Of a stretch of 64,000 nucleotides of DNA, positions 1-64,000 are shown in pieces. The first letter of the stretch is position 1; each line of letters opens with the position of its first letter. Location of the stretch: NCBI RefSeq assembly GCF_001044395.1, contig NZ_JANU01000016.1, positions 124,001 to 188,000 on the forward strand. Reading direction: 5' to 3'. The DNA is from Caenimonas sp. SL110 (lineage in GTDB: Bacteria > Pseudomonadota > Gammaproteobacteria > Burkholderiales > Burkholderiaceae_C). Below the pieces are notes generated by a model. It had not been told where the DNA came from. It made no database searches and was given only the letters and a program-made list of their open reading frames with translations. A program made the translations under genes and the position numbers.

Positions 1-2
1 TG

Positions 3-1238
3 CGCGACATACAGGTGCGTCCCGAAACGCGCCCCGACGGCCGGATGGTGCTGAGCGTGACCAGTGCCAACCCCGTCAATGAGCCCAGGCTGGAGCTGCT
101 GCTGGAAGCTCGATCGGCTGCCAGCCGCCTGGTTCGCGACTACACGCTGAACCTGGCCGCACCGGCGCCTAGAAATGTGGCACCGCCGACGGTGGTGGTT
201 GCTGCGGCGCCTGTCGCTGCTGCGCCGGTGACGGCCGCCGCGCCGCCGGTGGCAGCGGTAGCGGCTCCGGTGGCAGCGGTGGCGCCGCCTCCTGCGGTGG
301 CAGCCGTAGCACCGCCCGTGGCAGCTGTCGCTCCTTCCGTGGCGGCACCTCCCGCAATGGTTGCGGCCCCCGTCACACCTGCGGCTGTTGTGGCCGCCGC
401 GCCTGCGCCTGCGCCTGCGCCTGCGCCTGCGCCTGCGCCTGCGCCTGCGCCTCCGCCTCCGCCTCCGCCTCCGCCTCCAGCTCCCCCGACAACCGCACCC
501 GCCTCGCCCCCGGCTGCGCCTTCACTGCCGGTCATTCCTCCCGGCTACGCGACCGGGCCTGGCGTCACGCCGGTCATTCCACCGGCAGCGGTTGCACTTG
601 CACCTGCGCCCCCTCCAGCGCCCGCACCGACGCCGGTGCCCGCTGTTGCGGCAGCGACCGCGGCCGTGCCTGCAGCGCCTGCCGTCGTCAGCAAAAAAGT
701 CGTCGTCAAGACCGGCGACACCGCCACACGGATCGCTTCAGCCAACCTCGTCTCCGGTGCCTCGCTCGACCAGATGCTGGTGGCCATGATGAAGGCCAAT
801 CCCCACGCCTTTCTGGCCGGCAACGTGAACCGGCTCAAAGCTGGCTCGGTGCTGGAAATCCCGGGTCAGCCGGACGCATCGGCCACGAGTCCGCAAGCGG
901 CCAGGCAAGAGATACAGCTGCAAGCCACGAACTTCGATGCCTACCGCCGCCGGCTCGCCGGACTTGCTGCGGCTACCGCGCAAACACCGGGACGCACCGC
1001 AGCGGGCACCATCCAGACGCGCGTCGGCGAACAGAACGCAGCGCCCCGGCGGCCCGACAAGCTGAGCATTTCTTCCGGTGCAATTTCGGGCTACCGCGCA
1101 GAAGACCAGCGAATCATGGCAGAGCGTCTCGCGATCGAGGCAGCCAAGGCCGCCAAGCTGGCCGAAGACATCAAGGCATTGACGCCGGCGGCACCCGCAT
1201 CACGGCCCGCTTCGCAGGCACAGCCTGCGCGCAAGTAG
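3..1238 (+). CDS. FimV-like protein, LysM-containing (5' end outside window)
   Basis: The frame is open at the left window edge, so the true start lies upstream. The first visible residues (SANPVNEP, then LLLEARSAASRLVRDYTLNL) match the end of the conserved N-terminal FimV domain. A long Ala/Pro/Val-rich linker of about 200 residues follows. A LysM-like segment comes next (VVVKTGDTATRIA to LKAGSVLEIPG, about residues 230-285 of the visible part), which is the usual peptidoglycan-binding module of FimV. Family members act in the inner membrane and periplasm in type IV pilus assembly, twitching and polar organisation. This one stops soon after LysM with a short charged tail and lacks the usual long acidic cytoplasmic part with TPRs, so it is a short FimV-like protein and not certainly FimV itself. 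It converges on the giant repeat gene, with which it shares a terminator. Confidence 0.75.
   Translation, partial: RDIQVRPETRPDGRMVLSVTSANPVNEPRLELLLEARSAASRLVRDYTLNLAAPAPRNVAPPTVVVAAAPVAAAPVTAAAPPVAAVAAPVAAVAPPPAVAAVAPPVAAVAPSVAAPPAMVAAPVTPAAVVAAAPAPAPAPAPAPAPAPAPPPPPPPPPPAPPTTAPASPPAAPSLPVIPPGYATGPGVTPVIPPAAVALAPAPPPAPAPTPVPAVAAATAAVPAAPAVVSKKVVVKTGDTATRIASANLVSGASLDQMLVAMMKANPHAFLAGNVNRLKAGSVLEIPGQPDASATSPQAARQEIQLQATNFDAYRRRLAGLAAATAQTPGRTAAGTIQTRVGEQNAAPRRPDKLSISSGAISGYRAEDQRIMAERLAIEAAKAAKLAEDIKALTPAAPASRPASQAQPARK
399..476 (+). repeat. In-frame hexanucleotide microsatellite in the FimV-like gene
   Basis: Nine tandem copies of GCGCCT run directly into four copies of CCGCCT. They encode an (Ala-Pro)n stretch followed by Pro-Pro pairs. 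The unit is a multiple of three, so slippage would lengthen or shorten the linker without breaking the frame. Confidence 0.9.
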
Positions 1239-1285
1239 CTGACTGCGCGCTGCCGCCCACACGGGCCGCAGCGTCCCGCACAAAG

Positions 1286-1314
1286 AAAAAGGGCCTGCTT
1301 TCGCAGGCCCTTTT
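1286..1314. terminator. Bidirectional rho-independent terminator
   Basis: A perfect stem GGGCCTGC/GCAGGCCC with a TTTC loop is flanked by an A run on the left and a T run on the right, so it can end transcription from both sides. It lies between the 3' ends of the convergent FimV-like gene and the giant repeat gene. Confidence 0.88.
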
Positions 1315-1333
1315 CGATGGGAGTGTGAACCGC

Positions 1334-4300
1334 TTACTTGATGCCGATCACGTTCGAGCCGGAGTTGCCGACTGCGCGGGCGGTGATCGCGTTGTTCACG
1401 ATCGTGGTCGATCCGCCGGTGGTGCCGCCACCATTCATGCCGATCGACACGCCCGTGACCGTGGCCGTCATGCTGGCTGTGTTCAGCTGCGTGTTGCTCA
1501 CCATGGCGCTGGCCGTGTTCAGGCCGCCGGCCAGGGCGCTCATCAGCAGCGAGTTCGAAGCGCTGTTGCCATAGCTGGTTGCAGCTGCCTGGTTACCCGT
1601 GACGGTGGTCGTCGTTGCCGTTGCCGTACCGCCAACCGTGTTGCCGATGTTGGCGTACGACACGGTGGTGGTCACAGTGGCGGCGTTGTTCTGCAGGTTC
1701 AACACACCATAGGTCGGGAACACCACGCTGCCACCGATGCTGCTGTTGGCAGCGGCTTCGAGGCTGTTGGCTGCCGTGTTGCCACCGCCTTGCGCGGCGA
1801 GCGTGTTGCCGGTGACCGTGGCAGCCAGATCGTTCTGGGTGTTGCCAGCGGTGAACGGCGTGACGCCGATCGTTGCAGGGGTTCCGATCGTGCCGCCGAC
1901 CGTCGCAGTCACCGCGGTCGCACCGGTCATCCCGGAGTTCTGCGTGTTGCTGACCTGGCCCGTGCCGGTGAGCGAGCTCACTGCATTGAGCACCATGCGG
2001 TTGGTCGCGATGTTCACGTTCGAAGCAGCCAGCGCCAGGTTGTCCACCACGCCGAATGTCGTTCCACCGAAGGCGCTGTTTTGAGTCGCGCCCACCAGGC
2101 CCAGGCTGTTGGTCGTGGTCACGTTGCCGTTACCCGACTGGTTGCTCAGGATCGTGAAGCTGGCCGGAGCGCCTGCTGGCGTTCCTGCCACCGTGCTGCC
2201 AGCAGCCGCGAGGATGTTGGTCGTCACGTTGCGGCTTGCTTCGGCGTTCATGATGTTGCCGGCCACTGTCACTGGCGTGTTGTCCAGCGCGACGCCGCGA
2301 AGGCCCACGTTGGTGGTCGTCACGGTCGCGCCGATCGCGCCGCTGTCAGCCGTCTGCGTGTTGTTGACGCGGCCCGTACCGGACAGCGCACTGGCAGCAG
2401 CAAGTCCCAGCGTGTTGGTGCTGGTGTTGGCGTTGGACAGCGACGATGCACGGTTGCCGGCAACAGTGAAGCTGTTGTTGGTCGAGCTGTTGGCAAACGA
2501 GCCGATGGTGCCCACGGTCGTTGCCGACGTGATGTCACCCACTGCGGTCTGCGTATTGCGCGACTCGAAGCTGGCAGGCAGCATGGCTGCGTTGCCGGTG
2601 ACGGTTGCACCCTGGGCCGTCAGCGCATTGGTAGCCGTGTTGCGGCCTGCTTGCGACTCGACCACATTGCCTGCAACGGTAACCGAGCCAGGGACCAGGC
2701 CGCTGGTGAAGAGGCTGGAGCCAGCGCCGTTGAGGCCGTCAGGAATCGTGCCCACGGCAACGACATTGGTCGTTGCCGACAGCGTGCCGCCGGGCGAAGC
2801 CTGCGTGCTCGACACGATGCCGGAGCCCGTGAGCGTGGACACTGCCGACAGGGCCTGCGTGTTGGTCGCCTGGTTGACGTTGGCCGCAGCGCTGACGCTG
2901 TTGGCATTGACGTTGATCACGGTGACGCTCTGCGCCAGGCTCACCGGCGTGCCGATGACGCCCACTGCTGCCGTGCCAGTCACGTCGCCGGTACCCGTTT
3001 GCGTGTTCACCGTGGTGAAGCTCTGCGTCAGGCCGCCGACACCGGTGGTGCCGCCGGTCACGTTGGCACCACTGACCGTCGTGCTGTTGGTAGCGCTGTT
3101 TCGCGAAGCCTGGGCACGAACACTGTTGGCATTGACGGTGACCGTCGCGGCCGCCAGATCAGGCGCCGAGGCGCCGACCGTGGCTGCTGCAAGTCCGATG
3201 CTTGCGACATCGGTGACACCTGCGACAAACGGTGCGCCGACCGTTGCGGACACTGCGCCCGAATTGGCGTTTTGCACGTTGTTGGTGGAACCGTTGGCGT
3301 TGACGCCGGCGGTGGAAGCAATGCCCAGCGAGTTGCTGGCAGCGTTCACGCCGGCTGCAGCGAGCTGGACGTTGCCCGACACGGTGATGACGCTGGTATC
3401 GACGAGGTCGGCCAGCAGGCCGGTATGGCCTGGCAGTGCAAGAGCCGTCACGGCGCCGGTGCCGGTCTGTGCGTTGTCAGTCACGAAGTCAACGCTGTCT
3501 GCCAGGTTGCGGCCTGTGATGCCGCCACCGGTGACGGTCTGCGTGTTGGTCGCGCTGTTCTGGCCTGCGCCAGCTTCCACACGGTTACCGGTGACGGTGA
3601 CCGGCGTGTTGGTGAAGGACAAACCGTCGACCGAGATGACAGCGGTCGTCGTCACCGGCTCAGGACGCACGGTGGCAGTGACTGCACCCGAGGTGGTCTG
3701 GGTCGAGCCGATGGCGCCCGTCAGCGCGCTGGAGGCGCCGGTTGCAGCCAGAGTCAGCGTGTTGGCGGCGCTGGTGCCCTGTGCAAGAGCCGAGGCGGTG
3801 TTGCCTGATGCAATCACCGAGCTGCCGGTGAAGACCGTGCCTGGCGCCACGATGCGGATCGGCGTGCTCAGGAAGGACGATGCCGTGCCCGACTGCGTCT
3901 GGCTGTTGGCGATGCCGTAATCGGCGCTGACTGCACCTGCCGTCACACCACTGGTGACCAGCGTTGCATTGCCCGACAGCGTGCCTGAACTGGCAGTGAC
4001 GGTATTGGCAGCAACGCTGCCGGTCGCCTGGCCCTGCACGATGTTGTCGCTCAGCAAGAGGTTGCTGCCACCACTGACGGTGGGCGCAACGCCAGCCACG
4101 CGGATGCGGATGCGGCCTTCGGTCACGTTCGCGGCAACGTTGGTGCTGCTGGTCTGCGAGTTCAGGACGCCGACACCGGTCGACAGGGTCGAGAAGCCGG
4201 TGAGGTTGAGCGTGTTGGTGGCATTGTTGTTGCGGGCATCGGCCAGCATCTGGTTGCCATCGACGGTCAGGTCGGAGTCGCTCACCGTGGTTGCACCGAC

Positions 4301-7102
4301 GGCCTGCGAGATGCCAGTCGTCACACGTTGCACGAGGGCCGTGCGGCCACCGCTGACGGCGTCATTCTGGACATTGGCGATCGACAGCTCGTTGTTGACT
4401 GCGCCGGTGGCCGGGTTGATCGATCCGGTCGTGACGCCGGCAGCAGCCGAAGTCAGCGTGGAGCCGGCGGTCGCGATGCGGTTCGTCGCGTCGTTGCCGA
4501 CGGTCGAGGCAGCGACGTCGTTGTCGGTCACGTTGAGCGTCGAGCCGGTCAGTGCGCCAACGTAGGTGATGCCCACGCCAGTGACCGCAGGGCTGCTGCT
4601 GTCGATGGTGGCGTTCGCCACGCCGGTCACAACGTTTGACTGCCCGGAGGCGATCGATGCAATGGCCATTGCTGCGTTGGCAGCGGTGTCGACGTTGGAG
4701 CCGCCAAACGACACGCCGTTGTTGACGACGTTGCCACGGGTGGTCGAGGTCACATCATTGCCCGACACCGTGATGGTGCTCAGGCCCGATACGTTCGGGC
4801 TCGCGGCGGTGCCTGCGTACACCGTTGCGAAACCGCCGCCGGTGCCAGCCGACAGCAGGTTTTGGGTCAGCGAGCTGACCGAAGCGGTGTTGCTCTGGGT
4901 GCTGGCGATGCCGAATGCGGCATTGCTGGTGGCCAGGCCGGCAGCAGTGACGCTGGCCGAAGGTGTCGCGGTCAGCGGATTGCCCGGCAGCGTGAGTGTG
5001 CCGACGGTGGATCCAACCGAATTGAACGCGTCGTTGGCAACGCCACTGGAGCTCACAGCGTTGTTGGCAAGCGTGACCGTCGAGGCGCTGACTGCACCGG
5101 AGGTGATGCGGATGCCGGAGTCGAGCACCTGGCCGTTCACCGTGTTGGTGTTGATCTGCGCATTGGCAACAGTGGCTTGCGCCGTGCCGACGGAGCCGCC
5201 GAGGGCGACGACCGAGCCTGCTGCGTTACCGGTCGCGCTGCTGTCGATGGCATTGCCGTCGAGCGTCACGGTGGCACTCGTCAGGCCCACCAGCGGAACC
5301 GCTGCCGTGCCTTGCATGTTGGCTGCAACAAAGCTGCTGTACACCGTGGAGGAGACGGCGCCGACGCCGTAGTTGCCCTGCAGGTTGGACACCGAAGTGC
5401 CGCTGGTGCTGGCGACCGATCCGCCGGCAGTGATGCCTGCCGTGGCAGACGCTGCACCACCGGTTGCAGTGGTGAGGTTGGCCGACGTGATCGAGATCGA
5501 CGTGGCAGCCACGCTGCCTTCAGCCGATGCCGCAACGACATTGCTGTCCATCGTGATGGGGCGGGTAACCGCGCCGGACGTGGTGTCGCCAACGTTGACC
5601 GTGACCGATCCGAAGTTCACGGTGCCGGTGACGGAGGTGGTGTCGTTGACCTGGTTGTTGGCGGCTGCCACCGTGCCGGTGAACAGCGAGTTGGTCGCGG
5701 TGATGATGTTGCCAGCGAGATTGCCGGTCGCACCTGCCGTGACTGCATTGCCGTTGGAGGTGATGCTTCCACCGGCGCCGATGGTGTCGGCACGCGTGGT
5801 GATGACGCCGTTTTGCAGCGGCGTTGCGCCATCACCCTGGGTCTGCGAGGTGAAGTAGGTGCCCAGGTTGCCCTGGCCGTTGAGCAAGACCATGTCGCCC
5901 GTTGCCGAGGAAGTCTGGGTTGCGCCGGGGTTGGACGACGTGTTCGTGGCACCGGTGACCGCGCCGGTGAACGACATGCCGTTGGCGATGGTGATCGAGT
6001 TGCCGGCAACGATGCCGGAGCTGGTGCGCACGCCGGCCGCGTTGCCGGTGGATGTCGTGCCGACCGAGTTGTCATTGACGACCAGCGCAGCCGTCAGCGC
6101 GCGGTCTGGGCCTGCGCGGCTGGTCACGTCAGCGTTGATCTGCGAGGTGGTGACCAGGGCCGTGGCCACACCACCGGCGCCTGCGGTTTCGATGTTGGCC
6201 TGTGCATTGGTCAGCGCCATGCTGCCGGTGAAGCTCGATCCGCCGGTGGCAGCGAGCGTGTTCGTGCTCTCGTTGCCGGTGTAGGCAGCGGAGATGGAGT
6301 TGGTCGACAAAATCAGCGGGGCCGAGAGCGCCGTGGTGCTGGCGTCCAGGTCGAGCGTGATCTTGCTGGTGTCGATCGTCGAGATCGAACCGTTGCGGCC
6401 GCCCGCGTTCAGCGACACCTGGTTGGAGTTGATGCCGAGACTGCCTTGCGTGGACGTCGCCAGCGTGGTGCCGTTGTAGGTGCCGCTGACTGCGCCGTCG
6501 GTGGTCGAAACGTAGTTCGCTGGCACCGAACCGGTGATGGTCGAGCGCTGCTGGTTCAGCAGCGTTTCGGTGGCAATCGAGTTGCCGGTGACGGTGATGG
6601 TGGCAGCCGCCTGGTTGGCTGTGTCCACGCCCATGGTCACTGCCGTCTGGGCAGCGGAGTTGGTGGAAGTCAGCCCGCCCACACCGGTGCGAATCTGGCT
6701 GGACAGGATGCCTGCCGAGCCGGTCGGCTGCATCAGCAGCAGGTCGATCGAGTTGGGCTTGACGGTGTTGCCGATCGACGAGGCCGTGGTCGAGTTACCG
6801 CTCACCAGGACCGACGTGCCGCCGACCGCCGTGACATAGGTTGCCGTGACGGTGACGTTCGAGATCAAGGCGCCCATCATGGCGGCCAGATTGCTCTGAT
6901 CGTTGGGGACATACTTGTCCAGATAACCGCTGTTGGTCAGCAGCGCCGTGGTAGGAGGCGTGTAGAGGTACGTCGCCTGCTGCGCATAAGCGCTCTGCAA
7001 AATCATCGGCGTGATCGCCAAAGCAACCGCCGAAGCCATTGCTGTCCTGCGGAAACTGCTGGCCGTGGGCTGGCCCTTGCGGCCTCGTGCATTGTTCGTC
7101 AT
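1334..7102 (-). CDS. Giant secreted Asn/Gln-laddered repeat protein, candidate amyloid-like fibre or holdfast-anchor subunit
   Basis: This 1922-residue protein starts at an ATG preceded by GGAGAGAAG. It has a Sec signal peptide (basic start, hydrophobic core near residues 22-38, cleavage near SAYA-QQ). The rest is about 24 degenerate units of roughly 70-90 residues, each with a core like TVxGNxVxAxAxxNxATNxL followed by a Gly/Ser stretch and an NTQxGxVxA segment. Regularly spaced Asn and Gln and nearly no charge or Cys resemble the ladder residues of curlin-type amyloids and HfaD-type anchors. There is no autotransporter barrel, LPXTG, RTX or type I signal. The next gene upstream in the operon encodes a CsgG-type secretion pore, which suggests export through it. 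Long open frames on the opposite strand are composition shadows. Exact function is unknown; amyloid formation is inference. Confidence 0.85.
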   Translation of the reverse strand: MTNNARGRKGQPTASSFRRTAMASAVALAITPMILQSAYAQQATYLYTPPTTALLTNSGYLDKYVPNDQSNLAAMMGALISNVTVTATYVTAVGGTSVLVSGNSTTASSIGNTVKPNSIDLLLMQPTGSAGILSSQIRTGVGGLTSTNSAAQTAVTMGVDTANQAAATITVTGNSIATETLLNQQRSTITGSVPANYVSTTDGAVSGTYNGTTLATSTQGSLGINSNQVSLNAGGRNGSISTIDTSKITLDLDASTTALSAPLILSTNSISAAYTGNESTNTLAATGGSSFTGSMALTNAQANIETAGAGGVATALVTTSQINADVTSRAGPDRALTAALVVNDNSVGTTSTGNAAGVRTSSGIVAGNSITIANGMSFTGAVTGATNTSSNPGATQTSSATGDMVLLNGQGNLGTYFTSQTQGDGATPLQNGVITTRADTIGAGGSITSNGNAVTAGATGNLAGNIITATNSLFTGTVAAANNQVNDTTSVTGTVNFGSVTVNVGDTTSGAVTRPITMDSNVVAASAEGSVAATSISITSANLTTATGGAASATAGITAGGSVASTSGTSVSNLQGNYGVGAVSSTVYSSFVAANMQGTAAVPLVGLTSATVTLDGNAIDSSATGNAAGSVVALGGSVGTAQATVANAQINTNTVNGQVLDSGIRITSGAVSASTVTLANNAVSSSGVANDAFNSVGSTVGTLTLPGNPLTATPSASVTAAGLATSNAAFGIASTQSNTASVSSLTQNLLSAGTGGGFATVYAGTAASPNVSGLSTITVSGNDVTSTTRGNVVNNGVSFGGSNVDTAANAAMAIASIASGQSNVVTGVANATIDSSSPAVTGVGITYVGALTGSTLNVTDNDVAASTVGNDATNRIATAGSTLTSAAAGVTTGSINPATGAVNNELSIANVQNDAVSGGRTALVQRVTTGISQAVGATTVSDSDLTVDGNQMLADARNNNATNTLNLTGFSTLSTGVGVLNSQTSSTNVAANVTEGRIRIRVAGVAPTVSGGSNLLLSDNIVQGQATGSVAANTVTASSGTLSGNATLVTSGVTAGAVSADYGIANSQTQSGTASSFLSTPIRIVAPGTVFTGSSVIASGNTASALAQGTSAANTLTLAATGASSALTGAIGSTQTTSGAVTATVRPEPVTTTAVISVDGLSFTNTPVTVTGNRVEAGAGQNSATNTQTVTGGGITGRNLADSVDFVTDNAQTGTGAVTALALPGHTGLLADLVDTSVITVSGNVQLAAAGVNAASNSLGIASTAGVNANGSTNNVQNANSGAVSATVGAPFVAGVTDVASIGLAAATVGASAPDLAAATVTVNANSVRAQASRNSATNSTTVSGANVTGGTTGVGGLTQSFTTVNTQTGTGDVTGTAAVGVIGTPVSLAQSVTVINVNANSVSAAANVNQATNTQALSAVSTLTGSGIVSSTQASPGGTLSATTNVVAVGTIPDGLNGAGSSLFTSGLVPGSVTVAGNVVESQAGRNTATNALTAQGATVTGNAAMLPASFESRNTQTAVGDITSATTVGTIGSFANSSTNNSFTVAGNRASSLSNANTSTNTLGLAAASALSGTGRVNNTQTADSGAIGATVTTTNVGLRGVALDNTPVTVAGNIMNAEASRNVTTNILAAAGSTVAGTPAGAPASFTILSNQSGNGNVTTTNSLGLVGATQNSAFGGTTFGVVDNLALAASNVNIATNRMVLNAVSSLTGTGQVSNTQNSGMTGATAVTATVGGTIGTPATIGVTPFTAGNTQNDLAATVTGNTLAAQGGGNTAANSLEAAANSSIGGSVVFPTYGVLNLQNNAATVTTTVSYANIGNTVGGTATATTTTVTGNQAAATSYGNSASNSLLMSALAGGLNTASAMVSNTQLNTASMTATVTGVSIGMNGGGTTGGSTTIVNNAITARAVGNSGSNVIGIK

Positions 7103-7168
7103 GGCTTCTTCTCTCCTGGAGTGTTGCTTGGGGAAAAACGAAAGGGGTTAAGGAAAATCGACCGGGCT

Positions 7169-8494
7169 CTACGGAGCCACGACCATCGTGGAAACAAGCT
7201 GGTATCCGGCGCTATGCCGCGTGATCGAGCCATCGGTGGGCGATGGAACCCACGTCACGCCGATGCGGCTGGCTGCGATGCCCTTTGCAATCAGAAAGTC
7301 GGTGACCGACTTGATGCGCTGGTTGGTGAGCTCACGGCGCTGCGTGGGCGGAAGCATCTCGTTGTCGCGTGCGAGCAGGTGGAATGTCACCGGCTTGCCC
7401 TGCGATGCCTGCGCAGCCACGCGATCGAGCGCCGACTGCGAATTGACCGAGACAGCGCCGCTGGTGAAGTCGAATGGCACGAGGTTGGTGCCGTTGGTGC
7501 CGCCGGCACCCGAATTCTGCGGAACGAGTGCGCCCGGTGTCGGCTCTTCGATCTGCAATGCAGCCCCGGGCCGCGCGGCAGCCGATGGCGCTGCGACCGG
7601 AACTCCAACAGCGGCGACAGGCACGGCAGCGGGCCGTGCAGTGGCGGGAGATTCCAGGCACGGACGCGAGTCCACGCCGGCAATGGCCGAGATCAGTTCG
7701 ATCACGCCGTGCTCGATGGTTGTGCGAACGCCCAACTGCAGCGGCTCCTGGTTCTTGGTGCCAACGTTGATGTCGAGCAGGTCATTGCCGAAGAACCGGT
7801 AGACGCCCGCGCCGACTTCCTCACCGACGATCTGCTTTTGCAGGCTCACGGTGCGCGCGACGATCAGGGTGCGCGTGTCGACAATGCGCAGGTCAACGCC
7901 GATGTTCATCGTGAACGTACGGCGCTTGACGCCAACGCCCGACACAGCGAGTTCAGTGCCGTGCGAGGCGATGTTGTAGTTCAGCTCGGTGATGCCGCCG
8001 ACGATGTAGTAGCTCGAGCGCAGGATGGTGCCGCCGAAATACGGAACCCATGGCACGGCCGGCTTGCCTGCTTCGACCGCATGCTGCTTGCCGTCGCCCA
8101 GTTGGCGCCTGTCGGTGTAGGCCAGTTCGAGTTCGGCGATGCGGGTGTCGAAACGCTCCTGCAGGAGGATCGTGTCGCCCATCTTGCCCAGCGCCGAATA
8201 GATCATCAGGGCGCCGCCCTGGGTGATCGCGTTGCCTTCGTTCTGGCTGTACTTGCCGGTGTAGTCCTTGACGTCGCCCACCGCGATGGCCATCTGCGGC
8301 AGCTTGCGATCGCGCATAGTGTCGGCGATGCAGGCAAATGACGGCTCCAGCGGCGTGTAGTTGCGCCGCGCAGCCGAGCCGGTGATGACGAGCGCCTCGT
8401 CCTGCTGGAGGCGCTGGGATGGGACTGTCGTGCAGCCTGCGATGGCGAGGCAGACGCCCGCGATCGAAATGGATTTTGAGAATCGGATATTCAC
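7169..8494 (-). CDS. CsgG/HfaB-type outer-membrane secretion lipoprotein with C-terminal OmpA-like domain
   Basis: The 441-residue protein has a lipobox (LAIAGC, Cys near residue 21) for outer-membrane lipidation. The CsgG family domain spans about residues 40-285; GITELNYNIASHG, VDLRIVDTRTLIV, EVGAGVYRFF and LGVRTTIEHGVIELI align by eye with CsgG. CsgG forms a nonameric pore that exports curli subunits; HfaB does the same job for the Caulobacter holdfast anchor. After an Ala/Pro linker, residues about 335-440 read as an OmpA-like module (VPFDFTSGAVSV, LARDNEM, RRELTNQRIKSVTDFLIAKGI), which would bind peptidoglycan. Plain CsgG is about 277 residues and has no such tail. The gene lies 17 bp after the small secreted protein gene and 66 bp before the giant repeat gene, consistent with one operon. 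Confidence 0.88.
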   Translation of the reverse strand: MNIRFSKSISIAGVCLAIAGCTTVPSQRLQQDEALVITGSAARRNYTPLEPSFACIADTMRDRKLPQMAIAVGDVKDYTGKYSQNEGNAITQGGALMIYSALGKMGDTILLQERFDTRIAELELAYTDRRQLGDGKQHAVEAGKPAVPWVPYFGGTILRSSYYIVGGITELNYNIASHGTELAVSGVGVKRRTFTMNIGVDLRIVDTRTLIVARTVSLQKQIVGEEVGAGVYRFFGNDLLDINVGTKNQEPLQLGVRTTIEHGVIELISAIAGVDSRPCLESPATARPAAVPVAAVGVPVAAPSAAARPGAALQIEEPTPGALVPQNSGAGGTNGTNLVPFDFTSGAVSVNSQSALDRVAAQASQGKPVTFHLLARDNEMLPPTQRRELTNQRIKSVTDFLIAKGIAASRIGVTWVPSPTDGSITRHSAGYQLVSTMVVAP

Positions 8495-8511
8495 TGAGTC
8501 TTCCGTGTCGG

Positions 8512-9159
8512 TCAGTTACTGACCAGGGGGCCGTTGCAGGCTGTGCTACCCGCGACGCTGGACGTCTGGTAACCCTGGTTGCTCTGATTGGAATTGAGGA
8601 CTTGATCTGAAACGCCGCCGCCTGCAGCGATGGCGCCCGATGTCGAACTGGTGGATGAGCCGCTGACGCCCGAATTGAGGGCACCCGAATTACTCTGGTT
8701 GTTGCCTACGCTGCCGGCCGCCGGGTTGGCCGAGGCCAGCAGCACGCCCGGAAAGCCGGGCATCGAAACGCCGTTGGTGGCGGCGTTGGCATTGGTGTTG
8801 GCGCTGGTGGTGCCGGTGTTGGTGACCGAAGGCGACGACGTGGCCGCGTTCATTCCGTTCTCACCGGTATTACCAGCAGAAGTGGCACTCACGGCGCAAT
8901 TGAACTGTTTGTCGATGTAAGTGTTGTTCGTGTTGTTGATCGTGGTGCGGAAGGAGTCGTAGTAGCCACCCTTCTTGCGCTCGATCAGGTCGACGACTGC
9001 GCCCTTGTTGACTTTGTCCTGCGTGGTCTGGAACTGCCACGAGGCGCTTTCGCCAAAACCGTTGGCATGCACAAGGCTGGAACTCGACAGCAGCGCCACG
9101 CCAACGAGCAGCGCAGATGCCAGCGAAGGATGAAAGCCGTAGCGGTGGATGGTCATCAT
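8512..9159 (-). CDS. Small secreted Asn/Ser-rich protein, HfaA-like position (function unknown)
   Basis: A 215-residue protein with two adjacent ATG codons after an AAGG ribosome site. A Sec signal peptide ends near LVHA-NGFGESASW (about residue 32). A more ordered part follows to about residue 95 (DKVNKGAVVDLIERKKGGYYDS, with a Cys in QFNCAVS). The rest is low-complexity Asn/Ser/Thr/Gly with NNQSNSG and NSNQSNQG repeats and a second Cys near the C terminus. Such Asn/Gln-rich secreted proteins beside a CsgG-type pore are typical amyloid subunits, nucleators or adaptors. Gene order (small secreted protein, CsgG-like pore, large repeat protein) mirrors hfaA-hfaB-hfaD. I do not recognise a named domain, so homology to HfaA is positional inference. 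Confidence 0.75.
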   Translation of the reverse strand: MMTIHRYGFHPSLASALLVGVALLSSSSLVHANGFGESASWQFQTTQDKVNKGAVVDLIERKKGGYYDSFRTTINNTNNTYIDKQFNCAVSATSAGNTGENGMNAATSSPSVTNTGTTSANTNANAATNGVSMPGFPGVLLASANPAAGSVGNNQSNSGALNSGVSGSSTSSTSGAIAAGGGVSDQVLNSNQSNQGYQTSSVAGSTACNGPLVSN

Positions 9160-9197
9160 TGCCTTACAAATATCCGGTGACGGTTACAACGAGTTTC

Positions 9198-9226
9198 ATT
9201 CTGTGACTGGTCTTGACTCGGGTCAA
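9198..9226 (-). promoter_or_regulatory. Sigma-70 type promoter of the repeat-fibre operon
   Basis: Reading the minus strand, a -35 TTGACC (complement of 9221-9226), a 17-nt spacer and a -10 CAGAAT (complement of 9198-9203) lie just upstream of the small secreted protein gene. The predicted start leaves a leader of about 30 nt. Confidence 0.5.
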
Positions 9227-9229
9227 GAC
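9210..9229. promoter_or_regulatory. Operator-like inverted repeat over the -35 region
   Basis: GTCTTGAC-TCGG-GTCAAGAC is a perfect 8-bp inverted repeat with a 4-nt centre. It covers the -35 hexamer and part of the spacer of the predicted promoter, a position where a bound dimer would block RNA polymerase. No regulator gene for it is evident next door. Confidence 0.5.
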
Positions 9230-9254
9230 TTTTGCATAGGTATCGGGTAAACCC

Positions 9255-9274
9255 TCTCCTGCAGTCGCAGGAGA
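9255..9274. other. Perfect 8-bp hairpin between the fibre operon and glycosyltransferase gene
   Basis: TCTCCTGC-AGTC-GCAGGAGA forms an uninterrupted stem with a tetraloop. Neither side has a T run, so it is not a normal intrinsic terminator. It could be a second operator upstream of the fibre promoter or a processing signal downstream of the glycosyltransferase gene. Confidence 0.4.
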
Positions 9275-9362
9275 ATACCGTTTTGACAGATACAAAAGAC
9301 TTCATTCGCCGTCGGGGACGTGTCGCCCTGCGACGACGTCGATAACCCGACAGCGGCCGAGG

Positions 9363-10097
9363 CTATTGCTGTTGCATGACCAGGGGCTCGACAAGGGTCG
9401 TGTAGTGGCGCTGCGCCAGTAGCTGCTGATGGGAGCCTTTGCCCTGCGAATCGACGGTGCTGTAGATCAGGCCCAGCTCCTGGTGCGTGGGCACGAAGCG
9501 GTGCCTTGCAGGATTGAATTGCGATGCAATCGCGAGCGAGTACGCAATCGGACCGGTCATGCGCCATACGCCGTTCCTGCCGACTCCATCGCGCAAGGCG
9601 TCGTACTTGTCGATATTGCGCAACACCGAGCGGATCACCGCTCGCAGATACGGGTGCCCGGGCTGCGCAATGATGTGCCACTGCTGGAACTCGCCTCGGG
9701 CCAGCTGCTTCAACTCAGGATGCAGGCCATAGCCAGCGTACGCCTGCGAGCGGCGATTGGGCCACTGCGACAGCACGAACCGGTCACCGGGCAGCACCAC
9801 CTGGTCGAGCGGCCGCATCGCAGAACTCTTGACGTCCAGGTAGACGCCGCCCTGGAGGTACATCAACGCATAGCGAAAGAGGTCCGCCCGGGCGGGACCG
9901 TAGTCGGGGTTGATGCGAAAGAACGCCGTGCGGATCTCGGGCGGGCACTGCTTCCTGATGAAGGCGCCCACCGCCGCGTCGTCATAGAAACGGTAGTCCC
10001 AACCCGGATTGCTGCGCTGCAGGTCGCGCACACCGGACGCGATGGCAGCAGGGAGGCGGGCCGTTGAATGGGTCTGGTGAAGGATCCTGGGAATCAT
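9363..10097 (-). CDS. Glycosyltransferase with GT32/Och1-like DXD sugar-binding domain
   Basis: The 244-residue protein begins MIPRILHQTH, the usual start of this family. The frame is open further upstream, but that part runs antisense into the TRIC gene and lacks family features, so the ATG at 10097 was chosen. The DXD region is visible as ADLFRYALMYLQGGVYLDVKSS (given here as ADLFRY and YLDVK, about residues 70-95); the Asp pair binds the metal and nucleotide sugar. TGPIAYSLA near residue 185 is another conserved block. Members transfer hexoses to cell-surface glycans or glycolipids. No signal peptide or membrane segment is visible. It is divergent from the TRIC gene (64 bp apart). Acceptor and donor cannot be read from the sequence. 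Confidence 0.8.
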   Translation of the reverse strand: MIPRILHQTHSTARLPAAIASGVRDLQRSNPGWDYRFYDDAAVGAFIRKQCPPEIRTAFFRINPDYGPARADLFRYALMYLQGGVYLDVKSSAMRPLDQVVLPGDRFVLSQWPNRRSQAYAGYGLHPELKQLARGEFQQWHIIAQPGHPYLRAVIRSVLRNIDKYDALRDGVGRNGVWRMTGPIAYSLAIASQFNPARHRFVPTHQELGLIYSTVDSQGKGSHQQLLAQRHYTTLVEPLVMQQQ

Positions 10098-10161
10098 CGT
10101 TTCGCGTACTCTAAATGAACCTCGCGCTTGCCCCGCTCCTGCGCAAGGAGACAATCCGTCC

Positions 10162-10815
10162 ATGCCGAACCCGCCCCTGCTGTCCTTGCTCCAGACTGCC
10201 GTCGAAGCCAGTGCCACCCTTGCCTTTGCCTTGTCCGGATTGCTGGAGGCGGCGCGCAAGCGGCTGGACCCCGTGGGTGTCTGCGTGGTGACGGGGCTCG
10301 CTGCGTTCGGGGGTGGAACCCTGCGCGATGTCTTGCTGGATCGCCGCCCCTTCGTGTGGGTGGCCAATCCGCAATGGTTGTGGGCGCTGCTGGCCTTGTG
10401 CATCTTCGCGATGGCCTTTCTGAGGGCGCGCCACTTCGCTCCCACCGAACGCGCGATGCAATGGCCCGACGCCCTGGGCCTGGGACTTTTCAGCGCGAGC
10501 GGAACGCAGCTCGCGCTGGCCGATGGCATGCCCGGCATCGTCGCTGTGCTCATGGGTGTGTTCACCGCCACTTTCGGCGGCGTGCTGCGCGACATCGTCT
10601 GCAACGAGATTCCGAGCGCGCTGCGCGATCACCGTCCCTATGCGATCTGCGCATTTGCAGGTGGCTGGGTGCTGGTCATTGCCACCGAATGGGGCATGGC
10701 ACAGGCATGGGCGCTGGTGCTGGCAGCTGCCGTGGCAACCGGACTGCGCGCGGCGGCGCTCCTGCTGGACTACAGCCTGCCGCGATGGTCTTCGACGCCG
10801 GGTAACGACAACTGA
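10162..10815 (+). CDS. TRIC/YicG-type (UPF0126) cation channel family membrane protein
   Basis: A 217-residue integral inner-membrane protein with about seven hydrophobic segments. The two inverted halves of the family each carry a glycine-rich kink: AFGGGTLRDVLLDRRPF near residue 50 and TFGGVLRDIVCNEIP near residue 135. These are the hallmark motifs of bacterial TRIC channels, which form trimeric K+/monovalent cation pores. Length is normal for the family. It stands alone on its strand, followed 55 bp later by the DUF937 gene, which has its own leader. Physiological role is unknown. Confidence 0.85.
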   Translation: MPNPPLLSLLQTAVEASATLAFALSGLLEAARKRLDPVGVCVVTGLAAFGGGTLRDVLLDRRPFVWVANPQWLWALLALCIFAMAFLRARHFAPTERAMQWPDALGLGLFSASGTQLALADGMPGIVAVLMGVFTATFGGVLRDIVCNEIPSALRDHRPYAICAFAGGWVLVIATEWGMAQAWALVLAAAVATGLRAAALLLDYSLPRWSSTPGNDN

Positions 10816-10824
10816 ACGCCTGCA

Positions 10825-10864
10825 TCTATAGTGTTTCTTTCGCAAGCCATCTGTGGCGAAGGAG
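10825..10864 (+). promoter_or_regulatory. 40-nt promoter/leader block, copy A (before DUF937 gene)
   Basis: This block matches 33 of 40 positions with 13054-13093. It contains TATAGT (10827-10832), a good -10 hexamer, then a conserved TTCTTTCGCA and GCCATC, and ends with the ribosome site CGAAGGA. No convincing -35 was found at the normal distance. Confidence 0.5.
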
Positions 10865-10870
10865 CACACC

Positions 10871-11572
10871 ATGAACATCACCGACATCCTGGCGCAGGCC
10901 GGCGGCCTTCAATCGGTCGCACGCGACCTCGGCATCAGCGAGTCACAGGCAGCCTCGGGGGCTGAAGCACTGTTGCCGGCCATCCTGGGCGGAATGAAGA
11001 AGCAGGCGCAGGGCCAATCGTCGGACCTGGGAGGGCTCGAAGCACTCGGCGGTCTGGGCGGCCTTGGCGGACTGCTGGGGCAACTGGGCGGAGGCGGACT
11101 GCTCGATCAGGTCCTGAGCCCGCAGCCCACCGACCCAGCCCCGGGCAATGACGTGCTGGGCCAGATCTTCGGCTCTAAAGATGTGAGCCGCGCGGTCGCC
11201 GCCGACGCTGCGGCGAAGTCCGGCCTGGACAGTGGCCTGCTGCGCAAGATGCTGCCTTTGCTGGCGATGGTGGTGACAGGCTACATGGCCAAACAGCTCG
11301 GCGGTGCTGCGCGGGCCCAGCAAAGCGAGGGCTCGGGCGGTGGCTTGGGCGAACTGCTGGGAAGCCTGGGCGGTTCAGGCGGACTGGGCGGCCTGGGTGG
11401 GCTGGCTGGTGCACTTGGCGGCGCGCTCGGGGGAGGCAACGCGGGCGCAGCACCGGCCCAGGGCTCCGGCGGTTTGGGCAGCCTGGGTGGGCTGGCTTCG
11501 ATGCTGGACATGAACGGTGACGGCAACGCGCTGGACGACATCCTGCGAATGGCCGGCAAGCGCAGCGCATAG
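10871..11572 (+). CDS. DUF937 (YidB-like) protein, Gly/Leu-rich
   Basis: A 233-residue protein. An upstream in-frame ATG at 10853 exists, but AAGGAG sits 6 nt before the ATG at 10871, which fixes the start. The N terminus (DILAQAGGLQSVARDLGIS, SGAEALLPAILGGMKKQ) is the DUF937/YidB domain. It is interrupted by Gly/Leu-rich low-complexity runs (GGLGGLGGLLGQLGGGGLL and a second long one at about residues 150-215) and has a single conserved block VSRAVAADAAAKSGLD, KMLPLLAMVVTGYMAKQ near residues 105-145. The function of YidB proteins is not established. Its stop codon TAG overlaps the GTG start of the sulfotransferase gene by one base. Confidence 0.8.
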   Translation: MNITDILAQAGGLQSVARDLGISESQAASGAEALLPAILGGMKKQAQGQSSDLGGLEALGGLGGLGGLLGQLGGGGLLDQVLSPQPTDPAPGNDVLGQIFGSKDVSRAVAADAAAKSGLDSGLLRKMLPLLAMVVTGYMAKQLGGAARAQQSEGSGGGLGELLGSLGGSGGLGGLGGLAGALGGALGGGNAGAAPAQGSGGLGSLGGLASMLDMNGDGNALDDILRMAGKRSA

Positions 11573-12237
11573 TGGATACAACCGCGCGAGGTAACCCGGT
11601 CGCGCCAGCCGGCGCCGCACTTCCGTACGTCTTCGTGATTGGCTTCAACAAGACGGGCACCACATCGATCGATGGCTTTTTCAGGGCCAACGGATTTCCG
11701 TCCATTCACTGGGGCAACAACAGGCTGGCCGCGCACATGTTTGCGAACTGCCTGCAGGGCCGCCGCGCGCTGGAAGGCTACGACCAGTCCTTCCGAGTGT
11801 TCTCCGACATGGTCTATCGCACGCGCCGGGCCTGGTTCGAGGGCAACTCGCTGTTCCGCACGATCGACGCCGACTATCCGGGCTCTTACTTTCTGTACAA
11901 CACCCGCCCGATGGAGGACTGGCTCGCCAGCCGCGAGAAGCATCGGGGCGCGATGGTGGGCGAATCCCTTCTTGGCTTTTACCTGCGCTACCTGAAGACG
12001 CAGGATATTCAGGTGGTACGCGACCACTGGCGGCGCACGCGCGAGCATTTCGAGCAGGAAATCCGCGCCTACTTCAGCGGTAACCCCAGGTTCATGGAGA
12101 TCAGCATCGACGACGAGGATTTCGCATCGAAGGTGTCGTCGTTCATCGGCGTCCCGCTGGATGGGGCGCACTGGGTGGCTCGCAATGTGACGCCGGGGTG
12201 GCTGCGGGCACCGGCAGCTTCCGTGACTGATCGATGA
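11572..12237 (+). CDS. Sulfotransferase family protein
   Basis: A 221-residue protein with a GTG start overlapping the preceding stop by one base. GFNKTGTTS near residue 24 is the 5'-phosphosulfate-binding loop of PAPS-dependent sulfotransferases; FRANGFPSIHWG follows, as in the prokaryotic family. A 3'-phosphate loop region is visible around YDQSFRVFSDM. The C terminus (FMEISIDDEDFASKVSSFIGVPL) is typical of bacterial members acting on glycans or other surface molecules. It is followed after 3 bp by an FkbM methyltransferase, so the two probably decorate the same substrate. The substrate is not readable from the sequence. Confidence 0.75.
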   Translation: MDTTARGNPVAPAGAALPYVFVIGFNKTGTTSIDGFFRANGFPSIHWGNNRLAAHMFANCLQGRRALEGYDQSFRVFSDMVYRTRRAWFEGNSLFRTIDADYPGSYFLYNTRPMEDWLASREKHRGAMVGESLLGFYLRYLKTQDIQVVRDHWRRTREHFEQEIRAYFSGNPRFMEISIDDEDFASKVSSFIGVPLDGAHWVARNVTPGWLRAPAASVTDR

Positions 12238-12240
12238 TTG

Positions 12241-13038
12241 ATGCTTGAGACGATCACCAGCCGCGCCGTCAAGTTGCGCCGGAACATTCCCCTGTACTTG
12301 CGTACCTTCGGCCTGAGGGGCTTGCTCGCGTTCGCCTCCATGCGGTATTTCGGGTCGCGCGAGCCGCATCGTCTCTTTTTGCGCGGCAACCCGCGGCCCA
12401 TCTGGGTGCGTCCGGAGAGCACCGACTTTCTGACCTTCAGGGACATCTTCGTAGACCGCGAATATGCATTCGAGCTGGGCGACGGGCTGCGGCTGATCGT
12501 CGATGCGGGCGCGAATGTCGGTCTGGCCGCCATTTACTTCGCCAACGCATTTCCCCAGGCACGCATCATCGCGATCGAGCCCGAGCACGAGAACTTCCTG
12601 CTCCTGCAGAAGAACATAGTGGGCTATCCGCAAATCGTCGCAGTGGAAGCCGCGCTCTGGTGGCGCTCGGGCCAGATCCACCTGACCGACCCGGGTCGTG
12701 GCCAGCATGGTTTCATCACGCGCGACGACGCGCAATCGGGCAGCGGCGGTGCGGACGTGGGACTGGTTCGCGCCGTGTGCATCGAAGAGCTGCTCGCAAC
12801 GCACGGCGTGGACCAGATTGACCTGTTGAAGGTGGACATCGAGGGCTCGGAGAAGGAAGTCTTTGAAGCTTCGCAGGGATGGATCGACCGGGTGTCGGTG
12901 GTGATCGTCGAACTGCACGACCGATTCAAGCCTGGGTGCGCCGCCGCCTTCGCGCAGGCGACACGTGCGATGGTGCCGGTTGCCGAGCGCGGCAAGGTGG
13001 TGGTCAAGGCCAGGGCGGCTTATCCCGGCAAGGCGTAG
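12241..13038 (+). CDS. FkbM family SAM-dependent methyltransferase
   Basis: A 265-residue cytoplasmic protein. The frame opens with TTG at 12238 then ATG at 12241; the ATG is preferred. SAM-binding motif I is LIVDAGANVGLAAIYFA (about residues 85-101), followed by ARIIAIEPEHENFLLLQKN, and the FkbM block IDLLKVDIEGSEKEVF (about residues 197-212) with VVIVELHDRF behind it. FkbM enzymes O-methylate sugars or polyketide hydroxyls. Its tight link to the sulfotransferase suggests joint modification of a surface polysaccharide. Confidence 0.85.
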   Translation: MLETITSRAVKLRRNIPLYLRTFGLRGLLAFASMRYFGSREPHRLFLRGNPRPIWVRPESTDFLTFRDIFVDREYAFELGDGLRLIVDAGANVGLAAIYFANAFPQARIIAIEPEHENFLLLQKNIVGYPQIVAVEAALWWRSGQIHLTDPGRGQHGFITRDDAQSGSGGADVGLVRAVCIEELLATHGVDQIDLLKVDIEGSEKEVFEASQGWIDRVSVVIVELHDRFKPGCAAAFAQATRAMVPVAERGKVVVKARAAYPGKA

Positions 13039-13053
13039 GCGAATCCGGCCGCT

Positions 13054-13093
13054 TCTATAGTGGTTCTTTCGCAGGCCATCCACGACGAAGGAA
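13054..13093 (+). promoter_or_regulatory. 40-nt promoter/leader block, copy B (before zinc-ribbon gene)
   Basis: Second copy of the block at 10825-10864, with TATAGT at 13056-13061, the same TTCTTTCGCA and GCCATC segments and a CGAAGGA ribosome site 7 nt before the ATG. Shared sequence beyond the promoter hexamer suggests common regulation of the DUF937 and zinc-ribbon genes, or duplication of the element. Confidence 0.5.
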
Positions 13094-13100
13094 CCATTGA

Positions 13101-13382
13101 ATGAAATGCCCGAATTGCACCGAAGCCACCCTGGTCATGTCAGAGCGCCAGGGCATCGAGATTGACTATTGCCCGCAGTGTCGCGGCGTCTGGCTGGACC
13201 GGGGCGAACTCGACAAGCTGATCGAACGCGGCGCTGCCACGACAGCTCAGGGTCAGACTCAACAGCCACAAAGCCCACCACCGCAGAGGCGCCCGGATTT
13301 CGTCGATTCAGATCACGGCCGTTCGCAACACGGCGGCTACTACAAGAAGCGCAAGTCATGGCTCAACGAGATCTTTGACTGA
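13101..13382 (+). CDS. Zinc-ribbon (zf-TFIIB type) small protein
   Basis: A 93-residue protein beginning MKCPNC, with a second pair YCPQCRGVWLDRGELD at residues 23-38. The two CxxC pairs and the GVWLDRGEL signature define the TFIIB-like zinc-ribbon family of small bacterial proteins. After residue 45 the sequence is Gln/Pro-rich and ends in a basic, aromatic segment (GGYYKKRKSWLNEIFD), common in the family. No function is established. It has its own leader, which resembles that of the DUF937 gene. Confidence 0.85.
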   Translation: MKCPNCTEATLVMSERQGIEIDYCPQCRGVWLDRGELDKLIERGAATTAQGQTQQPQSPPPQRRPDFVDSDHGRSQHGGYYKKRKSWLNEIFD

Positions 13383-13416
13383 AGGGCAGGCGGCGCGAGG
13401 CGGGGGCGTTCGGGTG

Positions 13417-13515
13417 ATGAAGGTGCGCTTTCGCGGGCTGGAGAAGAACACCGCGCATCTGGTCACGCTGTTCGCGCTGTCGAATCCGTGGATGGCGCGC
13501 AAGAAATTGATATGA
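13417..13515 (+). pseudogene. IS5-type transposase C-terminal remnant
   Basis: The frame from 13417 encodes MKVRFRGLEKNTAHL, then VTLFALSNPWMARKKLI and a stop. KVR(F/Y)RGLxKNTAxLxTLFALSNLWMARxxL is the well-known C terminus of IS5-family transposases. Nothing upstream in this or other frames looks like the catalytic DDE domain, so only the last 32 codons survive. The remaining bases of the 13383-13747 gap (365 bp) hold no other gene; the FNR-like site and cytochrome ribosome site are at its right end. Confidence 0.7.
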
Positions 13516-13675
13516 GCGGCCCGTTCGCAACAAGCCGCTCATCGCATGGCCAGGTGGCTTTTGGGGCGCGCGATCTCGGGCAGCGGCGTGTCGGCGTCGC
13601 GCGTGAGTTCAACGAGCCGCGCATCGTGTTGCCGCGCCTTGTCACGCTCGCCAGCAGACTGAATGCAGCCGGCCT

Positions 13676-13689
13676 TTGATCTGCGTCAA
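13676..13689 (+). promoter_or_regulatory. FNR/Anr-type box before cytochrome c gene
   Basis: TTGAT-CTGC-GTCAA differs from the FNR consensus TTGAT-N4-ATCAA at one base. It is centred about 65 bp before the cytochrome c ATG. Activation under low oxygen is inferred; a -10 near CATAGC (13709-13714) would put the box close to the class II position. Confidence 0.65.
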
Positions 13690-13747
13690 GAACGGACTTT
13701 TCCACAGGCATAGCGTGAAGCTGGCGCCTTTGCCATATGGAGGTTTG

Positions 13748-14077
13748 ATGATGAGACAGCTCTCAACGGTAGCCCTTCTCGCCGTCCTGGCGTTTTCGGA
13801 AGGGGCGTTGGCCAACGCCGAACTGGCTGCGGCCAAGCAGTGCATGCAGTGCCACAAAGTCAAGGAAGACTTTGCCGGTCCCTCGTTCCACAAGATCGCC
13901 GCGTCGCTCAAGGGAAAGCGCGATGCCGAGTCGCGGATGATGGCGACCATCCGTCGCGGCACCGATGGGTCGGGCGGCCCGCATTGGGGCGCAGCAAAGA
14001 TGCCCGACACCTCGGAGCGACCGCTTGTGAGTCCGGCGGAAGCCCGTCAACTGGCGCGGTGGATACTGACGCAGTAA
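13748..14077 (+). CDS. Periplasmic class I cytochrome c (c551/c552-like)
   Basis: A 109-residue protein starting at the ATG that follows GGAGG (13739-13743). A Sec signal peptide ends near GALA-NAELA (about residue 23). The haem site CMQCH is at about residues 33-37. The distal Met ligand is probably in AKMPD, and the last block VSPAEARQLARWIL is the usual C-terminal helix. Small c-type cytochromes of this kind carry electrons in the periplasm between respiratory complexes or to terminal oxidases or reductases. An FNR-type box upstream suggests induction when oxygen is low. Confidence 0.88.
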   Translation: MMRQLSTVALLAVLAFSEGALANAELAAAKQCMQCHKVKEDFAGPSFHKIAASLKGKRDAESRMMATIRRGTDGSGGPHWGAAKMPDTSERPLVSPAEARQLARWILTQ

Positions 14078-14142
14078 GGCAAACGCTAAACGCTGCTTGC
14101 GGCTTGGCGCGCCGTGATGGGGGCGCGAGCCACCGTTGGCGT

Positions 14143-14151
14143 CTGGGATAA
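14143..14151 (+). promoter_or_regulatory. Extended -10 promoter element before fumarase gene
   Basis: TGG-GATAAT is an extended -10 element (TGn plus 5 of 6 consensus bases) 33 bp before the fumarase ATG. No good -35 is seen, as is usual for extended -10 promoters. Confidence 0.4.
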
Positions 14152-14183
14152 TCCGGCAAGCCTTTCTCACCCCCTCCAAGACC

Positions 14184-15737
14184 ATGACGACAACGATCAA
14201 ATACGACGACCTCGTCGAATCCGTGGCAGCTGCGCTGCAGTACATCAGCTACTACCACCCGGCCGATTTCATCGCGCATCTCGCGCGCGCTTACGAGCGT
14301 GAGCAGAGCCCCGCCGCAAAGGACGCGATCGCGCAGATCCTCACCAACAGCAAGATGAGCGCGACCGGCCATCGGCCGATCTGCCAGGACACGGGCATCG
14401 TCAACGTCTTTCTCAAGGTCGGCATGGATGTGCGCTGGGAAGGCTTTCCCGGCAGCATCGAAGACGCAGTGAACGAAGGCGTGCGTCGCGGCTACAACCA
14501 CCCCGACAACATGCTGCGCGCATCGGTCGTGGCCGATCCGCAGTTCGAGCGCAAGAACACCAAGGACAACACGCCGGCCGTCGTTTCGATGCAGATCGTG
14601 CCCGGCGACAAGCTCGATGTCACGGTCGCGGCCAAAGGCGGCGGCAGCGAGAACAAGAGCAAGCTGGTGATGCTCAACCCGAGCGACTCGGTCGTCGACT
14701 GGGTTTTGAAAACCGTGCCGACGATGGGCGCGGGCTGGTGCCCACCCGGCATGCTGGGCATCGGCATCGGCGGCACCGCAGAGAAGGCCGTCGCGCTCGC
14801 CAAGGAGTCGCTGATGGACGACATCGACATGTACGAACTGCAGGCCAAATCGGCCAGCGGCGAGAAGCTGTCCAAAGTCGAAGAGCTGCGGCTGGAACTG
14901 TTCGACAAGGTGAACGCACTGGGCATAGGCGCGCAAGGGCTGGGCGGGCTCACCACCGTGCTCGATATCAAGATCAAGATGTTCCCCACCCATGCAGCCG
15001 GCAAACCGGTCGCGATGATTCCGAACTGCGCCGCCACGCGTCACGCGCACTTCGAGATGGATGGTTCGGGCCCGGTTTACCTCGACCCGCCGAGCCTGGA
15101 TCTCTGGCCCAAGGTGGAATGGGCGCCCGATACGCAAAAGAGCCGGCGCGTCAATCTCGACACGTTGACCAGGCAAGAGATCGCGACCTGGAAAGCCGGC
15201 GAGACGCTGCTGCTACAGGGCAAGATGCTCACCGGGCGCGACGCAGCGCACAAGCGCATACAGGACATGCTGGCCAGGGGCGAATCGCTGCCGGTGGACT
15301 TCACCAATCGTGTGATTTATTACGTGGGTCCGGTCGATCCGGTTCGCGATGAAGTCGTAGGTCCTGCCGGCCCGACCACCGCCACGCGCATGGACAAGTT
15401 CACCGACCTGATGCTGTCCAGCACCGGCCTCATCGGCATGATCGGCAAGTCCGAGCGCGGACCGGAAGCCATCGAGGCGATCCGCAAGCACAAGGCGGCG
15501 TATCTGATGGCTGTCGGTGGCGCGGCGTATCTGGTTTCCAAGGCGATCAAGCATTCGCGCGTCGTGGGCTTTGCCGACCTGGGCATGGAAGCGATCTACG
15601 AATTCGACGTGGTCGATATGCCGGTGACGGTTGCCGTCGATTCGACCGGCACCAGCGTGCACAACACCGGCCCGGCCGAGTGGCAAAAGAAGATCGCCAC
15701 CGGCGAGTTCAAGGGCATTGCGGTCGCCGCGGCCTGA
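14184..15737 (+). CDS. fumA: Class I (iron-sulfur) fumarate hydratase
   Basis: A 517-residue protein, full length for a single-chain class I fumarase. It interconverts fumarate and L-malate in the TCA cycle in the cytoplasm. The N-terminal alpha domain carries GHRPICQDTG (Cys67), GWCPPG (Cys186) and NCAATRH (Cys282), the three Cys that hold the [4Fe-4S] cluster. The C-terminal beta domain begins near residue 340 and has GPTTATRMD and VDSTGTSVH. The frame is open further upstream, but MTTTIKYDDLV is the natural start. murI follows 14 bp downstream with a TTG start, so the two are probably co-transcribed. The enzyme class is oxygen-sensitive. Confidence 0.93.
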   Translation: MTTTIKYDDLVESVAAALQYISYYHPADFIAHLARAYEREQSPAAKDAIAQILTNSKMSATGHRPICQDTGIVNVFLKVGMDVRWEGFPGSIEDAVNEGVRRGYNHPDNMLRASVVADPQFERKNTKDNTPAVVSMQIVPGDKLDVTVAAKGGGSENKSKLVMLNPSDSVVDWVLKTVPTMGAGWCPPGMLGIGIGGTAEKAVALAKESLMDDIDMYELQAKSASGEKLSKVEELRLELFDKVNALGIGAQGLGGLTTVLDIKIKMFPTHAAGKPVAMIPNCAATRHAHFEMDGSGPVYLDPPSLDLWPKVEWAPDTQKSRRVNLDTLTRQEIATWKAGETLLLQGKMLTGRDAAHKRIQDMLARGESLPVDFTNRVIYYVGPVDPVRDEVVGPAGPTTATRMDKFTDLMLSSTGLIGMIGKSERGPEAIEAIRKHKAAYLMAVGGAAYLVSKAIKHSRVVGFADLGMEAIYEFDVVDMPVTVAVDSTGTSVHNTGPAEWQKKIATGEFKGIAVAAA

Positions 15738-15751
15738 AGCCGGCGAGTCGC

Positions 15752-16522
15752 TTGAAACCTGTCGGCGTCTTCGATAGCGGGTTGGGCGGCCTGAGCGTGT
15801 TGAAAGCGCTTCGGGCCGAATTGCCGCACGAGCACTTCGTGTACTTTGCCGATACGGGGCATGCGCCCTACGGCGAGCGCGATGACGAGTTCGTTGCGCA
15901 CCGATCGCGCGACATCGGACGTGAGCTGGTCGACAAGCACGAAGCCAAGGCACTGGTGGTCGCCTGCAACACCGCAACCGCGGCGGCGATCCACCTGCTC
16001 CGGCAGGAGTTCCCGATGCTTCCCATCGTCGGCGTCGAGCCGGGATTGAAGCCCGCTGCCGCACTCAGCCAGACGAAGCACGTCGGCGTGATGGCTACGC
16101 GCGGCACGCTTGCCAGCGCGAAGTTTCGCGCGTTGCATGAATCACTGAACGGACAGGCTGAATTTCATTTGCAGGCTTGCGATGGATTGGCCGATGCCAT
16201 CGAGCGCGGCGATGAAAACCGCATTGAAGCGCTGTGCCAGCAGTACACCCGCGCGCTTGGCGAATCCGGAACGAACGCAGGACAGATCGACACGATCGTG
16301 CTGGGCTGCACGCACTACCCGTTCGCGCAAGCAGTCCTCGCTCGCCATCTGCATCCTGCAGTGAAGATGGTCGAAACCGGGCTTCCTGTTGCACGGCAAA
16401 CGAGATCGCTTCTGGATGCCGCCGGTTTGCTCAACACGGATGGCTGCGAGGGTAGCGTCACGCTCCTGTCGACCGGCGACCTGGCGACCCTGCAGGCCGC
16501 TGCCGATCGCTGGCTGGGCTGA
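15752..16522 (+). CDS. murI: Glutamate racemase
   Basis: A 256-residue protein beginning at TTG (15752), which gives the family start MKPVGVFDSGLGGLSVL; no ATG or GTG is available nearby. It converts L-glutamate to D-glutamate for peptidoglycan. Catalytic Cys72 lies in ACNTATAAA and Cys186 in GCTHYP; Asp9-Ser10 (FDSG) and ADTGHAPYG are also conserved. Length is normal. The TTG start and weak ribosome site suggest translation coupled to the upstream fumarase gene. Confidence 0.92.
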   Translation: MKPVGVFDSGLGGLSVLKALRAELPHEHFVYFADTGHAPYGERDDEFVAHRSRDIGRELVDKHEAKALVVACNTATAAAIHLLRQEFPMLPIVGVEPGLKPAAALSQTKHVGVMATRGTLASAKFRALHESLNGQAEFHLQACDGLADAIERGDENRIEALCQQYTRALGESGTNAGQIDTIVLGCTHYPFAQAVLARHLHPAVKMVETGLPVARQTRSLLDAAGLLNTDGCEGSVTLLSTGDLATLQAAADRWLG

Positions 16523-16551
16523 ACGGCCCAGGGCCAGACGGCTTTTGCGGA

Positions 16552-17850
16552 TCAGGCGGCCATTGCCGCTTCTCGCCCCCGCTGCACATTGACCTTCGCC
16601 AGCACGATGAGCCCGACGATGAAAAGCACCGCGGTCGAAAGGATGGCGGTGCGCTGGTTGCCGCCGGTCGCCCAGGTGATCGCACCGTAACTCAGGGGTC
16701 CGATGATGCTGGCCAGCCGTATCGCAAAGGTCCACAGGCCGTAGAACTCGGCCAGTTGCGCGCGCGGCGCGAACATACCTGCCATCGCGCGGCCGGCTGA
16801 CTGGCTCGACCCCATGCACAGGCCGGCAATCGCCGCAGCCCACCAGAACCCGCCCTTGGTGGTCGTGATGGCGGCGATGACACAGGTTGCAATCCAGCCG
16901 ACAAGCGTCATGGCCAGCGCCACCTTGTGTCCGATGTGGTCCTGCAGGTAGCCCCACGCAAATGCACCTGCGGCAGCGGCCAGGTTGAGCACGAAGATCA
17001 TCACCATCGTTTCCTGTTGCTTGAAGCCGATTTCGGTTTCAGCGTAGATCGCAGCCAGCGTGATCGCCACGGCCACACCGCCCTGGTAGAACACGGCGCA
17101 CAGCAGCAGCCACATGAAGTCGGTGTACTGCCGGGCGCGGCTGAAGGTCTTGCCGAGTTGATCGAGGGACGCCTTCAAGCCGCCGTGTCGCATGGCGCTG
17201 GGGTTCAGTGTTGCGCGTTCGCCCAGCAGCCTGAATGTCACAAGTGCGGCGGTTCCATACAAAACGGCCGTGATGAGCATGGTGACGGGCACGAAGCTGT
17301 CTGCCTTGATGCCCTGACCCTGCGCCCAGATCACATAGCCCAGGCAAAGTCCCAGCGCGAGCATCCCGCCGAAGTAGCCAAAGCTCCAGCCCCAACCGCT
17401 CACCTTGCCGAGCGCCTCGGGTTTGGCCAGCTCGGGCAGGAATGCTGCCGTGAGCGATTCGCCGTATGAAAAGAAAGTGTTGGAGATGATGATGAGCACC
17501 ATCGCCAGCGCCACGCTGCCCGGCCCCGCAAGTGCGAGCGCGGCTGTCGATATCACGCAGCCGATGGTGAAGAAGGCGAGCAGCTTTTTCTTGGCGCCTT
17601 TGAGGTCTGCGTAGGCGCCGATGCTCGGCATCGTGAGCATGACGATGGCGTAAGAGATGCTCAGGGCGGCGGTCCAGGCAAATGTTGCCCAGGGCGCCTT
17701 GCCCGCAATGCCGCCGACGAAGTACGCGGCGAACACCGCCGTGATGACAACTGTCGTGTAGCCCGAATTGGCGAAGTCGTACATCGCCCAGCCGAACACC
17801 TCGCGCTTGCGTACACCCGGGTTCAGCGCATCCTGCGAGAAGACGGCCAC
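16552..17850 (-). CDS. MFS transporter, UMF1/Atg22-like family
   Basis: A 432-residue inner-membrane protein with about 12 hydrophobic segments. The N terminus VFGWAMYDFANSGYTTVV is the signature of the UMF1 (vacuolar effluxer Atg22-like) family, and GSSQSAGRAMAGMFAPR and LAEFYGLWTF near residues 345-370 are its second conserved block. Eukaryotic Atg22 exports amino acids from the vacuole; bacterial substrates are mostly unknown. It converges on murI and is followed upstream by the gene at 17863, 12 bp away, so they may share a transcript. Confidence 0.87.
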   Translation of the reverse strand: MAVFSQDALNPGVRKREVFGWAMYDFANSGYTTVVITAVFAAYFVGGIAGKAPWATFAWTAALSISYAIVMLTMPSIGAYADLKGAKKKLLAFFTIGCVISTAALALAGPGSVALAMVLIIISNTFFSYGESLTAAFLPELAKPEALGKVSGWGWSFGYFGGMLALGLCLGYVIWAQGQGIKADSFVPVTMLITAVLYGTAALVTFRLLGERATLNPSAMRHGGLKASLDQLGKTFSRARQYTDFMWLLLCAVFYQGGVAVAITLAAIYAETEIGFKQQETMVMIFVLNLAAAAGAFAWGYLQDHIGHKVALAMTLVGWIATCVIAAITTTKGGFWWAAAIAGLCMGSSQSAGRAMAGMFAPRAQLAEFYGLWTFAIRLASIIGPLSYGAITWATGGNQRTAILSTAVLFIVGLIVLAKVNVQRGREAAMAA

Positions 17851-17862
17851 GAGGCTTTGGCG

Positions 17863-18492
17863 TTAGTGGAGGTGCCGGGGACGGCGCCCACCGCCGTGGC
17901 CGCCTGGATTGCCGCCGCCCGAGCCGCGCGGGGGCTTGCCCAGCTCCAGCGAATTCACCAGGGCATCGAAGCGCTGGCTGAAGAGCTTGTCGATCTCTGC
18001 GACGACGCCGCCGAGCTCGGCGCCATCGAAGTGGCGCTCCATGAGGTTCACCACATCTTCGACCAGCAGGTCACGCTGCACCTGCATGATGGCCGCTGGG
18101 GTCGGGCCCACGAACAGCATCACGAAGTCGTCGCGCGATTCGCCTTCAGGCGAATCTTCTTCGTCGTCGAAGTCGGCGTCGTAGAAGGTGATCTCGACGG
18201 CAGCGCCCTGCTCGGCCAGCTCGTTGAGGTTCATGCACATCTCGTCGAGCGACTGCCGAAAATCTTCATCGCCGGGGACGGTCCAGCACATGCGCAGCAG
18301 GTGCTCGGCTGCGTCGAACTTGATGCCCGGCTCTTCTTCGTAGGAGCTGGTCGCCCCATCGGCGAGCGACTTGGCGCCGGCGTATTTCCAGATGGGCTTG
18401 AGCGCGTCCTGCAACTGTGCGTAGGTCACGTCCGCGCGCAACGGCACATCGCCGTGGACGTGGATTTCAAAGGGTGCGTTGTAGCGGGACAT
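17863..18492 (-). CDS. Uncharacterised acidic protein with Gly-rich basic tail
   Basis: A 209-residue cytoplasmic protein; the start MSRYNAPFEIHVHGDVPL was chosen because it begins the ordered part (the frame is open 15 codons further). Residues 1-185 look globular and acidic (SSYEEEPGIKFDAAEHLLRM, YDADFDDEEDSPEGE). The tail is PPRGSGGGNPGGHGGG followed by RRPRHLH. I do not recognise a characterised domain. Similar conserved hypotheticals occur in Burkholderiales. It lies 12 bp upstream of the MFS gene in the same direction. Confidence 0.75.
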   Translation of the reverse strand: MSRYNAPFEIHVHGDVPLRADVTYAQLQDALKPIWKYAGAKSLADGATSSYEEEPGIKFDAAEHLLRMCWTVPGDEDFRQSLDEMCMNLNELAEQGAAVEITFYDADFDDEEDSPEGESRDDFVMLFVGPTPAAIMQVQRDLLVEDVVNLMERHFDGAELGGVVAEIDKLFSQRFDALVNSLELGKPPRGSGGGNPGGHGGGRRPRHLH

Positions 18493-18540
18493 GGGGCGAT
18501 TGTGCCACCGCGCAAAGCCGGCTTGCGCGCATTGCAACGC

Positions 18541-21500
18541 TTACATCCAGCCGAAATTGGCCGCAGTGACCGTGCCCTCGACGCCCGTCAGCAAGGCCAG
18601 CTGGACGGCTGCTGCAGGACCGGTTCCATCGGCATCGTACTTGAGCACTCCGGTGGCCGGGTCGTAGAGTATCCGGTCCCCGGGTTCCAGCGCATCCGGC
18701 CCCAGGACCAGGGAGTTCACAAACCATTGCCCGGGCGCACTCCTGGGGATGTTGTATTGCAGACGGCTGAACTCGATGACGTCCTGGGACGCGTCAAACG
18801 ACTCAATAGTGTCAAATACACCGGCGACGTTCTTGACGTCCATGATGAACCTGTCTGCGCCGTTACCGCCGATCAGCACATCGGAACCCGGCCCGCCGTA
18901 CAGCGAGTCGTTGCCGTCCCCACCCACCAGCGTGTCGTTGCCGTCCTTGCCCTTGAGCGCATTGGCCATCGCATTGCCGACCACCAGGTTGTCAAGGTTG
19001 TTGCCCGTGCCCGACCGGGCCGCGCCGACCAGGATCAGGTCCTCGACGAAAGCCGCACCATCGAGTGTGAAGTCGGTGCTTGCGATGACCGTGTCGTGGC
19101 CTCCACCGAGGTATTCCGTTGGCTTGTCGGACCTTTCGCCAACCAGATAGTGGTCGTCACCATCGCCCCCGATCAGCTTGTCCCCGGATTTGTCGCCAAA
19201 CAGCCAGTCATCGCCTGCACCGCCGTCCAGCACGTCCTTGTAGATCGAGCCGATCAGGTACTCGTCCTCGTCGCTGCCAGCCAGCCTACCGCCCGTCCTG
19301 GCCACCCGCAGGACCAGCAGGTCGTCGGGCGGCACCGTGCCGTACATGACCTCGCTCACGCTGGAGATCACTTCCTCGTGGGCGCCCCAGCCGTCGGTGT
19401 AGGAAGCAACCACGCGAATGTAGAGGTCTTGCTGAGCCGCGCCCAGTGTCAGCGCGCTGCCTGTCCCTGCGCTGATGTCGGCCCATCCGTCCATGCCATT
19501 GACTGACTGCTGCCACTGCAGGGCGATAGCGCCCATTCCATCCTCGTCGGTGATGCTGGTCACCGCATTGACAGTGGAACCCGGCGCGACCACTCCACGG
19601 ATCGTCACGCCGCCCACCGGTTCATCGTTCGCGTTCGCAATGGGCCCGGCTGCGGTACTCGCGAACACTTCGGCAGTGCCGTGGCCGTCTGTGTATCGAA
19701 CCTCGAACGAGACTGTCTTGTCCACCTGCGCCTGCCCCGGCGTGAAGATCGATCCGGTGGCGCCTTCGATTTCCTCGCCACCGGCCATCCATTGCACGGT
19801 CAGGTCGGCATCGGAGAATCCATCGACATCGGTGAAGCTGAAAACCGCATGAAGGTCCTCGCCCTGCACGAGCGGGTTGGCAACAGAGGCCGTACCGGTG
19901 GGCAACTGGTTGACGTTGAGGACCGGGCCTTCGTCGTCCGAGGAATAGATGGCTTCTTCGGCGCCGAAGTCGTCGGAGAAGGTCACCCGCACGGACATGT
20001 ATGCGTCCACGTCGTCGTCAGTCAGGGTGTACGAGGTGCCAGTGGCGCCTTCGATGTCTGAGCCATCGCGCATCCACTGGTAGTTCAGCCCACCGGCGTC
20101 GAAGCCGTCTTCGTCTGTGACGTGCTGAACGGCATGGAGCGTCTCGCCCTCTTTGGCCAGGCCGCTGATACCGATGTAGCCTTGGGCGTCATCGTTGACG
20201 TTTTCGACTGTAGCGTCCGGCAACACGAACCCCAGCACCGACTCATGATTGCCCAGGTCATCGTCGAAGCTGATCTCCACGCGAATGAACTTGCCGACTT
20301 CATTTTGCGTGAGCGTGACGCTGTCGCTGTATGCGCCGGCAATCTCCACACCATCGGCCAGCCACCTGAAGCTGTAGACCGCGCCGGTGAGGCCGTCGGC
20401 ATCGCTGAATCCGAAGTCGGTCAGGGTCAGGGTGCCATCTTCGACCAGGTCACCGACCACCGTCGAGAATCCGCTGGGCGGGTGGTTCGGCATTCCGATC
20501 TCGGTCGGGGCGCTGGTGACGGTTTCATCCTCGCCAAAGTCGTCCTGGTAGCTCGCAACCACCTTGATTGCGGCGCCGGTATGAGCGCTTGTCAGCAGGA
20601 ATGTCGATGTGATCGCACCGTCGATCACGACGTCATCCGAGAGCCACTGGAAGGTCACTTCGCCCGGGTCGAAGCCATCTTCGTCGCTGAACTGGATGAC
20701 CGCCGTGAGCGTCGAGCCCGCCGACGGGATTCCAATGATTCCGAGCTGGCCATCGGGCAGGTCATTCACGTTGTGCACGGCATCGCGCGGCACTTGGCTC
20801 GAAACACTCTCAGGGGTGCCATGGCCGTCGATATAGCTCACCGTCACGGACAGCTGCTGGCCGACCTGGGCCTGGCCGGGCGTGAACGACGCTTCAGTGG
20901 CTCCGTCGATCGGTTCTGCGCCTGCGTACCACTGGTAGCTGAGCGGGCCCAGGCCATCATCGTCGCCGAGCGAACCTGTTTCAGCGTAGAGCGTCTCGCC
21001 TTCCGAATCGGCGAAGTCGAACGCGTCGGTGCCGCTGATCGTGACGGTACCGGTCAGGGGGTCATTGGTGTTGTCCACCCAGGCCGAGTCGCTGCTCGTG
21101 ACCGACTCGGACGTACCGAACCCATCGACGTAATCGACGCGGACCGTGATGAGGGTGCCAACCTGGGCTTCGGTAACGGTAAAGGTGGCGTCAGTCGCGC
21201 CCGCAATCTCAGCGCCATCGGCCAGCCATTGATAGTAGATAGTGCCCAGACCGTCGAGGTCATCGAGTGCATCGACGCTCGCCGTCAGCAGGTCGCCCTG
21301 CTCCACGTGGCCGGCGACGATCGTGGTGAAACCTGGATAGCCTGCAGGGGCGTCGTTCTGGTTCTGGACTTCGACCGAATCGGTGCTCCAGAACGACTCG
21401 GCTGCACCATCGCTGTCGGTGTAGGTCGCCCTCAGCGAAATGGTCGCACCGATCAGGGAGGCATCCAGGGAGACGTTGTCACCGGTGCCCAGCAAATCGG

Positions 21501-22200
21501 AGCCTGCATACCATTCGAACGACACGTTGGACTCGTCATAGCCATCCGAGTCGTCGATCCACAGGTTGGAGGCGTAGAGCGTCGAGTATTCCGTGGCCTC
21601 GCCAGCAAAGGTGATGTCGACGGTGCCATCTCCCGCATGGTTGGGGCCGATCGCGATCACAACGGGCGGGCTGGTGATCCGCTCAAGGTTGCCGTAGTTG
21701 TCGGTGAACGAGACCTCGACGGTCAACTCGCCTTCGTCCATGCGTTCGGTGGGCACGTACGAATCCCCGGTCGCGCCTTCTATCAACAGTCCGTCCAAGT
21801 ACCAGGAATAGCCGAGCGTGGTCCAGTCGGGTCCGTCTTCATCGTCAAGGCCCGTGCTTCCGGCCCAGACCGTGAGGCCTTCCTGGACGACGCCATCGAC
21901 GCTGGCCGAGCCCGTCGCGTCATCATTCAGATTGGTGACGGCTTCGGACGGAGAGCTCAGGACATAGGCGTCTTCGCCGTTCCCGTCGCGGTAGTAGGCC
22001 TGCGCCGTAATGACCCGGCCCACTTGCGACTGGGACAGCATGACCCACTCCCACTCGGCGCTGGTTGAGGTGAACCACTCTCCGTCAGCGTACCAGTCGA
22101 TGTAGTCGATGCTCGCGACCCCATCTGGGTCGCTCACATCCGCCGATAGTTGACCGTCCTCTTCGAACAAGCCAGAAATTGAAATACTGCCGAGTGCCAT
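18541..22200 (-). CDS. Large RTX exoprotein with ten Ig-like repeats and C-terminal calcium-binding repeats
   Basis: A 1219-residue acidic protein without Sec signal peptide; GAAGGAGCG precedes the ATG at 22200. Residues 1-950 are ten repeats of about 90-100 residues, each starting near NVNDxPxGxVxI, then DEDGx, YQWLADG, GATxxxxTxTxAQVG and VSYxDGxGTxESV. Such Ig-like modules are common in type I secreted adhesins. From about residue 985 come RTX nonapeptides (GGAGDDWLFG, GGDGDDHYLVG, GKDGNDTLVGGDGNDSLYGG) that fold on Ca2+. The last 100 residues are the expected type I secretion signal, ending in a hydrophobic tail. It probably functions as a secreted or surface adhesin. No HlyB/HlyD/TolC-like genes are in this window, so the transporter is elsewhere. 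Confidence 0.87.
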   Translation of the reverse strand: MALGSISISGLFEEDGQLSADVSDPDGVASIDYIDWYADGEWFTSTSAEWEWVMLSQSQVGRVITAQAYYRDGNGEDAYVLSSPSEAVTNLNDDATGSASVDGVVQEGLTVWAGSTGLDDEDGPDWTTLGYSWYLDGLLIEGATGDSYVPTERMDEGELTVEVSFTDNYGNLERITSPPVVIAIGPNHAGDGTVDITFAGEATEYSTLYASNLWIDDSDGYDESNVSFEWYAGSDLLGTGDNVSLDASLIGATISLRATYTDSDGAAESFWSTDSVEVQNQNDAPAGYPGFTTIVAGHVEQGDLLTASVDALDDLDGLGTIYYQWLADGAEIAGATDATFTVTEAQVGTLITVRVDYVDGFGTSESVTSSDSAWVDNTNDPLTGTVTISGTDAFDFADSEGETLYAETGSLGDDDGLGPLSYQWYAGAEPIDGATEASFTPGQAQVGQQLSVTVSYIDGHGTPESVSSQVPRDAVHNVNDLPDGQLGIIGIPSAGSTLTAVIQFSDEDGFDPGEVTFQWLSDDVVIDGAITSTFLLTSAHTGAAIKVVASYQDDFGEDETVTSAPTEIGMPNHPPSGFSTVVGDLVEDGTLTLTDFGFSDADGLTGAVYSFRWLADGVEIAGAYSDSVTLTQNEVGKFIRVEISFDDDLGNHESVLGFVLPDATVENVNDDAQGYIGISGLAKEGETLHAVQHVTDEDGFDAGGLNYQWMRDGSDIEGATGTSYTLTDDDVDAYMSVRVTFSDDFGAEEAIYSSDDEGPVLNVNQLPTGTASVANPLVQGEDLHAVFSFTDVDGFSDADLTVQWMAGGEEIEGATGSIFTPGQAQVDKTVSFEVRYTDGHGTAEVFASTAAGPIANANDEPVGGVTIRGVVAPGSTVNAVTSITDEDGMGAIALQWQQSVNGMDGWADISAGTGSALTLGAAQQDLYIRVVASYTDGWGAHEEVISSVSEVMYGTVPPDDLLVLRVARTGGRLAGSDEDEYLIGSIYKDVLDGGAGDDWLFGDKSGDKLIGGDGDDHYLVGERSDKPTEYLGGGHDTVIASTDFTLDGAAFVEDLILVGAARSGTGNNLDNLVVGNAMANALKGKDGNDTLVGGDGNDSLYGGPGSDVLIGGNGADRFIMDVKNVAGVFDTIESFDASQDVIEFSRLQYNIPRSAPGQWFVNSLVLGPDALEPGDRILYDPATGVLKYDADGTGPAAAVQLALLTGVEGTVTAANFGWM

Positions 22201-22325
22201 AAGCGCTCCTTCGCATTTGCGTAACAATCTGTAGAGAATGTCAGCGAAGGTGAAGCTATGCAAGAGGATTTGCAGCGCCGAATGGCGTACGCCAGGCCGT
22301 GGAACCTGGTTGGCTGCCTGCGGAT

Positions 22326-22417
22326 TGGTGCCTCGAGCCGGGGTCGAACCGGCACGCCCGTTTTCACGAAGCGGCGGATTTTAAGTCCGCTGTGTCTACC
22401 AATTTCACCATCGAGGC
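22326..22417 (-). tRNA. tRNA-Leu (UAA)
   Basis: The minus strand gives a class II tRNA with acceptor GCCTCGA/TCGAGGC, anticodon loop CTTAAAA (anticodon TAA), a long variable arm, T loop GTTCGAC and encoded CCA. It is the last of the Gly-Cys-Leu cluster. Confidence 0.96.
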
Positions 22418-22470
22418 TGGCGGGATTTCCGCACTGATTGTGATCGCGATTGCAGCGCGTCCCAACAAAA

Positions 22471-22496
22471 AAGCCCCGACGAACTCGCCGGGGCTT
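22471..22496 (-). terminator. Intrinsic terminator between tRNA-Cys and tRNA-Leu
   Basis: On the minus strand AAGCCCCG pairs with CGGGGCTT across a 10-nt loop and is followed by TTTTTTGTT. It lies inside the tRNA cluster, after tRNA-Cys and before tRNA-Leu. Confidence 0.7.
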
Positions 22497-22506
22497 CTGG
22501 ACATTC

Positions 22507-22580
22507 TGGAGGCGCGCACCGGAGTCGAACCGATCTAGAAGGATTTGCAATCCTCTGCCTAACCGCTTGGCTAGCGCGCC
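22507..22580 (-). tRNA. tRNA-Cys (GCA)
   Basis: Minus-strand cloverleaf with acceptor GGCGCGC/GCGCGCC, anticodon loop TTGCAAA (anticodon GCA), GTTCGAC T loop and encoded TCCA end. Confidence 0.96.
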
Positions 22581-22630
22581 GTGTTCATCACGACCTGCCG
22601 CCGTGTTCATCACGGCTTGCATCACACAGA

Positions 22631-22658
22631 AAAAAGGGAAGCATCAGCTTCCCTTTTT
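22631..22658. terminator. Terminator-like hairpin between tRNA-Gly and tRNA-Cys
   Basis: A 12-bp perfect stem (AAAAAGGGAAGC/GCTTCCCTTTTT) with an ATCA loop. The A/T ends give a U tract in both directions. On the minus strand it follows tRNA-Gly directly. Confidence 0.65.
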
Positions 22659-22666
22659 CGAAAATA

Positions 22667-22742
22667 TGGAGCGGGAAAAGAGTCTCGAACTCTCGACCTC
22701 AACCTTGGCAAGGTTGCGCTCTACCAACTGAGCTATTCCCGC
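22667..22742 (-). tRNA. tRNA-Gly (GCC)
   Basis: Minus-strand cloverleaf with acceptor GCGGGAA/TTCCCGC, anticodon loop TTGCCAA (anticodon GCC), GTTCGAG T loop and encoded TCCA. First gene of the cluster, in the same order as E. coli glyW-cysT-leuZ. Confidence 0.96.
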
Positions 22743-22756
22743 ATTTCGAGCCTCGA

Positions 22757-22786
22757 ATTATAGCGCACTTTTTTGCGCCATCTCAA
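22757..22786 (-). promoter_or_regulatory. Strong sigma-70 promoter of the tRNA cluster
   Basis: On the minus strand, TTGAGA (complement of 22781-22786), an 18-nt spacer and a perfect TATAAT (complement of 22757-22762) lie between the end of lon and tRNA-Gly. The start would be a few bases before the tRNA 5' end. The spacer contains GCGCA-CTTTTT-TGCGC, which may also help end lon transcripts. Confidence 0.8.
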
Positions 22787-22803
22787 GGTTCGCAATCAAC
22801 TTT

Positions 22804-25254
22804 CTAATGCTTCACGGATCCCGGTGTTTGAACCGCCGGCGCGCCCTCGGTCACAGGTGCAATCGGAGCCGCAACTGCGACTGCCGGCTCATCATCCGGC
22901 AACGGCGTCGGCATGCGCTCGAGCGCAACTTCCAGCACCTTGTCGATCCACTTGACCGGCACGATCTCCAGCCCGTTCTTCACGTTCTCTGGAATCTCCT
23001 GCAGGTCCTTGGTGTTCTCTTCAGGGATCAACACCGTCTTGATGCCGCCACGAAGTGCAGCCAGCAGCTTTTCCTTGAGGCCGCCGATAGCAGTGACTTC
23101 GCCGCGCAGCGTGATCTCGCCTGTCATGGCGACATCGGCCCGCACCGGAATGCCGGTGAGCGCGGAAACAAGAGCCGTGGTCATTGCCGCGCCGGCGCTC
23201 GGGCCGTCCTTGGGGGTCGCGCCATCGGGCACGTGGATGTGGATGTCCTTCTTTTCGAAGACGTCATCCGCGATTCCGAGCCGGCGCGCACGGCTGCGCA
23301 CCACCGACCTGGCTGCGGCGACCGATTCCTTCATCACGTCGCCCAGCGAACCCGTGGTGGTCGCCACGCCCTTGCCGGGCATGACCGCCGCCTCAATGGT
23401 CAGCAGGTCGCCGCCGACTTCAGTCCACGCCAGGCCGACGACCTGGCCCACCTGGTTCTGCGCTTCCGCACGACCGTAGCTGAACTTGCGCACGCCCAGG
23501 AAGTCGTTGAGGTTCTCGGCATTGACCGTCACAAGCGGCGTGTACGTCTTGAGCAGCAAGCCCTTGACGACCTTGCGGCAGATCTTGCCGAGATCGCGCT
23601 CAAGCGAACGCACACCGGCTTCGCGGGTGTAGTAGCGAATGATGTCGCGCACTGCATCTTCCGTGACGAGCAGCTCGGTGTCTTTCACGCCGTTGTTGGC
23701 CATCTGTTTGGGCAACAGATAGGTCAGCGCGATGTTGGTCTTTTCGTCTTCGGTGTAACCCGACAGGCGAATGACTTCCATCCGGTCCAGCAGGGCCGGA
23801 GGGATGTTCATCGAATTGGACGTGGCCACGAACATCACGTCAGACAGGTCGAAATCAACCTCGACGTAGTGATCGCCAAACTTGTGGTTCTGCTCGGGGT
23901 CTAGCACTTCGAGCAGCGCGCTCGACGGGTCGCCACGGAAATCCGTGCCGAGCTTGTCGATCTCGTCCAGCAGGAACAGCGGATTGCGCGTGCCGGCCTT
24001 GTTCAGGTTCGACAGCACCTTGCCCGGCAACGCGCCGATGTAGGTACGGCGATGGCCGCGAATCTCGGCTTCGTCGCGCATGCCGCCCAGGGCCATGCGC
24101 ACGTACTTGCGACCCGTGGCCTTGGCGATCGACTGGCCGAGGGACGTCTTGCCCACACCCGGAGGGCCGACCAGGCACAGGATGGGTGCCTTCACCTTGT
24201 CCACACGTTGCTGGACCGCGAGATATTCGAGGATGCGGTCCTTGACCTTGTCCAGGCCGTAATGGTCTTCGTTGAGGACCTTTTCGGCGAGCGCCAGGTC
24301 ATGCTTGATCTTGGTCTTCTTGGCCCACGGCAGGCCGGTGAGCACCTCGATGTAGTTGCGCACCACGGTGGCTTCAGCCGACATCGGCGACATCAGCTTG
24401 AGCTTCTTGAGCTCGCCGTCGGCCTTCTTGCGCGCTTCCTTGGGCATCTTGGCGAGCTTGATCTTTTTCTCGATCTCCTCGATGTCCGCGCCCTCTTCGC
24501 CTTCGCCCAGTTCCTTCTGGATGGCCTTGACCTGCTCGTTCAGGTAGAAGTCGCGCTGGTTCTTTTCCATCTGGCGCTTCACGCGGCCGCGAATTTTCTT
24601 GTCGACATTCAGGATGTCGACTTCGCGTTCGATCTGCTCGAACAGGTTCTCAAGACGCAGCTTCACATCAGACAGGTCGAGCACGATCTGCTTGTTGTCG
24701 AGCTTGAGCGGCAGGTGCGCCGCAATGGTGTCTGCCAGGCGACCCGGGTCATCAATGCTGGAGATCGACGTCAGGATCTCGGGTGGGATCTTCTTGTTCA
24801 GCTTGACGTACTGGTCGAACTGCTGCATCACGGCACGGCGCAGGGCCTCGACTTCGCTGGACTTCGGATCCTTCGCATCGCGCTCGGCGATTTCAACTGG
24901 CGTGACATTGGCGGTGAAGTGCGCTTCGCCATCTTCGATGTGGTTCACCACGGCGCGCTGCTGGCCCTCTACCAGCACCTTCACGGTGCCGTCAGGCAGC
25001 TTGAGCATCTGCAAGATGGTGGAGACACAACCGACCTCGAACATGTCGGAGACCAGCGGCTCATCTTTTGCAGCGGCTTTTTGCGCCACCAGCATGATGC
25101 GGCGCTCGGCCTCCATCGCAGCTTCCAGCGCCTTGATGCTCTTGGGCCGTCCAACGAAAAGCGGGATGACCATGTGCGGAAAGACCACGACGTCGCGCAG
25201 CGGAAGCAGCGGCAGGTCGATGGCAATCGGTGGCAGTGGAGTGTGGCCGGACAT
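22804..25254 (-). CDS. lon: ATP-dependent protease Lon
   Basis: An 816-residue protein, full length. Lon degrades damaged and regulatory proteins in the cytoplasm. The N-terminal substrate-binding domain spans about 1-210 ([23 protein letters not shown]). The AAA+ module has Walker A GPPGVGKT (about residue 360) and Walker [11 protein letters not shown]. The C-terminal protease domain holds [13 protein letters not shown] with the catalytic Ser and [10 protein letters not shown] with the catalytic Lys. It follows clpX by 66 bp, with a heat-shock-type promoter in the gap. The last 30 residues are an Ala/Pro/Val tail without known role. Confidence 0.97.
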
Positions 25255-25282
25255 TGGAATCCTTTATGGGAGCTACCCCTCC

Positions 25283-25311
25283 AATATGGAACGGGTACGC
25301 TCGTTTTCAAC
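25283..25311 (-). promoter_or_regulatory. Candidate sigma-32 (heat shock) promoter of lon
   Basis: The minus strand reads GTTGAAA, 15 nt, CCATATT, which resembles the sigma-32 consensus CTTGAAA-N11-16-CCCCATnT. It is in the clpX-lon gap about 30 bp before the lon ATG, where enterobacteria also have a heat-shock promoter. Confidence 0.45.
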
Positions 25312-25320
25312 CCAGGCCGA

Positions 25321-26586
25321 TCAGGCCTTTTTGGCCGCTTCGCGGTAAACCAGCAACGGAGGCTTGCCCTCATCGATGGTCGACTCGTCGACGACCACCT
25401 TGTCGACGTTCGTGGCATTGGGCAACTCGAACATCGTATCGATGAGCGACTGCTCCAGGATGGATCGCAGGCCCCGGGCACCCGTCTTTCGCGCAAGCGC
25501 CTTGCGTGCGATGGCGCGAAGCGCGTTGGGCCGAATTTCCAGGTCCACGCCTTCCATCGCCAGGAGCTTGCCGTACTGCTTGACCAGCGCATTCTTGGGC
25601 TCGGTCAGGATCTGGATCATCGCGTCTTCGGACAGCTCCGACAGCGTCGCAACGACCGGCATGCGCCCCACCAGTTCAGGAATCAGGCCGAACTTGATCA
25701 GGTCTTCCGGCTCGACTTCGCGGAACACGTCCGTGAGGCTGCGCTGCGCCTTGCTCTTGACCGACGCGCCAAAGCCGATGCCGGACGCCTCGGTGCGTTG
25801 CTCGATGACTTTTTCAAGGCCCGAGAACGCACCACCGCAAATGAACAGGATGTTGGTCGTGTCGATCTGCAGGAAATCCTGGTTGGGGTGCTTGCGCCCG
25901 CCTTGCGGCGGCACGCTGGCCATCGTGCCTTCGATGAGCTTGAGCAGCGCCTGCTGCACGCCTTCGCCGGACACATCGCGCGTGATCGACGGGTTGTCCG
26001 ACTTGCGAGAGATCTTGTCGATTTCGTCGATGTAGACGATGCCCCGCTGCGCCCGCTCAACCTCGTAGTTGCAGCTTTGCAGCAGCTTCTGGATGATGTT
26101 CTCGACGTCTTCGCCGACGTAGCCGGCCTCCGTCAGGGTCGTTGCATCGGCCATGACGAAAGGCACGTCGAGCATGCGCGCCAGTGTCTGGGCCAGCAGG
26201 GTCTTGCCCGAGCCGGTGGGACCGATCAAGAGGATGTTGCTCTTGGTGAGCTCGACATCGTCCTTCTTGGCCTTTTCCTTGTGGCGCAGGCGCTTGTAAT
26301 GGTTGTAGACCGCGACTGAAAGCCCACGCTTGGCCGGCTCCTGGCCGATCACGTAGTTGTCGAGGTTGGCCTTGATCTCGGCGGGTGTCGGCAGGTCGGT
26401 GCGCTGCTCACGTGCCTCATCGCCCGCAGGCAACTCATCACGGATGATCTCGTTGCACAGGTCAATGCATTCGTCGCAGATGAAAACGGAAGGCCCGGCG
26501 ATCAGCTTCTTCACCTCATGCTGGCTTTTGCCGCAGAAGGAGCAGTAGAGGGTTTTCTCGCTGGATGAGCCTTTTTTGTCGGCCAT
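25321..26586 (-). CDS. clpX: ClpX ATPase subunit of ClpXP protease
   Basis: A 421-residue AAA+ unfoldase that feeds tagged substrates into ClpP. The zinc-binding domain has CSFC (Cys15, Cys18) and CDEC (Cys37, Cys40). Walker A is [12 protein letters not shown] and Walker B is [11 protein letters not shown]; the ClpP-binding IGF-type loop is the segment EASGIGFGA. The start MADKKGSSS was chosen over a longer frame because the family begins there and the extra 29 codons look unlike protein. It lies 123 bp after clpP, with a terminator-like hairpin between them. Confidence 0.97.
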
Positions 26587-26628
26587 TGGGACTTGCCTTA
26601 TATGGAGATTCAATGATACCGAAATAAA

Positions 26629-26661
26629 AACGGCGCCCTCCCCGTGACGGGAGGCGCCGTT
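26629..26661 (-). terminator. Terminator-like hairpin after clpP
   Basis: AACGGCGCC pairs with GGCGCCGTT (9 bp), extended by an inner TCCC/GGGA stem. On the minus strand it is followed by TTTTATTTC. It would reduce or stop read-through from tig-clpP into clpX. Confidence 0.75.
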
Positions 26662-26709
26662 GCTGAGCTGCAACCGCCCAACGCGACTGGTCGCGCGGCG
26701 TCAGGGCGC

Positions 26710-27318
26710 TCAGGCGCGCTTGGCAAGCACCTGGTCCACCAGGCCATACGCCTTGGCTTCCTCGGCATCGAGGAAGTAGTCACGCTCGGTGTCGCGCTCG
26801 ACTTTTTCGATCGGCTGGCCCGTACGCTCGGCAAGGATGCGATTCATCACCGCCTTGGTCTTGAGAATGTCCTTGGCATGGATCTCGATATCGGTCGCCT
26901 GGCCGGACGCGCCGCCCAGGACCTGATGGATCATGACCTTGGAATTGGGAAGCGCAAAACGCTTGCCCTTTTCGCCCGCAGCCAACAAAAACGCGCCCAT
27001 GCTGGCTGCCATGCCGGTGCACAGCGTCGAGACCTGCGGCTTGATGAAATTCATCGTGTCGTAGATCGCCATGCCGGCGCTCACGCTGCCACCGGGGCTG
27101 TTGATGTAGAAGTGAATGTCCTTGTCCGGGTTCTCGCTCTCCAGGAACAGGAGCTGCGCCACCACAAGGTTGGCCGTCTGGTCGTTGACCGGGCCCACCA
27201 GGAAAATCACACGTTCGCGAAGCAGGCGCGAATAGATGTCATACGACCGCTCGCCGCGGCCGGATTGCTCGATGACCATCGGCACCATGCCGAGGGCCTG
27301 GGTATCAAGTGCGCTCAT
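26710..27318 (-). CDS. clpP: ClpP serine protease subunit
   Basis: A 202-residue protein. The catalytic Ser106 lies in GMAASMGAF and His131 in [10 protein letters not shown]; Asp is expected in the following helix region. [12 protein letters not shown] is the substrate-binding strand. ClpP forms a double heptamer with ClpX or ClpA. It sits 185 bp after tig in the normal tig-clpP-clpX order; the gap holds a copy of a dispersed repeat. Confidence 0.97.
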
Positions 27319-27407
27319 TGGGAATTGACTTTCGCTTTCGGTTCGTCAGGAGGATTACTGTATTCCAAAAGCACATGGGGACTGCCAGACCTTTGACAAG
27401 CCCCGAA

Positions 27408-27500
27408 AAGCTGTCATGCCGGGGTTGACCCGGCATCCACCGCGCAGCGGCCCCGACATCGAATACATGCATTGCGGGTCGAGCCCGCAATGACCAGCTT
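27408..27500. repeat. Dispersed palindromic repeat, copy 1 (two-arm)
   Basis: Two adjacent stem-loops, TGCCGGG-GTTGA-CCCGGCA and ATTGCGGG-TCGAG-CCCGCAAT, joined by CATCCACCGCGCAGCGG. The outer ends (AAGCTGTCAT and ATGACCAGCTT) are also inverted. Related copies are at 43209-43258 and 45098-45187. It fills most of the tig-clpP gap. Confidence 0.8.
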
Positions 27501-27503
27501 CGA

Positions 27504-28814
27504 TTACTGCTGCGCCATCAGGTCGTCGAAAGACACCGTCTTGTCGACAACCTTGGCCTTGCCGAGCACAAACTCGGTGACGTTGTTCTCGATGACGATG
27601 GCTTCCACTTCGGCCAGGCGGCGGTTGTCGCCGTAGTACCAGCGGACCACTTCAGCAGGCTTTTCGTAGCTGGCCGACAGCTCTTCCACATGCTGCTTGA
27701 TCTGCTCGGGCTTGGCCTGCAGTTCGTTGGAGCGAACCAGCTCGGCAACGACCAGGCCCAGGCGGACACGGCGCTCGGCCTGCGGGCGAAACATTTCTTC
27801 GGGGACGGGCACCTTGTCGGCGTCCTTGATGCCGCGCTGCTTCAGGTCGGCGCGGGCGCTTTCGATCATGCGATCGACTTCGGCCTGCACGCTGGACTTG
27901 GGCAAGTCCAGCTCGGCCTTGCTCACGAGCGCGTCCATGACAGCGGTCTTGTTACGGGCGAGCAGGCGGAACTTCACTTCGCGCTCGAGGTTCTTGCGGA
28001 TGTCGGCGCGCAGGCCTTCAACCGTTGCATCGGCAATGCCGAGCGACTTGGCCAGCGCCTCGTTCACTTCGGGCAGGTGCGCAGCTTCGAGCTTCTTGAC
28101 GGTGACCATGAAGTCGGCCTGCTTGCCGGCAACGTCCTTGCCGTGATAGTCCTCGGGGAAAGCCAGCGGGAACGTCTTGCTTTCGCCAGTCTTCAGGCCG
28201 CTAACGGCTTCTTCGAATTCCTTGAGCATCTGGCCATCGCCGACGATGAACTGGAAGTCTTCTGCCTTGCCACCGGAGAACGGCTCGCCGTCGATCTTGC
28301 CTTCGAAGTCGACGGTGACGCGATCGCCTGCTTCGGCGCCGGCATCCTGCGCGCGCTGCGAGAACGTGCGGCGCTGCTTGCGCAGAATGTCCAGGGTCTT
28401 GTCGATGGCAGCTTCGGTGACTTCGGTCTGCAGCTTTTCGACCTCGGCCGTGGCCAGGTCACCAATGACGACTTCAGGAAAGACTTCAAAAATGGCATCG
28501 AAAGCGAGCTGGCCTTCAGGCGACTGCTCGGCTTCGGTGATCTTGGGCTGGCCCGCAACGCGAAGCTTGGCTTCGTTGGCGGCAACGGCAAACGCCTCGC
28601 CGACCTTGTCATTCATGACTTCGTAGTGAACGGAGTAACCATAACGCTGCGTCACAACGGTCATGGGCACCTTGCCTGGGCGGAAGCCGTCCATCTTGAC
28701 GGTGCGCGCCAGGCGCTTGAGGCGGCTATCGACTTCCGACTGGATGACGTTGACGGGCAGCGTCAGCGTGATCTTGCGTTCGAGTTTGTCCAGGGTTTCC
28801 ACGTTCACGGCCAT
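27504..28814 (-). CDS. tig: Trigger factor (ribosome-bound chaperone)
   Basis: A 436-residue protein with the three usual parts. The N-terminal ribosome-binding domain carries GFRPGKVPMTVV at about residues 42-53 (signature GFRxGKxP). The FKBP-type prolyl isomerase domain lies at about 160-245 (AGDRVTVDFEGKIDGEPFSGG). The C-terminal substrate-holding domain follows. It binds nascent chains at the ribosome exit. The ATG at 28814 was chosen; the longer frame upstream has no family features. Confidence 0.96.
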   Translation of the reverse strand: MAVNVETLDKLERKITLTLPVNVIQSEVDSRLKRLARTVKMDGFRPGKVPMTVVTQRYGYSVHYEVMNDKVGEAFAVAANEAKLRVAGQPKITEAEQSPEGQLAFDAIFEVFPEVVIGDLATAEVEKLQTEVTEAAIDKTLDILRKQRRTFSQRAQDAGAEAGDRVTVDFEGKIDGEPFSGGKAEDFQFIVGDGQMLKEFEEAVSGLKTGESKTFPLAFPEDYHGKDVAGKQADFMVTVKKLEAAHLPEVNEALAKSLGIADATVEGLRADIRKNLEREVKFRLLARNKTAVMDALVSKAELDLPKSSVQAEVDRMIESARADLKQRGIKDADKVPVPEEMFRPQAERRVRLGLVVAELVRSNELQAKPEQIKQHVEELSASYEKPAEVVRWYYGDNRRLAEVEAIVIENNVTEFVLGKAKVVDKTVSFDDLMAQQ

Positions 28815-28884
28815 GATGAGTCTCTCTTGCAGGAATTCGGGGGGTGCGCAGCCCTCAACGGCCCGCGCGACAAAGCTCTCGATT

Positions 28885-29778
28885 CTAACTGAGCGCTCCG
28901 GGACGCACGGCAATCGCCTCGGCCCTGTAGCGGCGCTTGCCCACGGGCGTGCCCAGATTGCTGGGCGACGGGATGGGCTCATGAATATCGATGCTTCGCA
29001 GCTCGAACCCGGCCTGCGCCAACGTATCGACAAAGACCTGCCGGGTCAGCGCAGGCGCCCTGCGTCCCGAGACCGACCATGCGGCTGCGGCCCGCGCGCC
29101 CAGCTCGGTCGCCTCCTGATGAGGCCAGCCGGCATGCACAGCAGCAGCGACCAGGGCGCTGCGCCGCTCTTCAATGGACACTGGATCGGCGATCCGCGTC
29201 CACTCGGCGTCGTTCGGTGCCAACGGCGTGGACATAACCATCACACCACCCGGCGCCAGCACCCTGCCCCATGCGCCCAGCAGCAGCGTGCGCTGCACCC
29301 CGTCAAAAAAGTGCAGGAACGAATGCCACACGATCGCGTCGAACGGGCCGCCATCGATTTGCGTGGCATCCATGCAGCGAACCTCGCCCTCGATACCGAG
29401 TTCGCGCAGGAGCATTCGGTTCTGCTCGCACGACGTCTCGCAGCGATCAACGAATGTGATGTGAGGCTGCACGCCAACGGCAAGATAGCTGTGCGCAACC
29501 ATGGCTGTCACTCCGGCATCGGCGCCGCCAGACACCAGCACACGCGTCTTGCCCGCCAGCGCAAGCGCTCCAAGTTCGCGCCGGAAGAATTCCACGCCCG
29601 CCGGCAGAGCACCGCCCAGCTGCAGCAGGCGGACCATGCTCCAGGTCTGGTGGTAATCAACACAGCCGTCCTCGGGCCGGCACAGCGACCTCGCGTTTTC
29701 CCAGCTGAAGCGGGCCAGTTGCTCCAGCGGCTCGATGTGCGCCACTGGCTTGTTGTCTTGATCTGTCGTTATTGCCAT
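28885..29778 (-). CDS. Class I SAM-dependent methyltransferase, last gene of the ATP-grasp/Tct operon
   Basis: A 297-residue protein. The ATG at 29778 overlaps the end of the TctA-TctB gene by 10 bp and has AGGG in front; another ATG is 6 bp upstream. The Rossmann core starts at TRVLVSGGADAGVTAMV (about residue 75), has ITFVDRCETSCEQNRMLL (acidic end of beta 2), VRCMDATQIDG, and FDAIVWHSFLHFF (motif IV region), then VLAPGGVMVMST. Motif I is VSGGADAG, a slight departure from the usual DxGxGxG. Small-molecule substrate is likely but unknown. Its place in the operon suggests action on the transported or ligated compound. Confidence 0.75.
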   Translation of the reverse strand: MAITTDQDNKPVAHIEPLEQLARFSWENARSLCRPEDGCVDYHQTWSMVRLLQLGGALPAGVEFFRRELGALALAGKTRVLVSGGADAGVTAMVAHSYLAVGVQPHITFVDRCETSCEQNRMLLRELGIEGEVRCMDATQIDGGPFDAIVWHSFLHFFDGVQRTLLLGAWGRVLAPGGVMVMSTPLAPNDAEWTRIADPVSIEERRSALVAAAVHAGWPHQEATELGARAAAAWSVSGRRAPALTRQVFVDTLAQAGFELRSIDIHEPIPSPSNLGTPVGKRRYRAEAIAVRPGALS

Positions 29779-31730
29779 AACCATCCCTGCGGCAGCGCTA
29801 CATCGGCCACCTCGTTGACGAACCAGAAGATCAGCGCCGCGTAGACAGCGCTGAGGGCTGCGGCGACAGCCAGCGATTTCGCGCCGGGGCGCCCCGCCCG
29901 AAACGCGTGCCATGCAAACACGGTGAGCGCTATGCCCGCGACCAGGCCCGTCGCCCAGACGAGCACCGGCAGCGCAGCGACTATCCATAGCGGGAGCCGA
30001 TGCGCAGGCGGTGGCGCCAGCGGCGTCCACCAGAAGCCGGTTGGGGCGGCTGCCTTGCGTTGCATGACTGCTCGCATCAGCACAGCAGCCACCAGCAGGA
30101 ACGCGCCTGCCGCCACCGACTTGGCATATCCCGTGTACGAGGCGCCGCCTGCCAGTGCAATCGCCAGCAGTGAGCCCGCCACAACGATGACCATCGCACC
30201 CAGAGGCAAATCAGCATCGGGCGCCTTGCCCGCCCTGTCCGCCTTGCGCCCGGACGTACGGTTCCTGCGCATCCACAGCAGCGACAGGACGATCAGCACG
30301 CCCAGCACCAGGGCGGCAGGACGCTCCAGCGGCTGTACCCGGCCCAGTTCCACAAGCTGCACGGTCAATGTCAGGTTGGTTTCGATCAGGCTGCCGAGGA
30401 TGAACGCGATAACGAATGGAGCCCGGGGCCAGTCGTGGCGCCGCCAGAAATACGCCGCGATGCCAAAGCCCGCCGCCGTGTACAGATCGAACAGCTGGCC
30501 ATTGACCTGGACCACGGTCACGAGACCCGCGATCAGGCACGGCAATGCGATGAGGTCGATTCGAAGATCGCGCAGCCGCGCCAGCCACGGCGTGAGCGCG
30601 ACGCCGACGATCGAGGTCAGGATGTTGGAAAACAGCAGCGCGAAGATCAATGTGAAGGTCAGGGGAAGCTGCGTGGTGAGCATGGGGATGCCCGGCACGA
30701 TGCCGTGAATCGCAAACAGTGCAATCAGCGCGACGCCCGCCTCGCTGCCCGGCAACCCGAATGCCAGCGCCGGCAGGAGCGAGCCGCCATCCTTCGCATC
30801 GATGGCCGCCTCCGGTGCGATGACTCCGCGTATATCGCCCTGGCCGAAAGACGACTTGTCGCGCGCGCCTTGCGCCGCATGCCCGTATGCAACGAACCCC
30901 GCCACCGTGCCGCCTACACCCGGAATCATTCCCACCAGCGTGCCGATGGCCGAGCATCGCAGCGTGAGGCCCCAATGCTGGAACACCGCGCGGATGCCCT
31001 TGCGGGTCGAGTCTTGCGGCGAGGCAGTCGCGGGTCCGGCCTTTTCGAGATGCACCTTGCGCATCCACTCGACCAGCTCGGCAAACGTGAACAGGCCCAG
31101 CATCACCGCCACGATGTTGAACCCCTGCGACATGGCAGGCAGCCCGAAATCCCAGCGCGGCTGTCCGCTGGCCGGATCGACTCCGACCGAAGCTGCAAGA
31201 AGCCCGAGCGCAGTCATCGCTGCGGCTTTCAATCGGGACGAGCTGGGAATCGCGATGATGGTGACCAGACCCCACAGGCCGACCAGCAGGCGTTCGAGCG
31301 GGCCGAACTGCAAGAGCAACGGCTGCACCGCCGGCAACACCGCCAGCAGCACGAGCACACCAAACAACGAGCCAACGGCCGAAGCCGTCGCGGCACATGC
31401 AATCGCCGTCCGTGCGAGACCCTGCCGGGCCATCGGGTGACCGTCGAGCAGCGTGGGCGTGCTCGACACATTGCCGGGGATGTTGAAGAGGATCGCGGTG
31501 ATCGAACCCATGAAGGTCGCGCCGCCAGTCAACGCACCGAACATGAGCAGCGCCGACACCGGGTCCCAGCTCATCGTCGCAACGAGCACGAGGACCGCGA
31601 GGCTCGCATTGCCGATGCCGGGCAGGAACGACGTGACCATGGCCAGCAGCGTTCCGGCAACCGGGATCAGGATGCCCGGCCACGAAAACACATTGCCGGC
31701 ACCGGCAAGAAATGCCTCGGACCAGCTCAC
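29769..31730 (-). CDS. TctA-TctB fused permease of a tripartite tricarboxylate transporter
   Basis: A 653-residue inner-membrane protein. GTG at 31730 gives MSWSEAFLAGAGNVFSWPGI, a plausible family start; an ATG at 31756 is out of frame. Residues 1-500 are TctA: PVAGTLLAMVTSFLPGIG, the conserved GGATFMGSITAILFNIPGN (quoted in part), and GMIPGVGGTVAGFVAYG. The C-terminal 150 residues contain four further hydrophobic segments ending FWFVNEVADVALPQGWL, which looks like a TctB subunit fused in frame. TctA and TctB are normally separate. The transporter takes up carboxylates delivered by the TctC receptor encoded 22 bp upstream. Confidence 0.82.
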   Translation of the reverse strand: MSWSEAFLAGAGNVFSWPGILIPVAGTLLAMVTSFLPGIGNASLAVLVLVATMSWDPVSALLMFGALTGGATFMGSITAILFNIPGNVSSTPTLLDGHPMARQGLARTAIACAATASAVGSLFGVLVLLAVLPAVQPLLLQFGPLERLLVGLWGLVTIIAIPSSSRLKAAAMTALGLLAASVGVDPASGQPRWDFGLPAMSQGFNIVAVMLGLFTFAELVEWMRKVHLEKAGPATASPQDSTRKGIRAVFQHWGLTLRCSAIGTLVGMIPGVGGTVAGFVAYGHAAQGARDKSSFGQGDIRGVIAPEAAIDAKDGGSLLPALAFGLPGSEAGVALIALFAIHGIVPGIPMLTTQLPLTFTLIFALLFSNILTSIVGVALTPWLARLRDLRIDLIALPCLIAGLVTVVQVNGQLFDLYTAAGFGIAAYFWRRHDWPRAPFVIAFILGSLIETNLTLTVQLVELGRVQPLERPAALVLGVLIVLSLLWMRRNRTSGRKADRAGKAPDADLPLGAMVIVVAGSLLAIALAGGASYTGYAKSVAAGAFLLVAAVLMRAVMQRKAAAPTGFWWTPLAPPPAHRLPLWIVAALPVLVWATGLVAGIALTVFAWHAFRAGRPGAKSLAVAAALSAVYAALIFWFVNEVADVALPQGWLWQ

Positions 31731-31752
31731 GGCTTCGACGGGGCGGCCCGTG

Positions 31753-32799
31753 TCATGAGGCGGGACCGGCCTTGGCGGCGAGTTGCTTGAGCAGCGGCAG
31801 GTTGCGCGCGACCGCCGCTTCGATGCGGCCGAGTTGATCGCGCACGACAGGCGCACGCGTCGGCTCCAGTGCCTGCCCTTGCCTTGCAGCCGCTTCGCGC
31901 AGCGCGTTGCCATGCAGCGCGCGTTCTAAGGTTTGCTCCAGGCAGGCACGAACCGCGGGGGGTGCCTTTTTAGCGACGGCAATGGTGCGCTCGGATGCAG
32001 AAAGTTCTGCCGCAAGTCCGGCCAGTTCCAGCCGGGTGCGTCGGGCGGCCGCGTCGAGCTGGCGGCTTCGCTGCGCGACCAGTCCATCCGGCCCGGCCAG
32101 GTGTGGCACACCGGCAAAGGCGGGATGCGACTTCGAGGAAAGCACCAGGATCGGCCGGGTACCCGGCGAGCTGGACACAAGCCGGGAGACCGTGTCGTGC
32201 GAGCCATCGACCACATCGACGTCGCCGCGCAGCAGCGCAAGCCAGCGATCGGACATGCCCTGGAAACCGCGCACGACCTGCACCTCGCGCCCGAGCAGCA
32301 TGGCCGGCAGCAGCACGCGGGGCACGATACCGGTCGCCATGCCCGCAGTCAGCGCACCGGACCCATCGAGCGATGCGCCGCCTTCGAGCGAGGCCCAGAC
32401 GCCATGGGTTGTTCCCACCGAACCGAGCACAGTGAAGTCGGAAGCGGGTGGCAATGTGCTGTCGGTCAGGCGTGCCACGATCACGTCCCTCAAGTCGAAC
32501 ACGCCCAGTGTCAGGCTGTCGGCCGGCGCAGCCGCAACCGCCCTCACCCCGATCATTCCATTGGCACCGGGCATGTTGGCGACCGACACGCGCGCACCCG
32601 TCTGCTCCTGCAGGACAGGCGCGAGCATTCGCGCATACGCGTCGTAGCCGCCGCCCGGCTTGAAAGGCACGACCAGCGTGATCTTCTTGCGCGCGAAGAC
32701 AGCGGTGCACTCGGCAGCGCTGACGGGCGTGACAGCGCCCATCGTTGCAAACGAAGCGATCACCATTGCCAGCAATCCACGCCGGATGGAACTACTCAT
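31753..32799 (-). CDS. TctC/Bug family periplasmic receptor
   Basis: A 348-residue protein; AAGGAG precedes an ATG that overlaps the stop of the upstream gene (ATGA). A Sec signal peptide ends near PVSA-AECTA. Conserved blocks are KITLVVPFKPGGGYDAYAR, VANMPGANGMIGV and VLGSVGTTHGVW. Bug proteins bind carboxylates in the periplasm and deliver them to TctAB. The ligand cannot be read. It is rather divergent and has Cys residues at the N and C lobes (AECTAVF, VRACLEQ). Confidence 0.85.
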   Translation of the reverse strand: MSSSIRRGLLAMVIASFATMGAVTPVSAAECTAVFARKKITLVVPFKPGGGYDAYARMLAPVLQEQTGARVSVANMPGANGMIGVRAVAAAPADSLTLGVFDLRDVIVARLTDSTLPPASDFTVLGSVGTTHGVWASLEGGASLDGSGALTAGMATGIVPRVLLPAMLLGREVQVVRGFQGMSDRWLALLRGDVDVVDGSHDTVSRLVSSSPGTRPILVLSSKSHPAFAGVPHLAGPDGLVAQRSRQLDAAARRTRLELAGLAAELSASERTIAVAKKAPPAVRACLEQTLERALHGNALREAAARQGQALEPTRAPVVRDQLGRIEAAVARNLPLLKQLAAKAGPAS

Positions 32800-34595
32800 G
32801 ACACTCCTTGAACCTGGGTCTTGATGTGACGACGGGCCATCGCCATCAGCGCGCGCAGCCGCTTGCCTTGCGCACTTTGCGGATCGAACGGCTCTGCACT
32901 TTCGATACTGTCCCACAGGTCGAGCGGCAAGCCCTTGCGCTCGAGGTCGCCCAGGCTCATCAGGCAGGTTGCTGCGGTCACATCGGTGCGCCTGAGCAGC
33001 GCCAGGGTCGCAGCGAAACCATTGGCAAATTGCAAGGTGCTTCGCTGGCCGTTGATCCACAGGCCGAATCGGCTCGACACCGAAGTAGTGGGCGCCTGGC
33101 TCGCCAGGGCCCGAACGGCTGCCATTTCACGCGCGTCGTCATCGGCAACGATCAGCAGTCGCGCCGGAATGCGGCTGCAGGGCCCGACCATTTCGGACAC
33201 CACGCGGTCCCAGAGTTCGGGCTCCTTGCGTGCGCCCATCTGGGGCTTGGCATTCACTTCGCAGATCAGGCCGCCAACCTCCAGCCAGCTCGAGGCGATG
33301 TCCGTGGTGATGAGGTCCACACCCGCAAAATCCAGCCGCATCAACCGGGCCGCATCCCGTGCCAGTTGCAGGTTGGCCGGATGAACGTCGCCGAGCGGGA
33401 TGGTCTCCGAGGAGCCACCCGCATTCATGTTGTCGCGCCGCCGCAGGCGCACATACGCGCCGGCCGCAGGAACGTGGGACGCCTGCAGCCCTTCCTGCTC
33501 CAGCAGGCCAATCGCTTCTTCGTCGAGCGCAAGCTTCGCCTCGCCATGACGCCGCTGCGAGCGCCTGTGCAACTCGGTCTGCTGCGCCAGCGTGACCAGC
33601 TCGGCCACATTTCGAATGCCGTCACCGGTCACGCCACCGGCGATGCGCCGCGACACGCGGATCACCTCGCCCTGGAACACAGTCAACCGGTGCGTCAGGC
33701 CGGGCGCAAATTTTTCGACCAGCACGTTCGCCGACACCGCACGCGCGGCTTCCCACGCACCCCGTACCGCGTGATCGTCGCGAAGATCAGCCGAGACACC
33801 GACGCCCCGGTCCTCATCAGCCGGCTTGACCACCACCGGATACCCCAGTTGCGCTGCGCATTCGACGGCCTCTTGCGGCGTGCCGACCAGCTTGTGTTCA
33901 CCGCCGGGCAAGCCCCCGGCTCGCAGCACGCGTGCCGTGTGGTGCTTGAGCTTGGCAAAGCGTACGCCGATGGCAGGCGTCAGGTCCGTCAGGCTGCTTT
34001 CCATCCACCGGGCGTGGCAGCCGGTGCCCAGTTGCATCACCTCCATGTCGAAGGTCAACACAGGCACGCGCAGGCGATAGGCCGCCAGCAGGATGCAGTA
34101 TTTGTTGACGCTGGGGTTGGCAAATCGCGCCAGCTGGTCGAGCACTTCCTGGCGCAGTGTATGCAGCGACGCCAGGCGTTCGCCTTGCGCACCCTGCAGC
34201 AGCCCATTGCACAGGGTGCGGGCCCACTTGAGCGCCAGTGGCGATGCCTCGAACGAAGCAGCCGGAAGGCACAAGTCGAACGACGGAGCCTGCCCCGCCT
34301 GTAGCTGTCGACGCTGCAAATGGAATGGGTTGCTGACCGGGATGCGGCCCTCGCGCTGGATCGCAGCATGAACGAATGCAAACAGCGTCAACAGGCGTTC
34401 TTCGGCTGGCTGCCCCTGTCGCGGCGCAGGCACGGGTTCATCGACGAAATCCGGCAGCGCCGCCTCCAGCCGCGGCAGCCCGTGGATGGCGCGTGCATCG
34501 AGCGACACCACGCCCACCACCGACTGCTGCAGCAGCCCATAGCCCAGGCCCCGCTTCGGACGCCAGACTTGGCCCGGCTTGAGCAGTTCGAGCAC
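32796..34595 (-). CDS. Cyanophycin-synthetase-like ATP-grasp ligase lacking the Mur-ligase half
   Basis: A 599-residue protein starting at GTG, 4 nt after the porin stop. Residues about 215-470 are an ATP-grasp domain very like that of cyanophycin synthetase: GYPVVVKPADEDRGVGVS, ANVLVEKFAPGLTHRL, GGVTGDGIRNVAELV, DVHPANLQLARDAA, DFAGVDLI and ICEVNAKPQM (metal-binding Glu/Asn). The first 200 residues resemble the CphA N-terminal region only loosely. The C-terminal 130 residues have no GTNGKT P-loop, so the Mur-ligase domain that adds Arg in cyanophycin synthetase is missing or replaced. ATP-grasp enzymes join a carboxylate to an amine through an acyl phosphate. Beside a carboxylate transporter and a methyltransferase, it may make a small amide or peptide; this is inference. 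Confidence 0.82.
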   Translation of the reverse strand: MLELLKPGQVWRPKRGLGYGLLQQSVVGVVSLDARAIHGLPRLEAALPDFVDEPVPAPRQGQPAEERLLTLFAFVHAAIQREGRIPVSNPFHLQRRQLQAGQAPSFDLCLPAASFEASPLALKWARTLCNGLLQGAQGERLASLHTLRQEVLDQLARFANPSVNKYCILLAAYRLRVPVLTFDMEVMQLGTGCHARWMESSLTDLTPAIGVRFAKLKHHTARVLRAGGLPGGEHKLVGTPQEAVECAAQLGYPVVVKPADEDRGVGVSADLRDDHAVRGAWEAARAVSANVLVEKFAPGLTHRLTVFQGEVIRVSRRIAGGVTGDGIRNVAELVTLAQQTELHRRSQRRHGEAKLALDEEAIGLLEQEGLQASHVPAAGAYVRLRRRDNMNAGGSSETIPLGDVHPANLQLARDAARLMRLDFAGVDLITTDIASSWLEVGGLICEVNAKPQMGARKEPELWDRVVSEMVGPCSRIPARLLIVADDDAREMAAVRALASQAPTTSVSSRFGLWINGQRSTLQFANGFAATLALLRRTDVTAATCLMSLGDLERKGLPLDLWDSIESAEPFDPQSAQGKRLRALMAMARRHIKTQVQGVS

Positions 34596-34599
34596 CCGG

Positions 34600-35862
34600 C
34601 TACCTCGCGCTCAGCTGGATTCCGATGGCGTAGGCGCTGGTGTTCGCGCCTTGCGCGGACGATCCGTACTGCGCGCCCGGATTGTTGCGGGTGTGGGTCG
34701 CCAGCACGAACGCATGGAGGATATCGGTCACGCTGTACATCGCGCCCAGGCTGGTGTGATTGCCGCCGAGTCCACGCGTGCTGCAGGCGACACCGCCACT
34801 CAGGCTGCAGCTGCCCGCCGAAGCACGCGCATGATTGGCCGCGAGCCGCAGCCTGGCGGTCAGCTTGTACTCGGCGCTCACCTGCGCGGCCACGTTGCCG
34901 TACGACCTGAACTTGCCCGGCGGCCCACCGCCGGCGACGCTGTCCGATTCGCTGTAGCGCATGCGTGCGATGTCGGAGCCTACGCGCCAGGGACCCTTGA
35001 TCCACGCGCCGGAAAGCCGCCATGCGTGGTCGCGCGAAGTCGCGGTTGCTGCCGGGTTCTTGATGGACGTTGCCGCAGGCGCAGGTGCATCAGGCCCGAA
35101 ACTCATGGGAAGCCAGTCGCGATGCTGCTCGGTGACGAGCGCCGCATACCAGGGGCCGTCCCGCCACTGCACACCCACTGCGGTCAGCGTGGACTTGAGC
35201 CGCGTCGCTGTCTCGACCGGCCGCACCGCGTGCGAGACGCCCAGGTTGAAGCCGGACCACTTCGGGCTGACCCAGGTGAGCATGCGGTTCGTTCGGTTGT
35301 TGAACGACGCCTCGCCTGCCGCACGCCAGCCCACGCCCGACACGATGCGCGATGTGGACACGATGTTGCTGGAACTCACCCGCAGCATTCGCACCGGGTC
35401 GCCCCAGTCCTTGTAGACCGTGTCCATCTGGCCCAGCATGAAACGTCCGATGTTGCCGTGTTGGACAAACACGAACGCGTCACGGGTGCGGAAATTTTCC
35501 TGGAAGCTGCCCTGGAAATCGACGAGGCCCTGCACGTCATAGCCGAAGCTCAAGGTGCCTTGCGCAAAGGTGCCGCGAAAACCGATGTAAGAGTTGGACC
35601 ACTCATGGTCCTCTGTGTCGGCTTTCGGGTTGGCATTGGACGTGAGCACGACCCGGTCATTGCGCAGCGTCCCCATGTTGCCGACGTTCGTTCCAGCCGT
35701 CGATGGCGTGCCGAAGGTCTGCACCTTCCACTCGGGGTAGAGGTTGTAATAGAACTCGAAAGGCGATGGGCCTGGTTCCTGGGCAAATGCCGGGATGGCC
35801 GGAAGGGCACAGGCGCCGATGACGAAGAGCAAGGCGGCGGGTAGCTTGCAGGCGGGGATCAT
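34600..35862 (-). CDS. General trimeric outer-membrane porin (gram-negative porin family)
   Basis: A 420-residue protein with AAGGAC before the ATG at 35862. A Sec signal peptide ends near AIPAFA-QEPGP. Typical porin blocks are present: NSYIGFRGTFAQGTLSFGYDVQ (strand pair, quoted in part), RDAFVFVQHGNIGRFMLG, LTWVSPKWSGFNLGVSH and the C-terminal strand ending YAIGIQLSAR. It is the first gene of a five-gene unit with the ATP-grasp and Tct genes and could admit their substrate. The end is unusual in being Arg and not Phe. Only 12 nt separate the ATG from the tRNA-Leu 3' end. Confidence 0.85.
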   Translation of the reverse strand: MIPACKLPAALLFVIGACALPAIPAFAQEPGPSPFEFYYNLYPEWKVQTFGTPSTAGTNVGNMGTLRNDRVVLTSNANPKADTEDHEWSNSYIGFRGTFAQGTLSFGYDVQGLVDFQGSFQENFRTRDAFVFVQHGNIGRFMLGQMDTVYKDWGDPVRMLRVSSSNIVSTSRIVSGVGWRAAGEASFNNRTNRMLTWVSPKWSGFNLGVSHAVRPVETATRLKSTLTAVGVQWRDGPWYAALVTEQHRDWLPMSFGPDAPAPAATSIKNPAATATSRDHAWRLSGAWIKGPWRVGSDIARMRYSESDSVAGGGPPGKFRSYGNVAAQVSAEYKLTARLRLAANHARASAGSCSLSGGVACSTRGLGGNHTSLGAMYSVTDILHAFVLATHTRNNPGAQYGSSAQGANTSAYAIGIQLSAR

Positions 35863-35874
35863 CGATGTCCTTGG

Positions 35875-35961
35875 TGGTGCGCGGGGGGGGACTCGAACCC
35901 CCACACCATTGCTGGCGTCAGGACCTAAACCTGGTGCGTCTACCAATTTCGCCACCCGCGC
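35875..35961 (-). tRNA. tRNA-Leu (UAG)
   Basis: Minus-strand class II cloverleaf with acceptor GCGCGGG/CCCGCGC, anticodon loop TTTAGGT (anticodon TAG), long variable arm, GTTCGAG T loop and encoded ACCA. Its 3' end is 12 nt from the porin ATG. No integrated element is seen at its 3' end. Confidence 0.95.
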
Positions 35962-36029
35962 TTGCCCTGAAAGGCAAAGCGGGCAGCCAGTCGCCTGGCG
36001 GCCCGCGTGAATTTCGGTCCAGCGCGATT

Positions 36030-39000
36030 TTACGCGGGAACCATGGCGCTTTCGGCCGCAGATGCAGTCTTGGGCGTCTCGTCTCGCCTCACCCGGAACC
36101 ATGCGGCGTACATCGCAGGCAACGCGAGCAAGGTCAGCACCGTCGCCACGATCAGCCCGCCCATGATCGCGACCGCCATCGGCCCCCAGAACACCGAGCG
36201 CGACAGCGGAATCATCGCCAGCACCGCAGCCGCCGCCGTCAGCACGATGGGACGCAAGCGGCGCACCGCCGACTCCACGATCGCATCCCAGGCCGGCACA
36301 CCGCGCGCCCGGTCCTGCTCGATCTGGTCGATCAGGATCACCGAGTTGCGCTGGATCATGCCCATGAGTGCGATCACCCCGAGCAAGGCCACGAAACCAA
36401 AGGGCCGCCCCAGGAGCAGCAGCGCGCCAGCGACGCCCGCGATTCCCAGAGGACCGGTGATGAACACCAGCATCGCGCGGCTGAAGCTATGCAGTTGCAG
36501 CATCAACAAGGTGAAGGTGATGAACAGCATGATGGGCACGCCCGCTGCAATGGAGCCGGTCCCCTTGGAGCTCTCCTCCACTGCGCCTGCGACCTGGATC
36601 GCATAGCCCAGCGGCCACTTCGCCTCCAGCGCTTTCAGCCTGGGCATCAGTTCAGCGGTCACTGTCGCTCCCTGCAGGCCCTCGACGATATCGCCCTGCA
36701 CGGTGATGGCGTAGTCGCGGTTCTCGCGCCACATCACGCCCGGCTCCCAGGTGAATACCGGCTTGGCAATCTGCGTGAGCGGAATCGACTTGCCCGTCGC
36801 CGTGGGCAGGTAGGCATTGCCGATATCGGTGATGGCATTGCGTTCGTCGAGCGGTTGCCGCAGCAAGATTTCGATGAGCTTGTCGCCCTCGCGGTACTGC
36901 CCGATCGCGGTGCCGGAAAGAATCGTGCGGGACGCCTGCGCAATCGACTGGCTCGTCACGCCGAGTGCTCGCGCCTTGGACTGATCGACCTCAAGCCTGA
37001 GCACCTTGACCGACTCGTTCCAGTTGTCGTTGACGCCTCGCGTGTTGGGGCTGGCACGCATGATCGCCTTCACTTCATCGGCGCGTTCGCGCAATGCAAC
37101 AGGGTCAGGCCCGACCACGCGAAACTGCACCGGGTACGGCACGGGCGGGCCGTTGGGCAGCAGCTTGACGCGGCCCCGCACTTCAGGAAATTCTGTGGCC
37201 AGCAGCGCAGGCAGTTTCACCCGCAGCGTTTCGCGAATCTTCAGGTCCCTGGGCATCACGATGAACTGCGAAACGTTGCTCTGCGGAAAGACCTGGTCGA
37301 GCGGCAGGTAGAAGCGGGGAACTCCCGATCCGATCCAGGTGCTCACGCCAGTGACGCCGGCTTCACTGCGCAGGCGCTGCTCGACGCGCTTGGTCACCTC
37401 TTCATTTGCCGCAAACGATGTGCCTTCAGGAAACCAGATGTCGACCATGATTTCAGGCCGGCTCGAATCGGGGAAGAACTGCTGCTGCACCTTGCCCATA
37501 CCCACGATGCCCAGCGCAAAGATCAGGATGGTTGCGCCAATCGTGATCCAGCGATGCTCGACGCACCAGTTCACCGCGCGGCGAAAGGTGCGATAGAACG
37601 GCGTGTCGAAGTGTTCGTGGTGATCTTCGCCACTGACTGCGTTGGCCGCAGCCTTGGGCGGCGCCTTCAGGATCAGCGTGCCCAGGTACGGCACAAAGTA
37701 AACCGACACCAGCCAGCTGAGCACCAGCGCCGCCACCGTCACCGCGAAAATCGCGAAGGTGTATTCGCCCACCGTCGATTTCGCCATGCCGATCGGAAGG
37801 AACCCCGCAGCAGTAATCAGCGTCCCGGTGAGCATGGGCATCGCGGTGATCTCGTAGGCAAACGTGGCGGCACGAACCTTGTCGTAGCCCTCTTCCATCT
37901 TGCGCACCATCATTTCCACCGCAATGATGGCGTCGTCGACCAGCAGGCCCAGCGCGATGATGAGCGAACCCAGCGAAATCTTGTGCAGGCCTATGCCCCA
38001 GAAATCCATCGCCAGGAAAGTGACCGCCAGCACCAGCGGAATCGTGATGCCCACGACCAGGCCCGGCCTCATGTCGATGTAATAGCGCTTCCACAGTGGC
38101 AGCGCCGCAGAGTCGGGCCGCTTGTGAAACCCGAGCGCGATGAAGCTCACCGCCAGCACGATCACCACGGCTTCAATCAGCGTGCTGACAAACTCATTGA
38201 CCGAGTTCGACACAGCCCGCGGCTGGTCCTGCAACTGCACGAGCTTGATGCCGGCGGGCAAGCCGTCTTCAACGCGACGCGAGACGGTCTTGAGCGCACC
38301 GCCCAGCCGGATGATGTCGCCGCCTTTGGCCATCGACACGCCCAGCGCAATCACTTCCTTGCCCTGGTGGCGCACTTTCACCACCGGCGGGTCGACATAG
38401 CCACGCTTGATCTCGGCGATGTCGCCCAGCTTGATCTGGTTGCCGGAAGTTCCTCGGATCGGCATACTGCGCAACTGCTCGACGGCCTGGAACTGGCCGC
38501 CCACTCGCACCTGCACCACGTCAAGCGGCGTCTGGACTGCGCCAGCGGACTCCACCGCATTCTGCTGGCCGAGCTGGGCCAGCACCTGGTTGAAGTCCAG
38601 GCCGAGCTGGGCCAATCGCTTCTGCGAAATCTCGACAAAGAGCTTTTCTTCCTGCGCGCCGAACAACTCCACCTTGGCGACATCAGGTACACGCAGCAGC
38701 TGCTGGCGTACGTCGTCTGCAAAGCTCTTGAGCTCGGCGTAAGAAAACCCATCGGATTCCAGCGCGTAGATCACGCCATAGACATCGCCGAAGTCGTCGT
38801 TGAAAAACGGCCCCTGCACACCGCCCGGCAGTTGCCCGCGCATGTCGCCGATCTTCTTGCGCACCGTGTACCAGACGTTGGCGACCTCAGAGCCCTTGGA
38901 CGAATCCTTGATCTGGAAAATGATCTGCGACTCGCCCGGTTTGGAGTAGCTGCGGATCTTGTCGGCGTAGGGTGCTTCCTGCAGCGCGCGCTCCAGCTTG

Positions 39001-39263
39001 TCTGTCACCTGCTCGGCCACTTGCTGCGCGGTTGCGCCCGGCCAGTAGGTGCGAACCACCATCGCACGGAAGGTGAACGGCGGGTCCTCGTCCTGCCCCA
39101 GCTGGAAGTACGACGCGACCCCCAGGATCATCAGCACGATCATCAGGTAGCGCGTGAGGGCCGGATGTTCCAGCGCCCACCTGGAAAGATTGAAACGCTC
39201 GCTGGGCTGCACCCGCGCGGCGTCTGCCGGCTGCTGCTGCGCTTGTGCTTTCTGCTCTGTCAT
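36030..39263 (-). CDS. RND family multidrug efflux permease (AcrB/MexB superfamily)
   Basis: A 1077-residue inner-membrane proton antiporter. N-terminal segment LTRYLMIVLMILGVASYFQLGQ is the first membrane helix, preceded by a Gln/Ala-rich tail. Porter-domain blocks such as VRTYWPGATAQQVAEQVTD are visible. SLGSLIIALGLLVDDAIIAVE carries the Asp pair of helix 4 for proton relay, and ALMGMIQRNSVILIDQIEQ the second-half equivalent. GTG at 39269 is possible, but the ATG at 39263 has AGGGGTG in front. The membrane fusion gene is 21 bp upstream. No outer-membrane channel gene is adjacent, so the pump must borrow one. Confidence 0.93.
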   Translation of the reverse strand: MTEQKAQAQQQPADAARVQPSERFNLSRWALEHPALTRYLMIVLMILGVASYFQLGQDEDPPFTFRAMVVRTYWPGATAQQVAEQVTDKLERALQEAPYADKIRSYSKPGESQIIFQIKDSSKGSEVANVWYTVRKKIGDMRGQLPGGVQGPFFNDDFGDVYGVIYALESDGFSYAELKSFADDVRQQLLRVPDVAKVELFGAQEEKLFVEISQKRLAQLGLDFNQVLAQLGQQNAVESAGAVQTPLDVVQVRVGGQFQAVEQLRSMPIRGTSGNQIKLGDIAEIKRGYVDPPVVKVRHQGKEVIALGVSMAKGGDIIRLGGALKTVSRRVEDGLPAGIKLVQLQDQPRAVSNSVNEFVSTLIEAVVIVLAVSFIALGFHKRPDSAALPLWKRYYIDMRPGLVVGITIPLVLAVTFLAMDFWGIGLHKISLGSLIIALGLLVDDAIIAVEMMVRKMEEGYDKVRAATFAYEITAMPMLTGTLITAAGFLPIGMAKSTVGEYTFAIFAVTVAALVLSWLVSVYFVPYLGTLILKAPPKAAANAVSGEDHHEHFDTPFYRTFRRAVNWCVEHRWITIGATILIFALGIVGMGKVQQQFFPDSSRPEIMVDIWFPEGTSFAANEEVTKRVEQRLRSEAGVTGVSTWIGSGVPRFYLPLDQVFPQSNVSQFIVMPRDLKIRETLRVKLPALLATEFPEVRGRVKLLPNGPPVPYPVQFRVVGPDPVALRERADEVKAIMRASPNTRGVNDNWNESVKVLRLEVDQSKARALGVTSQSIAQASRTILSGTAIGQYREGDKLIEILLRQPLDERNAITDIGNAYLPTATGKSIPLTQIAKPVFTWEPGVMWRENRDYAITVQGDIVEGLQGATVTAELMPRLKALEAKWPLGYAIQVAGAVEESSKGTGSIAAGVPIMLFITFTLLMLQLHSFSRAMLVFITGPLGIAGVAGALLLLGRPFGFVALLGVIALMGMIQRNSVILIDQIEQDRARGVPAWDAIVESAVRRLRPIVLTAAAAVLAMIPLSRSVFWGPMAVAIMGGLIVATVLTLLALPAMYAAWFRVRRDETPKTASAAESAMVPA

Positions 39264-39284
39264 GGTCACCCCTGCGCCCTGCTT

Positions 39285-40430
39285 TTATTTGCTGGACGCA
39301 GTGAGCGCCACGGCCGCGCTGCTTGCCAGCTTGTCCTGGTAGATCGCAACCTTCTGGCCCGGCGAAAGCACGTGCACACCGGCAGAGACCACCAGCATTC
39401 CGGGTTGCAAACCGCTTGCGATCACGGCTTCGTTGCCGTCGGCCGTTGCAATCTGAACCGGCTGTGACTTCACGGTCATCGTGGCCTTGTCCAGCACCCA
39501 GACTGCGGTCCCCTGCCCGTCCTTGCGCAACGCGCTGGTGGGCAACTTGATCACCGGGGTTCCCACGGCGCTGAGCGCTTGCGGCGACACGTAGGCTGTG
39601 GCGCCCAGCGGCGCTGCAACTCCCGCCTCCAGCGCAACCTTGACCGAATAGGTACGCGTCACCGGGTCTGCGCTGGCGGCGACTTCGCGCACCTTGCCGC
39701 TCAGGTTCGTCTTTTCGCTGGCCCATACCCGCACCGTGACATCGGACCCCGGCTTGATCGCCGCGACCTTGTCTTCCGGCACCGAAAACACGACATCGCG
39801 AGGGCCGTCCTGCGCGATGCGAAACACCGGCGTGCCCGCCGTCACCACCTGCCCCGGCTCTGCCTCGACTGCGGTGATCACGCCCGAAACATCGGCTACC
39901 AGATTGGCATAGCCCGCCTGGTTGCCCTGCGAAGCGAGCTGCGCACTGGCCTGGTCGAGTTGCGCCTGCGCGGCCTTGAGTGTGGTCTCGCGGCGCTCCA
40001 GCTCTGCGCCGCTGATGAAGTTCTGGTCTTTCAGGGCGGCGTAGCGCTTGAAATCTCCGGCCGCCAGATCGCGATTGGTCGATGCCGCAGCGACCTGCGC
40101 GCGGGCGGCATCGGCTGCAAGCTGGTAGTCGCGCGGATCGAGCTGTGCCAGCAACTGACCGGCCTTCACGTGTTGGCCGAGCTCAGCCTGGCGCTTGACG
40201 ATCTTGCCGGCCACACGAAACCCCAGGCGGGACTCGACCCGGGCACGCACATCGCCAGAAAACTCATGGACGGACTGGATGCTGCCCACGCCAACGGTCA
40301 TGACCTTGACCGACCGGATGGGCTCGGGCGCAGGCGCGGGTTTGGAGCAGGCAGTGAGAACGGCAACAGAGGCTGCGAGAGCCAGGCTCAAAACAACACG
40401 AGCGCGGCCATGAGAGGTCAGCTGGGGCAT
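39285..40430 (-). CDS. RND efflux periplasmic membrane fusion lipoprotein
   Basis: A 381-residue protein with a lipobox (SVAVLTAC, Cys near residue 28), so it is anchored in the inner membrane. Features are the barrel-sandwich motif SRLGFRVAGKIVKRQAELGQ, the coiled-coil hairpin at about residues 90-160 (AAADAARAQVAAASTNRD, AAQAQLDQASAQL), and the second lipoyl half GVITAVEAEPGQVVTAG. It joins the RND permease to an outer-membrane channel. The start at 40430 was chosen for its ribosome site (AGGACTGCC). Confidence 0.92.
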   Translation of the reverse strand: MPQLTSHGRARVVLSLALAASVAVLTACSKPAPAPEPIRSVKVMTVGVGSIQSVHEFSGDVRARVESRLGFRVAGKIVKRQAELGQHVKAGQLLAQLDPRDYQLAADAARAQVAAASTNRDLAAGDFKRYAALKDQNFISGAELERRETTLKAAQAQLDQASAQLASQGNQAGYANLVADVSGVITAVEAEPGQVVTAGTPVFRIAQDGPRDVVFSVPEDKVAAIKPGSDVTVRVWASEKTNLSGKVREVAASADPVTRTYSVKVALEAGVAAPLGATAYVSPQALSAVGTPVIKLPTSALRKDGQGTAVWVLDKATMTVKSQPVQIATADGNEAVIASGLQPGMLVVSAGVHVLSPGQKVAIYQDKLASSAAVALTASSK

Positions 40431-40497
40431 GGCAGTCCTAGGGGTATCAATACAGGGTGGCAATGCGGAGAAATCGGGCTGGATCAGTTCGTTACTG

Positions 40498-40511
40498 ACT
40501 GACCGGTTAGT
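40498..40511. promoter_or_regulatory. TetR-type operator-like palindrome before the efflux operon
   Basis: ACTGACC-GGTTAGT is a 14-bp palindrome with one mismatched pair, of the kind bound by AcrR/TetR repressors of RND pumps. It lies 68 bp before the membrane fusion gene ATG and 51 bp before the divergent squalene-synthase-like gene. No tetR gene is in the neighbourhood. Confidence 0.6.
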
Positions 40512-40562
40512 AATCTATGAGAATCGCTGAGCCTTGTCAAGCGACAATGACGGGTTCAACCA

Positions 40563-41612
40563 ATGCCTCGCGCGCCCTTGCTCCAACCCGAACTGCTGTC
40601 GCTCTTGCGCGGGGTATCCCGGTCTTTCTATCTCTCGATCCGCGTGCTGCCCGGGCAGCTGCGCCTTCCGATCGCCGTGGGCTACCTGCTCGCGCGCGCC
40701 ACCGACACCATCGCGGATACATCGCGCCTGCCGGCAGACGAAAGAGCGGCCCGCCTCGATGCGCTCATTGCGTTAATAGAAGCCCCACCCGACCCCGAAG
40801 CTGCCAGCCTGCTCGCCGCCGCCGTGCTGCCCTATCAGGACGACATCCATGAGCGCGCGCTTCTCATGGCGCTGCCCGAGTGCCTTCACTGGCTGGACGA
40901 ACTCCAACCCCCGGACAAGGCTGATGTGCGCCAGGTTCTCAGGCACATCACGCGCGGACAAAAGCAGGATGTCCTTCGATTCGCATCGCCGGGCCAGGCG
41001 CCCATCGCGCTGCCATCGGCGTCCGACCTGCATGAATACACCTGGCTGGTCGCAGGCTGCGTGGGCGAGTTCTGGACGCGCCTGTGCGTGCGACACCTGC
41101 CCAACTTCGCCAATCTCCACGAGCGCGAGATGCGATCGCTGGGCCAATCGTTCGGGCAGGCACTGCAACTGGTCAACATCCTGCGCGACCTGTCAGCCGA
41201 CCTCGCCAACGGCCGCTGCTACCTGCCTGCCGATGAACTGTCCGAGGTGGGCATCACACCGGCCACGATTGCCGAACGGCCGGAGGCCCTCGCCCCGATC
41301 TGGTCACGCTGGATGGAACAGGCGCAGCAGGGCCTGGACGACGGCATGGGCTACGCAGACGCGGTCAACAGCGCGCGCGTGCGAGCCGCCAGTGCGCTGC
41401 CGGCGCTGCTGGGCGCGCGCACGCTGGCGCTGCTGCGCGAAGCGGGCGTACGCGGCTCCATGGAACGCAAAGTGAAGATGGAGCGACGCGAAGTGCGCGC
41501 GGTGATGCTGCGCCTCGCACTGACCCTGGGTGGGCGCGATGCCCTGTGGAAGCAGTTCATGCGCCTGCGCGGCGCGGGTGACACAGACGGATGGGACAAT
41601 CCGCGGCCATGA
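40563..41612 (+). CDS. Squalene/phytoene synthase family protein (HpnC-like role)
   Basis: A 349-residue protein. First Asp-rich motif ATDTIAD (about residues 47-53) and second FGQALQLVNILRDLSAD (about 198-214) bind the diphosphates through Mg2+. VSRSFYLSIRVLPGQLR at the N terminus is like true squalene synthases. Members couple two farnesyl diphosphates head to head. The gene overlaps hpnD by the ATGA of its stop. In many proteobacteria HpnC and HpnD act in turn on the way to squalene for hopanoids; HpnC proteins are nearer 280 residues, so this may instead be a full squalene synthase type. HpnE is not in the window. Confidence 0.82.
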   Translation: MPRAPLLQPELLSLLRGVSRSFYLSIRVLPGQLRLPIAVGYLLARATDTIADTSRLPADERAARLDALIALIEAPPDPEAASLLAAAVLPYQDDIHERALLMALPECLHWLDELQPPDKADVRQVLRHITRGQKQDVLRFASPGQAPIALPSASDLHEYTWLVAGCVGEFWTRLCVRHLPNFANLHEREMRSLGQSFGQALQLVNILRDLSADLANGRCYLPADELSEVGITPATIAERPEALAPIWSRWMEQAQQGLDDGMGYADAVNSARVRAASALPALLGARTLALLREAGVRGSMERKVKMERREVRAVMLRLALTLGGRDALWKQFMRLRGAGDTDGWDNPRP

Positions 41613-42448
41613 CACCGCAAGAGTACGTCCAGCAAAAGGCCGCCGCCTCAGGCAGCAGCTTCTATTACGCCTTCCTGTTCCTGCCGGCGCCGCGCCGCGC
41701 GGCCATCACCGCCTTCTATGCGTTTTGCCGCGAAGTCGATGATGTCGTTGATGAAGTGACCGACCCCGGCGTGGCGCAGACCAAGCTCGCATGGTGGCGC
41801 TCCGAGGTTGCCAAATCGTTCGACGGCTCCCCGAGCCACCCGGTGATGAAGGCCCTGATGCCCAGCACTGGCACCTTCAACATCCGCCAGGAGCAGTTGC
41901 AGGCCGTGATCGAAGGCTGCCAGATGGACCTGGAGCAGACGCGCTACCTGGACTTCATCGCGCTGGAGCGCTACTGCCATCTGGTCGCCGGCGTCGTGGG
42001 CGAAGTGGCCGCGAGCATCTTCGGCCAGACCGACCCGCGCACGACCGACTATGCGCACCGCCTGGGTCTTGCATTCCAGCTGACCAACATCATTCGCGAT
42101 GTGGGCGAAGACGCGATGCGCGGGCGCATCTACCTGCCTGTGAACGAGTTGCAGCAGTTCGACGTGAAGGCCCACGAAATCCTCAACCGCATCTACTCCG
42201 ATCGCTTCGTGGCCCTGATGCAGTTCCAGGCGGCGCGGGCGCATCGCCTGTACGACGAGGCTCTGGCCATGCTGCCGGAACCCGACCGGCGTGCACAAAA
42301 ACCGGGGCTGATGATGGCCAGCATCTACCGCACGCTGCTGCGCGAGATCGAAAGCGATGGATTCAAGGTGCTCAACCAGCGCGTCAGCCTCACGCCCCTG
42401 CGCAAGTTGTGGCTGGCGTGGAAGGTGCAGGCGCTGGGCCGGATGTAG
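41609..42448 (+). CDS. hpnD: Presqualene diphosphate synthase HpnD
   Basis: A 279-residue protein. ATG at 41609 overlaps the preceding TGA; an in-frame ATG at 41591 is possible but lacks this coupling. Motifs are YAFCREVDDVVDEV (first Asp-rich site) and GLAFQLTNIIRDVGEDAMRG (second). SSFYYAFLFLPAPRRAAI at the N terminus is typical of HpnD. It makes presqualene diphosphate from two farnesyl diphosphates. The 3' end overlaps the convergent ART-like gene by 59 bp. Confidence 0.88.
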   Translation: MTPQEYVQQKAAASGSSFYYAFLFLPAPRRAAITAFYAFCREVDDVVDEVTDPGVAQTKLAWWRSEVAKSFDGSPSHPVMKALMPSTGTFNIRQEQLQAVIEGCQMDLEQTRYLDFIALERYCHLVAGVVGEVAASIFGQTDPRTTDYAHRLGLAFQLTNIIRDVGEDAMRGRIYLPVNELQQFDVKAHEILNRIYSDRFVALMQFQAARAHRLYDEALAMLPEPDRRAQKPGLMMASIYRTLLREIESDGFKVLNQRVSLTPLRKLWLAWKVQALGRM

Positions 42449-43133
42449 GGCCCGTGCGGTAGTTCGGGTTGGCGATTTCCGAATCGACCTCCCAGTCGAA
42501 GTCGTTCTTCTTCATGATGAATGCGCGCACGATGAATTGCGGTGCGACTGCGCCCAGCACGACGACTTCAGTCTCCCAGCGGTAAGGCGCGGCTACTTCC
42601 GAATTGAGGCAGTACACGCGACCTTTCGATTTCACGATGGCGGCCATGTCGATCTGGTAGACCACACGCATCGCGGGCTCGCGCGAGTCCTTGGGGTGAT
42701 AGTACGGATCGGTGAATTCAAGCGTCGCACTGAACACCTTGGCCGTCGGCACAAACGGGGTCGAGTGGCAGAACATCCGCCCCTGCCTGGCAGCGTTCTC
42801 AAATCCACCGTCTTCGCCATACGCGTGATCGATCAGCACTTCCAGCAGGCGTTGCTCGGGACCATCAGCAAGACCCATGCAGGCCGGGTCATCATCCATC
42901 GGGCGCAGGCCCTTGCTGAATACTTCACCGGGGGACAGGGTGCAGCCGTGATAGCCCGCCTGCGCGATCGCGACCTTTCGATGGGTCCAGATGATGGCAA
43001 CCGGATCACGCTCAGGCGCGCCTTTGATGGGGATTGCGTGGTTGGCACGGCGTTGTGCAGGAACGATGGTGAAACGCCGGGCAGTCGCAACACCGGCCAC
43101 AGCCGAGAGCCGGCCAAAACCTCTGATTTGCAT
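42390..43133 (-). CDS. Probable ADP-ribosyltransferase-fold protein (diphtheria/pertussis-toxin-like catalytic core)
   Basis: A 247-residue protein beginning MQIRGFGRLS. By eye it shows the three ART signatures in order. Residues 60-78 (GYHGCTLSPGEVFSKGLRP) match the YHGT-x-I-x-KG-I-x-P strand-helix of diphtheria toxin. Residues 124-138 (STPFVPTAKVFSATL) match the STS/FVSTS-type strand and helix. Residues 186-200 (WETEVVVLGAVAPQF) place E187-x-E189 like the Q-x-E catalytic loop of pertussis toxin S1, followed by a hydrophobic strand. The mix of His at the first site with ExE at the third is unusual. No clear signal peptide, immunity gene or antitoxin is visible. Two Cys lie in the core. The Pro/Thr-rich tail overlaps hpnD. 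It could be a toxin, an effector or a housekeeping ART; structure prediction is needed. Confidence 0.6.
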   Translation of the reverse strand: MQIRGFGRLSAVAGVATARRFTIVPAQRRANHAIPIKGAPERDPVAIIWTHRKVAIAQAGYHGCTLSPGEVFSKGLRPMDDDPACMGLADGPEQRLLEVLIDHAYGEDGGFENAARQGRMFCHSTPFVPTAKVFSATLEFTDPYYHPKDSREPAMRVVYQIDMAAIVKSKGRVYCLNSEVAAPYRWETEVVVLGAVAPQFIVRAFIMKKNDFDWEVDSEIANPNYRTGPTSGPAPAPSTPATTCAGA

Positions 43134-43208
43134 GAGCGATGACCTTCCTGTGAAAGGTCGCCATCCTATGGAGCGGACCCTGAAATGCGGCCCATACGCA
43201 GGTCTTGG

Positions 43209-43258
43209 ACTGTCATGCCGGACATGATCCGGCATCCACCGCGAAGCGGCGACGGCGC
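43209..43258. repeat. Dispersed palindromic repeat, copy 2 (one arm)
   Basis: CTGTCATGCCGG-ACATGAT-CCGGCAT followed by CCACCGCGAAGCGGCGAC. Only the left arm of the element is present, close to the 3' end of the HAD hydrolase gene. Confidence 0.75.
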
Positions 43259-43268
43259 CTGATCGTGC

Positions 43269-43961
43269 TTACTCGAACAACTCGCAAAGCTCGGTGAGAT
43301 TGGTCAGCGTCACATGAGGTTCAAGCTCATGCGGCCACAAGTGATCCGAGCGATTGACCCACGCGGCCTGCATGCCCGCATTGAGCGCGCCCAGTGCGTC
43401 GAGCGTTGCGTCGTCACCGATATGCAGCACCTCCTCAGGCGCGACCTCCAGGGCCCCAGCAGCCGCATGAAAAATTCGCGGATCGGGTTTGCCCACGCCG
43501 AACTCGCGCGCACTGATCGCCGCGCGAAAAAACGGCTGCAAGCCGACACGCCCCAGATCGGCATTGCCGTTGGACAGGCTCACCAGCGGAAAGCGCTGCG
43601 CCAGGAATCGGATGGCCGGCATGGCATCGTCAAAGAACGTGACCCGCTGGCGTTCCGCAAAAAACACATCGAACGCCTGTTCGGCCAGCAGCGGGTTCTC
43701 GCCGGCCCGATAGAGCGCCAGGCGGATCGACTCACGCCGCACGGCGGACAAATCGTATTTGAGGTCGGGCCGGCTCATGGCCATGTGGTTGCGGATTTCG
43801 CGCAGAGCCGACGGATTGGAAAAAAGCGCCGCAGCCATCGGCGCGTGCCGCCCCATCCAGTCGTGCAGCACTTTCTCGGCGCTCTCGATCGTCGGCCAGA
43901 TGGGCCACAACGTATCGTCGAGGTCCAGCGAGATGGCCTTGATTCTTGCAATGTCGAGCAT
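43269..43961 (-). CDS. HAD superfamily hydrolase
   Basis: A 230-residue cytoplasmic phosphatase-like protein. Motif I is SLDLDDTLWP (nucleophile Asp near residue 12), motif II is VSLSNGN, the Lys motif is GVGKPDPRIFHAA and motif IV is VLHIGDDATLDALG. The helical cap lies at about residues 20-100. HAD members of this type dephosphorylate small metabolites or nucleotides. ATG at 43961 was chosen, as upstream codons look unrelated. It is divergent from hemH by 17 bp. Confidence 0.88.
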   Translation of the reverse strand: MLDIARIKAISLDLDDTLWPIWPTIESAEKVLHDWMGRHAPMAAALFSNPSALREIRNHMAMSRPDLKYDLSAVRRESIRLALYRAGENPLLAEQAFDVFFAERQRVTFFDDAMPAIRFLAQRFPLVSLSNGNADLGRVGLQPFFRAAISAREFGVGKPDPRIFHAAAGALEVAPEEVLHIGDDATLDALGALNAGMQAAWVNRSDHLWPHELEPHVTLTNLTELCELFE

Positions 43962-43978
43962 GTCAGTGAGAATACCGC

Positions 43979-45082
43979 ATGCCCCCATCGACGAGCCCCC
44001 AGACCGAGCCCCGTTACAAACACGGACAACCGGCCCGAACCGCGATCCTCTATGTCAACCTCGGCACCCCCGACGAACCCACGGCCCCCGCAGTCAGGCG
44101 ATACCTCGCCGAGTTCCTGCGCGATCCGCGCGTGGTTGAAATCCCCCGGCTGGTGTGGCTGCCGATTCTGTATGGACTGATACTGCCGCTGCGATCGGGC
44201 AAGTCGGCGCACAAGTACGCGTCGATCTGGACCAAGGACGGCTCGCCGCTTCGTGTGTGGACTGAAAAACAGGCCACGCTGCTGCGCGGCTGGCTGGGTG
44301 AACGCGGCCACCAGGTCATGGTGCGCTACGCAATGCGCTATGGCTCACCGTCTGTCGCATCGCAACTCGATGCGCTCAAGGCCGACGGTGTAACGCGCAT
44401 CCTGATCCTGCCGGCCTACCCGCAATACGCGGGCTCCACCACGGCGAGCGTGATCGACGCGGTGACCGCCTGGACCGCGCGCACGCGCAATGTTCCCGAG
44501 CTGAGGTTCGTCAACCACTATCACGACGATCGCGGCTATCTGCAGGCGCTGGCCAAACGCATCGAGCGCCACTGGCAGGAGCACGGGCGGCCACGTCATC
44601 TGCTCATGAGCTTTCACGGCGTGCCCGAGCGCACGCTGCAGCTGGGCGACCCCTACCACTGCGAGTGCCACAAGACCGGCCGCATGCTGGCCGAGTGGCT
44701 GAGCCTTGCACCCGATCAATACAGCGTCTCGTTTCAATCACGATTCGGCAAGGCGAAGTGGCTGGAGCCCTACACCGAACCGACACTTCGAAAGCTCGGC
44801 GCGGCAGGCGAAGGCCGGGTCGATGTGGTGTGCCCCGGCTTCACGTCGGACTGCCTGGAGACGCTGGAAGAAATTGCCATGGAAGGCCGCGAGGCGTTCA
44901 TCGCGGCCGGTGGCAAGGAATTCAACTACATCCCTTGCCTGAACGATGAACCCGCATGGATTGCTGCGCTGGGAGCGATCGCAGAAAAACACCTGGGCGG
45001 ATGGCCCACGCGCGAGATGCCCGATGCGCAGGCGCTTGAGCGGTCACGTGCGGCGGCGATAAAAATGGGCGCGCCTCAGTAA
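43979..45082 (+). CDS. hemH: Ferrochelatase
   Basis: A 367-residue protein that inserts Fe2+ into protoporphyrin IX, the last step of protohaem synthesis, at the inner membrane. [13 protein letters not shown] starts the conserved domain, [11 protein letters not shown] holds the catalytic His, and [15 protein letters not shown] holds the conserved Glu. Length is normal for betaproteobacteria, which have a short N-terminal extension (about 20 residues here). It is divergent from the HAD gene. Confidence 0.95.
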
Positions 45083-45097
45083 AAGGCAATCCTGAAG

Positions 45098-45187
45098 GCT
45101 GTCATGCCGCACTCCGATCCGGCATCCACCGCGAAGCGGCGACTGTGCTTGATCATCGATGGATTGCGGATCGAGTCCGCCATGACA
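45098..45187. repeat. Dispersed palindromic repeat, copy 3 (two-arm)
   Basis: Left arm CTGTCATGCCGC...ATCCGGCATCCACCGCG and right arm ATTGCGGATCGAGTCCGC, ending CATGACA. It shares ATCCGGCATCCACCGCG with copy 2 and the two-arm layout with copy 1. It lies between hemH and the hydrolase gene. A further left-arm core (CCTGTCATGCCGG on the minus strand, 45211-45223) lies inside the end of the hydrolase gene. Confidence 0.8.
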
Positions 45188-45192
45188 AACTC

Positions 45193-46104
45193 CTAAATAC
45201 CACCTCTAGTCCGGCATGACAGGGCTGACTCCCCCTGCTGCGCATGCTGGTCGATGAACGCTGTCACCAGGTCCAGTTGCTCGGGCACGTTGAGCGCGGG
45301 TGCGTGGCCGCAACCCGGCACCTCCACGACCTGCGCAAGACCGAGCAACCCCGGTCCGCGCTGCATCATCTCCTGGGTCGTTTCGCGAAGGACCAGATCC
45401 GAGTTCTCGCCGCGCAGGCAAAGCACCGGAATGCGAATCGCGTCGTAGTGGTCCCAGATCAGGTAGTCGTCGGTGTGGTCGGTGAACTGGCGCACCATCT
45501 GCGGGTCGTAGTGCGGCGTGAGGCGCCCATCGGGCAGGCGCCGCGCCGAGGTCTCTGTCAGCCGGCGCCATTGGGCGTCGCTCAGCCAGCCGAAGGGCTT
45601 GTAGACCTCGCGAAAGAAGGCCTCCAGCTGCGCCATTGTGTCGAAAGCCGGCGGGTTGCCTGCATACGCACGAATCCGGGCCAGCGCAGCATCTGCCAGG
45701 CGCGGCGCGTTGTCGTTGAGGGTGAGGGACTTGATCCGTGATTTGAGCTGCGGCTGCAAAAGCCCTGCCGCACAGACCGTACCGATGGCCCCGCCCATCG
45801 ACGTGCCGACCCAATGCGCTTGCTGGATGTCCAGGCGATCGAACAGTTCAGCGGCCAGCCGCGCGTAGAACGCCAGCGTGTACTCGTTGACCGGGTCCGC
45901 ACTCCACTGGCTCAGGCCCCGTCCCACCGTGTCGGGGCAGATCACCCGGTACCGCGCAGACAGGTGCCCGGCCAGCTCGTCCATGTCGCGCCCGGTCCGC
46001 GCCAGGCCATGCCAGGCCACGACGGTCTGCGAGTGCTGCGAGCCCCATTCGGTGAAATGGATCTCGCGGCCCGCGCAGGTCGCGTAACAGGAGCTGTAGT
46101 TCAT
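45193..46104 (-). CDS. Alpha/beta hydrolase
   Basis: A 303-residue protein. ATG at 46104 follows AAGG; a GTG 15 bp upstream is possible. Oxyanion-hole region is VVAWHGLARTGRD; the nucleophile elbow is WVGTSMGGAIG (Ser near residue 101, GxSxG); a lid lies at about 135-215; the acid is expected near VLCLRGENSDLV and His in PGCGHAPALN. No signal peptide is seen, so it is cytoplasmic. Substrate is unknown; it could work on esters released by the oligomer hydrolase gene upstream. Its last residues (ALSCRTRGGI) are encoded by an arm of the dispersed repeat, so the original C terminus may have been altered. Confidence 0.82.
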   Translation of the reverse strand: MNYSSCYATCAGREIHFTEWGSQHSQTVVAWHGLARTGRDMDELAGHLSARYRVICPDTVGRGLSQWSADPVNEYTLAFYARLAAELFDRLDIQQAHWVGTSMGGAIGTVCAAGLLQPQLKSRIKSLTLNDNAPRLADAALARIRAYAGNPPAFDTMAQLEAFFREVYKPFGWLSDAQWRRLTETSARRLPDGRLTPHYDPQMVRQFTDHTDDYLIWDHYDAIRIPVLCLRGENSDLVLRETTQEMMQRGPGLLGLAQVVEVPGCGHAPALNVPEQLDLVTAFIDQHAQQGESALSCRTRGGI

Positions 46105-46169
46105 CGCCTTACCCTTCACTTTCCTGGCCCGACACTCATGGGCCGCCGGGCTTTCGCCCGGCGTTGCGA

Positions 46170-48395
46170 TCAGTTAGGAACCGCGAGCGACGTGCCCGCA
46201 AAGCCGATCTGGTTGCCGGCCGTCGGAGCCGCCACAAGCGCCGGCACGTTGGCCGAAGTGATGGCAGGCGCTGCGCCCGGAACGCCGCCGCGTGGTGTCG
46301 TGCGAACCACCTGGCTAGCTGGCAAGGCTGCGCCGCTCTTGAGGTGCGCGTACATCGCGTCCATCGCCTGGTTGAAGTACGGGTGCAGCGGCACGAAGCG
46401 CGTATCGAAGCCCGACAGCGGGATGAAGGTGTCGAAGTGCTGTGCGTTGGTCACTTCGATGTAGCGCACGTTCGAGGCATTGCCTTCTATCGTCTTGTTG
46501 AGCGCCACGTAGGCCCGCGAGTTGTTGTTGAGCGGCACGAGCGCATCGCTGCGACCGCTCACGATCAGGGTCGGCTTGCCGCGCAGGTTGCCGGTCAGCA
46601 GCACTTCGGCGATGCCCGCGCGAACGGCAGCGCTCTGGGCTGCGCTCGGCATGAGCGACGGCGTGGTGGTTGCGGTTGCACCAAGAGCGACACCTGTCAC
46701 CGGATTGGTTCCGGTCACCAGTGCGCGCTGGCACAGCGCGTTGTCCAGGCCGAAATCAGCCGTGCCGGTCGAAGGCGAAACTGCGAACTGCCATGCGCGT
46801 GCGCCTGCGGCCGAGTCGTTGTAGACAACCGATGCGGGCGTGCCGTTGGCCGTTCCGTTGGCAATCGCAAAGCTGAATGCCTTGGTCGCCGGGTTGACTG
46901 CCACCGGAATGCCGGCTGCATCGACCTGCGCGAAGCTGGTGTTGCAGACGTTGTCCAGCACCGAGAAGCGCCCGTAGCTGACCGGGTACATCGCCGACAG
47001 GATAGGGCCGTTGCCCAGCGCGTAATGCGCGTTGTGCATCTGGTCGCTCTCCGGGCTCCAGCCGAACGCACGCAGCTTGTTCAGTGCGTCGAGCGAGCGC
47101 TCTGCCGTCGTGGCGCCTGCAACGAGGCCCTTGGCAGCCAGGCTGTCGCAACGCGCCGTGGCACGTGCCGTCATTCCACCGAGGCCGATGAAGTTGAAGA
47201 ACGTGACTTCGGTCAGTGCGGCAGGAGCAGCCAGCGCAGCGCACGGCTGGTAGATGTTGCCGTAGGTCACGTAGTCGGCCAGCGTCTTGCCGTAACCGGC
47301 GACCGCAACGCCGCCCTGCGTGATGCCGTAGCCGGCGGCGGTTGGCATTTCAGCGACGGGCTCGGAGGCCACGATGCCGTCGATGAGACCGCTGCCGTCC
47401 TGCTCGCCTGCACGCAGCGACGCCGCGCCGCCATTGGAGGCAGAGCCTGCAATCACCAGCGTGTTGGCCGCGTTGAAGCGCAGCGGATTTTCTGCGGTGC
47501 CGTAACGGTCGTTGAGCACGAACATCGCATAGCGCGCAGCCATCAGCGTGTCGGTGCCCCAATCCTTTTCAGGGTTGAGCTGCGAATGCACCTGCTTGAG
47601 TGCGAGGCGATTGGGGAACAGCGCGTTGTACGCAGTGCGTGCAGCATCGGTCACGTTGGCAGCGAAGTGACTCAGCGCGCCGGCAGCCGCGCGCGTGGCA
47701 CGGGGGCCGTCCACCTTGTTCACGGTGTCGTCCATCAGGTCGTACAGGCCCACGCCCTTGCCCGCATCGGTCAGGGCGACAGCGCAACCCTTTTTCAGGC
47801 CCCACTCGCCAGCGGTGCCGATGGCACCATACACGCCGCGCGAACCCGACGATGCGCCCAGCACGACGCACGGATTGGCAACGTCGAAACTGTCAGGCAC
47901 CTGCACCGCCATCACGACGCGTTTGCGGCCGGAGCCGTCATCGGCCGAGGCGAGGTACTCGCGGCCGGGAATCAGTCCTTCACTGGACGTGACGGAACCG
48001 CTTGCAGTGATGTTGGGGCCGTACAGCGTTCCGTAGCCGCCGTTGGCGCTCGGATCGAGAATGGCACGGTAGTTGGAGTGCAGCGCGTTGCGGCGCAGCT
48101 CGGCCGCGGTCGGGTTGAGCGGGTCCGCATAGGTCGGGGCCGCTGTGGTGCCCAGGCCGGTCTTGCCGATGCCGCCTGTGAGCAAATCCTGCTGCGCGGC
48201 TGTGGCGCCGTTGCTCACCGATGTGGCGCCGTAGACCGTCATCGAATGCTGCGTCACGCCGTCCGGCAGGCTGTTCAGGGGTGCGGGGGTGCTTGATCCA
48301 CCGCCACCGCCGCAGCCCGCCAGCGCAATCGCGCCCAGGCCTGTCACCGTAGCCAGCCGTGCAGCACGCTGCAGGCGAGAGTTCGTCTTCTTCAT
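46170..48395 (-). CDS. D-(-)-3-hydroxybutyrate oligomer hydrolase (3HBOH family)
   Basis: A 741-residue protein, full length for the family. GGAGA precedes the ATG at 48395. The leader ends in a lipobox (GAIALAGC) followed by GGGGGSS, so it is an exported lipoprotein. Blocks such as GLIPGREYLASADDGSG, CVVLGASSGSRGVYGAIG, LVIAGSASNGGAASLRAGEQ (probable nucleophile region SxSNGG), FFNFIGLGGM and HFDTFIPLSGFDTRFVPLHPY are as expected. It hydrolyses linear oligomers of 3-hydroxybutyrate, products of PHB depolymerases. The gene follows livM by 52 bp in the same direction, which suggests that it and the ABC transporter work on the same material. Confidence 0.9.
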   Translation of the reverse strand: MKKTNSRLQRAARLATVTGLGAIALAGCGGGGGSSTPAPLNSLPDGVTQHSMTVYGATSVSNGATAAQQDLLTGGIGKTGLGTTAAPTYADPLNPTAAELRRNALHSNYRAILDPSANGGYGTLYGPNITASGSVTSSEGLIPGREYLASADDGSGRKRVVMAVQVPDSFDVANPCVVLGASSGSRGVYGAIGTAGEWGLKKGCAVALTDAGKGVGLYDLMDDTVNKVDGPRATRAAAGALSHFAANVTDAARTAYNALFPNRLALKQVHSQLNPEKDWGTDTLMAARYAMFVLNDRYGTAENPLRFNAANTLVIAGSASNGGAASLRAGEQDGSGLIDGIVASEPVAEMPTAAGYGITQGGVAVAGYGKTLADYVTYGNIYQPCAALAAPAALTEVTFFNFIGLGGMTARATARCDSLAAKGLVAGATTAERSLDALNKLRAFGWSPESDQMHNAHYALGNGPILSAMYPVSYGRFSVLDNVCNTSFAQVDAAGIPVAVNPATKAFSFAIANGTANGTPASVVYNDSAAGARAWQFAVSPSTGTADFGLDNALCQRALVTGTNPVTGVALGATATTTPSLMPSAAQSAAVRAGIAEVLLTGNLRGKPTLIVSGRSDALVPLNNNSRAYVALNKTIEGNASNVRYIEVTNAQHFDTFIPLSGFDTRFVPLHPYFNQAMDAMYAHLKSGAALPASQVVRTTPRGGVPGAAPAITSANVPALVAAPTAGNQIGFAGTSLAVPN

Positions 48396-48447
48396 TTGAG
48401 TCTCCTTCATTTGGAAAGGCACCACACACACATCAGCACAACATCAA

Positions 48448-49512
48448 TCACGCAGGGCTGCGCGCGGCGCGCAAACGCCCCACCACACCTGTCGGGAAGT
48501 AATAGACCGAGAGAACAAAAAGCAGGCCCAGCCAGAGCAGCCAGCGGTCGGGCGAGAGCAAGGCCGACAGCCAGGGCAAGCCACTGGTCGCATCGCTGGC
48601 AAGCTTGAGCAGGTCCTGCAGATAGCTTTGCGCAACGACAAAGATGCCCGCGCCAATGGCGGCGCCATAGATGGTTCCCATGCCGCCGATGACGACGATG
48701 AGCAGCACGTCCAGCATGATCTCGAATGAGAGCGATGTGTCCGGCCCGTTGTAGCGCAGCCAGATCGCGAGCATGGCACCGGCAAGCGTTGCGAACAGCG
48801 CCGACAGGATGCTGGAGGTGGTGCGATAGACCACCACGCGATAACCGATGGCTTCGGCGCGAAATTCGTTTTCGCGGATCGCCTGCAGCACGCGCCCGAA
48901 CGGCGAATTGACGATGCGCAGCATGGCCAGCAGCAGCACCAGCGCGGTGATGAACAGCAGGTAGTAGCAGATCAACCGACCGTCGATCGACACCCCGAGA
49001 AACTCGCCGAGCTGATAGCTGGGCGACAGCACTTCGGGCATCTTGAAGGTGAGGCCGTCTTCACCGCCGGTGATGTCCGACAGCTGCGATGCGAGCGTCT
49101 GGAACGCAGCCGCAACGGCCAGCGTGATCATCGAAAAGAAGATCGCGCGAACCCGCAGCGAGAACAGGCCTATGCCCAGGGCGAGCACGAACGACAGCGC
49201 CAGCGCAACGCCGATGCCCACGAAGATCGCCGACCAGCCCGCACCCATCTTGCTCGACGCAATCGCCACGCCGTAGGCACCGATGCCAAAGAACATGGTG
49301 TGCGCAAAACTCACGATGCCGGTGTAGCCCAGCAGCAGGTCGAAGCTGGCGACCAGCACAACGAACACGAGGATCTTGGCGGCCACGTTCAGCGCCTTGA
49401 CGCCGGGTATCAGGAATGGCGTCAGTGCGAGCGCCAAAAGCAGCAGCACGAGAATCGCCGCGAGCACACGGCTGCGCGGGAAGTCGGCGGAAAGAAGTCG
49501 GTTCAGCATCAT
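48448..49512 (-). CDS. livM: Branched-chain-type ABC transporter permease LivM
   Basis: A 354-residue inner-membrane protein with about nine hydrophobic segments. FDLLLGYTGIVSFAHTMFFGIGAY (quoted in two parts: LLLGYTGIVSFAH and MFFGIGAY) is the LivM signature, and RAIRENEFRAEAIGY (here LQAIRENEFRAEAIGY) is the coupling helix that contacts the ATPases. ATG overlaps the livH stop (ATGA). The substrate of such permeases is set by the receptor and ranges from amino acids to urea, amides and aromatic or hydroxy acids. Confidence 0.92.
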   Translation of the reverse strand: MMLNRLLSADFPRSRVLAAILVLLLLALALTPFLIPGVKALNVAAKILVFVVLVASFDLLLGYTGIVSFAHTMFFGIGAYGVAIASSKMGAGWSAIFVGIGVALALSFVLALGIGLFSLRVRAIFFSMITLAVAAAFQTLASQLSDITGGEDGLTFKMPEVLSPSYQLGEFLGVSIDGRLICYYLLFITALVLLLAMLRIVNSPFGRVLQAIRENEFRAEAIGYRVVVYRTTSSILSALFATLAGAMLAIWLRYNGPDTSLSFEIMLDVLLIVVIGGMGTIYGAAIGAGIFVVAQSYLQDLLKLASDATSGLPWLSALLSPDRWLLWLGLLFVLSVYYFPTGVVGRLRAARSPA

Positions 49513-50507
49513 TTGGAGAGTGCGTAAACACCCTGCGGACGCCACAGCAAGATGGCCATCATCAGCGCGATGTTTGAAAAGAGCGCCGCCTTGGGCACCA
49601 GGAAACCGGTGTAGTTCGCCATGAGGCCCACCAGCAACGCGCCGATCAGCGCACCGGTTGTGGACCCCAGCCCGCCGATGATCAGCACGATGAAGATCAG
49701 CACGTTGACCTGTGCGCCCATCTGCGGAATCACGTTCTGTTGGTAGAGGCCCCACATGACGCCACCCAGGCCAGCCAGCGCACTGCCCACGACGAACACG
49801 CCAATGAACAGCAGCTTGATACGGTAGCCGAGTGACTCGACCATCTCGCGGTCCTGCACGCCCGCGCGGATCAGCAGGCCGATCTTGGTGCGTGTCAGCA
49901 CCCACAGCAATACGCCGAACACCAGCAGGCCGACGACCACCGCGATCACGCGGTATTTCTCGATGCCCGCGTCCCCGATGAAGAGACTCCCGCGCATGCC
50001 TTCGGGCAGCGGCAAGGGAATCTGCAGCGGACCCCAGATCACCTTGATCAGCTCTTCGCCGATGATCATCCCGCCCATCGTGATCAGGATTTGCTTCAGG
50101 TGATTGCCGTACACCGGCCGCACGATGAAGCGCTCGAACGCGAGCCCCACGGCGGCAGCCACCAGCATCGCGATCACCATTGCAGGCAGCACCGCCATCA
50201 TGTTCACCAGCAGGCTGGCCGACGAGGTGTAGTCGCCCATCGCGCCCAGCACGCTGGTCGCCACGAATGCACCGAGCGCGATGAACACGCCATGCCCGAA
50301 GTTCAGCACGTCCATCAGGCCGAACACGAGCGTCAGGCCCGAGGCGATGATGAAGATGATCATGCCCATCGCAAGGCCCGCCACCGTCAACGTCACCCAG
50401 GTCGAGCCCGAGCCGATGAAGGGAAACACGGCAATCGCCAGGATGGGCACGAGCGCCATCGGCTTCCAGTCGAAATCTTTTTTCATGGTGCCTGTCACAT
50501 CCGTCAT
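49509..50507 (-). CDS. livH: Branched-chain-type ABC transporter permease LivH
   Basis: A 332-residue inner-membrane protein. GLTLVFGLMDVLNFGHGVFI is the family signature; RPVYGNHLKQILITMG is the coupling region. The N terminus is a little longer than usual (TDVTGTMKKDFDWKP). The ATG at 50507 overlaps the livF stop; a second ATG at 50486 is possible. It pairs with LivM to form the membrane channel. Confidence 0.92.
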   Translation of the reverse strand: MTDVTGTMKKDFDWKPMALVPILAIAVFPFIGSGSTWVTLTVAGLAMGMIIFIIASGLTLVFGLMDVLNFGHGVFIALGAFVATSVLGAMGDYTSSASLLVNMMAVLPAMVIAMLVAAAVGLAFERFIVRPVYGNHLKQILITMGGMIIGEELIKVIWGPLQIPLPLPEGMRGSLFIGDAGIEKYRVIAVVVGLLVFGVLLWVLTRTKIGLLIRAGVQDREMVESLGYRIKLLFIGVFVVGSALAGLGGVMWGLYQQNVIPQMGAQVNVLIFIVLIIGGLGSTTGALIGALLVGLMANYTGFLVPKAALFSNIALMMAILLWRPQGVYALSK

Positions 50508-51229
50508 ATCGCCAGCCCCAGCAGCGAGTGCTGCAGCGCCTCGTCTTCGGCCAGCGCCTGCATGGCACCGGCATGCACGACGACGCCGTTGTCCATCACG
50601 GCCACCGTGTCGCCCAGCCGCTTGGCGAAATTGATGTTTTGCTCGACCAGCAAGATGGTCACGCCGCTGGCCTTGAGCTGTGCGAAGGCGTCGATCATGT
50701 TGTTGATGATGGCCGGCGCAAGGCCCTTGCTCGGCTCATCGATGATGAGCAGTTCGCGCGGCTCGACGATGGCGCGTGCAACCGCCAGCATCTGCTTTTG
50801 CCCACCCGACAACTTGCCGGCCGGGTGGTTCCAGAATTTCTCGACTGCCGGGAAGAGCCTGAAGATCCATTCGAGGCGCGTGGCGTCGATCTGCGATGCG
50901 GTGCGTGCGCTGCGGGCGGCCAGCAGCATGTTCTCCTTGACGGTGAGGTCCGAGAAGATGCCCATGCTTTCGGGCACATAGGCCACGTTCAGTCCCGCGA
51001 TCTGCGGCGTCGGCATGGCCGTGATGTCCTGCCCGTTGAAGGTGATGCTGCCCGCCGATGCCTTCCACAGGCCCATGATGGTTCGCAGCGTGGTCGTCTT
51101 GCCCGCCCCATTGCGGCCCAGCAGCATGGTGAGCTTGCCGCGCGGCACTTCGAGATCAACGCCGTGGAGGATGTGATACGCGCCGATGTGGGTCTGCACG
51201 CCTTTGAGCGTCAGGAGGTTGTCGCTCAT
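50504..51229 (-). CDS. livF: ABC transporter ATPase LivF
   Basis: A 241-residue cytoplasmic ATPase. Walker A GRNGAGKTT, signature LSGGQKQMLAVARA, Walker B LLIIDEPSKGLAP, and the H-loop replaced by LLVEQN as usual in LivF. The start is directly after the livG stop. It energises LivHM together with LivG. Confidence 0.93.
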   Translation of the reverse strand: MSDNLLTLKGVQTHIGAYHILHGVDLEVPRGKLTMLLGRNGAGKTTTLRTIMGLWKASAGSITFNGQDITAMPTPQIAGLNVAYVPESMGIFSDLTVKENMLLAARSARTASQIDATRLEWIFRLFPAVEKFWNHPAGKLSGGQKQMLAVARAIVEPRELLIIDEPSKGLAPAIINNMIDAFAQLKASGVTILLVEQNINFAKRLGDTVAVMDNGVVVHAGAMQALAEDEALQHSLLGLAI

Positions 51230-52033
51230 CTAGAAACCTCCCTGTCGTTCTTCACCCGGCACCGGTGCTGCGTCCGGTGCGATACCCAGGTACGCCTCCT
51301 GCACGATCGGCGATGCAATCACCTGCGCCGGCTCGCCATCTGCCACCAGCGATCCGTTGTGCAGCACGATGATCCGGTCGGCCAGTTCGCGCACCACATC
51401 CATCTTGTGTTCCACCAGCAAGATCGTCTTGCTCTTGTCTTCCTTGAGCTTGCGGATCAAATTGAGAATGACGGGGGCCTCGGCGGCATTCATGCCCGCG
51501 GTCGGTTCGTCGAACATGAAGACCCTGGATTCGAGCGCCATCAACAGGGCCACCTCCAGTTTTCGCTGGTCGCCGTGCGGCAGGTTCGCGACCATCTCGG
51601 TCGCCTTGTGATGCATGTTCACCGCCACCAGGATCTCGTCGGCCCGCTGCATCAGGTCCTTGTGATCGCTCCAGATGCTCCAGAGGTTCAAGCCGTGGTG
51701 GTGCGCGCCGTCTCGCGTCGCCTGCACCGCCAGCCGGATGTTCTCCAGCACCGACAGGCGCGGAAACAGGTTGGTGAGCTGGAACGCGCGCCCCAAACCC
51801 GCGCGCGTTCGCTGCGATGCCGAAAAGCCCGACAGGTCGCGCCCATCGAGCGTGACCTGTCCGGCAGAAGCCTTGAGCTGCCCCGAGATGAGATTGAAAT
51901 AGGTGGTCTTTCCAGCGCCGTTGGGGCCGACGATGGCGGTCAGCGTGCCCGGCTCGAAAGCACAGGTCACGGCATTGACTGCCACGTGGCCGCCGAAGCG
52001 GATGGTCAGGTCCTTGGTTGCAAGCAGGCTCAT
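51230..52033 (-). CDS. livG: ABC transporter ATPase LivG
   Basis: A 267-residue cytoplasmic ATPase. Walker A GPNGAGKTTYFN; RAFQLTNLFPRLSVLEN; signature region NLPHGDQRKLEVALLMAL, in which the usual LSxGQ is replaced by LPHGDQ; Walker B VFMFDEPTAGMN; ILLVEHKMDVV. A TTG start 21 bp upstream is possible, but ATG at 52033 fits the family. LPHGD in place of LSYGx is seen in part of the LivG family, so activity is expected. Confidence 0.92.
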   Translation of the reverse strand: MSLLATKDLTIRFGGHVAVNAVTCAFEPGTLTAIVGPNGAGKTTYFNLISGQLKASAGQVTLDGRDLSGFSASQRTRAGLGRAFQLTNLFPRLSVLENIRLAVQATRDGAHHHGLNLWSIWSDHKDLMQRADEILVAVNMHHKATEMVANLPHGDQRKLEVALLMALESRVFMFDEPTAGMNAAEAPVILNLIRKLKEDKSKTILLVEHKMDVVRELADRIIVLHNGSLVADGEPAQVIASPIVQEAYLGIAPDAAPVPGEERQGGF

Positions 52034-52115
52034 GGTCTCGGTTTCAAGTCCCAAAAAAAGAAAACACTTCGCCTCACCCCCGCGTGTTGCGGGAGCGGAA
52101 ATACTCGACTGCCGA

Positions 52116-52145
52116 TAAAAAAACAGGGACGGTGAATCGTCCCTG
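52116..52145 (-). terminator. Intrinsic terminator between livK and livG
   Basis: On the minus strand CAGGGACG-ATTCAC-CGTCCCTG is followed by TTTTTTTAT. It begins just after the livK stop. Partial read-through would give more receptor than permease. Confidence 0.85.
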
Positions 52146-52156
52146 CTGACCTGGCC

Positions 52157-53359
52157 CTAGCGCTTGTTGCGGATCGGGACGTTCATCTCCGATGGCTTGA
52201 TTTCCTTCACGAGGTGAAGGTCAGCCATCGCGCCGGGACGCGCACCGGGCGCCACGCGGAAGTGGTACATCGACTGCATCGCCTGATGGTCTTCCTTGCG
52301 GAAGGTCATCGTGCCCTTGGGCGTGTCGAAACTCATGCCTTCCATGGCGGTGATGAGCTTGTCGGTGTTGGTGTCGCCGTTGGTCTTCTTGAGTGCCGCG
52401 ACGATGGCCATGGCCGACGAGAAACCGCCAGCGGTGAAGAAGTCGGGCGGGCTCTTGAAGCGCGTGTAGTGGTTGGTCACGAGCCAGAGGTTGGCCTGGT
52501 TCTTCGAGAAGCCGTAGTAGTAGTAGCTCGCGCCTTCCATGCCGGGGAAGTTGTTGTACGGAACCATGGCCGGCAAGATGTTGCCGCCCGTCGCCACTTC
52601 GATGTTGTAGCGCTTCTTCAGGTCCAGGTCGGCGAGCTTGGCAAACGGCGGCGTCGCACCGGCCCAGATCACGAAGATCACCTTGCGGCCCGGCTGGTCC
52701 TTCAGGCGGTCAACGATGCGCTGGAAACCGGCGGTGAAGTCGGTGGTGTTTTGCGGCAGGTACTCTTCGTGCACGACCTTCGACTTGCTGATCGCGTCCT
52801 TGAAGGCCTTCACGCCGTCGCGTCCGAATGCATAGTCCTGGGCCAGCGTGGCAACCGAGGTGCCCGGCTGGTCAACCGTCACGGCATTGGAGATCGCGTC
52901 CTGCGAGCTGCTGCGGCCGGTGCGAAAGATGTACTTGTTCCAGCGTTCGCCGGTGATCGAATCGGCCACTGCGGGCTCGACCAGGAGGATCTTCTTGTAT
53001 TCCTCGGCGACCGGCAGCATGGCCAGCGCAACGCCCGATGATGTGGGGCCAATGGCGAGGTCGACCTTGTCGTCGGCATAGGCGGTGCCGAGCAACGACT
53101 TGCCCAGGTCAGGCTTGCCCTGGTCGTCTTTTTCGAGGATCACGATCTTGCGGCCGTTGACCATCATCGTGCCGTTGGTGGCGTATTCCAGGCCCATCGT
53201 GAGGCCGGTTTGCGTCTGCTTGCCGTAGGCTTCGAGCGGGCCGGTGCGGCTGTAGATGTGGGCAATCCTGATGTCCTTGCCGGCCTGCGCAAATGCGGCA
53301 GGGGCGGCGAAGGCGGAAGTGGCAAGCGCGGCTAACGCAACCCAGATGCGACGTTTCAT
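52157..53359 (-). CDS. livK: Branched-chain-type ABC transporter substrate-binding protein
   Basis: A 400-residue periplasmic receptor. AAGGAG precedes the ATG. Sec signal peptide ends near AAFA-QAGKD. Typical blocks are IRIAHIYSRTGPLEAYGKQ, VDLAIGPTSSGVALAMLPVAEE, VATLAQDYAFGRDGVKAF and GNILPAMVPYNNFPGM. The binding pocket cannot be assigned by eye. Local context (3-hydroxybutyrate oligomer hydrolase at the end of the operon, PAS/sigma-54 activator in front) makes a hydroxy or fatty acid a real alternative to amino acids. Confidence 0.9.
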   Translation of the reverse strand: MKRRIWVALAALATSAFAAPAAFAQAGKDIRIAHIYSRTGPLEAYGKQTQTGLTMGLEYATNGTMMVNGRKIVILEKDDQGKPDLGKSLLGTAYADDKVDLAIGPTSSGVALAMLPVAEEYKKILLVEPAVADSITGERWNKYIFRTGRSSSQDAISNAVTVDQPGTSVATLAQDYAFGRDGVKAFKDAISKSKVVHEEYLPQNTTDFTAGFQRIVDRLKDQPGRKVIFVIWAGATPPFAKLADLDLKKRYNIEVATGGNILPAMVPYNNFPGMEGASYYYYGFSKNQANLWLVTNHYTRFKSPPDFFTAGGFSSAMAIVAALKKTNGDTNTDKLITAMEGMSFDTPKGTMTFRKEDHQAMQSMYHFRVAPGARPGAMADLHLVKEIKPSEMNVPIRNKR

Positions 53360-53403
53360 TGATCGTGTCTCCTTGTACTGATCTCGAATGGACTTTGGTC
53401 TAT

Positions 53404-53419
53404 TGCACAGCCCGTGCCA
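53404..53419 (-). promoter_or_regulatory. Sigma-54 (-24/-12) promoter of livK
   Basis: The minus strand reads TGGCACGGGCTGTGCA, which matches the consensus TGGCACG-N4-TTGCA except for one base in the -12 element. It is 44 bp before the livK ATG, and a sigma-54-dependent activator gene is next door. Confidence 0.8.
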
Positions 53420-53474
53420 GCCCGATGACCGTTGATTTCAAAGGAGATTTTGCTAAGTGAAAACCCGAGTGCGC

Positions 53475-53485
53475 CTGAATTTCAG
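53475..53485. promoter_or_regulatory. Upstream activator palindrome 1
   Basis: CTGAATTTCAG, an 11-bp palindrome about 60 bp upstream of the sigma-54 promoter. It matches the site at 53518-53528 apart from the central base; centres are 43 bp apart, about four helical turns. Confidence 0.6.
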
Positions 53486-53517
53486 ACATTTGATATGTCT
53501 TAATATCAGGCATATGA

Positions 53518-53528
53518 CTGAAATTCAG
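53518..53528. promoter_or_regulatory. Upstream activator palindrome 2
   Basis: CTGAAATTCAG, about 105 bp upstream of the -24/-12 promoter and overlapping the last codons of the activator gene. Position and pairing fit an enhancer site for the adjacent sigma-54 activator. Confidence 0.6.
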
Positions 53529-54973
53529 ACAGTCAACTCAAGCCGTTCATAGAGCTTGGCTCGGGAAATTCCCAGCAGTTTTGCCGCAGCAACCTTGTTT
53601 CCGCCGGTCGCCGTCATGGCGGCAGCAATGGCTTGCTGCTCCAGTTCAGCGACCTGGTCGCCCAGCGATCGCAGCAGGTCACCGCGCTGTCCCACGCGCT
53701 GGCCCAGGGGCAGCGGCGCCACGCGCTCGATGCCGGCCTCCCGCAGCACCTGCTCCAGGTGCACGGCTTCGATGTGGCGCGAGTCGCTGCGCATGGCCGC
53801 CTGCTCCAGCACGTTGCGCAGTTCGCGCGTGTTGCCGCGCCAGGGCTGCGCAGCCAGCATCGCCACTGCCTCCGGGCTCAGTTCGAGGGGACCGGTCTGA
53901 TTGCGCGTGGCGATGTCCTCGGCCAGCACTTCAACAAGAGCCGGGATGTCGTCCCTGCGCTCGCGCAAGGGCGGCACGCGAATCGGCAGCACGTTCAGGC
54001 GGTAGTACAGGTCTTCGCGGAACTTGCCCTCACGCACCAGCTGACCCAGGTCACGCGACGTCGCCGCAATCACCCGCGCATCGAAGCGGATGAGCTTGTT
54101 GGAACCCAGCGGCTCGATCTCGCCTTCCTGCAGCGCGCGAAGCAGCTTGGCCTGCAGCGATTGCGGCATGTCGCCGATCTCGTCGAGAAAGAGGGTGCCG
54201 CCATCGGCCAGCTTGAACTTGCCGTCACGACCCTTGCGGTCAGCGCCGGTGAACGCGCCGGGCGCAAAGCCGAAGAATTCGGATTCGAGCAGCGTGTCGG
54301 GCACGGCTGCGATGTTCACGCTGACCATCGGGCCGTCGGCGCGCTTGGATGCGGCGTGAATCGCCTGCGCCAGCAGCTCCTTGCCGGTACCGGTTTCACC
54401 CAGCAGCAACACCGGACTCGATGACATCGCCGCGCGCCGCGCCTGCCGCTTGACCTCGACAGCCGCATCGCTGCTGCCGACAAAACTTGCCAGGGTGTAC
54501 TTGGTGCGCCGCTGGCTCGCCAGTTCGCGGCGTGCGTCGTCCAGGTCACGATGCAGGGCCGCAAACTTTTCGATGAGTGGTTGCAGCGTGGTCTCGGGAT
54601 GGTCGAACAGCACGATCCCCAGCGCGCCAATCACCTGCCCCGTTTCATCGCGCAGCGGAATACGGCTGACCACAAAGGTGCCGGCCCGGTTGGACAGCAG
54701 GTCGATCAGGATGGGCTTGCCGGTGCGGATCACGCGGTCCATCTGCGTGTTGTGCACGACTTCGGACACCGGATGGCCCACGAAATCTTCCACGCGCGGA
54801 AACCCGAGCGCCGGCAGGAATCGCTTGTACTGGTCGTTGATCCACACCACGCGTGCCTCGCGATCGACCAGCAGCATGCCTTCACTGGCGTTGGCGAACA
54901 TGTCGAACATCGAGCGAGCCGCCAGCTCCAGGATGCGTTGGCCGTCAAGCGGTAGCGGGTCGGTGGTAGCCAT
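53525..54973 (-). CDS. PAS-domain sigma-54-dependent transcriptional activator
   Basis: A 482-residue protein. PAS domain at about residues 20-125 (FANASEGMLLVDREARVVWIND, quoted in part, and FVGHPVSEVVHNT) probably senses a small molecule. A short coiled linker follows. AAA+ domain: Walker A GETGTGKE, sigma-54 contact loop GAFTGA, Walker B GTLFLDEIGD, Arg finger region FREDLYYRLNVLPIRVPPLRER. C-terminal Fis-type HTH: GGNKVAAAKLLGISRAKLYERL. No phospho-receiver domain. A GTG start 36 bp upstream is possible. It lies directly upstream of a -24/-12 promoter and two palindromes before livK, so it probably controls that operon in response to the substrate. Confidence 0.92.
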   Translation of the reverse strand: MATTDPLPLDGQRILELAARSMFDMFANASEGMLLVDREARVVWINDQYKRFLPALGFPRVEDFVGHPVSEVVHNTQMDRVIRTGKPILIDLLSNRAGTFVVSRIPLRDETGQVIGALGIVLFDHPETTLQPLIEKFAALHRDLDDARRELASQRRTKYTLASFVGSSDAAVEVKRQARRAAMSSSPVLLLGETGTGKELLAQAIHAASKRADGPMVSVNIAAVPDTLLESEFFGFAPGAFTGADRKGRDGKFKLADGGTLFLDEIGDMPQSLQAKLLRALQEGEIEPLGSNKLIRFDARVIAATSRDLGQLVREGKFREDLYYRLNVLPIRVPPLRERRDDIPALVEVLAEDIATRNQTGPLELSPEAVAMLAAQPWRGNTRELRNVLEQAAMRSDSRHIEAVHLEQVLREAGIERVAPLPLGQRVGQRGDLLRSLGDQVAELEQQAIAAAMTATGGNKVAAAKLLGISRAKLYERLELTV

Positions 54974-55013
54974 GCGGCCGATGGTAGCGGCAGCGCCGGT
55001 GCCGGCCACCGGT

Positions 55014-55042
55014 GGAAAACGCTAGCTCGGTGTAACCACCAA
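55014..55042 (+). promoter_or_regulatory. Weak hrp-box-like promoter before the chaperone gene
   Basis: GGAAAA, 16 nt, CCACCAA resembles the HrpL-dependent hrp box GGAACC-N15-17-CCACnnA (second element perfect, first 4 of 6). It is 91 bp before the chaperone ATG. No PIP box was found. This is a speculative call. Confidence 0.25.
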
Positions 55043-55133
55043 GCGAGTTCGAGACTTCCGGGTAGTGCAAGTCTTCAAGGGCCGCGCTTACCCTGTCTCC
55101 TCGTCAGTCGACAGCCCGGCACAAGGAGTCCCA

Positions 55134-55571
55134 ATGAGCGTCGCGAATTTTCAGGCCTTGTGCGACGGGTTTTGCGAAGCGGCCAATGCACCGGCACCGC
55201 AGCTAGCCCCCGACAGCCAGGGCGTGATGGTCTTCTCCACCGAGATCGCAGATGTTGCCGTCAACATCATGCACACGCAGGCCACCCACCCCGACAGCGC
55301 GTTTGTGCTCATCGACTTCGGGCCGCCGCCGCCCGAACACGAGGCCCAGGCCCTTCGCGCATTGCTCCTGATCAACTTCACCATGCTGGGCGAAGAAACC
55401 GCGTCCACATTCAGCATTCATCCGGTCTACGGCAATGTCACGCTGCAGGCCAGGTATCCGTTTCAGGGACGATCGGGCGTGGAGCTCCTGCGGTCGGTGC
55501 GCACCCTGGTGGCGATGGCATTGCAATGGCGCGATACCTACTTCCTGCAAACAGCTTCGCACGCCGCCTGA
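55134..55571 (+). CDS. CesT/Tir-type type III secretion chaperone
   Basis: A 145-residue protein with AAGGAG before the ATG. The pattern of a short N-terminal helix (FQALCDGFCEAANAP), strands with FVLIDFGPPPPEHEAQALRAL (quoted in part), LINFTMLGEETASTFSIHP and VTLQARYPF, and a last helix ELLRSVRTLVAMALQWRDTYF is that of class I type III chaperones, which hold effectors unfolded as dimers until secretion. It is directly upstream (19 bp) of a large effector-like gene, as usual for such pairs. No type III apparatus genes are in the window. Confidence 0.75.
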   Translation: MSVANFQALCDGFCEAANAPAPQLAPDSQGVMVFSTEIADVAVNIMHTQATHPDSAFVLIDFGPPPPEHEAQALRALLLINFTMLGEETASTFSIHPVYGNVTLQARYPFQGRSGVELLRSVRTLVAMALQWRDTYFLQTASHAA

Positions 55572-55590
55572 GAGCGGCAAGGCGTTAAAC

Positions 55591-57930
55591 ATGACCGGCA
55601 GTACTTCCCTTCCCTCCCGAGCCGGGCCGCTGCGGGCCGGTCCCCGCAACCCCATGCGGGCTGCACTCCCTGTACCCCATGCCAAGCTCGCGTCCGACCG
55701 GGACGGCGCAGCTGCTGCGGTCGACCCGACTACCGCGCCAATCGTTGTCAAGGCGCACCCCACAGAGCCGCAAAGGTGCGCGGCAACGCACGGCACACTG
55801 CCCTCTTCGCACCCCGGCGCCAACGACATCGTTGATTCGATCCTGTCGTACCGGTTTCCGGCCACGCCAGAGGCCTACGAAATACTGCGCACCGGCGCGG
55901 TACTCCAGCCCGTCGCCGAGCCTGCAACGTTCACCATCCCGATCAATGAACACGAGCTGGCAAACCCTGCCGCCGACTCGCCCCAGGAGTCCTCCCACGA
56001 GTCGTCCCCTGCCTCACCCCACGACGGACCGGCGTGGCATTGGGCGGACGTGCGGGAGTACATGCCCCACATGCCGCACATCCCGCATCTGCCGCATTTG
56101 CCGCAGCTCCACCTGCCCGAGTTCCATCTGCCGCGAATGCCGTGGAGCAGCATCTGCAGCACGCTCGAGCTGGCCGGCGGCAGCGGCCTCAAGACGCTCG
56201 GCGCGATCTTCACGATCCGCCAGTTCGCATCGGTGGTCACCTACATCACGATGCTCTACATCAACGACCTGCTCGATGGCAGCGACCCCGCAGCCGACAA
56301 TCGAAACGCGTTGTTCCTGAGCGCGCCGTTCTTTCTCGCGCATGTGGTCATCTCCCACAAGTACGCGGGCCGCGCCTTTTCGTCGATGCTGACTTTCAAG
56401 GCGAAGGACGAAGATGGCGACGAATACATTCATCGCGTCGGTGGCGAACACCACGACAAAATTACTGCTGCCCTCGGGCAATTACCGACGGTCTTCACCC
56501 TCGGGCTGGCACTGACGAATGGCTGGAATCTCACGGGCACCGAGTTCAACAAGGTGATGCTGACGTCCCTGGTTGCTGCGGCCAACAAGACCCACATCTA
56601 CTGCCTGGGGCGCGGCGTTCTCGAGAAGTTCGGCGCGAGGCTGATGCCCGATATCGTTTTTGTCGGCAAGGAGGGCCGTGAGCTTGGGGCAGACAGCGTC
56701 GAGAAACTGGCCGGCAAGACTGCCATGTTCATGGCACCTTTCGTCATCGTGAACGCCGGCTTCGTGGTTGAAGCCTTGCTCAATTTCAAATGGGCCGATG
56801 CATTGACCATCCACGCCGGCGACGGTGCGCCCATGACCTCGCCTACGGTCGACATGCATGTGGGGCTGTACGAATGGACGCTCTATCCGATCATCATGTT
56901 TTCCATGTGGGCGGCCGCCAGGACCGAAGGCGGCTCGATCGCCCTGCGCTCGAAATTGCGCAGGACCGATGCAGCCGATGAAATTCCGCCGCCTCCCGAC
57001 GAACCTCCACCGCCTCTGGAGGACGCCATACCAGGCCCGCCACCGGAAGAAGAGCTTGACGCAGAGGTCGTGCGTATCCACATCACGCCCGAGGTGACCC
57101 AGCAGGTCGCCGACGCAGCCAATTCCCTGCAGAACCGGAAGTTCATGTCGTGGTGGCGCTGGCTCGTATCGTCGCCAGCGGCGCCGCACGTCTATTCGAG
57201 CGTGGGGGGCTTTCGCATCCTGATGAATGACTGCCTGAACTGGACACTTTGCGATCCGGCGATTGCTGCGCTGAACGCCAGCAGCATGCCGTTTGGCATC
57301 GCCGGATTCCATGCCATCCTGATGGGCCCTTTCGAGCTGGTGCCCGGGCTTCGCCTGATTCCCGGCATCAGCGCCCAGGCCACCGAGGGTTCGGCCAACC
57401 GGCTTCTCTTCGACAAGCTCCTGCACCTGTTCAAGTGCCAGGACCTGCTTCACGTGGCGCGTTTCAACACGCCGCCTACACACTGGGAAGTCCCCATTCT
57501 TCGCAGGACGCTGGACCCCGAGATTCTGGGCTTCGTGAAGGGCAACGAAGCCTTCGACGACGTCAGGGAGCATGTTGAACGGCTCGCCAATGCCAATCGA
57601 CCCAGACGGGCAGAACAGAATCCGCACACGGCAACCCTGCTCAGCGAGGGCCAATATCCCCCAGCCGCGATGACGCGCAAGTTCGGCCGCTATATCGCCC
57701 GATCGAAGTTCCTGCCGAACTCGCCATTCACCAGCGGCATCATGGCCCTGGCCAAAAAGCTGCACGAAGAAGCCGAGGAAGGCCTGCGGCGCTACAACGA
57801 GGCCGTGTCACAAGGACGGGCCGAACCGCAGACCGCCACGCAGGTAGGGGACGACGATGAGATCCCCCCGCCGCCCACGCGAAGCCCGACCATGGACGAA
57901 GGCGTCGCCCGGCCGTCGTCCAGGTCCTAA
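55591..57930 (+). CDS. Candidate type III effector, multi-segment membrane protein with proline-rich motifs
   Basis: A 779-residue protein of unknown family. The first 150 residues are disordered, rich in Ser, Pro, Ala, Thr, with no Sec signal, as in type III effectors. Residues 158-184 are a His/Pro/Leu repeat (MPHMPHIPHLPHLPQLHLP). Hydrophobic, probably membrane-inserted segments are near 200-225, 240-256, 295-315, 378-398, 425-445 and 565-590. Two EIPPPP sites occur at 464-469 and 757-762, the first in DEIPPPPDEPPPPLED. The gene follows a CesT-type chaperone gene by 19 bp. Its end overlaps the convergent tctA by 4 bp. No catalytic motif was recognised. Alternative: a partner of another secretion system; the chaperone makes type III most likely. 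Confidence 0.65.
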   Translation: MTGSTSLPSRAGPLRAGPRNPMRAALPVPHAKLASDRDGAAAAVDPTTAPIVVKAHPTEPQRCAATHGTLPSSHPGANDIVDSILSYRFPATPEAYEILRTGAVLQPVAEPATFTIPINEHELANPAADSPQESSHESSPASPHDGPAWHWADVREYMPHMPHIPHLPHLPQLHLPEFHLPRMPWSSICSTLELAGGSGLKTLGAIFTIRQFASVVTYITMLYINDLLDGSDPAADNRNALFLSAPFFLAHVVISHKYAGRAFSSMLTFKAKDEDGDEYIHRVGGEHHDKITAALGQLPTVFTLGLALTNGWNLTGTEFNKVMLTSLVAAANKTHIYCLGRGVLEKFGARLMPDIVFVGKEGRELGADSVEKLAGKTAMFMAPFVIVNAGFVVEALLNFKWADALTIHAGDGAPMTSPTVDMHVGLYEWTLYPIIMFSMWAAARTEGGSIALRSKLRRTDAADEIPPPPDEPPPPLEDAIPGPPPEEELDAEVVRIHITPEVTQQVADAANSLQNRKFMSWWRWLVSSPAAPHVYSSVGGFRILMNDCLNWTLCDPAIAALNASSMPFGIAGFHAILMGPFELVPGLRLIPGISAQATEGSANRLLFDKLLHLFKCQDLLHVARFNTPPTHWEVPILRRTLDPEILGFVKGNEAFDDVREHVERLANANRPRRAEQNPHTATLLSEGQYPPAAMTRKFGRYIARSKFLPNSPFTSGIMALAKKLHEEAEEGLRRYNEAVSQGRAEPQTATQVGDDDEIPPPPTRSPTMDEGVARPSSRS

Positions 57931-59429
57931 GCCGCCGCCCGCCTGCGACTCATCATCCGCGACAGGCGCGGCAGCACCAGCACCGCAATCACCAGGATCA
58001 GCAGCGACAGCGACATGGGCCGCTGCACGAAGACCGCGAAGCTGCCCTCGCCGATCGACACGGCATTGCGCATCTGCGCTTCGGCGAGCGGCCCGAGGAT
58101 CATGCCCACCACCACCGGTGCTGTGGGGAAGTCGTAGCGACGCATCAACACGCCAATCAGGCCGATGACATACAGCAGCACCAGGTCGAACGCGCTTTGC
58201 CGCATGCCATAAGCGCCCACCGTTGCGAAGATCAGGATGCCTGCGTAGAGCTGCGGCTTCGGGATCTTCAGCAGCATCACCCACAGCTTGACCAGCGGCA
58301 GGTTCAGGATCAGCAGCATCACGTTGCCGATATAGAGCGACGCAATCAGCGCCCACACCAATGCAGCTGATGTGGTGAACAGCTGCGGACCGGGTTGCAG
58401 GCCGTAGTTCTGGAATGCGCCCAGCAAGATGGCCGTGGTGTTCGACGTGGGGATTCCCAGCGTGAGCAAGGGGATGAGCGCCGCAGTCACGGTGGCGTTG
58501 TTCGCCGCCTCAGGACCGGCCACACCTTCGATGGCACCCTTGGTGCCGAACTCCGCCAGGTCTTCTCCCTTGGCGAGCTTCTTTTCCATGGCGTAGGAAA
58601 GAAACGTCGGAATCTCGGTGCCGCCTGCCGGAATGCAGCCAAACGGCGTGCCGATGGCAGTGCCGCGCAGCCACGCAGGGATCGACCGCTTCCAGTCGCG
58701 TTTGGTCATGTAGACCTTGGTCAACGCGTTCTGTTTTTCGACAACCTTGCCCTCGTACATGCCGGCGTACAGCACCTCGGCCACGGCAAACAGGCCCACC
58801 GCCACCAGGACGATCTCGATGCCGTCGAGCAGCTCGGCCTTGCCCATGGTGTAGCGCGGTTGGCCCGAAATCTGGTCCAGGCCGATGCAGCCGATCGCCA
58901 GGCCGATCATCAGCGCGGTCATGCCGCGCAGCGTGCTCTTGCCGAGCACCGCGCTCACCGTGGTGAATGCCAGCACCATCAGCATGAAATATTCAGGCGG
59001 GCCGAGCTTGACCGCAAACTCGGCAACGACCGGCGCGAAGAGCGTCACGATGATGGTTGCAATCGTTCCTGCCACGAACGAGCCGATGGCCGCTGTCGCA
59101 AGCGCCGCGCCGGCTCGCCCGCTCTTGGCCATCTTGTTGCCCTCCATCGCCGTCACCATGGTCGCGGTCTCACCGGGTGTGTTCAGCAAGATGGAGGTGG
59201 TCGAGCCGCCGTACATCGCACCGTAGTAGATGCCGGCAAAGAAAATCATCGATGCCGTGACTTCGACCTTGGCAGTGATCGGCAGCAGCATGGCGACAGC
59301 CACTGCGGGCCCGATGCCGGGCAGAACACCGACCGCTGTGCCGAGCACGCAGCCGACAAAGGCCCACATCAGGTTGACGGGCGTGATGGCGACGGCGAAA
59401 CCGTGCAGCAGTGCGTTGAGGATTTCCAT
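57927..59429 (-). CDS. tctA: TctA large permease subunit
   Basis: A 500-residue inner-membrane protein of about 10-12 segments. Signatures are [41 protein letters not shown] and [16 protein letters not shown], with [20 protein letters not shown] (the GVAAPEAANNA block). It imports tricarboxylates such as citrate with TctB and TctC. The ATG follows the tctB stop by one base. Convergent overlap of 4 bp with the effector-like gene. Confidence 0.94.
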
Positions 59430-59430
59430 G

Positions 59431-59943
59431 TCAGAGCCACCCGGTCGATGTGAGGCCCGGCAGGTTGATCGCCAGGAATTGCGTGAACATCCAGAACACC
59501 GGCGCGGCAATCGCTGCACCGGTCACCAGGTCCATCAGCAGCGCGCGAGCGGATGTTGCATGCAGCCCCTGCGCACGCTTGAGTCCTTGCACCGCGAGCA
59601 TGTAGCACAGCGTGCAGCTCAGGATGAATCCGATGGTGGTGATGAGCGCGGCGTTGGCCAGCAGGCCGGCGGAGATCCAGGCCAGCGCGCCCCAATAGGT
59701 CTTCGCGTCACCCGAAGGCTCTTCCATGTTGCGAAAGCCGCCCGTGAGCGATTCGTACAGGATCATGCCGCCGCACAGCACGAGCGATACGGCAACGACC
59801 CAGGGCAGGAAGTTCGGCCCCACGCCGCCATAGCCTGCAGCCGACGGAATGCTGATGGCGCCGGCAGCCAGCGCCAGGCCCAGCAGGAGCACGCCAGCGC
59901 CCACCGCCACTTGCGCCGGATTCTTTGAGTGTTGTTCTGTCAT
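59431..59943 (-). CDS. tctB: TctB small permease subunit
   Basis: A 170-residue inner-membrane protein with four hydrophobic segments. SIPSAAGYGGVGPNFLPWVV is the family block (GxGPxxFP), and the end FLAINLPGLTSTGWL is usual. It is part of the tctCBA operon, separated from tctC by a gap with a terminator-like hairpin and a short tandem repeat. Confidence 0.88.
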   Translation of the reverse strand: MTEQHSKNPAQVAVGAGVLLLGLALAAGAISIPSAAGYGGVGPNFLPWVVAVSLVLCGGMILYESLTGGFRNMEEPSGDAKTYWGALAWISAGLLANAALITTIGFILSCTLCYMLAVQGLKRAQGLHATSARALLMDLVTGAAIAAPVFWMFTQFLAINLPGLTSTGWL

Positions 59944-59975
59944 GGCGAGTTTCTCCAGCTCTTGTCTGGCAACGC

Positions 59976-60008
59976 GAAAAAATGGCGCCCGGTGATGAGC
60001 CGGGCGCC
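59976..60008 (-). terminator. Intrinsic terminator between tctC and tctB
   Basis: On the minus strand GGCGCCCGG-CTCATCA-CCGGGCGCC is followed by ATTTTTTCG. It would favour tctC transcripts over tctBA. Confidence 0.8.
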
Positions 60009-60050
60009 GCTGGTGACCGCTGATGACCGCTGTGGGCCGCTGATGACCGC
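60008..60050. repeat. 10-bp tandem repeat in tctC-tctB gap
   Basis: Four successive 10-bp units of the type TGRTGACCGC (tggtgaccgc, tgatgaccgc, tgtgggccgc, tgatgaccgc) start at 60011. The period equals about one helical turn. The copies are imperfect in the third unit. Confidence 0.7.
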
Positions 60051-60080
60051 TGGTACTGCGCGGGCATCAGGCCCCGGCGA

Positions 60081-61040
60081 TCAGACCATGCCGGACTTGA
60101 CCATGGTTGCGCGCAGGCTGGCGAAGTCGTCATCGACGAACTTCTCGAACGCGGCGCCCGACAGGACAGCTGGCGTCCAGTTGTTCTTTTCGAGGGCCTC
60201 GGTCCAGCTCTTGGTCTTGAGCGCGGCCAGCACCATGTCGGTCAGTGCCTTGCGCTGTGCGTCGGTGATGCCGGGTGCGCCATAGACGCCGCGCCAGTTG
60301 CCGATCTCGACATTGATGCCCTGCTCCTTGAGCGTGGGCACATTCACGCCCTTCAGGCGAGCGCCCGAAGTGACGCCGATCGCCTTCATCTTGCCGGTGT
60401 TGATGTACTCGGCAAACTCGCTGTAGCCACTGCCGCCGACCGTGACGTTGCCGCCCAGGATGGCCGCAGTCGCCTCACCGCCCCCACGGAACGCAACGTA
60501 GTTGATCTTGGCTGGGTCCACGCCCACTTCACGCGCAATCATCGCGGCTGCGATGTGCTCGGTGGAACCGCGCGAACCGCCGCCCCACTTCACGCTGCCG
60601 GGGTCTTTCTTCAGCTGCGCGACCACATCGGCCATCGTCTTGAGCGGCGAATTGGCAGGCAGCACGAACACGTTGTATTCGCTGGTCAGGCGTGCAATCG
60701 GCGTGGCTGCCGACAGGCTCACCGGCGGCTTGCCGGTGATGATGCCGCCCAGCATCACGGCGCCCATCACCATCATGGCGTTCGGGTCGCCCTTGCTGCC
60801 GTTGACGAACTGCGCCAGGCCCAGAGCGCCGGCGGCGCCGCCCTTGTTTTCGTAGTTCACCGAGTCAGCGACCTTGGAGTCGATGAGCGCCTTGCCCAGT
60901 GCACGGCCTGTGGTGTCCCAGCCGCCGCCGGGGTTGGCCGGGATCATCATCTTGACGTTGGCGGCTGCGCGGGCTGTCAGCGGCAGGGCGCCGGCTGCGG
61001 CCAGGGCGGCCATGGTTCTGAGGAATGTGTCTCGACGCAT
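60081..61040 (-). CDS. tctC: TctC periplasmic tricarboxylate receptor (Bug family)
   Basis: A 319-residue protein; GGAGA lies before the ATG at 61040. Signal peptide MRRDTFLRTMAALAAAG is followed by LTARA-AANVK, with twin Arg by chance or Tat-like. Blocks are KMMIPANPGGGWDTTGRALG, NYENKGGAAGALGLAQF and WGGGSRGSTEHIAAAMIAREVG. It binds tricarboxylates for TctAB. It is divergent from tctDE, whose products usually activate this operon. Confidence 0.92.
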   Translation of the reverse strand: MRRDTFLRTMAALAAAGALPLTARAAANVKMMIPANPGGGWDTTGRALGKALIDSKVADSVNYENKGGAAGALGLAQFVNGSKGDPNAMMVMGAVMLGGIITGKPPVSLSAATPIARLTSEYNVFVLPANSPLKTMADVVAQLKKDPGSVKWGGGSRGSTEHIAAAMIAREVGVDPAKINYVAFRGGGEATAAILGGNVTVGGSGYSEFAEYINTGKMKAIGVTSGARLKGVNVPTLKEQGINVEIGNWRGVYGAPGITDAQRKALTDMVLAALKTKSWTEALEKNNWTPAVLSGAAFEKFVDDDFASLRATMVKSGMV

Positions 61041-61168
61041 ATTGGTCTCCATTTGGTTTTTTTCAGACCTGGCAATCATGCGCCGTCTGCCTGTCAATCG
61101 GCTGTCCGGGGCATTGGGGAAACTACTGAAACGCGGCTCGCTACCCTCAGCCTTTAACCTGTGCACCC

Positions 61169-61843
61169 ATGAAGCTGCTTCTTGTCGAGGACGATCCATC
61201 CATGCAGGCCACGCTCGAGCGCTCGCTCACGCGGCGTGGCATGCAGGTGCACGCCTGCTCGGACGGCCGCCAGGCGCTGGAGCGATGGCGCTCGCATGAG
61301 CCCGATGTCGTGCTGCTCGATCTCACATTACCGGGCCTGGACGGCCTGCAGGTGCTGGAGCGCGCCCGGGGCGGCGGCCTGGCAACGCCGGTCCTGATCC
61401 TCACGGCGCGAGGCACCGTGGGCGACCGGGTCATCGGCCTGAACACCGGGGCCGACGACTACCTGGCCAAACCCTTCGACCTGGACGAGCTCGAAGCGCG
61501 ATTGCATGCGCTGCATCGGCGGCGCGCAGCGGGCCAGCGCGAGACGCCTTCGCACACGGTCGGAAACCTGCGCTACGACAGGGACAGCGGCGCGATCTAT
61601 CACGGCGCACAGGTGCTGGAGCTGACCCCGCGCGAACTTGCCCTGCTGCAAGCCCTGATGGTCAAGCCGGGCCACGCGGTGAGCAAGGAGCGCCTGTTCG
61701 AACTCGTGTTTCCCGGCGAGGCGGATGTGCAGTACGAGGCGGTGGAAGTCGTGGTTTACCGGTTGCGAAAGAAGCTCGCGCCCACCGGTGCCACCCTGAT
61801 GACGCTGCGCGGCCTGGGCTACCTGCTCAAGGCGCAAGCCTGA
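61169..61843 (+). CDS. tctD: Response regulator TctD (OmpR family)
   Basis: A 224-residue protein. Receiver domain: LLVEDD, phospho-acceptor Asp51 (VVLLDLTLPGLDG), Thr79 (LILTARG) and Lys101 (DDYLAKPFD). Winged-helix DNA-binding domain from about 125: LELTPRELALLQALM, VSKERLFELVF, VEVVVYRLRKKL. Its stop overlaps the tctE start (ATGA). Location opposite tctCBA supports control of that operon. Confidence 0.92.
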   Translation: MKLLLVEDDPSMQATLERSLTRRGMQVHACSDGRQALERWRSHEPDVVLLDLTLPGLDGLQVLERARGGGLATPVLILTARGTVGDRVIGLNTGADDYLAKPFDLDELEARLHALHRRRAAGQRETPSHTVGNLRYDRDSGAIYHGAQVLELTPRELALLQALMVKPGHAVSKERLFELVFPGEADVQYEAVEVVVYRLRKKLAPTGATLMTLRGLGYLLKAQA

Positions 61844-63291
61844 TGACTGAACCGGGCCGTGAGCGCGAAACGCCAACCCAGCGGGAGCGTCCCATTTCGC
61901 TGCGCCGCTACCTGTTGCTGGGCATCCTGGTGCCGGTCGGGCTGTTTGTCTTCATCAATGCATTCAGCCTCTATGCGCAAACGCTGGCAGCCGTGAACAC
62001 CGCGTATGACCGCACCCTTCTCGCCTCGGCCAAGTCGATCGGCGAGTTGCTTGATGTGGAAGGTTTCGACGAGGCCGCGAAACTGCGCGTCACCGTTCCC
62101 TATGCCGCACTCGAAGCGTTCGAGGCGGACAACCAGAGCCGCATGTTCTATCGCGTGTCCACGCAAAAGGGGCAGCTCATCTCGGGCTTCGAGGAGCTGC
62201 CCGCATGGACAGGAACACTGCCGGACCGCAACACCTACGCTGCCCTGGTGGATTTCTACGACGGCACGTTTCAAGGTGAGCCGGTCCGCATTGCCGTGTT
62301 GCTGCAGCCCGTCGCCAGCCAGGCCGGACGCGGCATGGCCGTGATCCAGGTTGCCGAGACGCTGGAGCTGCGCCAGACGCTCACCCGCAAGATCCTGGTC
62401 GATACGCTGTGGCGTCAGGCTGTGCTGGTGGCGGTGATTGCGCTGGTCGCCATCGTGGTGGTGCAACGCGCGACGCGCCCGGTGCGGCGGCTGAGCCAGA
62501 CGATGGAGCAGCGGCCCGAGGGCGACCTGAGCCCCGTCGACGTGCCGGATGCGCCTCGCGAACTGTTACCGCTCGTGGAAGCGACGAATCATGTGATGGC
62601 GCGGCTGGCTCATCTGCTCGATAACCAGAAACGATTTGTGCGCGACACCGCACACCAGTTGCGCACACCGCTTGCCGTGCTCAAGGTGCAAGTGCAATCG
62701 GCGCTTCATGGCGACATGGAGCCCCGGCAGGCGCTCATCGAAATCAACGATACGGTCGATCGCGCCACGGTGCTGGCCAACCAGATGCTGTCGCTGGCCA
62801 AGGTCGAGCAGATCCGCGAACAGGGGGACGTCCGTGTCGAGGACTTTTCAGAAATCGTGCGTACCATCGCGCTGGAGCTATCGCCGCTGATCGCGGGCAA
62901 GGACATCGACTTCGGCATCGACACCGTGCCCGCCCCGGTCCTGGCCCACGAATGGATGCTGCGCGAGCTCACGCGCAACCTGCTGCACAACGCGATCAAG
63001 CAATCGCCCCAGGGCGGCGCGATTTCGGTGCGGGTGGTGGCCGGCAACAACGCGGTCGCCATGACCATCACCGACAGCGGCCCGGGGATTGCCGCCGAGC
63101 TCAGGGCGCGGCTGTTCCAGCCGTTTTCTCCCGGCGATGCGCGCAGCGGATCAGGTCTGGGGCTGGCGATCTGCCTGGAAATCGTGAGCGCGCTCAAGGG
63201 CTCGATCAGCCTGGACAACCGCGAGTCGCACGGCGTCGTGCAAGGTCTGGATACAACTGTCCGCCTGCCACTGGCAGACAATGGCAATTGA
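61843..63291 (+). CDS. tctE: Sensor histidine kinase TctE
   Basis: A 482-residue inner-membrane kinase. Membrane segments at about residues 24-45 and 190-210 flank a periplasmic sensing domain (TctE N-terminal type, starting FSLYAQTLAAVNTAYDRTLLAS, quoted in part). A HAMP-like part follows, then the phospho-acceptor His271 in DTAHQLRTPLAVLK. ATPase boxes: NLLHNAIKQSP (N box), DSGPGI (G1) and GSGLGLAI (G2). It senses tricarboxylates and phosphorylates TctD. Its stop overlaps the next start by one base. Confidence 0.92.
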   Translation: MTEPGRERETPTQRERPISLRRYLLLGILVPVGLFVFINAFSLYAQTLAAVNTAYDRTLLASAKSIGELLDVEGFDEAAKLRVTVPYAALEAFEADNQSRMFYRVSTQKGQLISGFEELPAWTGTLPDRNTYAALVDFYDGTFQGEPVRIAVLLQPVASQAGRGMAVIQVAETLELRQTLTRKILVDTLWRQAVLVAVIALVAIVVVQRATRPVRRLSQTMEQRPEGDLSPVDVPDAPRELLPLVEATNHVMARLAHLLDNQKRFVRDTAHQLRTPLAVLKVQVQSALHGDMEPRQALIEINDTVDRATVLANQMLSLAKVEQIREQGDVRVEDFSEIVRTIALELSPLIAGKDIDFGIDTVPAPVLAHEWMLRELTRNLLHNAIKQSPQGGAISVRVVAGNNAVAMTITDSGPGIAAELRARLFQPFSPGDARSGSGLGLAICLEIVSALKGSISLDNRESHGVVQGLDTTVRLPLADNGN

Positions 63292-63704
63292 TGGATAAAT
63301 TGCGTATCGACAAGTGGCTGTGGGCGGCGCGCTTCTACAAGACGCGAAGCCTCGCTGTGGATGAGATCGTCAAGGGGCGCGTGGAAGTCAATGGCGCCGA
63401 AGTCAAGCCTGCGCGCGAGGTCAAGGCGGGCGACACGGTTTCGGTCAGGCAAGGCGCGATCACCCGCGCGGTCGTGGTCAAGGCGCTGTCGGCCATGCGA
63501 GGACCTGCTCCCGTTGCGCAGCTGCTCTATGAAGAAACGGCTGAGAGCGTGAAAGCGCGCGAGGCCTCTGCTGAACAACGAAAGCTCTCCCCCGAACCCG
63601 CGCGCTCGATCGAACACGGCCGCCCCACCAAGCGCGGACGGCGCGAGCTCGATGACGCGCAGCGCGGCTGGGGCGACCGGTGGAGCGCATCGGTCGATGA
63701 GTAG
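63291..63704 (+). CDS. S4-domain RNA-binding protein (Hsp15/HslR-like)
   Basis: A 137-residue protein with the S4 domain at residues 4-60 (LRIDKWLWAARFYKTRSLA, VNGAEVKPAREVKAGDTVSV). The middle carries PAPVAQLLYEE and the tail is basic (GRPTKRGRRELDDAQRGWGDRW), as in Hsp15, which binds 50S subunits carrying stuck nascent chains. Start overlaps the tctE stop by one base, an unexpected link to a sensor kinase operon. Confidence 0.9.
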   Translation: MDKLRIDKWLWAARFYKTRSLAVDEIVKGRVEVNGAEVKPAREVKAGDTVSVRQGAITRAVVVKALSAMRGPAPVAQLLYEETAESVKAREASAEQRKLSPEPARSIEHGRPTKRGRRELDDAQRGWGDRWSASVDE

Positions 63705-63821
63705 TTAAGCGCTCACCTGCCCTGGCCCCAGCGCTGCGGGCTTTCACTAGGCGCGTGGCGCGCCGCCTCATGGTGTACTTCTTGCTCGTCCGATGGACAA
63801 GACTTTCCAGGAGTACCTTTC

Positions 63822-64000
63822 ATGAAATTCAAGCTCTGGGCAGCAGCCCTTGCCGCCACTTTCGCATTCGCGGGCGCCGCCAACGCACAGCAGTTCTTTC
63901 GCATCGGCACGGGCGGCACCGCCGGCACCTACTACCCCGTCGGCGGCATGATCGCCAATGCCGTGTCGCAACCGGGCAAGCTCGTCGCCACGGCGCAAGC
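63822..64000 (+). CDS. TAXI family TRAP-type periplasmic receptor (3' end outside window)
   Basis: The first 59 codons are visible. CAGGAG precedes the ATG. Signal peptide MKFKLWAAALAATFAFAG ends near ANA-QQFFR. FRIGTGGTAGTYYPVGGMIANAVS (quoted in part) is the start of the TAXI domain, whose members bind glutamate-like or other carboxylates for TRAP transporters. The gene runs off the right edge. Confidence 0.9.
   Translation, partial: MKFKLWAAALAATFAFAGAANAQQFFRIGTGGTAGTYYPVGGMIANAVSQPGKLVATAQ

Follow-up and report, generated by a model that had tools for sequence, protein, structure and literature searches.

A three-gene locus built around a CsgG/HfaB-type pore with a giant secreted repeat protein in Caenimonas sp. 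SL110

Three neighbouring genes of Caenimonas sp. SL110 encode a small secreted protein, a CsgG/HfaB-type outer-membrane protein and a giant secreted repeat protein, which raises the question of whether they belong to curli, to the holdfast anchor HfaA-HfaB-HfaD, or to another system with the same pore. CsgG-type export is known in detail mainly from curli. The locus lies within a stretch of 64,000 nucleotides, here referred to as the window, and its features are listed in Table 1. A first-pass annotation had read the three minus-strand genes as a single unit, and their coordinates and spacing (17 bases between the small-protein and HfaB genes and 66 bases between the HfaB and giant genes, from the ORF coordinates) agree with this. 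Third-position GC backs the coding status of the genes. The signal peptides it described were also found, by eye, on the small protein and the giant, and are of the Sec type. A convergent neighbouring gene, with a domain of the FimV N-terminal type (Pfam), ends at 1238.

Table 1. Positions in the window of the three genes and of the regions discussed in the text
Feature	Position	Strand	Details
Small secreted protein	8512-9159	minus	215 aa
HfaB/CsgG-type outer-membrane lipoprotein with C-terminal OmpA-like domain	7169-8494	minus	441 aa, GTG start
CsgG-like pore domain of HfaB	7646..8359	minus	residues 46-283
OmpA-like domain of HfaB	7172..7498	minus	residues 333-441
Giant secreted repeat protein	1334-7102	minus	1922 aa
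C-terminal 460 residues of the giant	1337..2716	minus	all-beta model, pLDDT 82, pTM 0.79

The middle gene product, HfaB, belongs to the CsgG/HfaB family. It matched the Pfam CsgG family at 67.3 bits (curated cut-off 20.8) and its structural model has the CsgG fold, as expected from the CsgG motifs reported earlier, while its match to the NCBIfam holdfast_HfaB model (232.6 bits, E 4.6e-69) is below that model's cut-off of 300. The lipobox reported on this protein, IAGC with Cys21, was identified by eye at the N-terminus, and Cys21 is nearly invariant among 34 aligned HfaBs. The protein also has a C-terminal domain, missed by the first-pass annotation, which the models assign to the OmpA-like fold. 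Within this domain, Arg393 is present in 34 of the 34 HfaBs and Asp377 in 28 of them, but the latter is one residue off the Pal register; these two were compared with the diaminopimelate-binding Asp and Arg of OmpA-like domains. Across the window's genome, a single CsgG match exceeds the cut-off, and another, located elsewhere, stays below it (18.4 versus 20.8).

We scanned GTDB genomes with the HfaB alignment and, from 390 relatives, kept the best 80; the loci were picked by HfaB alone, and the small-protein profile was built from 25 small proteins of the set. A small-protein homologue was found upstream in all of these best 80 of 390, the OmpA-like domain in 74, and a downstream repeat protein, scored when at least four unit matches were present, in 67. 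Among the 70 of them with room on both sides the corresponding counts were 70, 66 and 66, with all three features together in 62. Both repeat-protein counts include L091 (454 aa) and the split L038 (582 aa), scored as having a giant, and the 67 also include L044, which is cut by a contig end; L074, at which the giant frame stops after 432 aa, was scored as having none. The giants in these best 80 are mostly 980 to 2792 aa long, some of these figures being too high because of where the start was placed. The best 80 of 390 came from Comamonadaceae (Variovorax, Limnohabitans, Ramlibacter, Polaromonas and Xenophilus), Alcaligenaceae, sphingomonads, two Caulobacteraceae MAGs, Aureimonas, Halomonas, Pseudoxanthomonas, Pseudotabrizicola and more, and contig titles among the matches listed indicate two copies in twelve genomes. 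None of the three features was detected in 17 CsgG/HfaB rows, of the holdfast type and others, from L116-L125 and L129-L134. Among the papers listed in searches of the open-licence PMC literature, none describing the triad was found.

The giant comprises some 20 diverged units, unevenly spaced and roughly 70-90 aa long, with an N/Q ladder and a GN...AxAxGNxAxN core, and its last unit is a GN-motif unit. The earlier count of about 24 Asn/Gln-laddered repeats is borne out by 24 N-x-Q motifs, and the family repeat profile gave 21 matches, of which 19 scored at least 8 bits. Since that profile was trained on the giants themselves, including the window's, a profile made from 23 sphingomonad giants only provides an independent test for the window; it gave 20 matches, versus 0 in 400 shuffles and 0 in the reversed sequence. 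No one-to-one pairing emerged between the window's units and the units of three relatives, the best partners being scattered, and the unit identities in this comparison are rough (short segments, free end gaps, maximum 100%). Structure prediction, proposed earlier as a check on both the pore and the repeat protein, was run here on the C-terminal 460 residues and gave a predicted all-beta fold; its top-ranked PDB match was the curli subunit CsgA, in a ranking limited to 133 realigned chains, such that chains outside this set could rank otherwise. Searched against PDB sequences, the giant's alignment returned 0 matches.

Long parallel beta structure and a surface location, both presumed for the giant, are also features of beta-helix adhesins such as pertactin, UpaB and PfbA. 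It is nevertheless very improbable that the giant is a beta-helical adhesin exported by a two-partner or autotransporter route with HfaB-OmpA as a mere neighbour. The giant differs from those adhesins in showing no autotransporter family in these scans and in being tied to a CsgG-type pore: no Pfam or NCBIfam family was detected on the window's giant at E<=1 and no Pfam family on L021, the sole relative giant scanned whole, whereas 66 of the 70 loci with room (from the best 80 of 390) code for a repeat protein after HfaB.

The small protein belongs to a family with the motif WQFxTxxDKxN...IEKKxxGYY...RQxNC...SP...LNSxQxNxGxQ..V..C. In an alignment of 25 members, Cys88 and Cys208 are invariant and one or two conserved, curlin-like SxQxNxG stretches are present. 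No Pfam or NCBIfam family was found for the window's protein at E<=1, and its PDB sequence search gave nothing better than E 0.14, which we judged to be chance. A scan of the 25 small proteins with NCBIfam yielded only single-member matches at chance level, none of them to HfaA.

The triad shares with curli a CsgG-fold pore and an exported repeat protein, modelled as all-beta, with a CsgA as its top-ranked match. On the other hand, it has one giant chain, an OmpA-like domain on the pore and another small partner, and its units of roughly 70-90 aa exceed the curlin repeat, given as about 23 residues in PMC10192328. Matches to CsgE (PF10627) and to the curlin repeat (PF07012) were absent at E<=0.01 from all nine genomes searched, including the window's own, with the E. 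coli controls positive. The absence of CsgE and CsgB noted earlier thus agrees with the profiles, and curli membership was rejected on the lack of both. The first-pass annotation had also taken the giant as several times longer than CsgA. This stands for an ordinary CsgA, but length by itself is not new, since CsgA homologues with up to 62 repeats, forming left-handed solenoids, are described in PMC10192328; PMC3521004 notes up to 22 repeats and many CsgG paralogues outside curli operons. These long homologues make a long solenoid passing a CsgG-type pore plausible and not unprecedented. Overall, the evidence supports the triad as one unit built round a CsgG/HfaB-type pore, apart from curli.

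Perhaps the giants are nevertheless a polymerising functional amyloid, in which the small protein would nucleate and the giants would add end to end as in curli. The closeness of the giant's C-terminus to CsgA among the 133 chains, the N/Q ladders and the conserved SxQxNxG stretches of the small protein all point that way. However, the diverged, unevenly spaced units are unlike regular curlin repeats, the genome has no CsgE or curlin-repeat match, and a solenoid of 1922 aa would be long enough without polymerisation; we therefore regard this reading as somewhat unlikely. Except for polymerisation, it is compatible with the reading that we prefer, a surface-display system distinct from both curli and the holdfast anchor.

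Kinship with the holdfast anchor is evident in the HfaB family, the order small-HfaB-large (the small-protein gene occupying the position of hfaA in Caulobacter-type loci), the secreted N/Q-rich partners and short common motifs. The triad may thus be a diverged hfaABD locus, with the small protein as HfaA and the giant as an expanded HfaD, whose complex would anchor a secreted polysaccharide instead of acting as an adhesin. The identical gene order, the score of the window's HfaB on holdfast_HfaB and the NxQxN and AxAxGNxA stretches and GN-type C-terminus, seen by eye in Caulobacter-type HfaD, favour this, as do polysaccharide-type genes upstream of the triad in the window, namely a Gly_transf_sug family glycosyltransferase on the same strand (9363-10070, minus; Pfam) and genes for a sulfotransferase (11572-12237) and for an FkbM methyltransferase (12238-13038). 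The glycosyltransferase, however, is present in 1 of 41 genomes of the genus, the window's own, and the three genes suggest a strain-specific polysaccharide island. The precise role of each part of the holdfast anchor is unknown (PMC6707917).

A profile search against HfaA and HfaD, the check proposed with the earlier holdfast-type reading, went against it. None of the 25 small proteins matched holdfast_HfaA and none of 38 giant C-termini matched holdfast_HfaD at E<=1, whereas the Caulobacter-type controls scored 134.8 bits (E 1.7e-39) and 367.5 bits (E 8.8e-110), respectively. A few unrelated NCBIfam matches in these scans, the best to a diphthamide protein (E 0.0046) and a beta-lactamase (0.015), were judged to be chance. 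With hhalign, the small protein aligned to HfaA at 9% probability over 21 columns round NSxQxNxG, and the giant to HfaD at 1.5% for the whole profile. At the unit level, using 200 of the 553 units from giants and 32 of the short type, the giant scored 12.6 against HfaD, above the maximum of 9.5 in a column-shuffled null (mean 5.5, n=100), but as the match covers only 13 columns at 3.5% probability, the likeness amounts to a common motif. The partners differ otherwise as well, since the triad's large protein is mostly 980-2792 aa long whereas HfaD is about 415-490 as read here, and its small protein has a distinct conserved N-terminus and two Cys.

The HfaB tree agrees with this separation. The 80 rows with a small protein (77 scan loci, the window, L126 and L127) fall on one side of a branch with support of 100/99, and 78 rows do so at 100/100 in a tree without long branches; nine holdfast rows stand apart from the triad HfaBs, most of which carry the extra OmpA-like domain, with support of 80/89 and 94/65, respectively. 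As similarity to the window's HfaB governed the choice of rows, the breadth seen is that of the best 80 of 390. The first tree leaves out duplicates and partials (L001-L010, L012, L024, L064, L085, L093-L115, L128, L135 and L136), and the second additionally drops L072, L078, L123-L125 and L129-L132. Membership in the holdfast anchor was thus rejected by the NCBIfam profiles, hhalign and the tree, while the kinship of HfaB stands, and a diverged hfaABD locus appears improbable. Of the possible new curli/holdfast-type system first proposed, the CsgG/HfaB pore unit with a secreted repeat protein remains. As the pore is present and the holdfast partner profiles, CsgE and the curlin repeat were all missed, the triad represents the same pore family in a different system.

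It is therefore likely that the locus encodes a surface-display system of the CsgG family, separate from both curli and the holdfast anchor, with a wall-held HfaB-OmpA pore, the giant as a single-chain solenoid rod and the small protein as base, cap or nucleator. HfaB-OmpA would form an oligomeric outer-membrane pore, whose ring would be held to peptidoglycan by the C-terminal OmpA-like domains. The giant would cross the inner membrane by Sec, pass the ring unfolded together with the small protein, and adopt, once outside, the form of a long beta-solenoid rod held at the pore, its roughly 20 diverged units stacked in a single chain much like a section of a curli fibre. The co-exported small protein, with two cysteines capable of a disulphide, may act at the pore as base, cap/tip or nucleator. 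The job of the system is likely attachment or matrix building, although adhesion, like any amyloid character, is inferred.

Tentatively, the triad might even be a third CsgG-dependent class beside curli and the holdfast anchor, with a peptidoglycan-tethered pore, a giant single-chain beta-solenoid (a fibre in one gene), a dedicated two-cysteine base or cap, and horizontal spread over Beta-, Alpha- and Gammaproteobacteria, partly beside conjugation genes; there is a fair chance that specialists would class it so. A sister system of such wide occurrence, with a single giant substrate, an OmpA-like domain built into the pore and no match to CsgE, would reveal how small a machinery suffices for this kind of export, how long a chain can get through a CsgG-type pore and by what means the pore could be anchored in the envelope. 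Genera that carry the triad and have strains in culture include Variovorax and Novosphingobium, so that direct testing is possible.

The betaproteobacterial rows of the tree split into at least three groups (the window with Limnohabitans; Alcaligenaceae; Variovorax, Xenophilus and Polaromonas), the last group placed beside Croceicoccus and a Novosphingobium MAG. Of 37 genomes from the window's genus, only 5 gave an HfaB match, which, together with these groups, is consistent with transfer and loss. The holdfast_HfaB profile matched 20 of 397 genomes of a phylum sample at E<=1e-20 (11 above cut-off) and 1 of 274 of a class sample, the window's own. Four genomes of the genus that gave no HfaB match were examined for a clean empty site, but a YicG-like gene alone aligned, with a small neighbour in one, so that no insertion boundary could be drawn. 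Conjugation genes of the VirB8/9/10/6 types, for each of which one representative was checked, precede the triad in 7 to 10 of the best 80 of 390 loci (VirB8/VirB9-type: L049, L053, L054, L055, L056, L066, L067, L073, L087 and L091), and thus some copies may travel on conjugative elements.

Other neighbours recur among the best 80 of 390. Relatives of an EAL-annotated protein, shortly upstream of the small protein and with midpoints 1.9-3.3 kb before that of HfaB, were found in 17 loci (raw count, including the near-identical records L064 and L065) from Variovorax, Xenophilus, sphingomonads and one further MAG, and some c-di-GMP-type neighbour within the stored flank in 22 (raw count). EAL matches per genome range from 0 to 11 in seven carriers, and in one of these (G001) one of its four adjoins the giant. 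On Variovorax plasmid CP063168, where the giant is annotated as 'S-layer family protein' and HfaB as 'hypothetical protein', one gene separates the EAL-annotated gene from the small-protein gene. In the EAL-annotated protein of the Variovorax plasmid (L137, 6360-7472), no E-x-L could be seen by eye where it would be expected, and the protein may thus bind c-di-GMP rather than cleave it. Homologues of a small secreted PG_binding_1-domain protein, the domain itself being confirmed in L071 and L072, lie near the triad in 12 of the 80. Such a homologue is beside the giant in L080 (15029-15646), L081 (8069-8665) and L092 (15700-16392), which are three of the eight small-protein loci without an OmpA match on HfaB (two of the eight being cut by contig ends), hinting that wall binding may be provided in trans there. 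No EAL/c-di-GMP, PG_binding_1 or VirB-type neighbour was seen beside the window's triad.

Three alphaproteobacterial MAGs (L086, L088 and L089; one titled Rhizobium, one Sphingomonadales) keep the small protein and HfaB-OmpA, followed by a different, secreted-looking protein of 404-464 aa, which in L086 has no Pfam family. Two loci outside the 80 are also of note. At L011 (9468-11713, minus; genome G039 of the same order), HfaB, which reaches 297.5 bits against the holdfast profile's cut-off of 300, is flanked by small secreted-looking proteins and no repeat giant was found; it is perhaps a minimal HfaB system. At L010 (9252-11063, minus), near a contig end, the HfaB N-terminus is in frame with the end of the giant, through either an assembly error or a deletion. 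Within the window itself, an ORF of 1240 aa (18541-22263, minus) carries RTX calcium-binding repeats close to the C-terminus (Pfam, 50.6 bits) and encodes a second large protein that is probably secreted.
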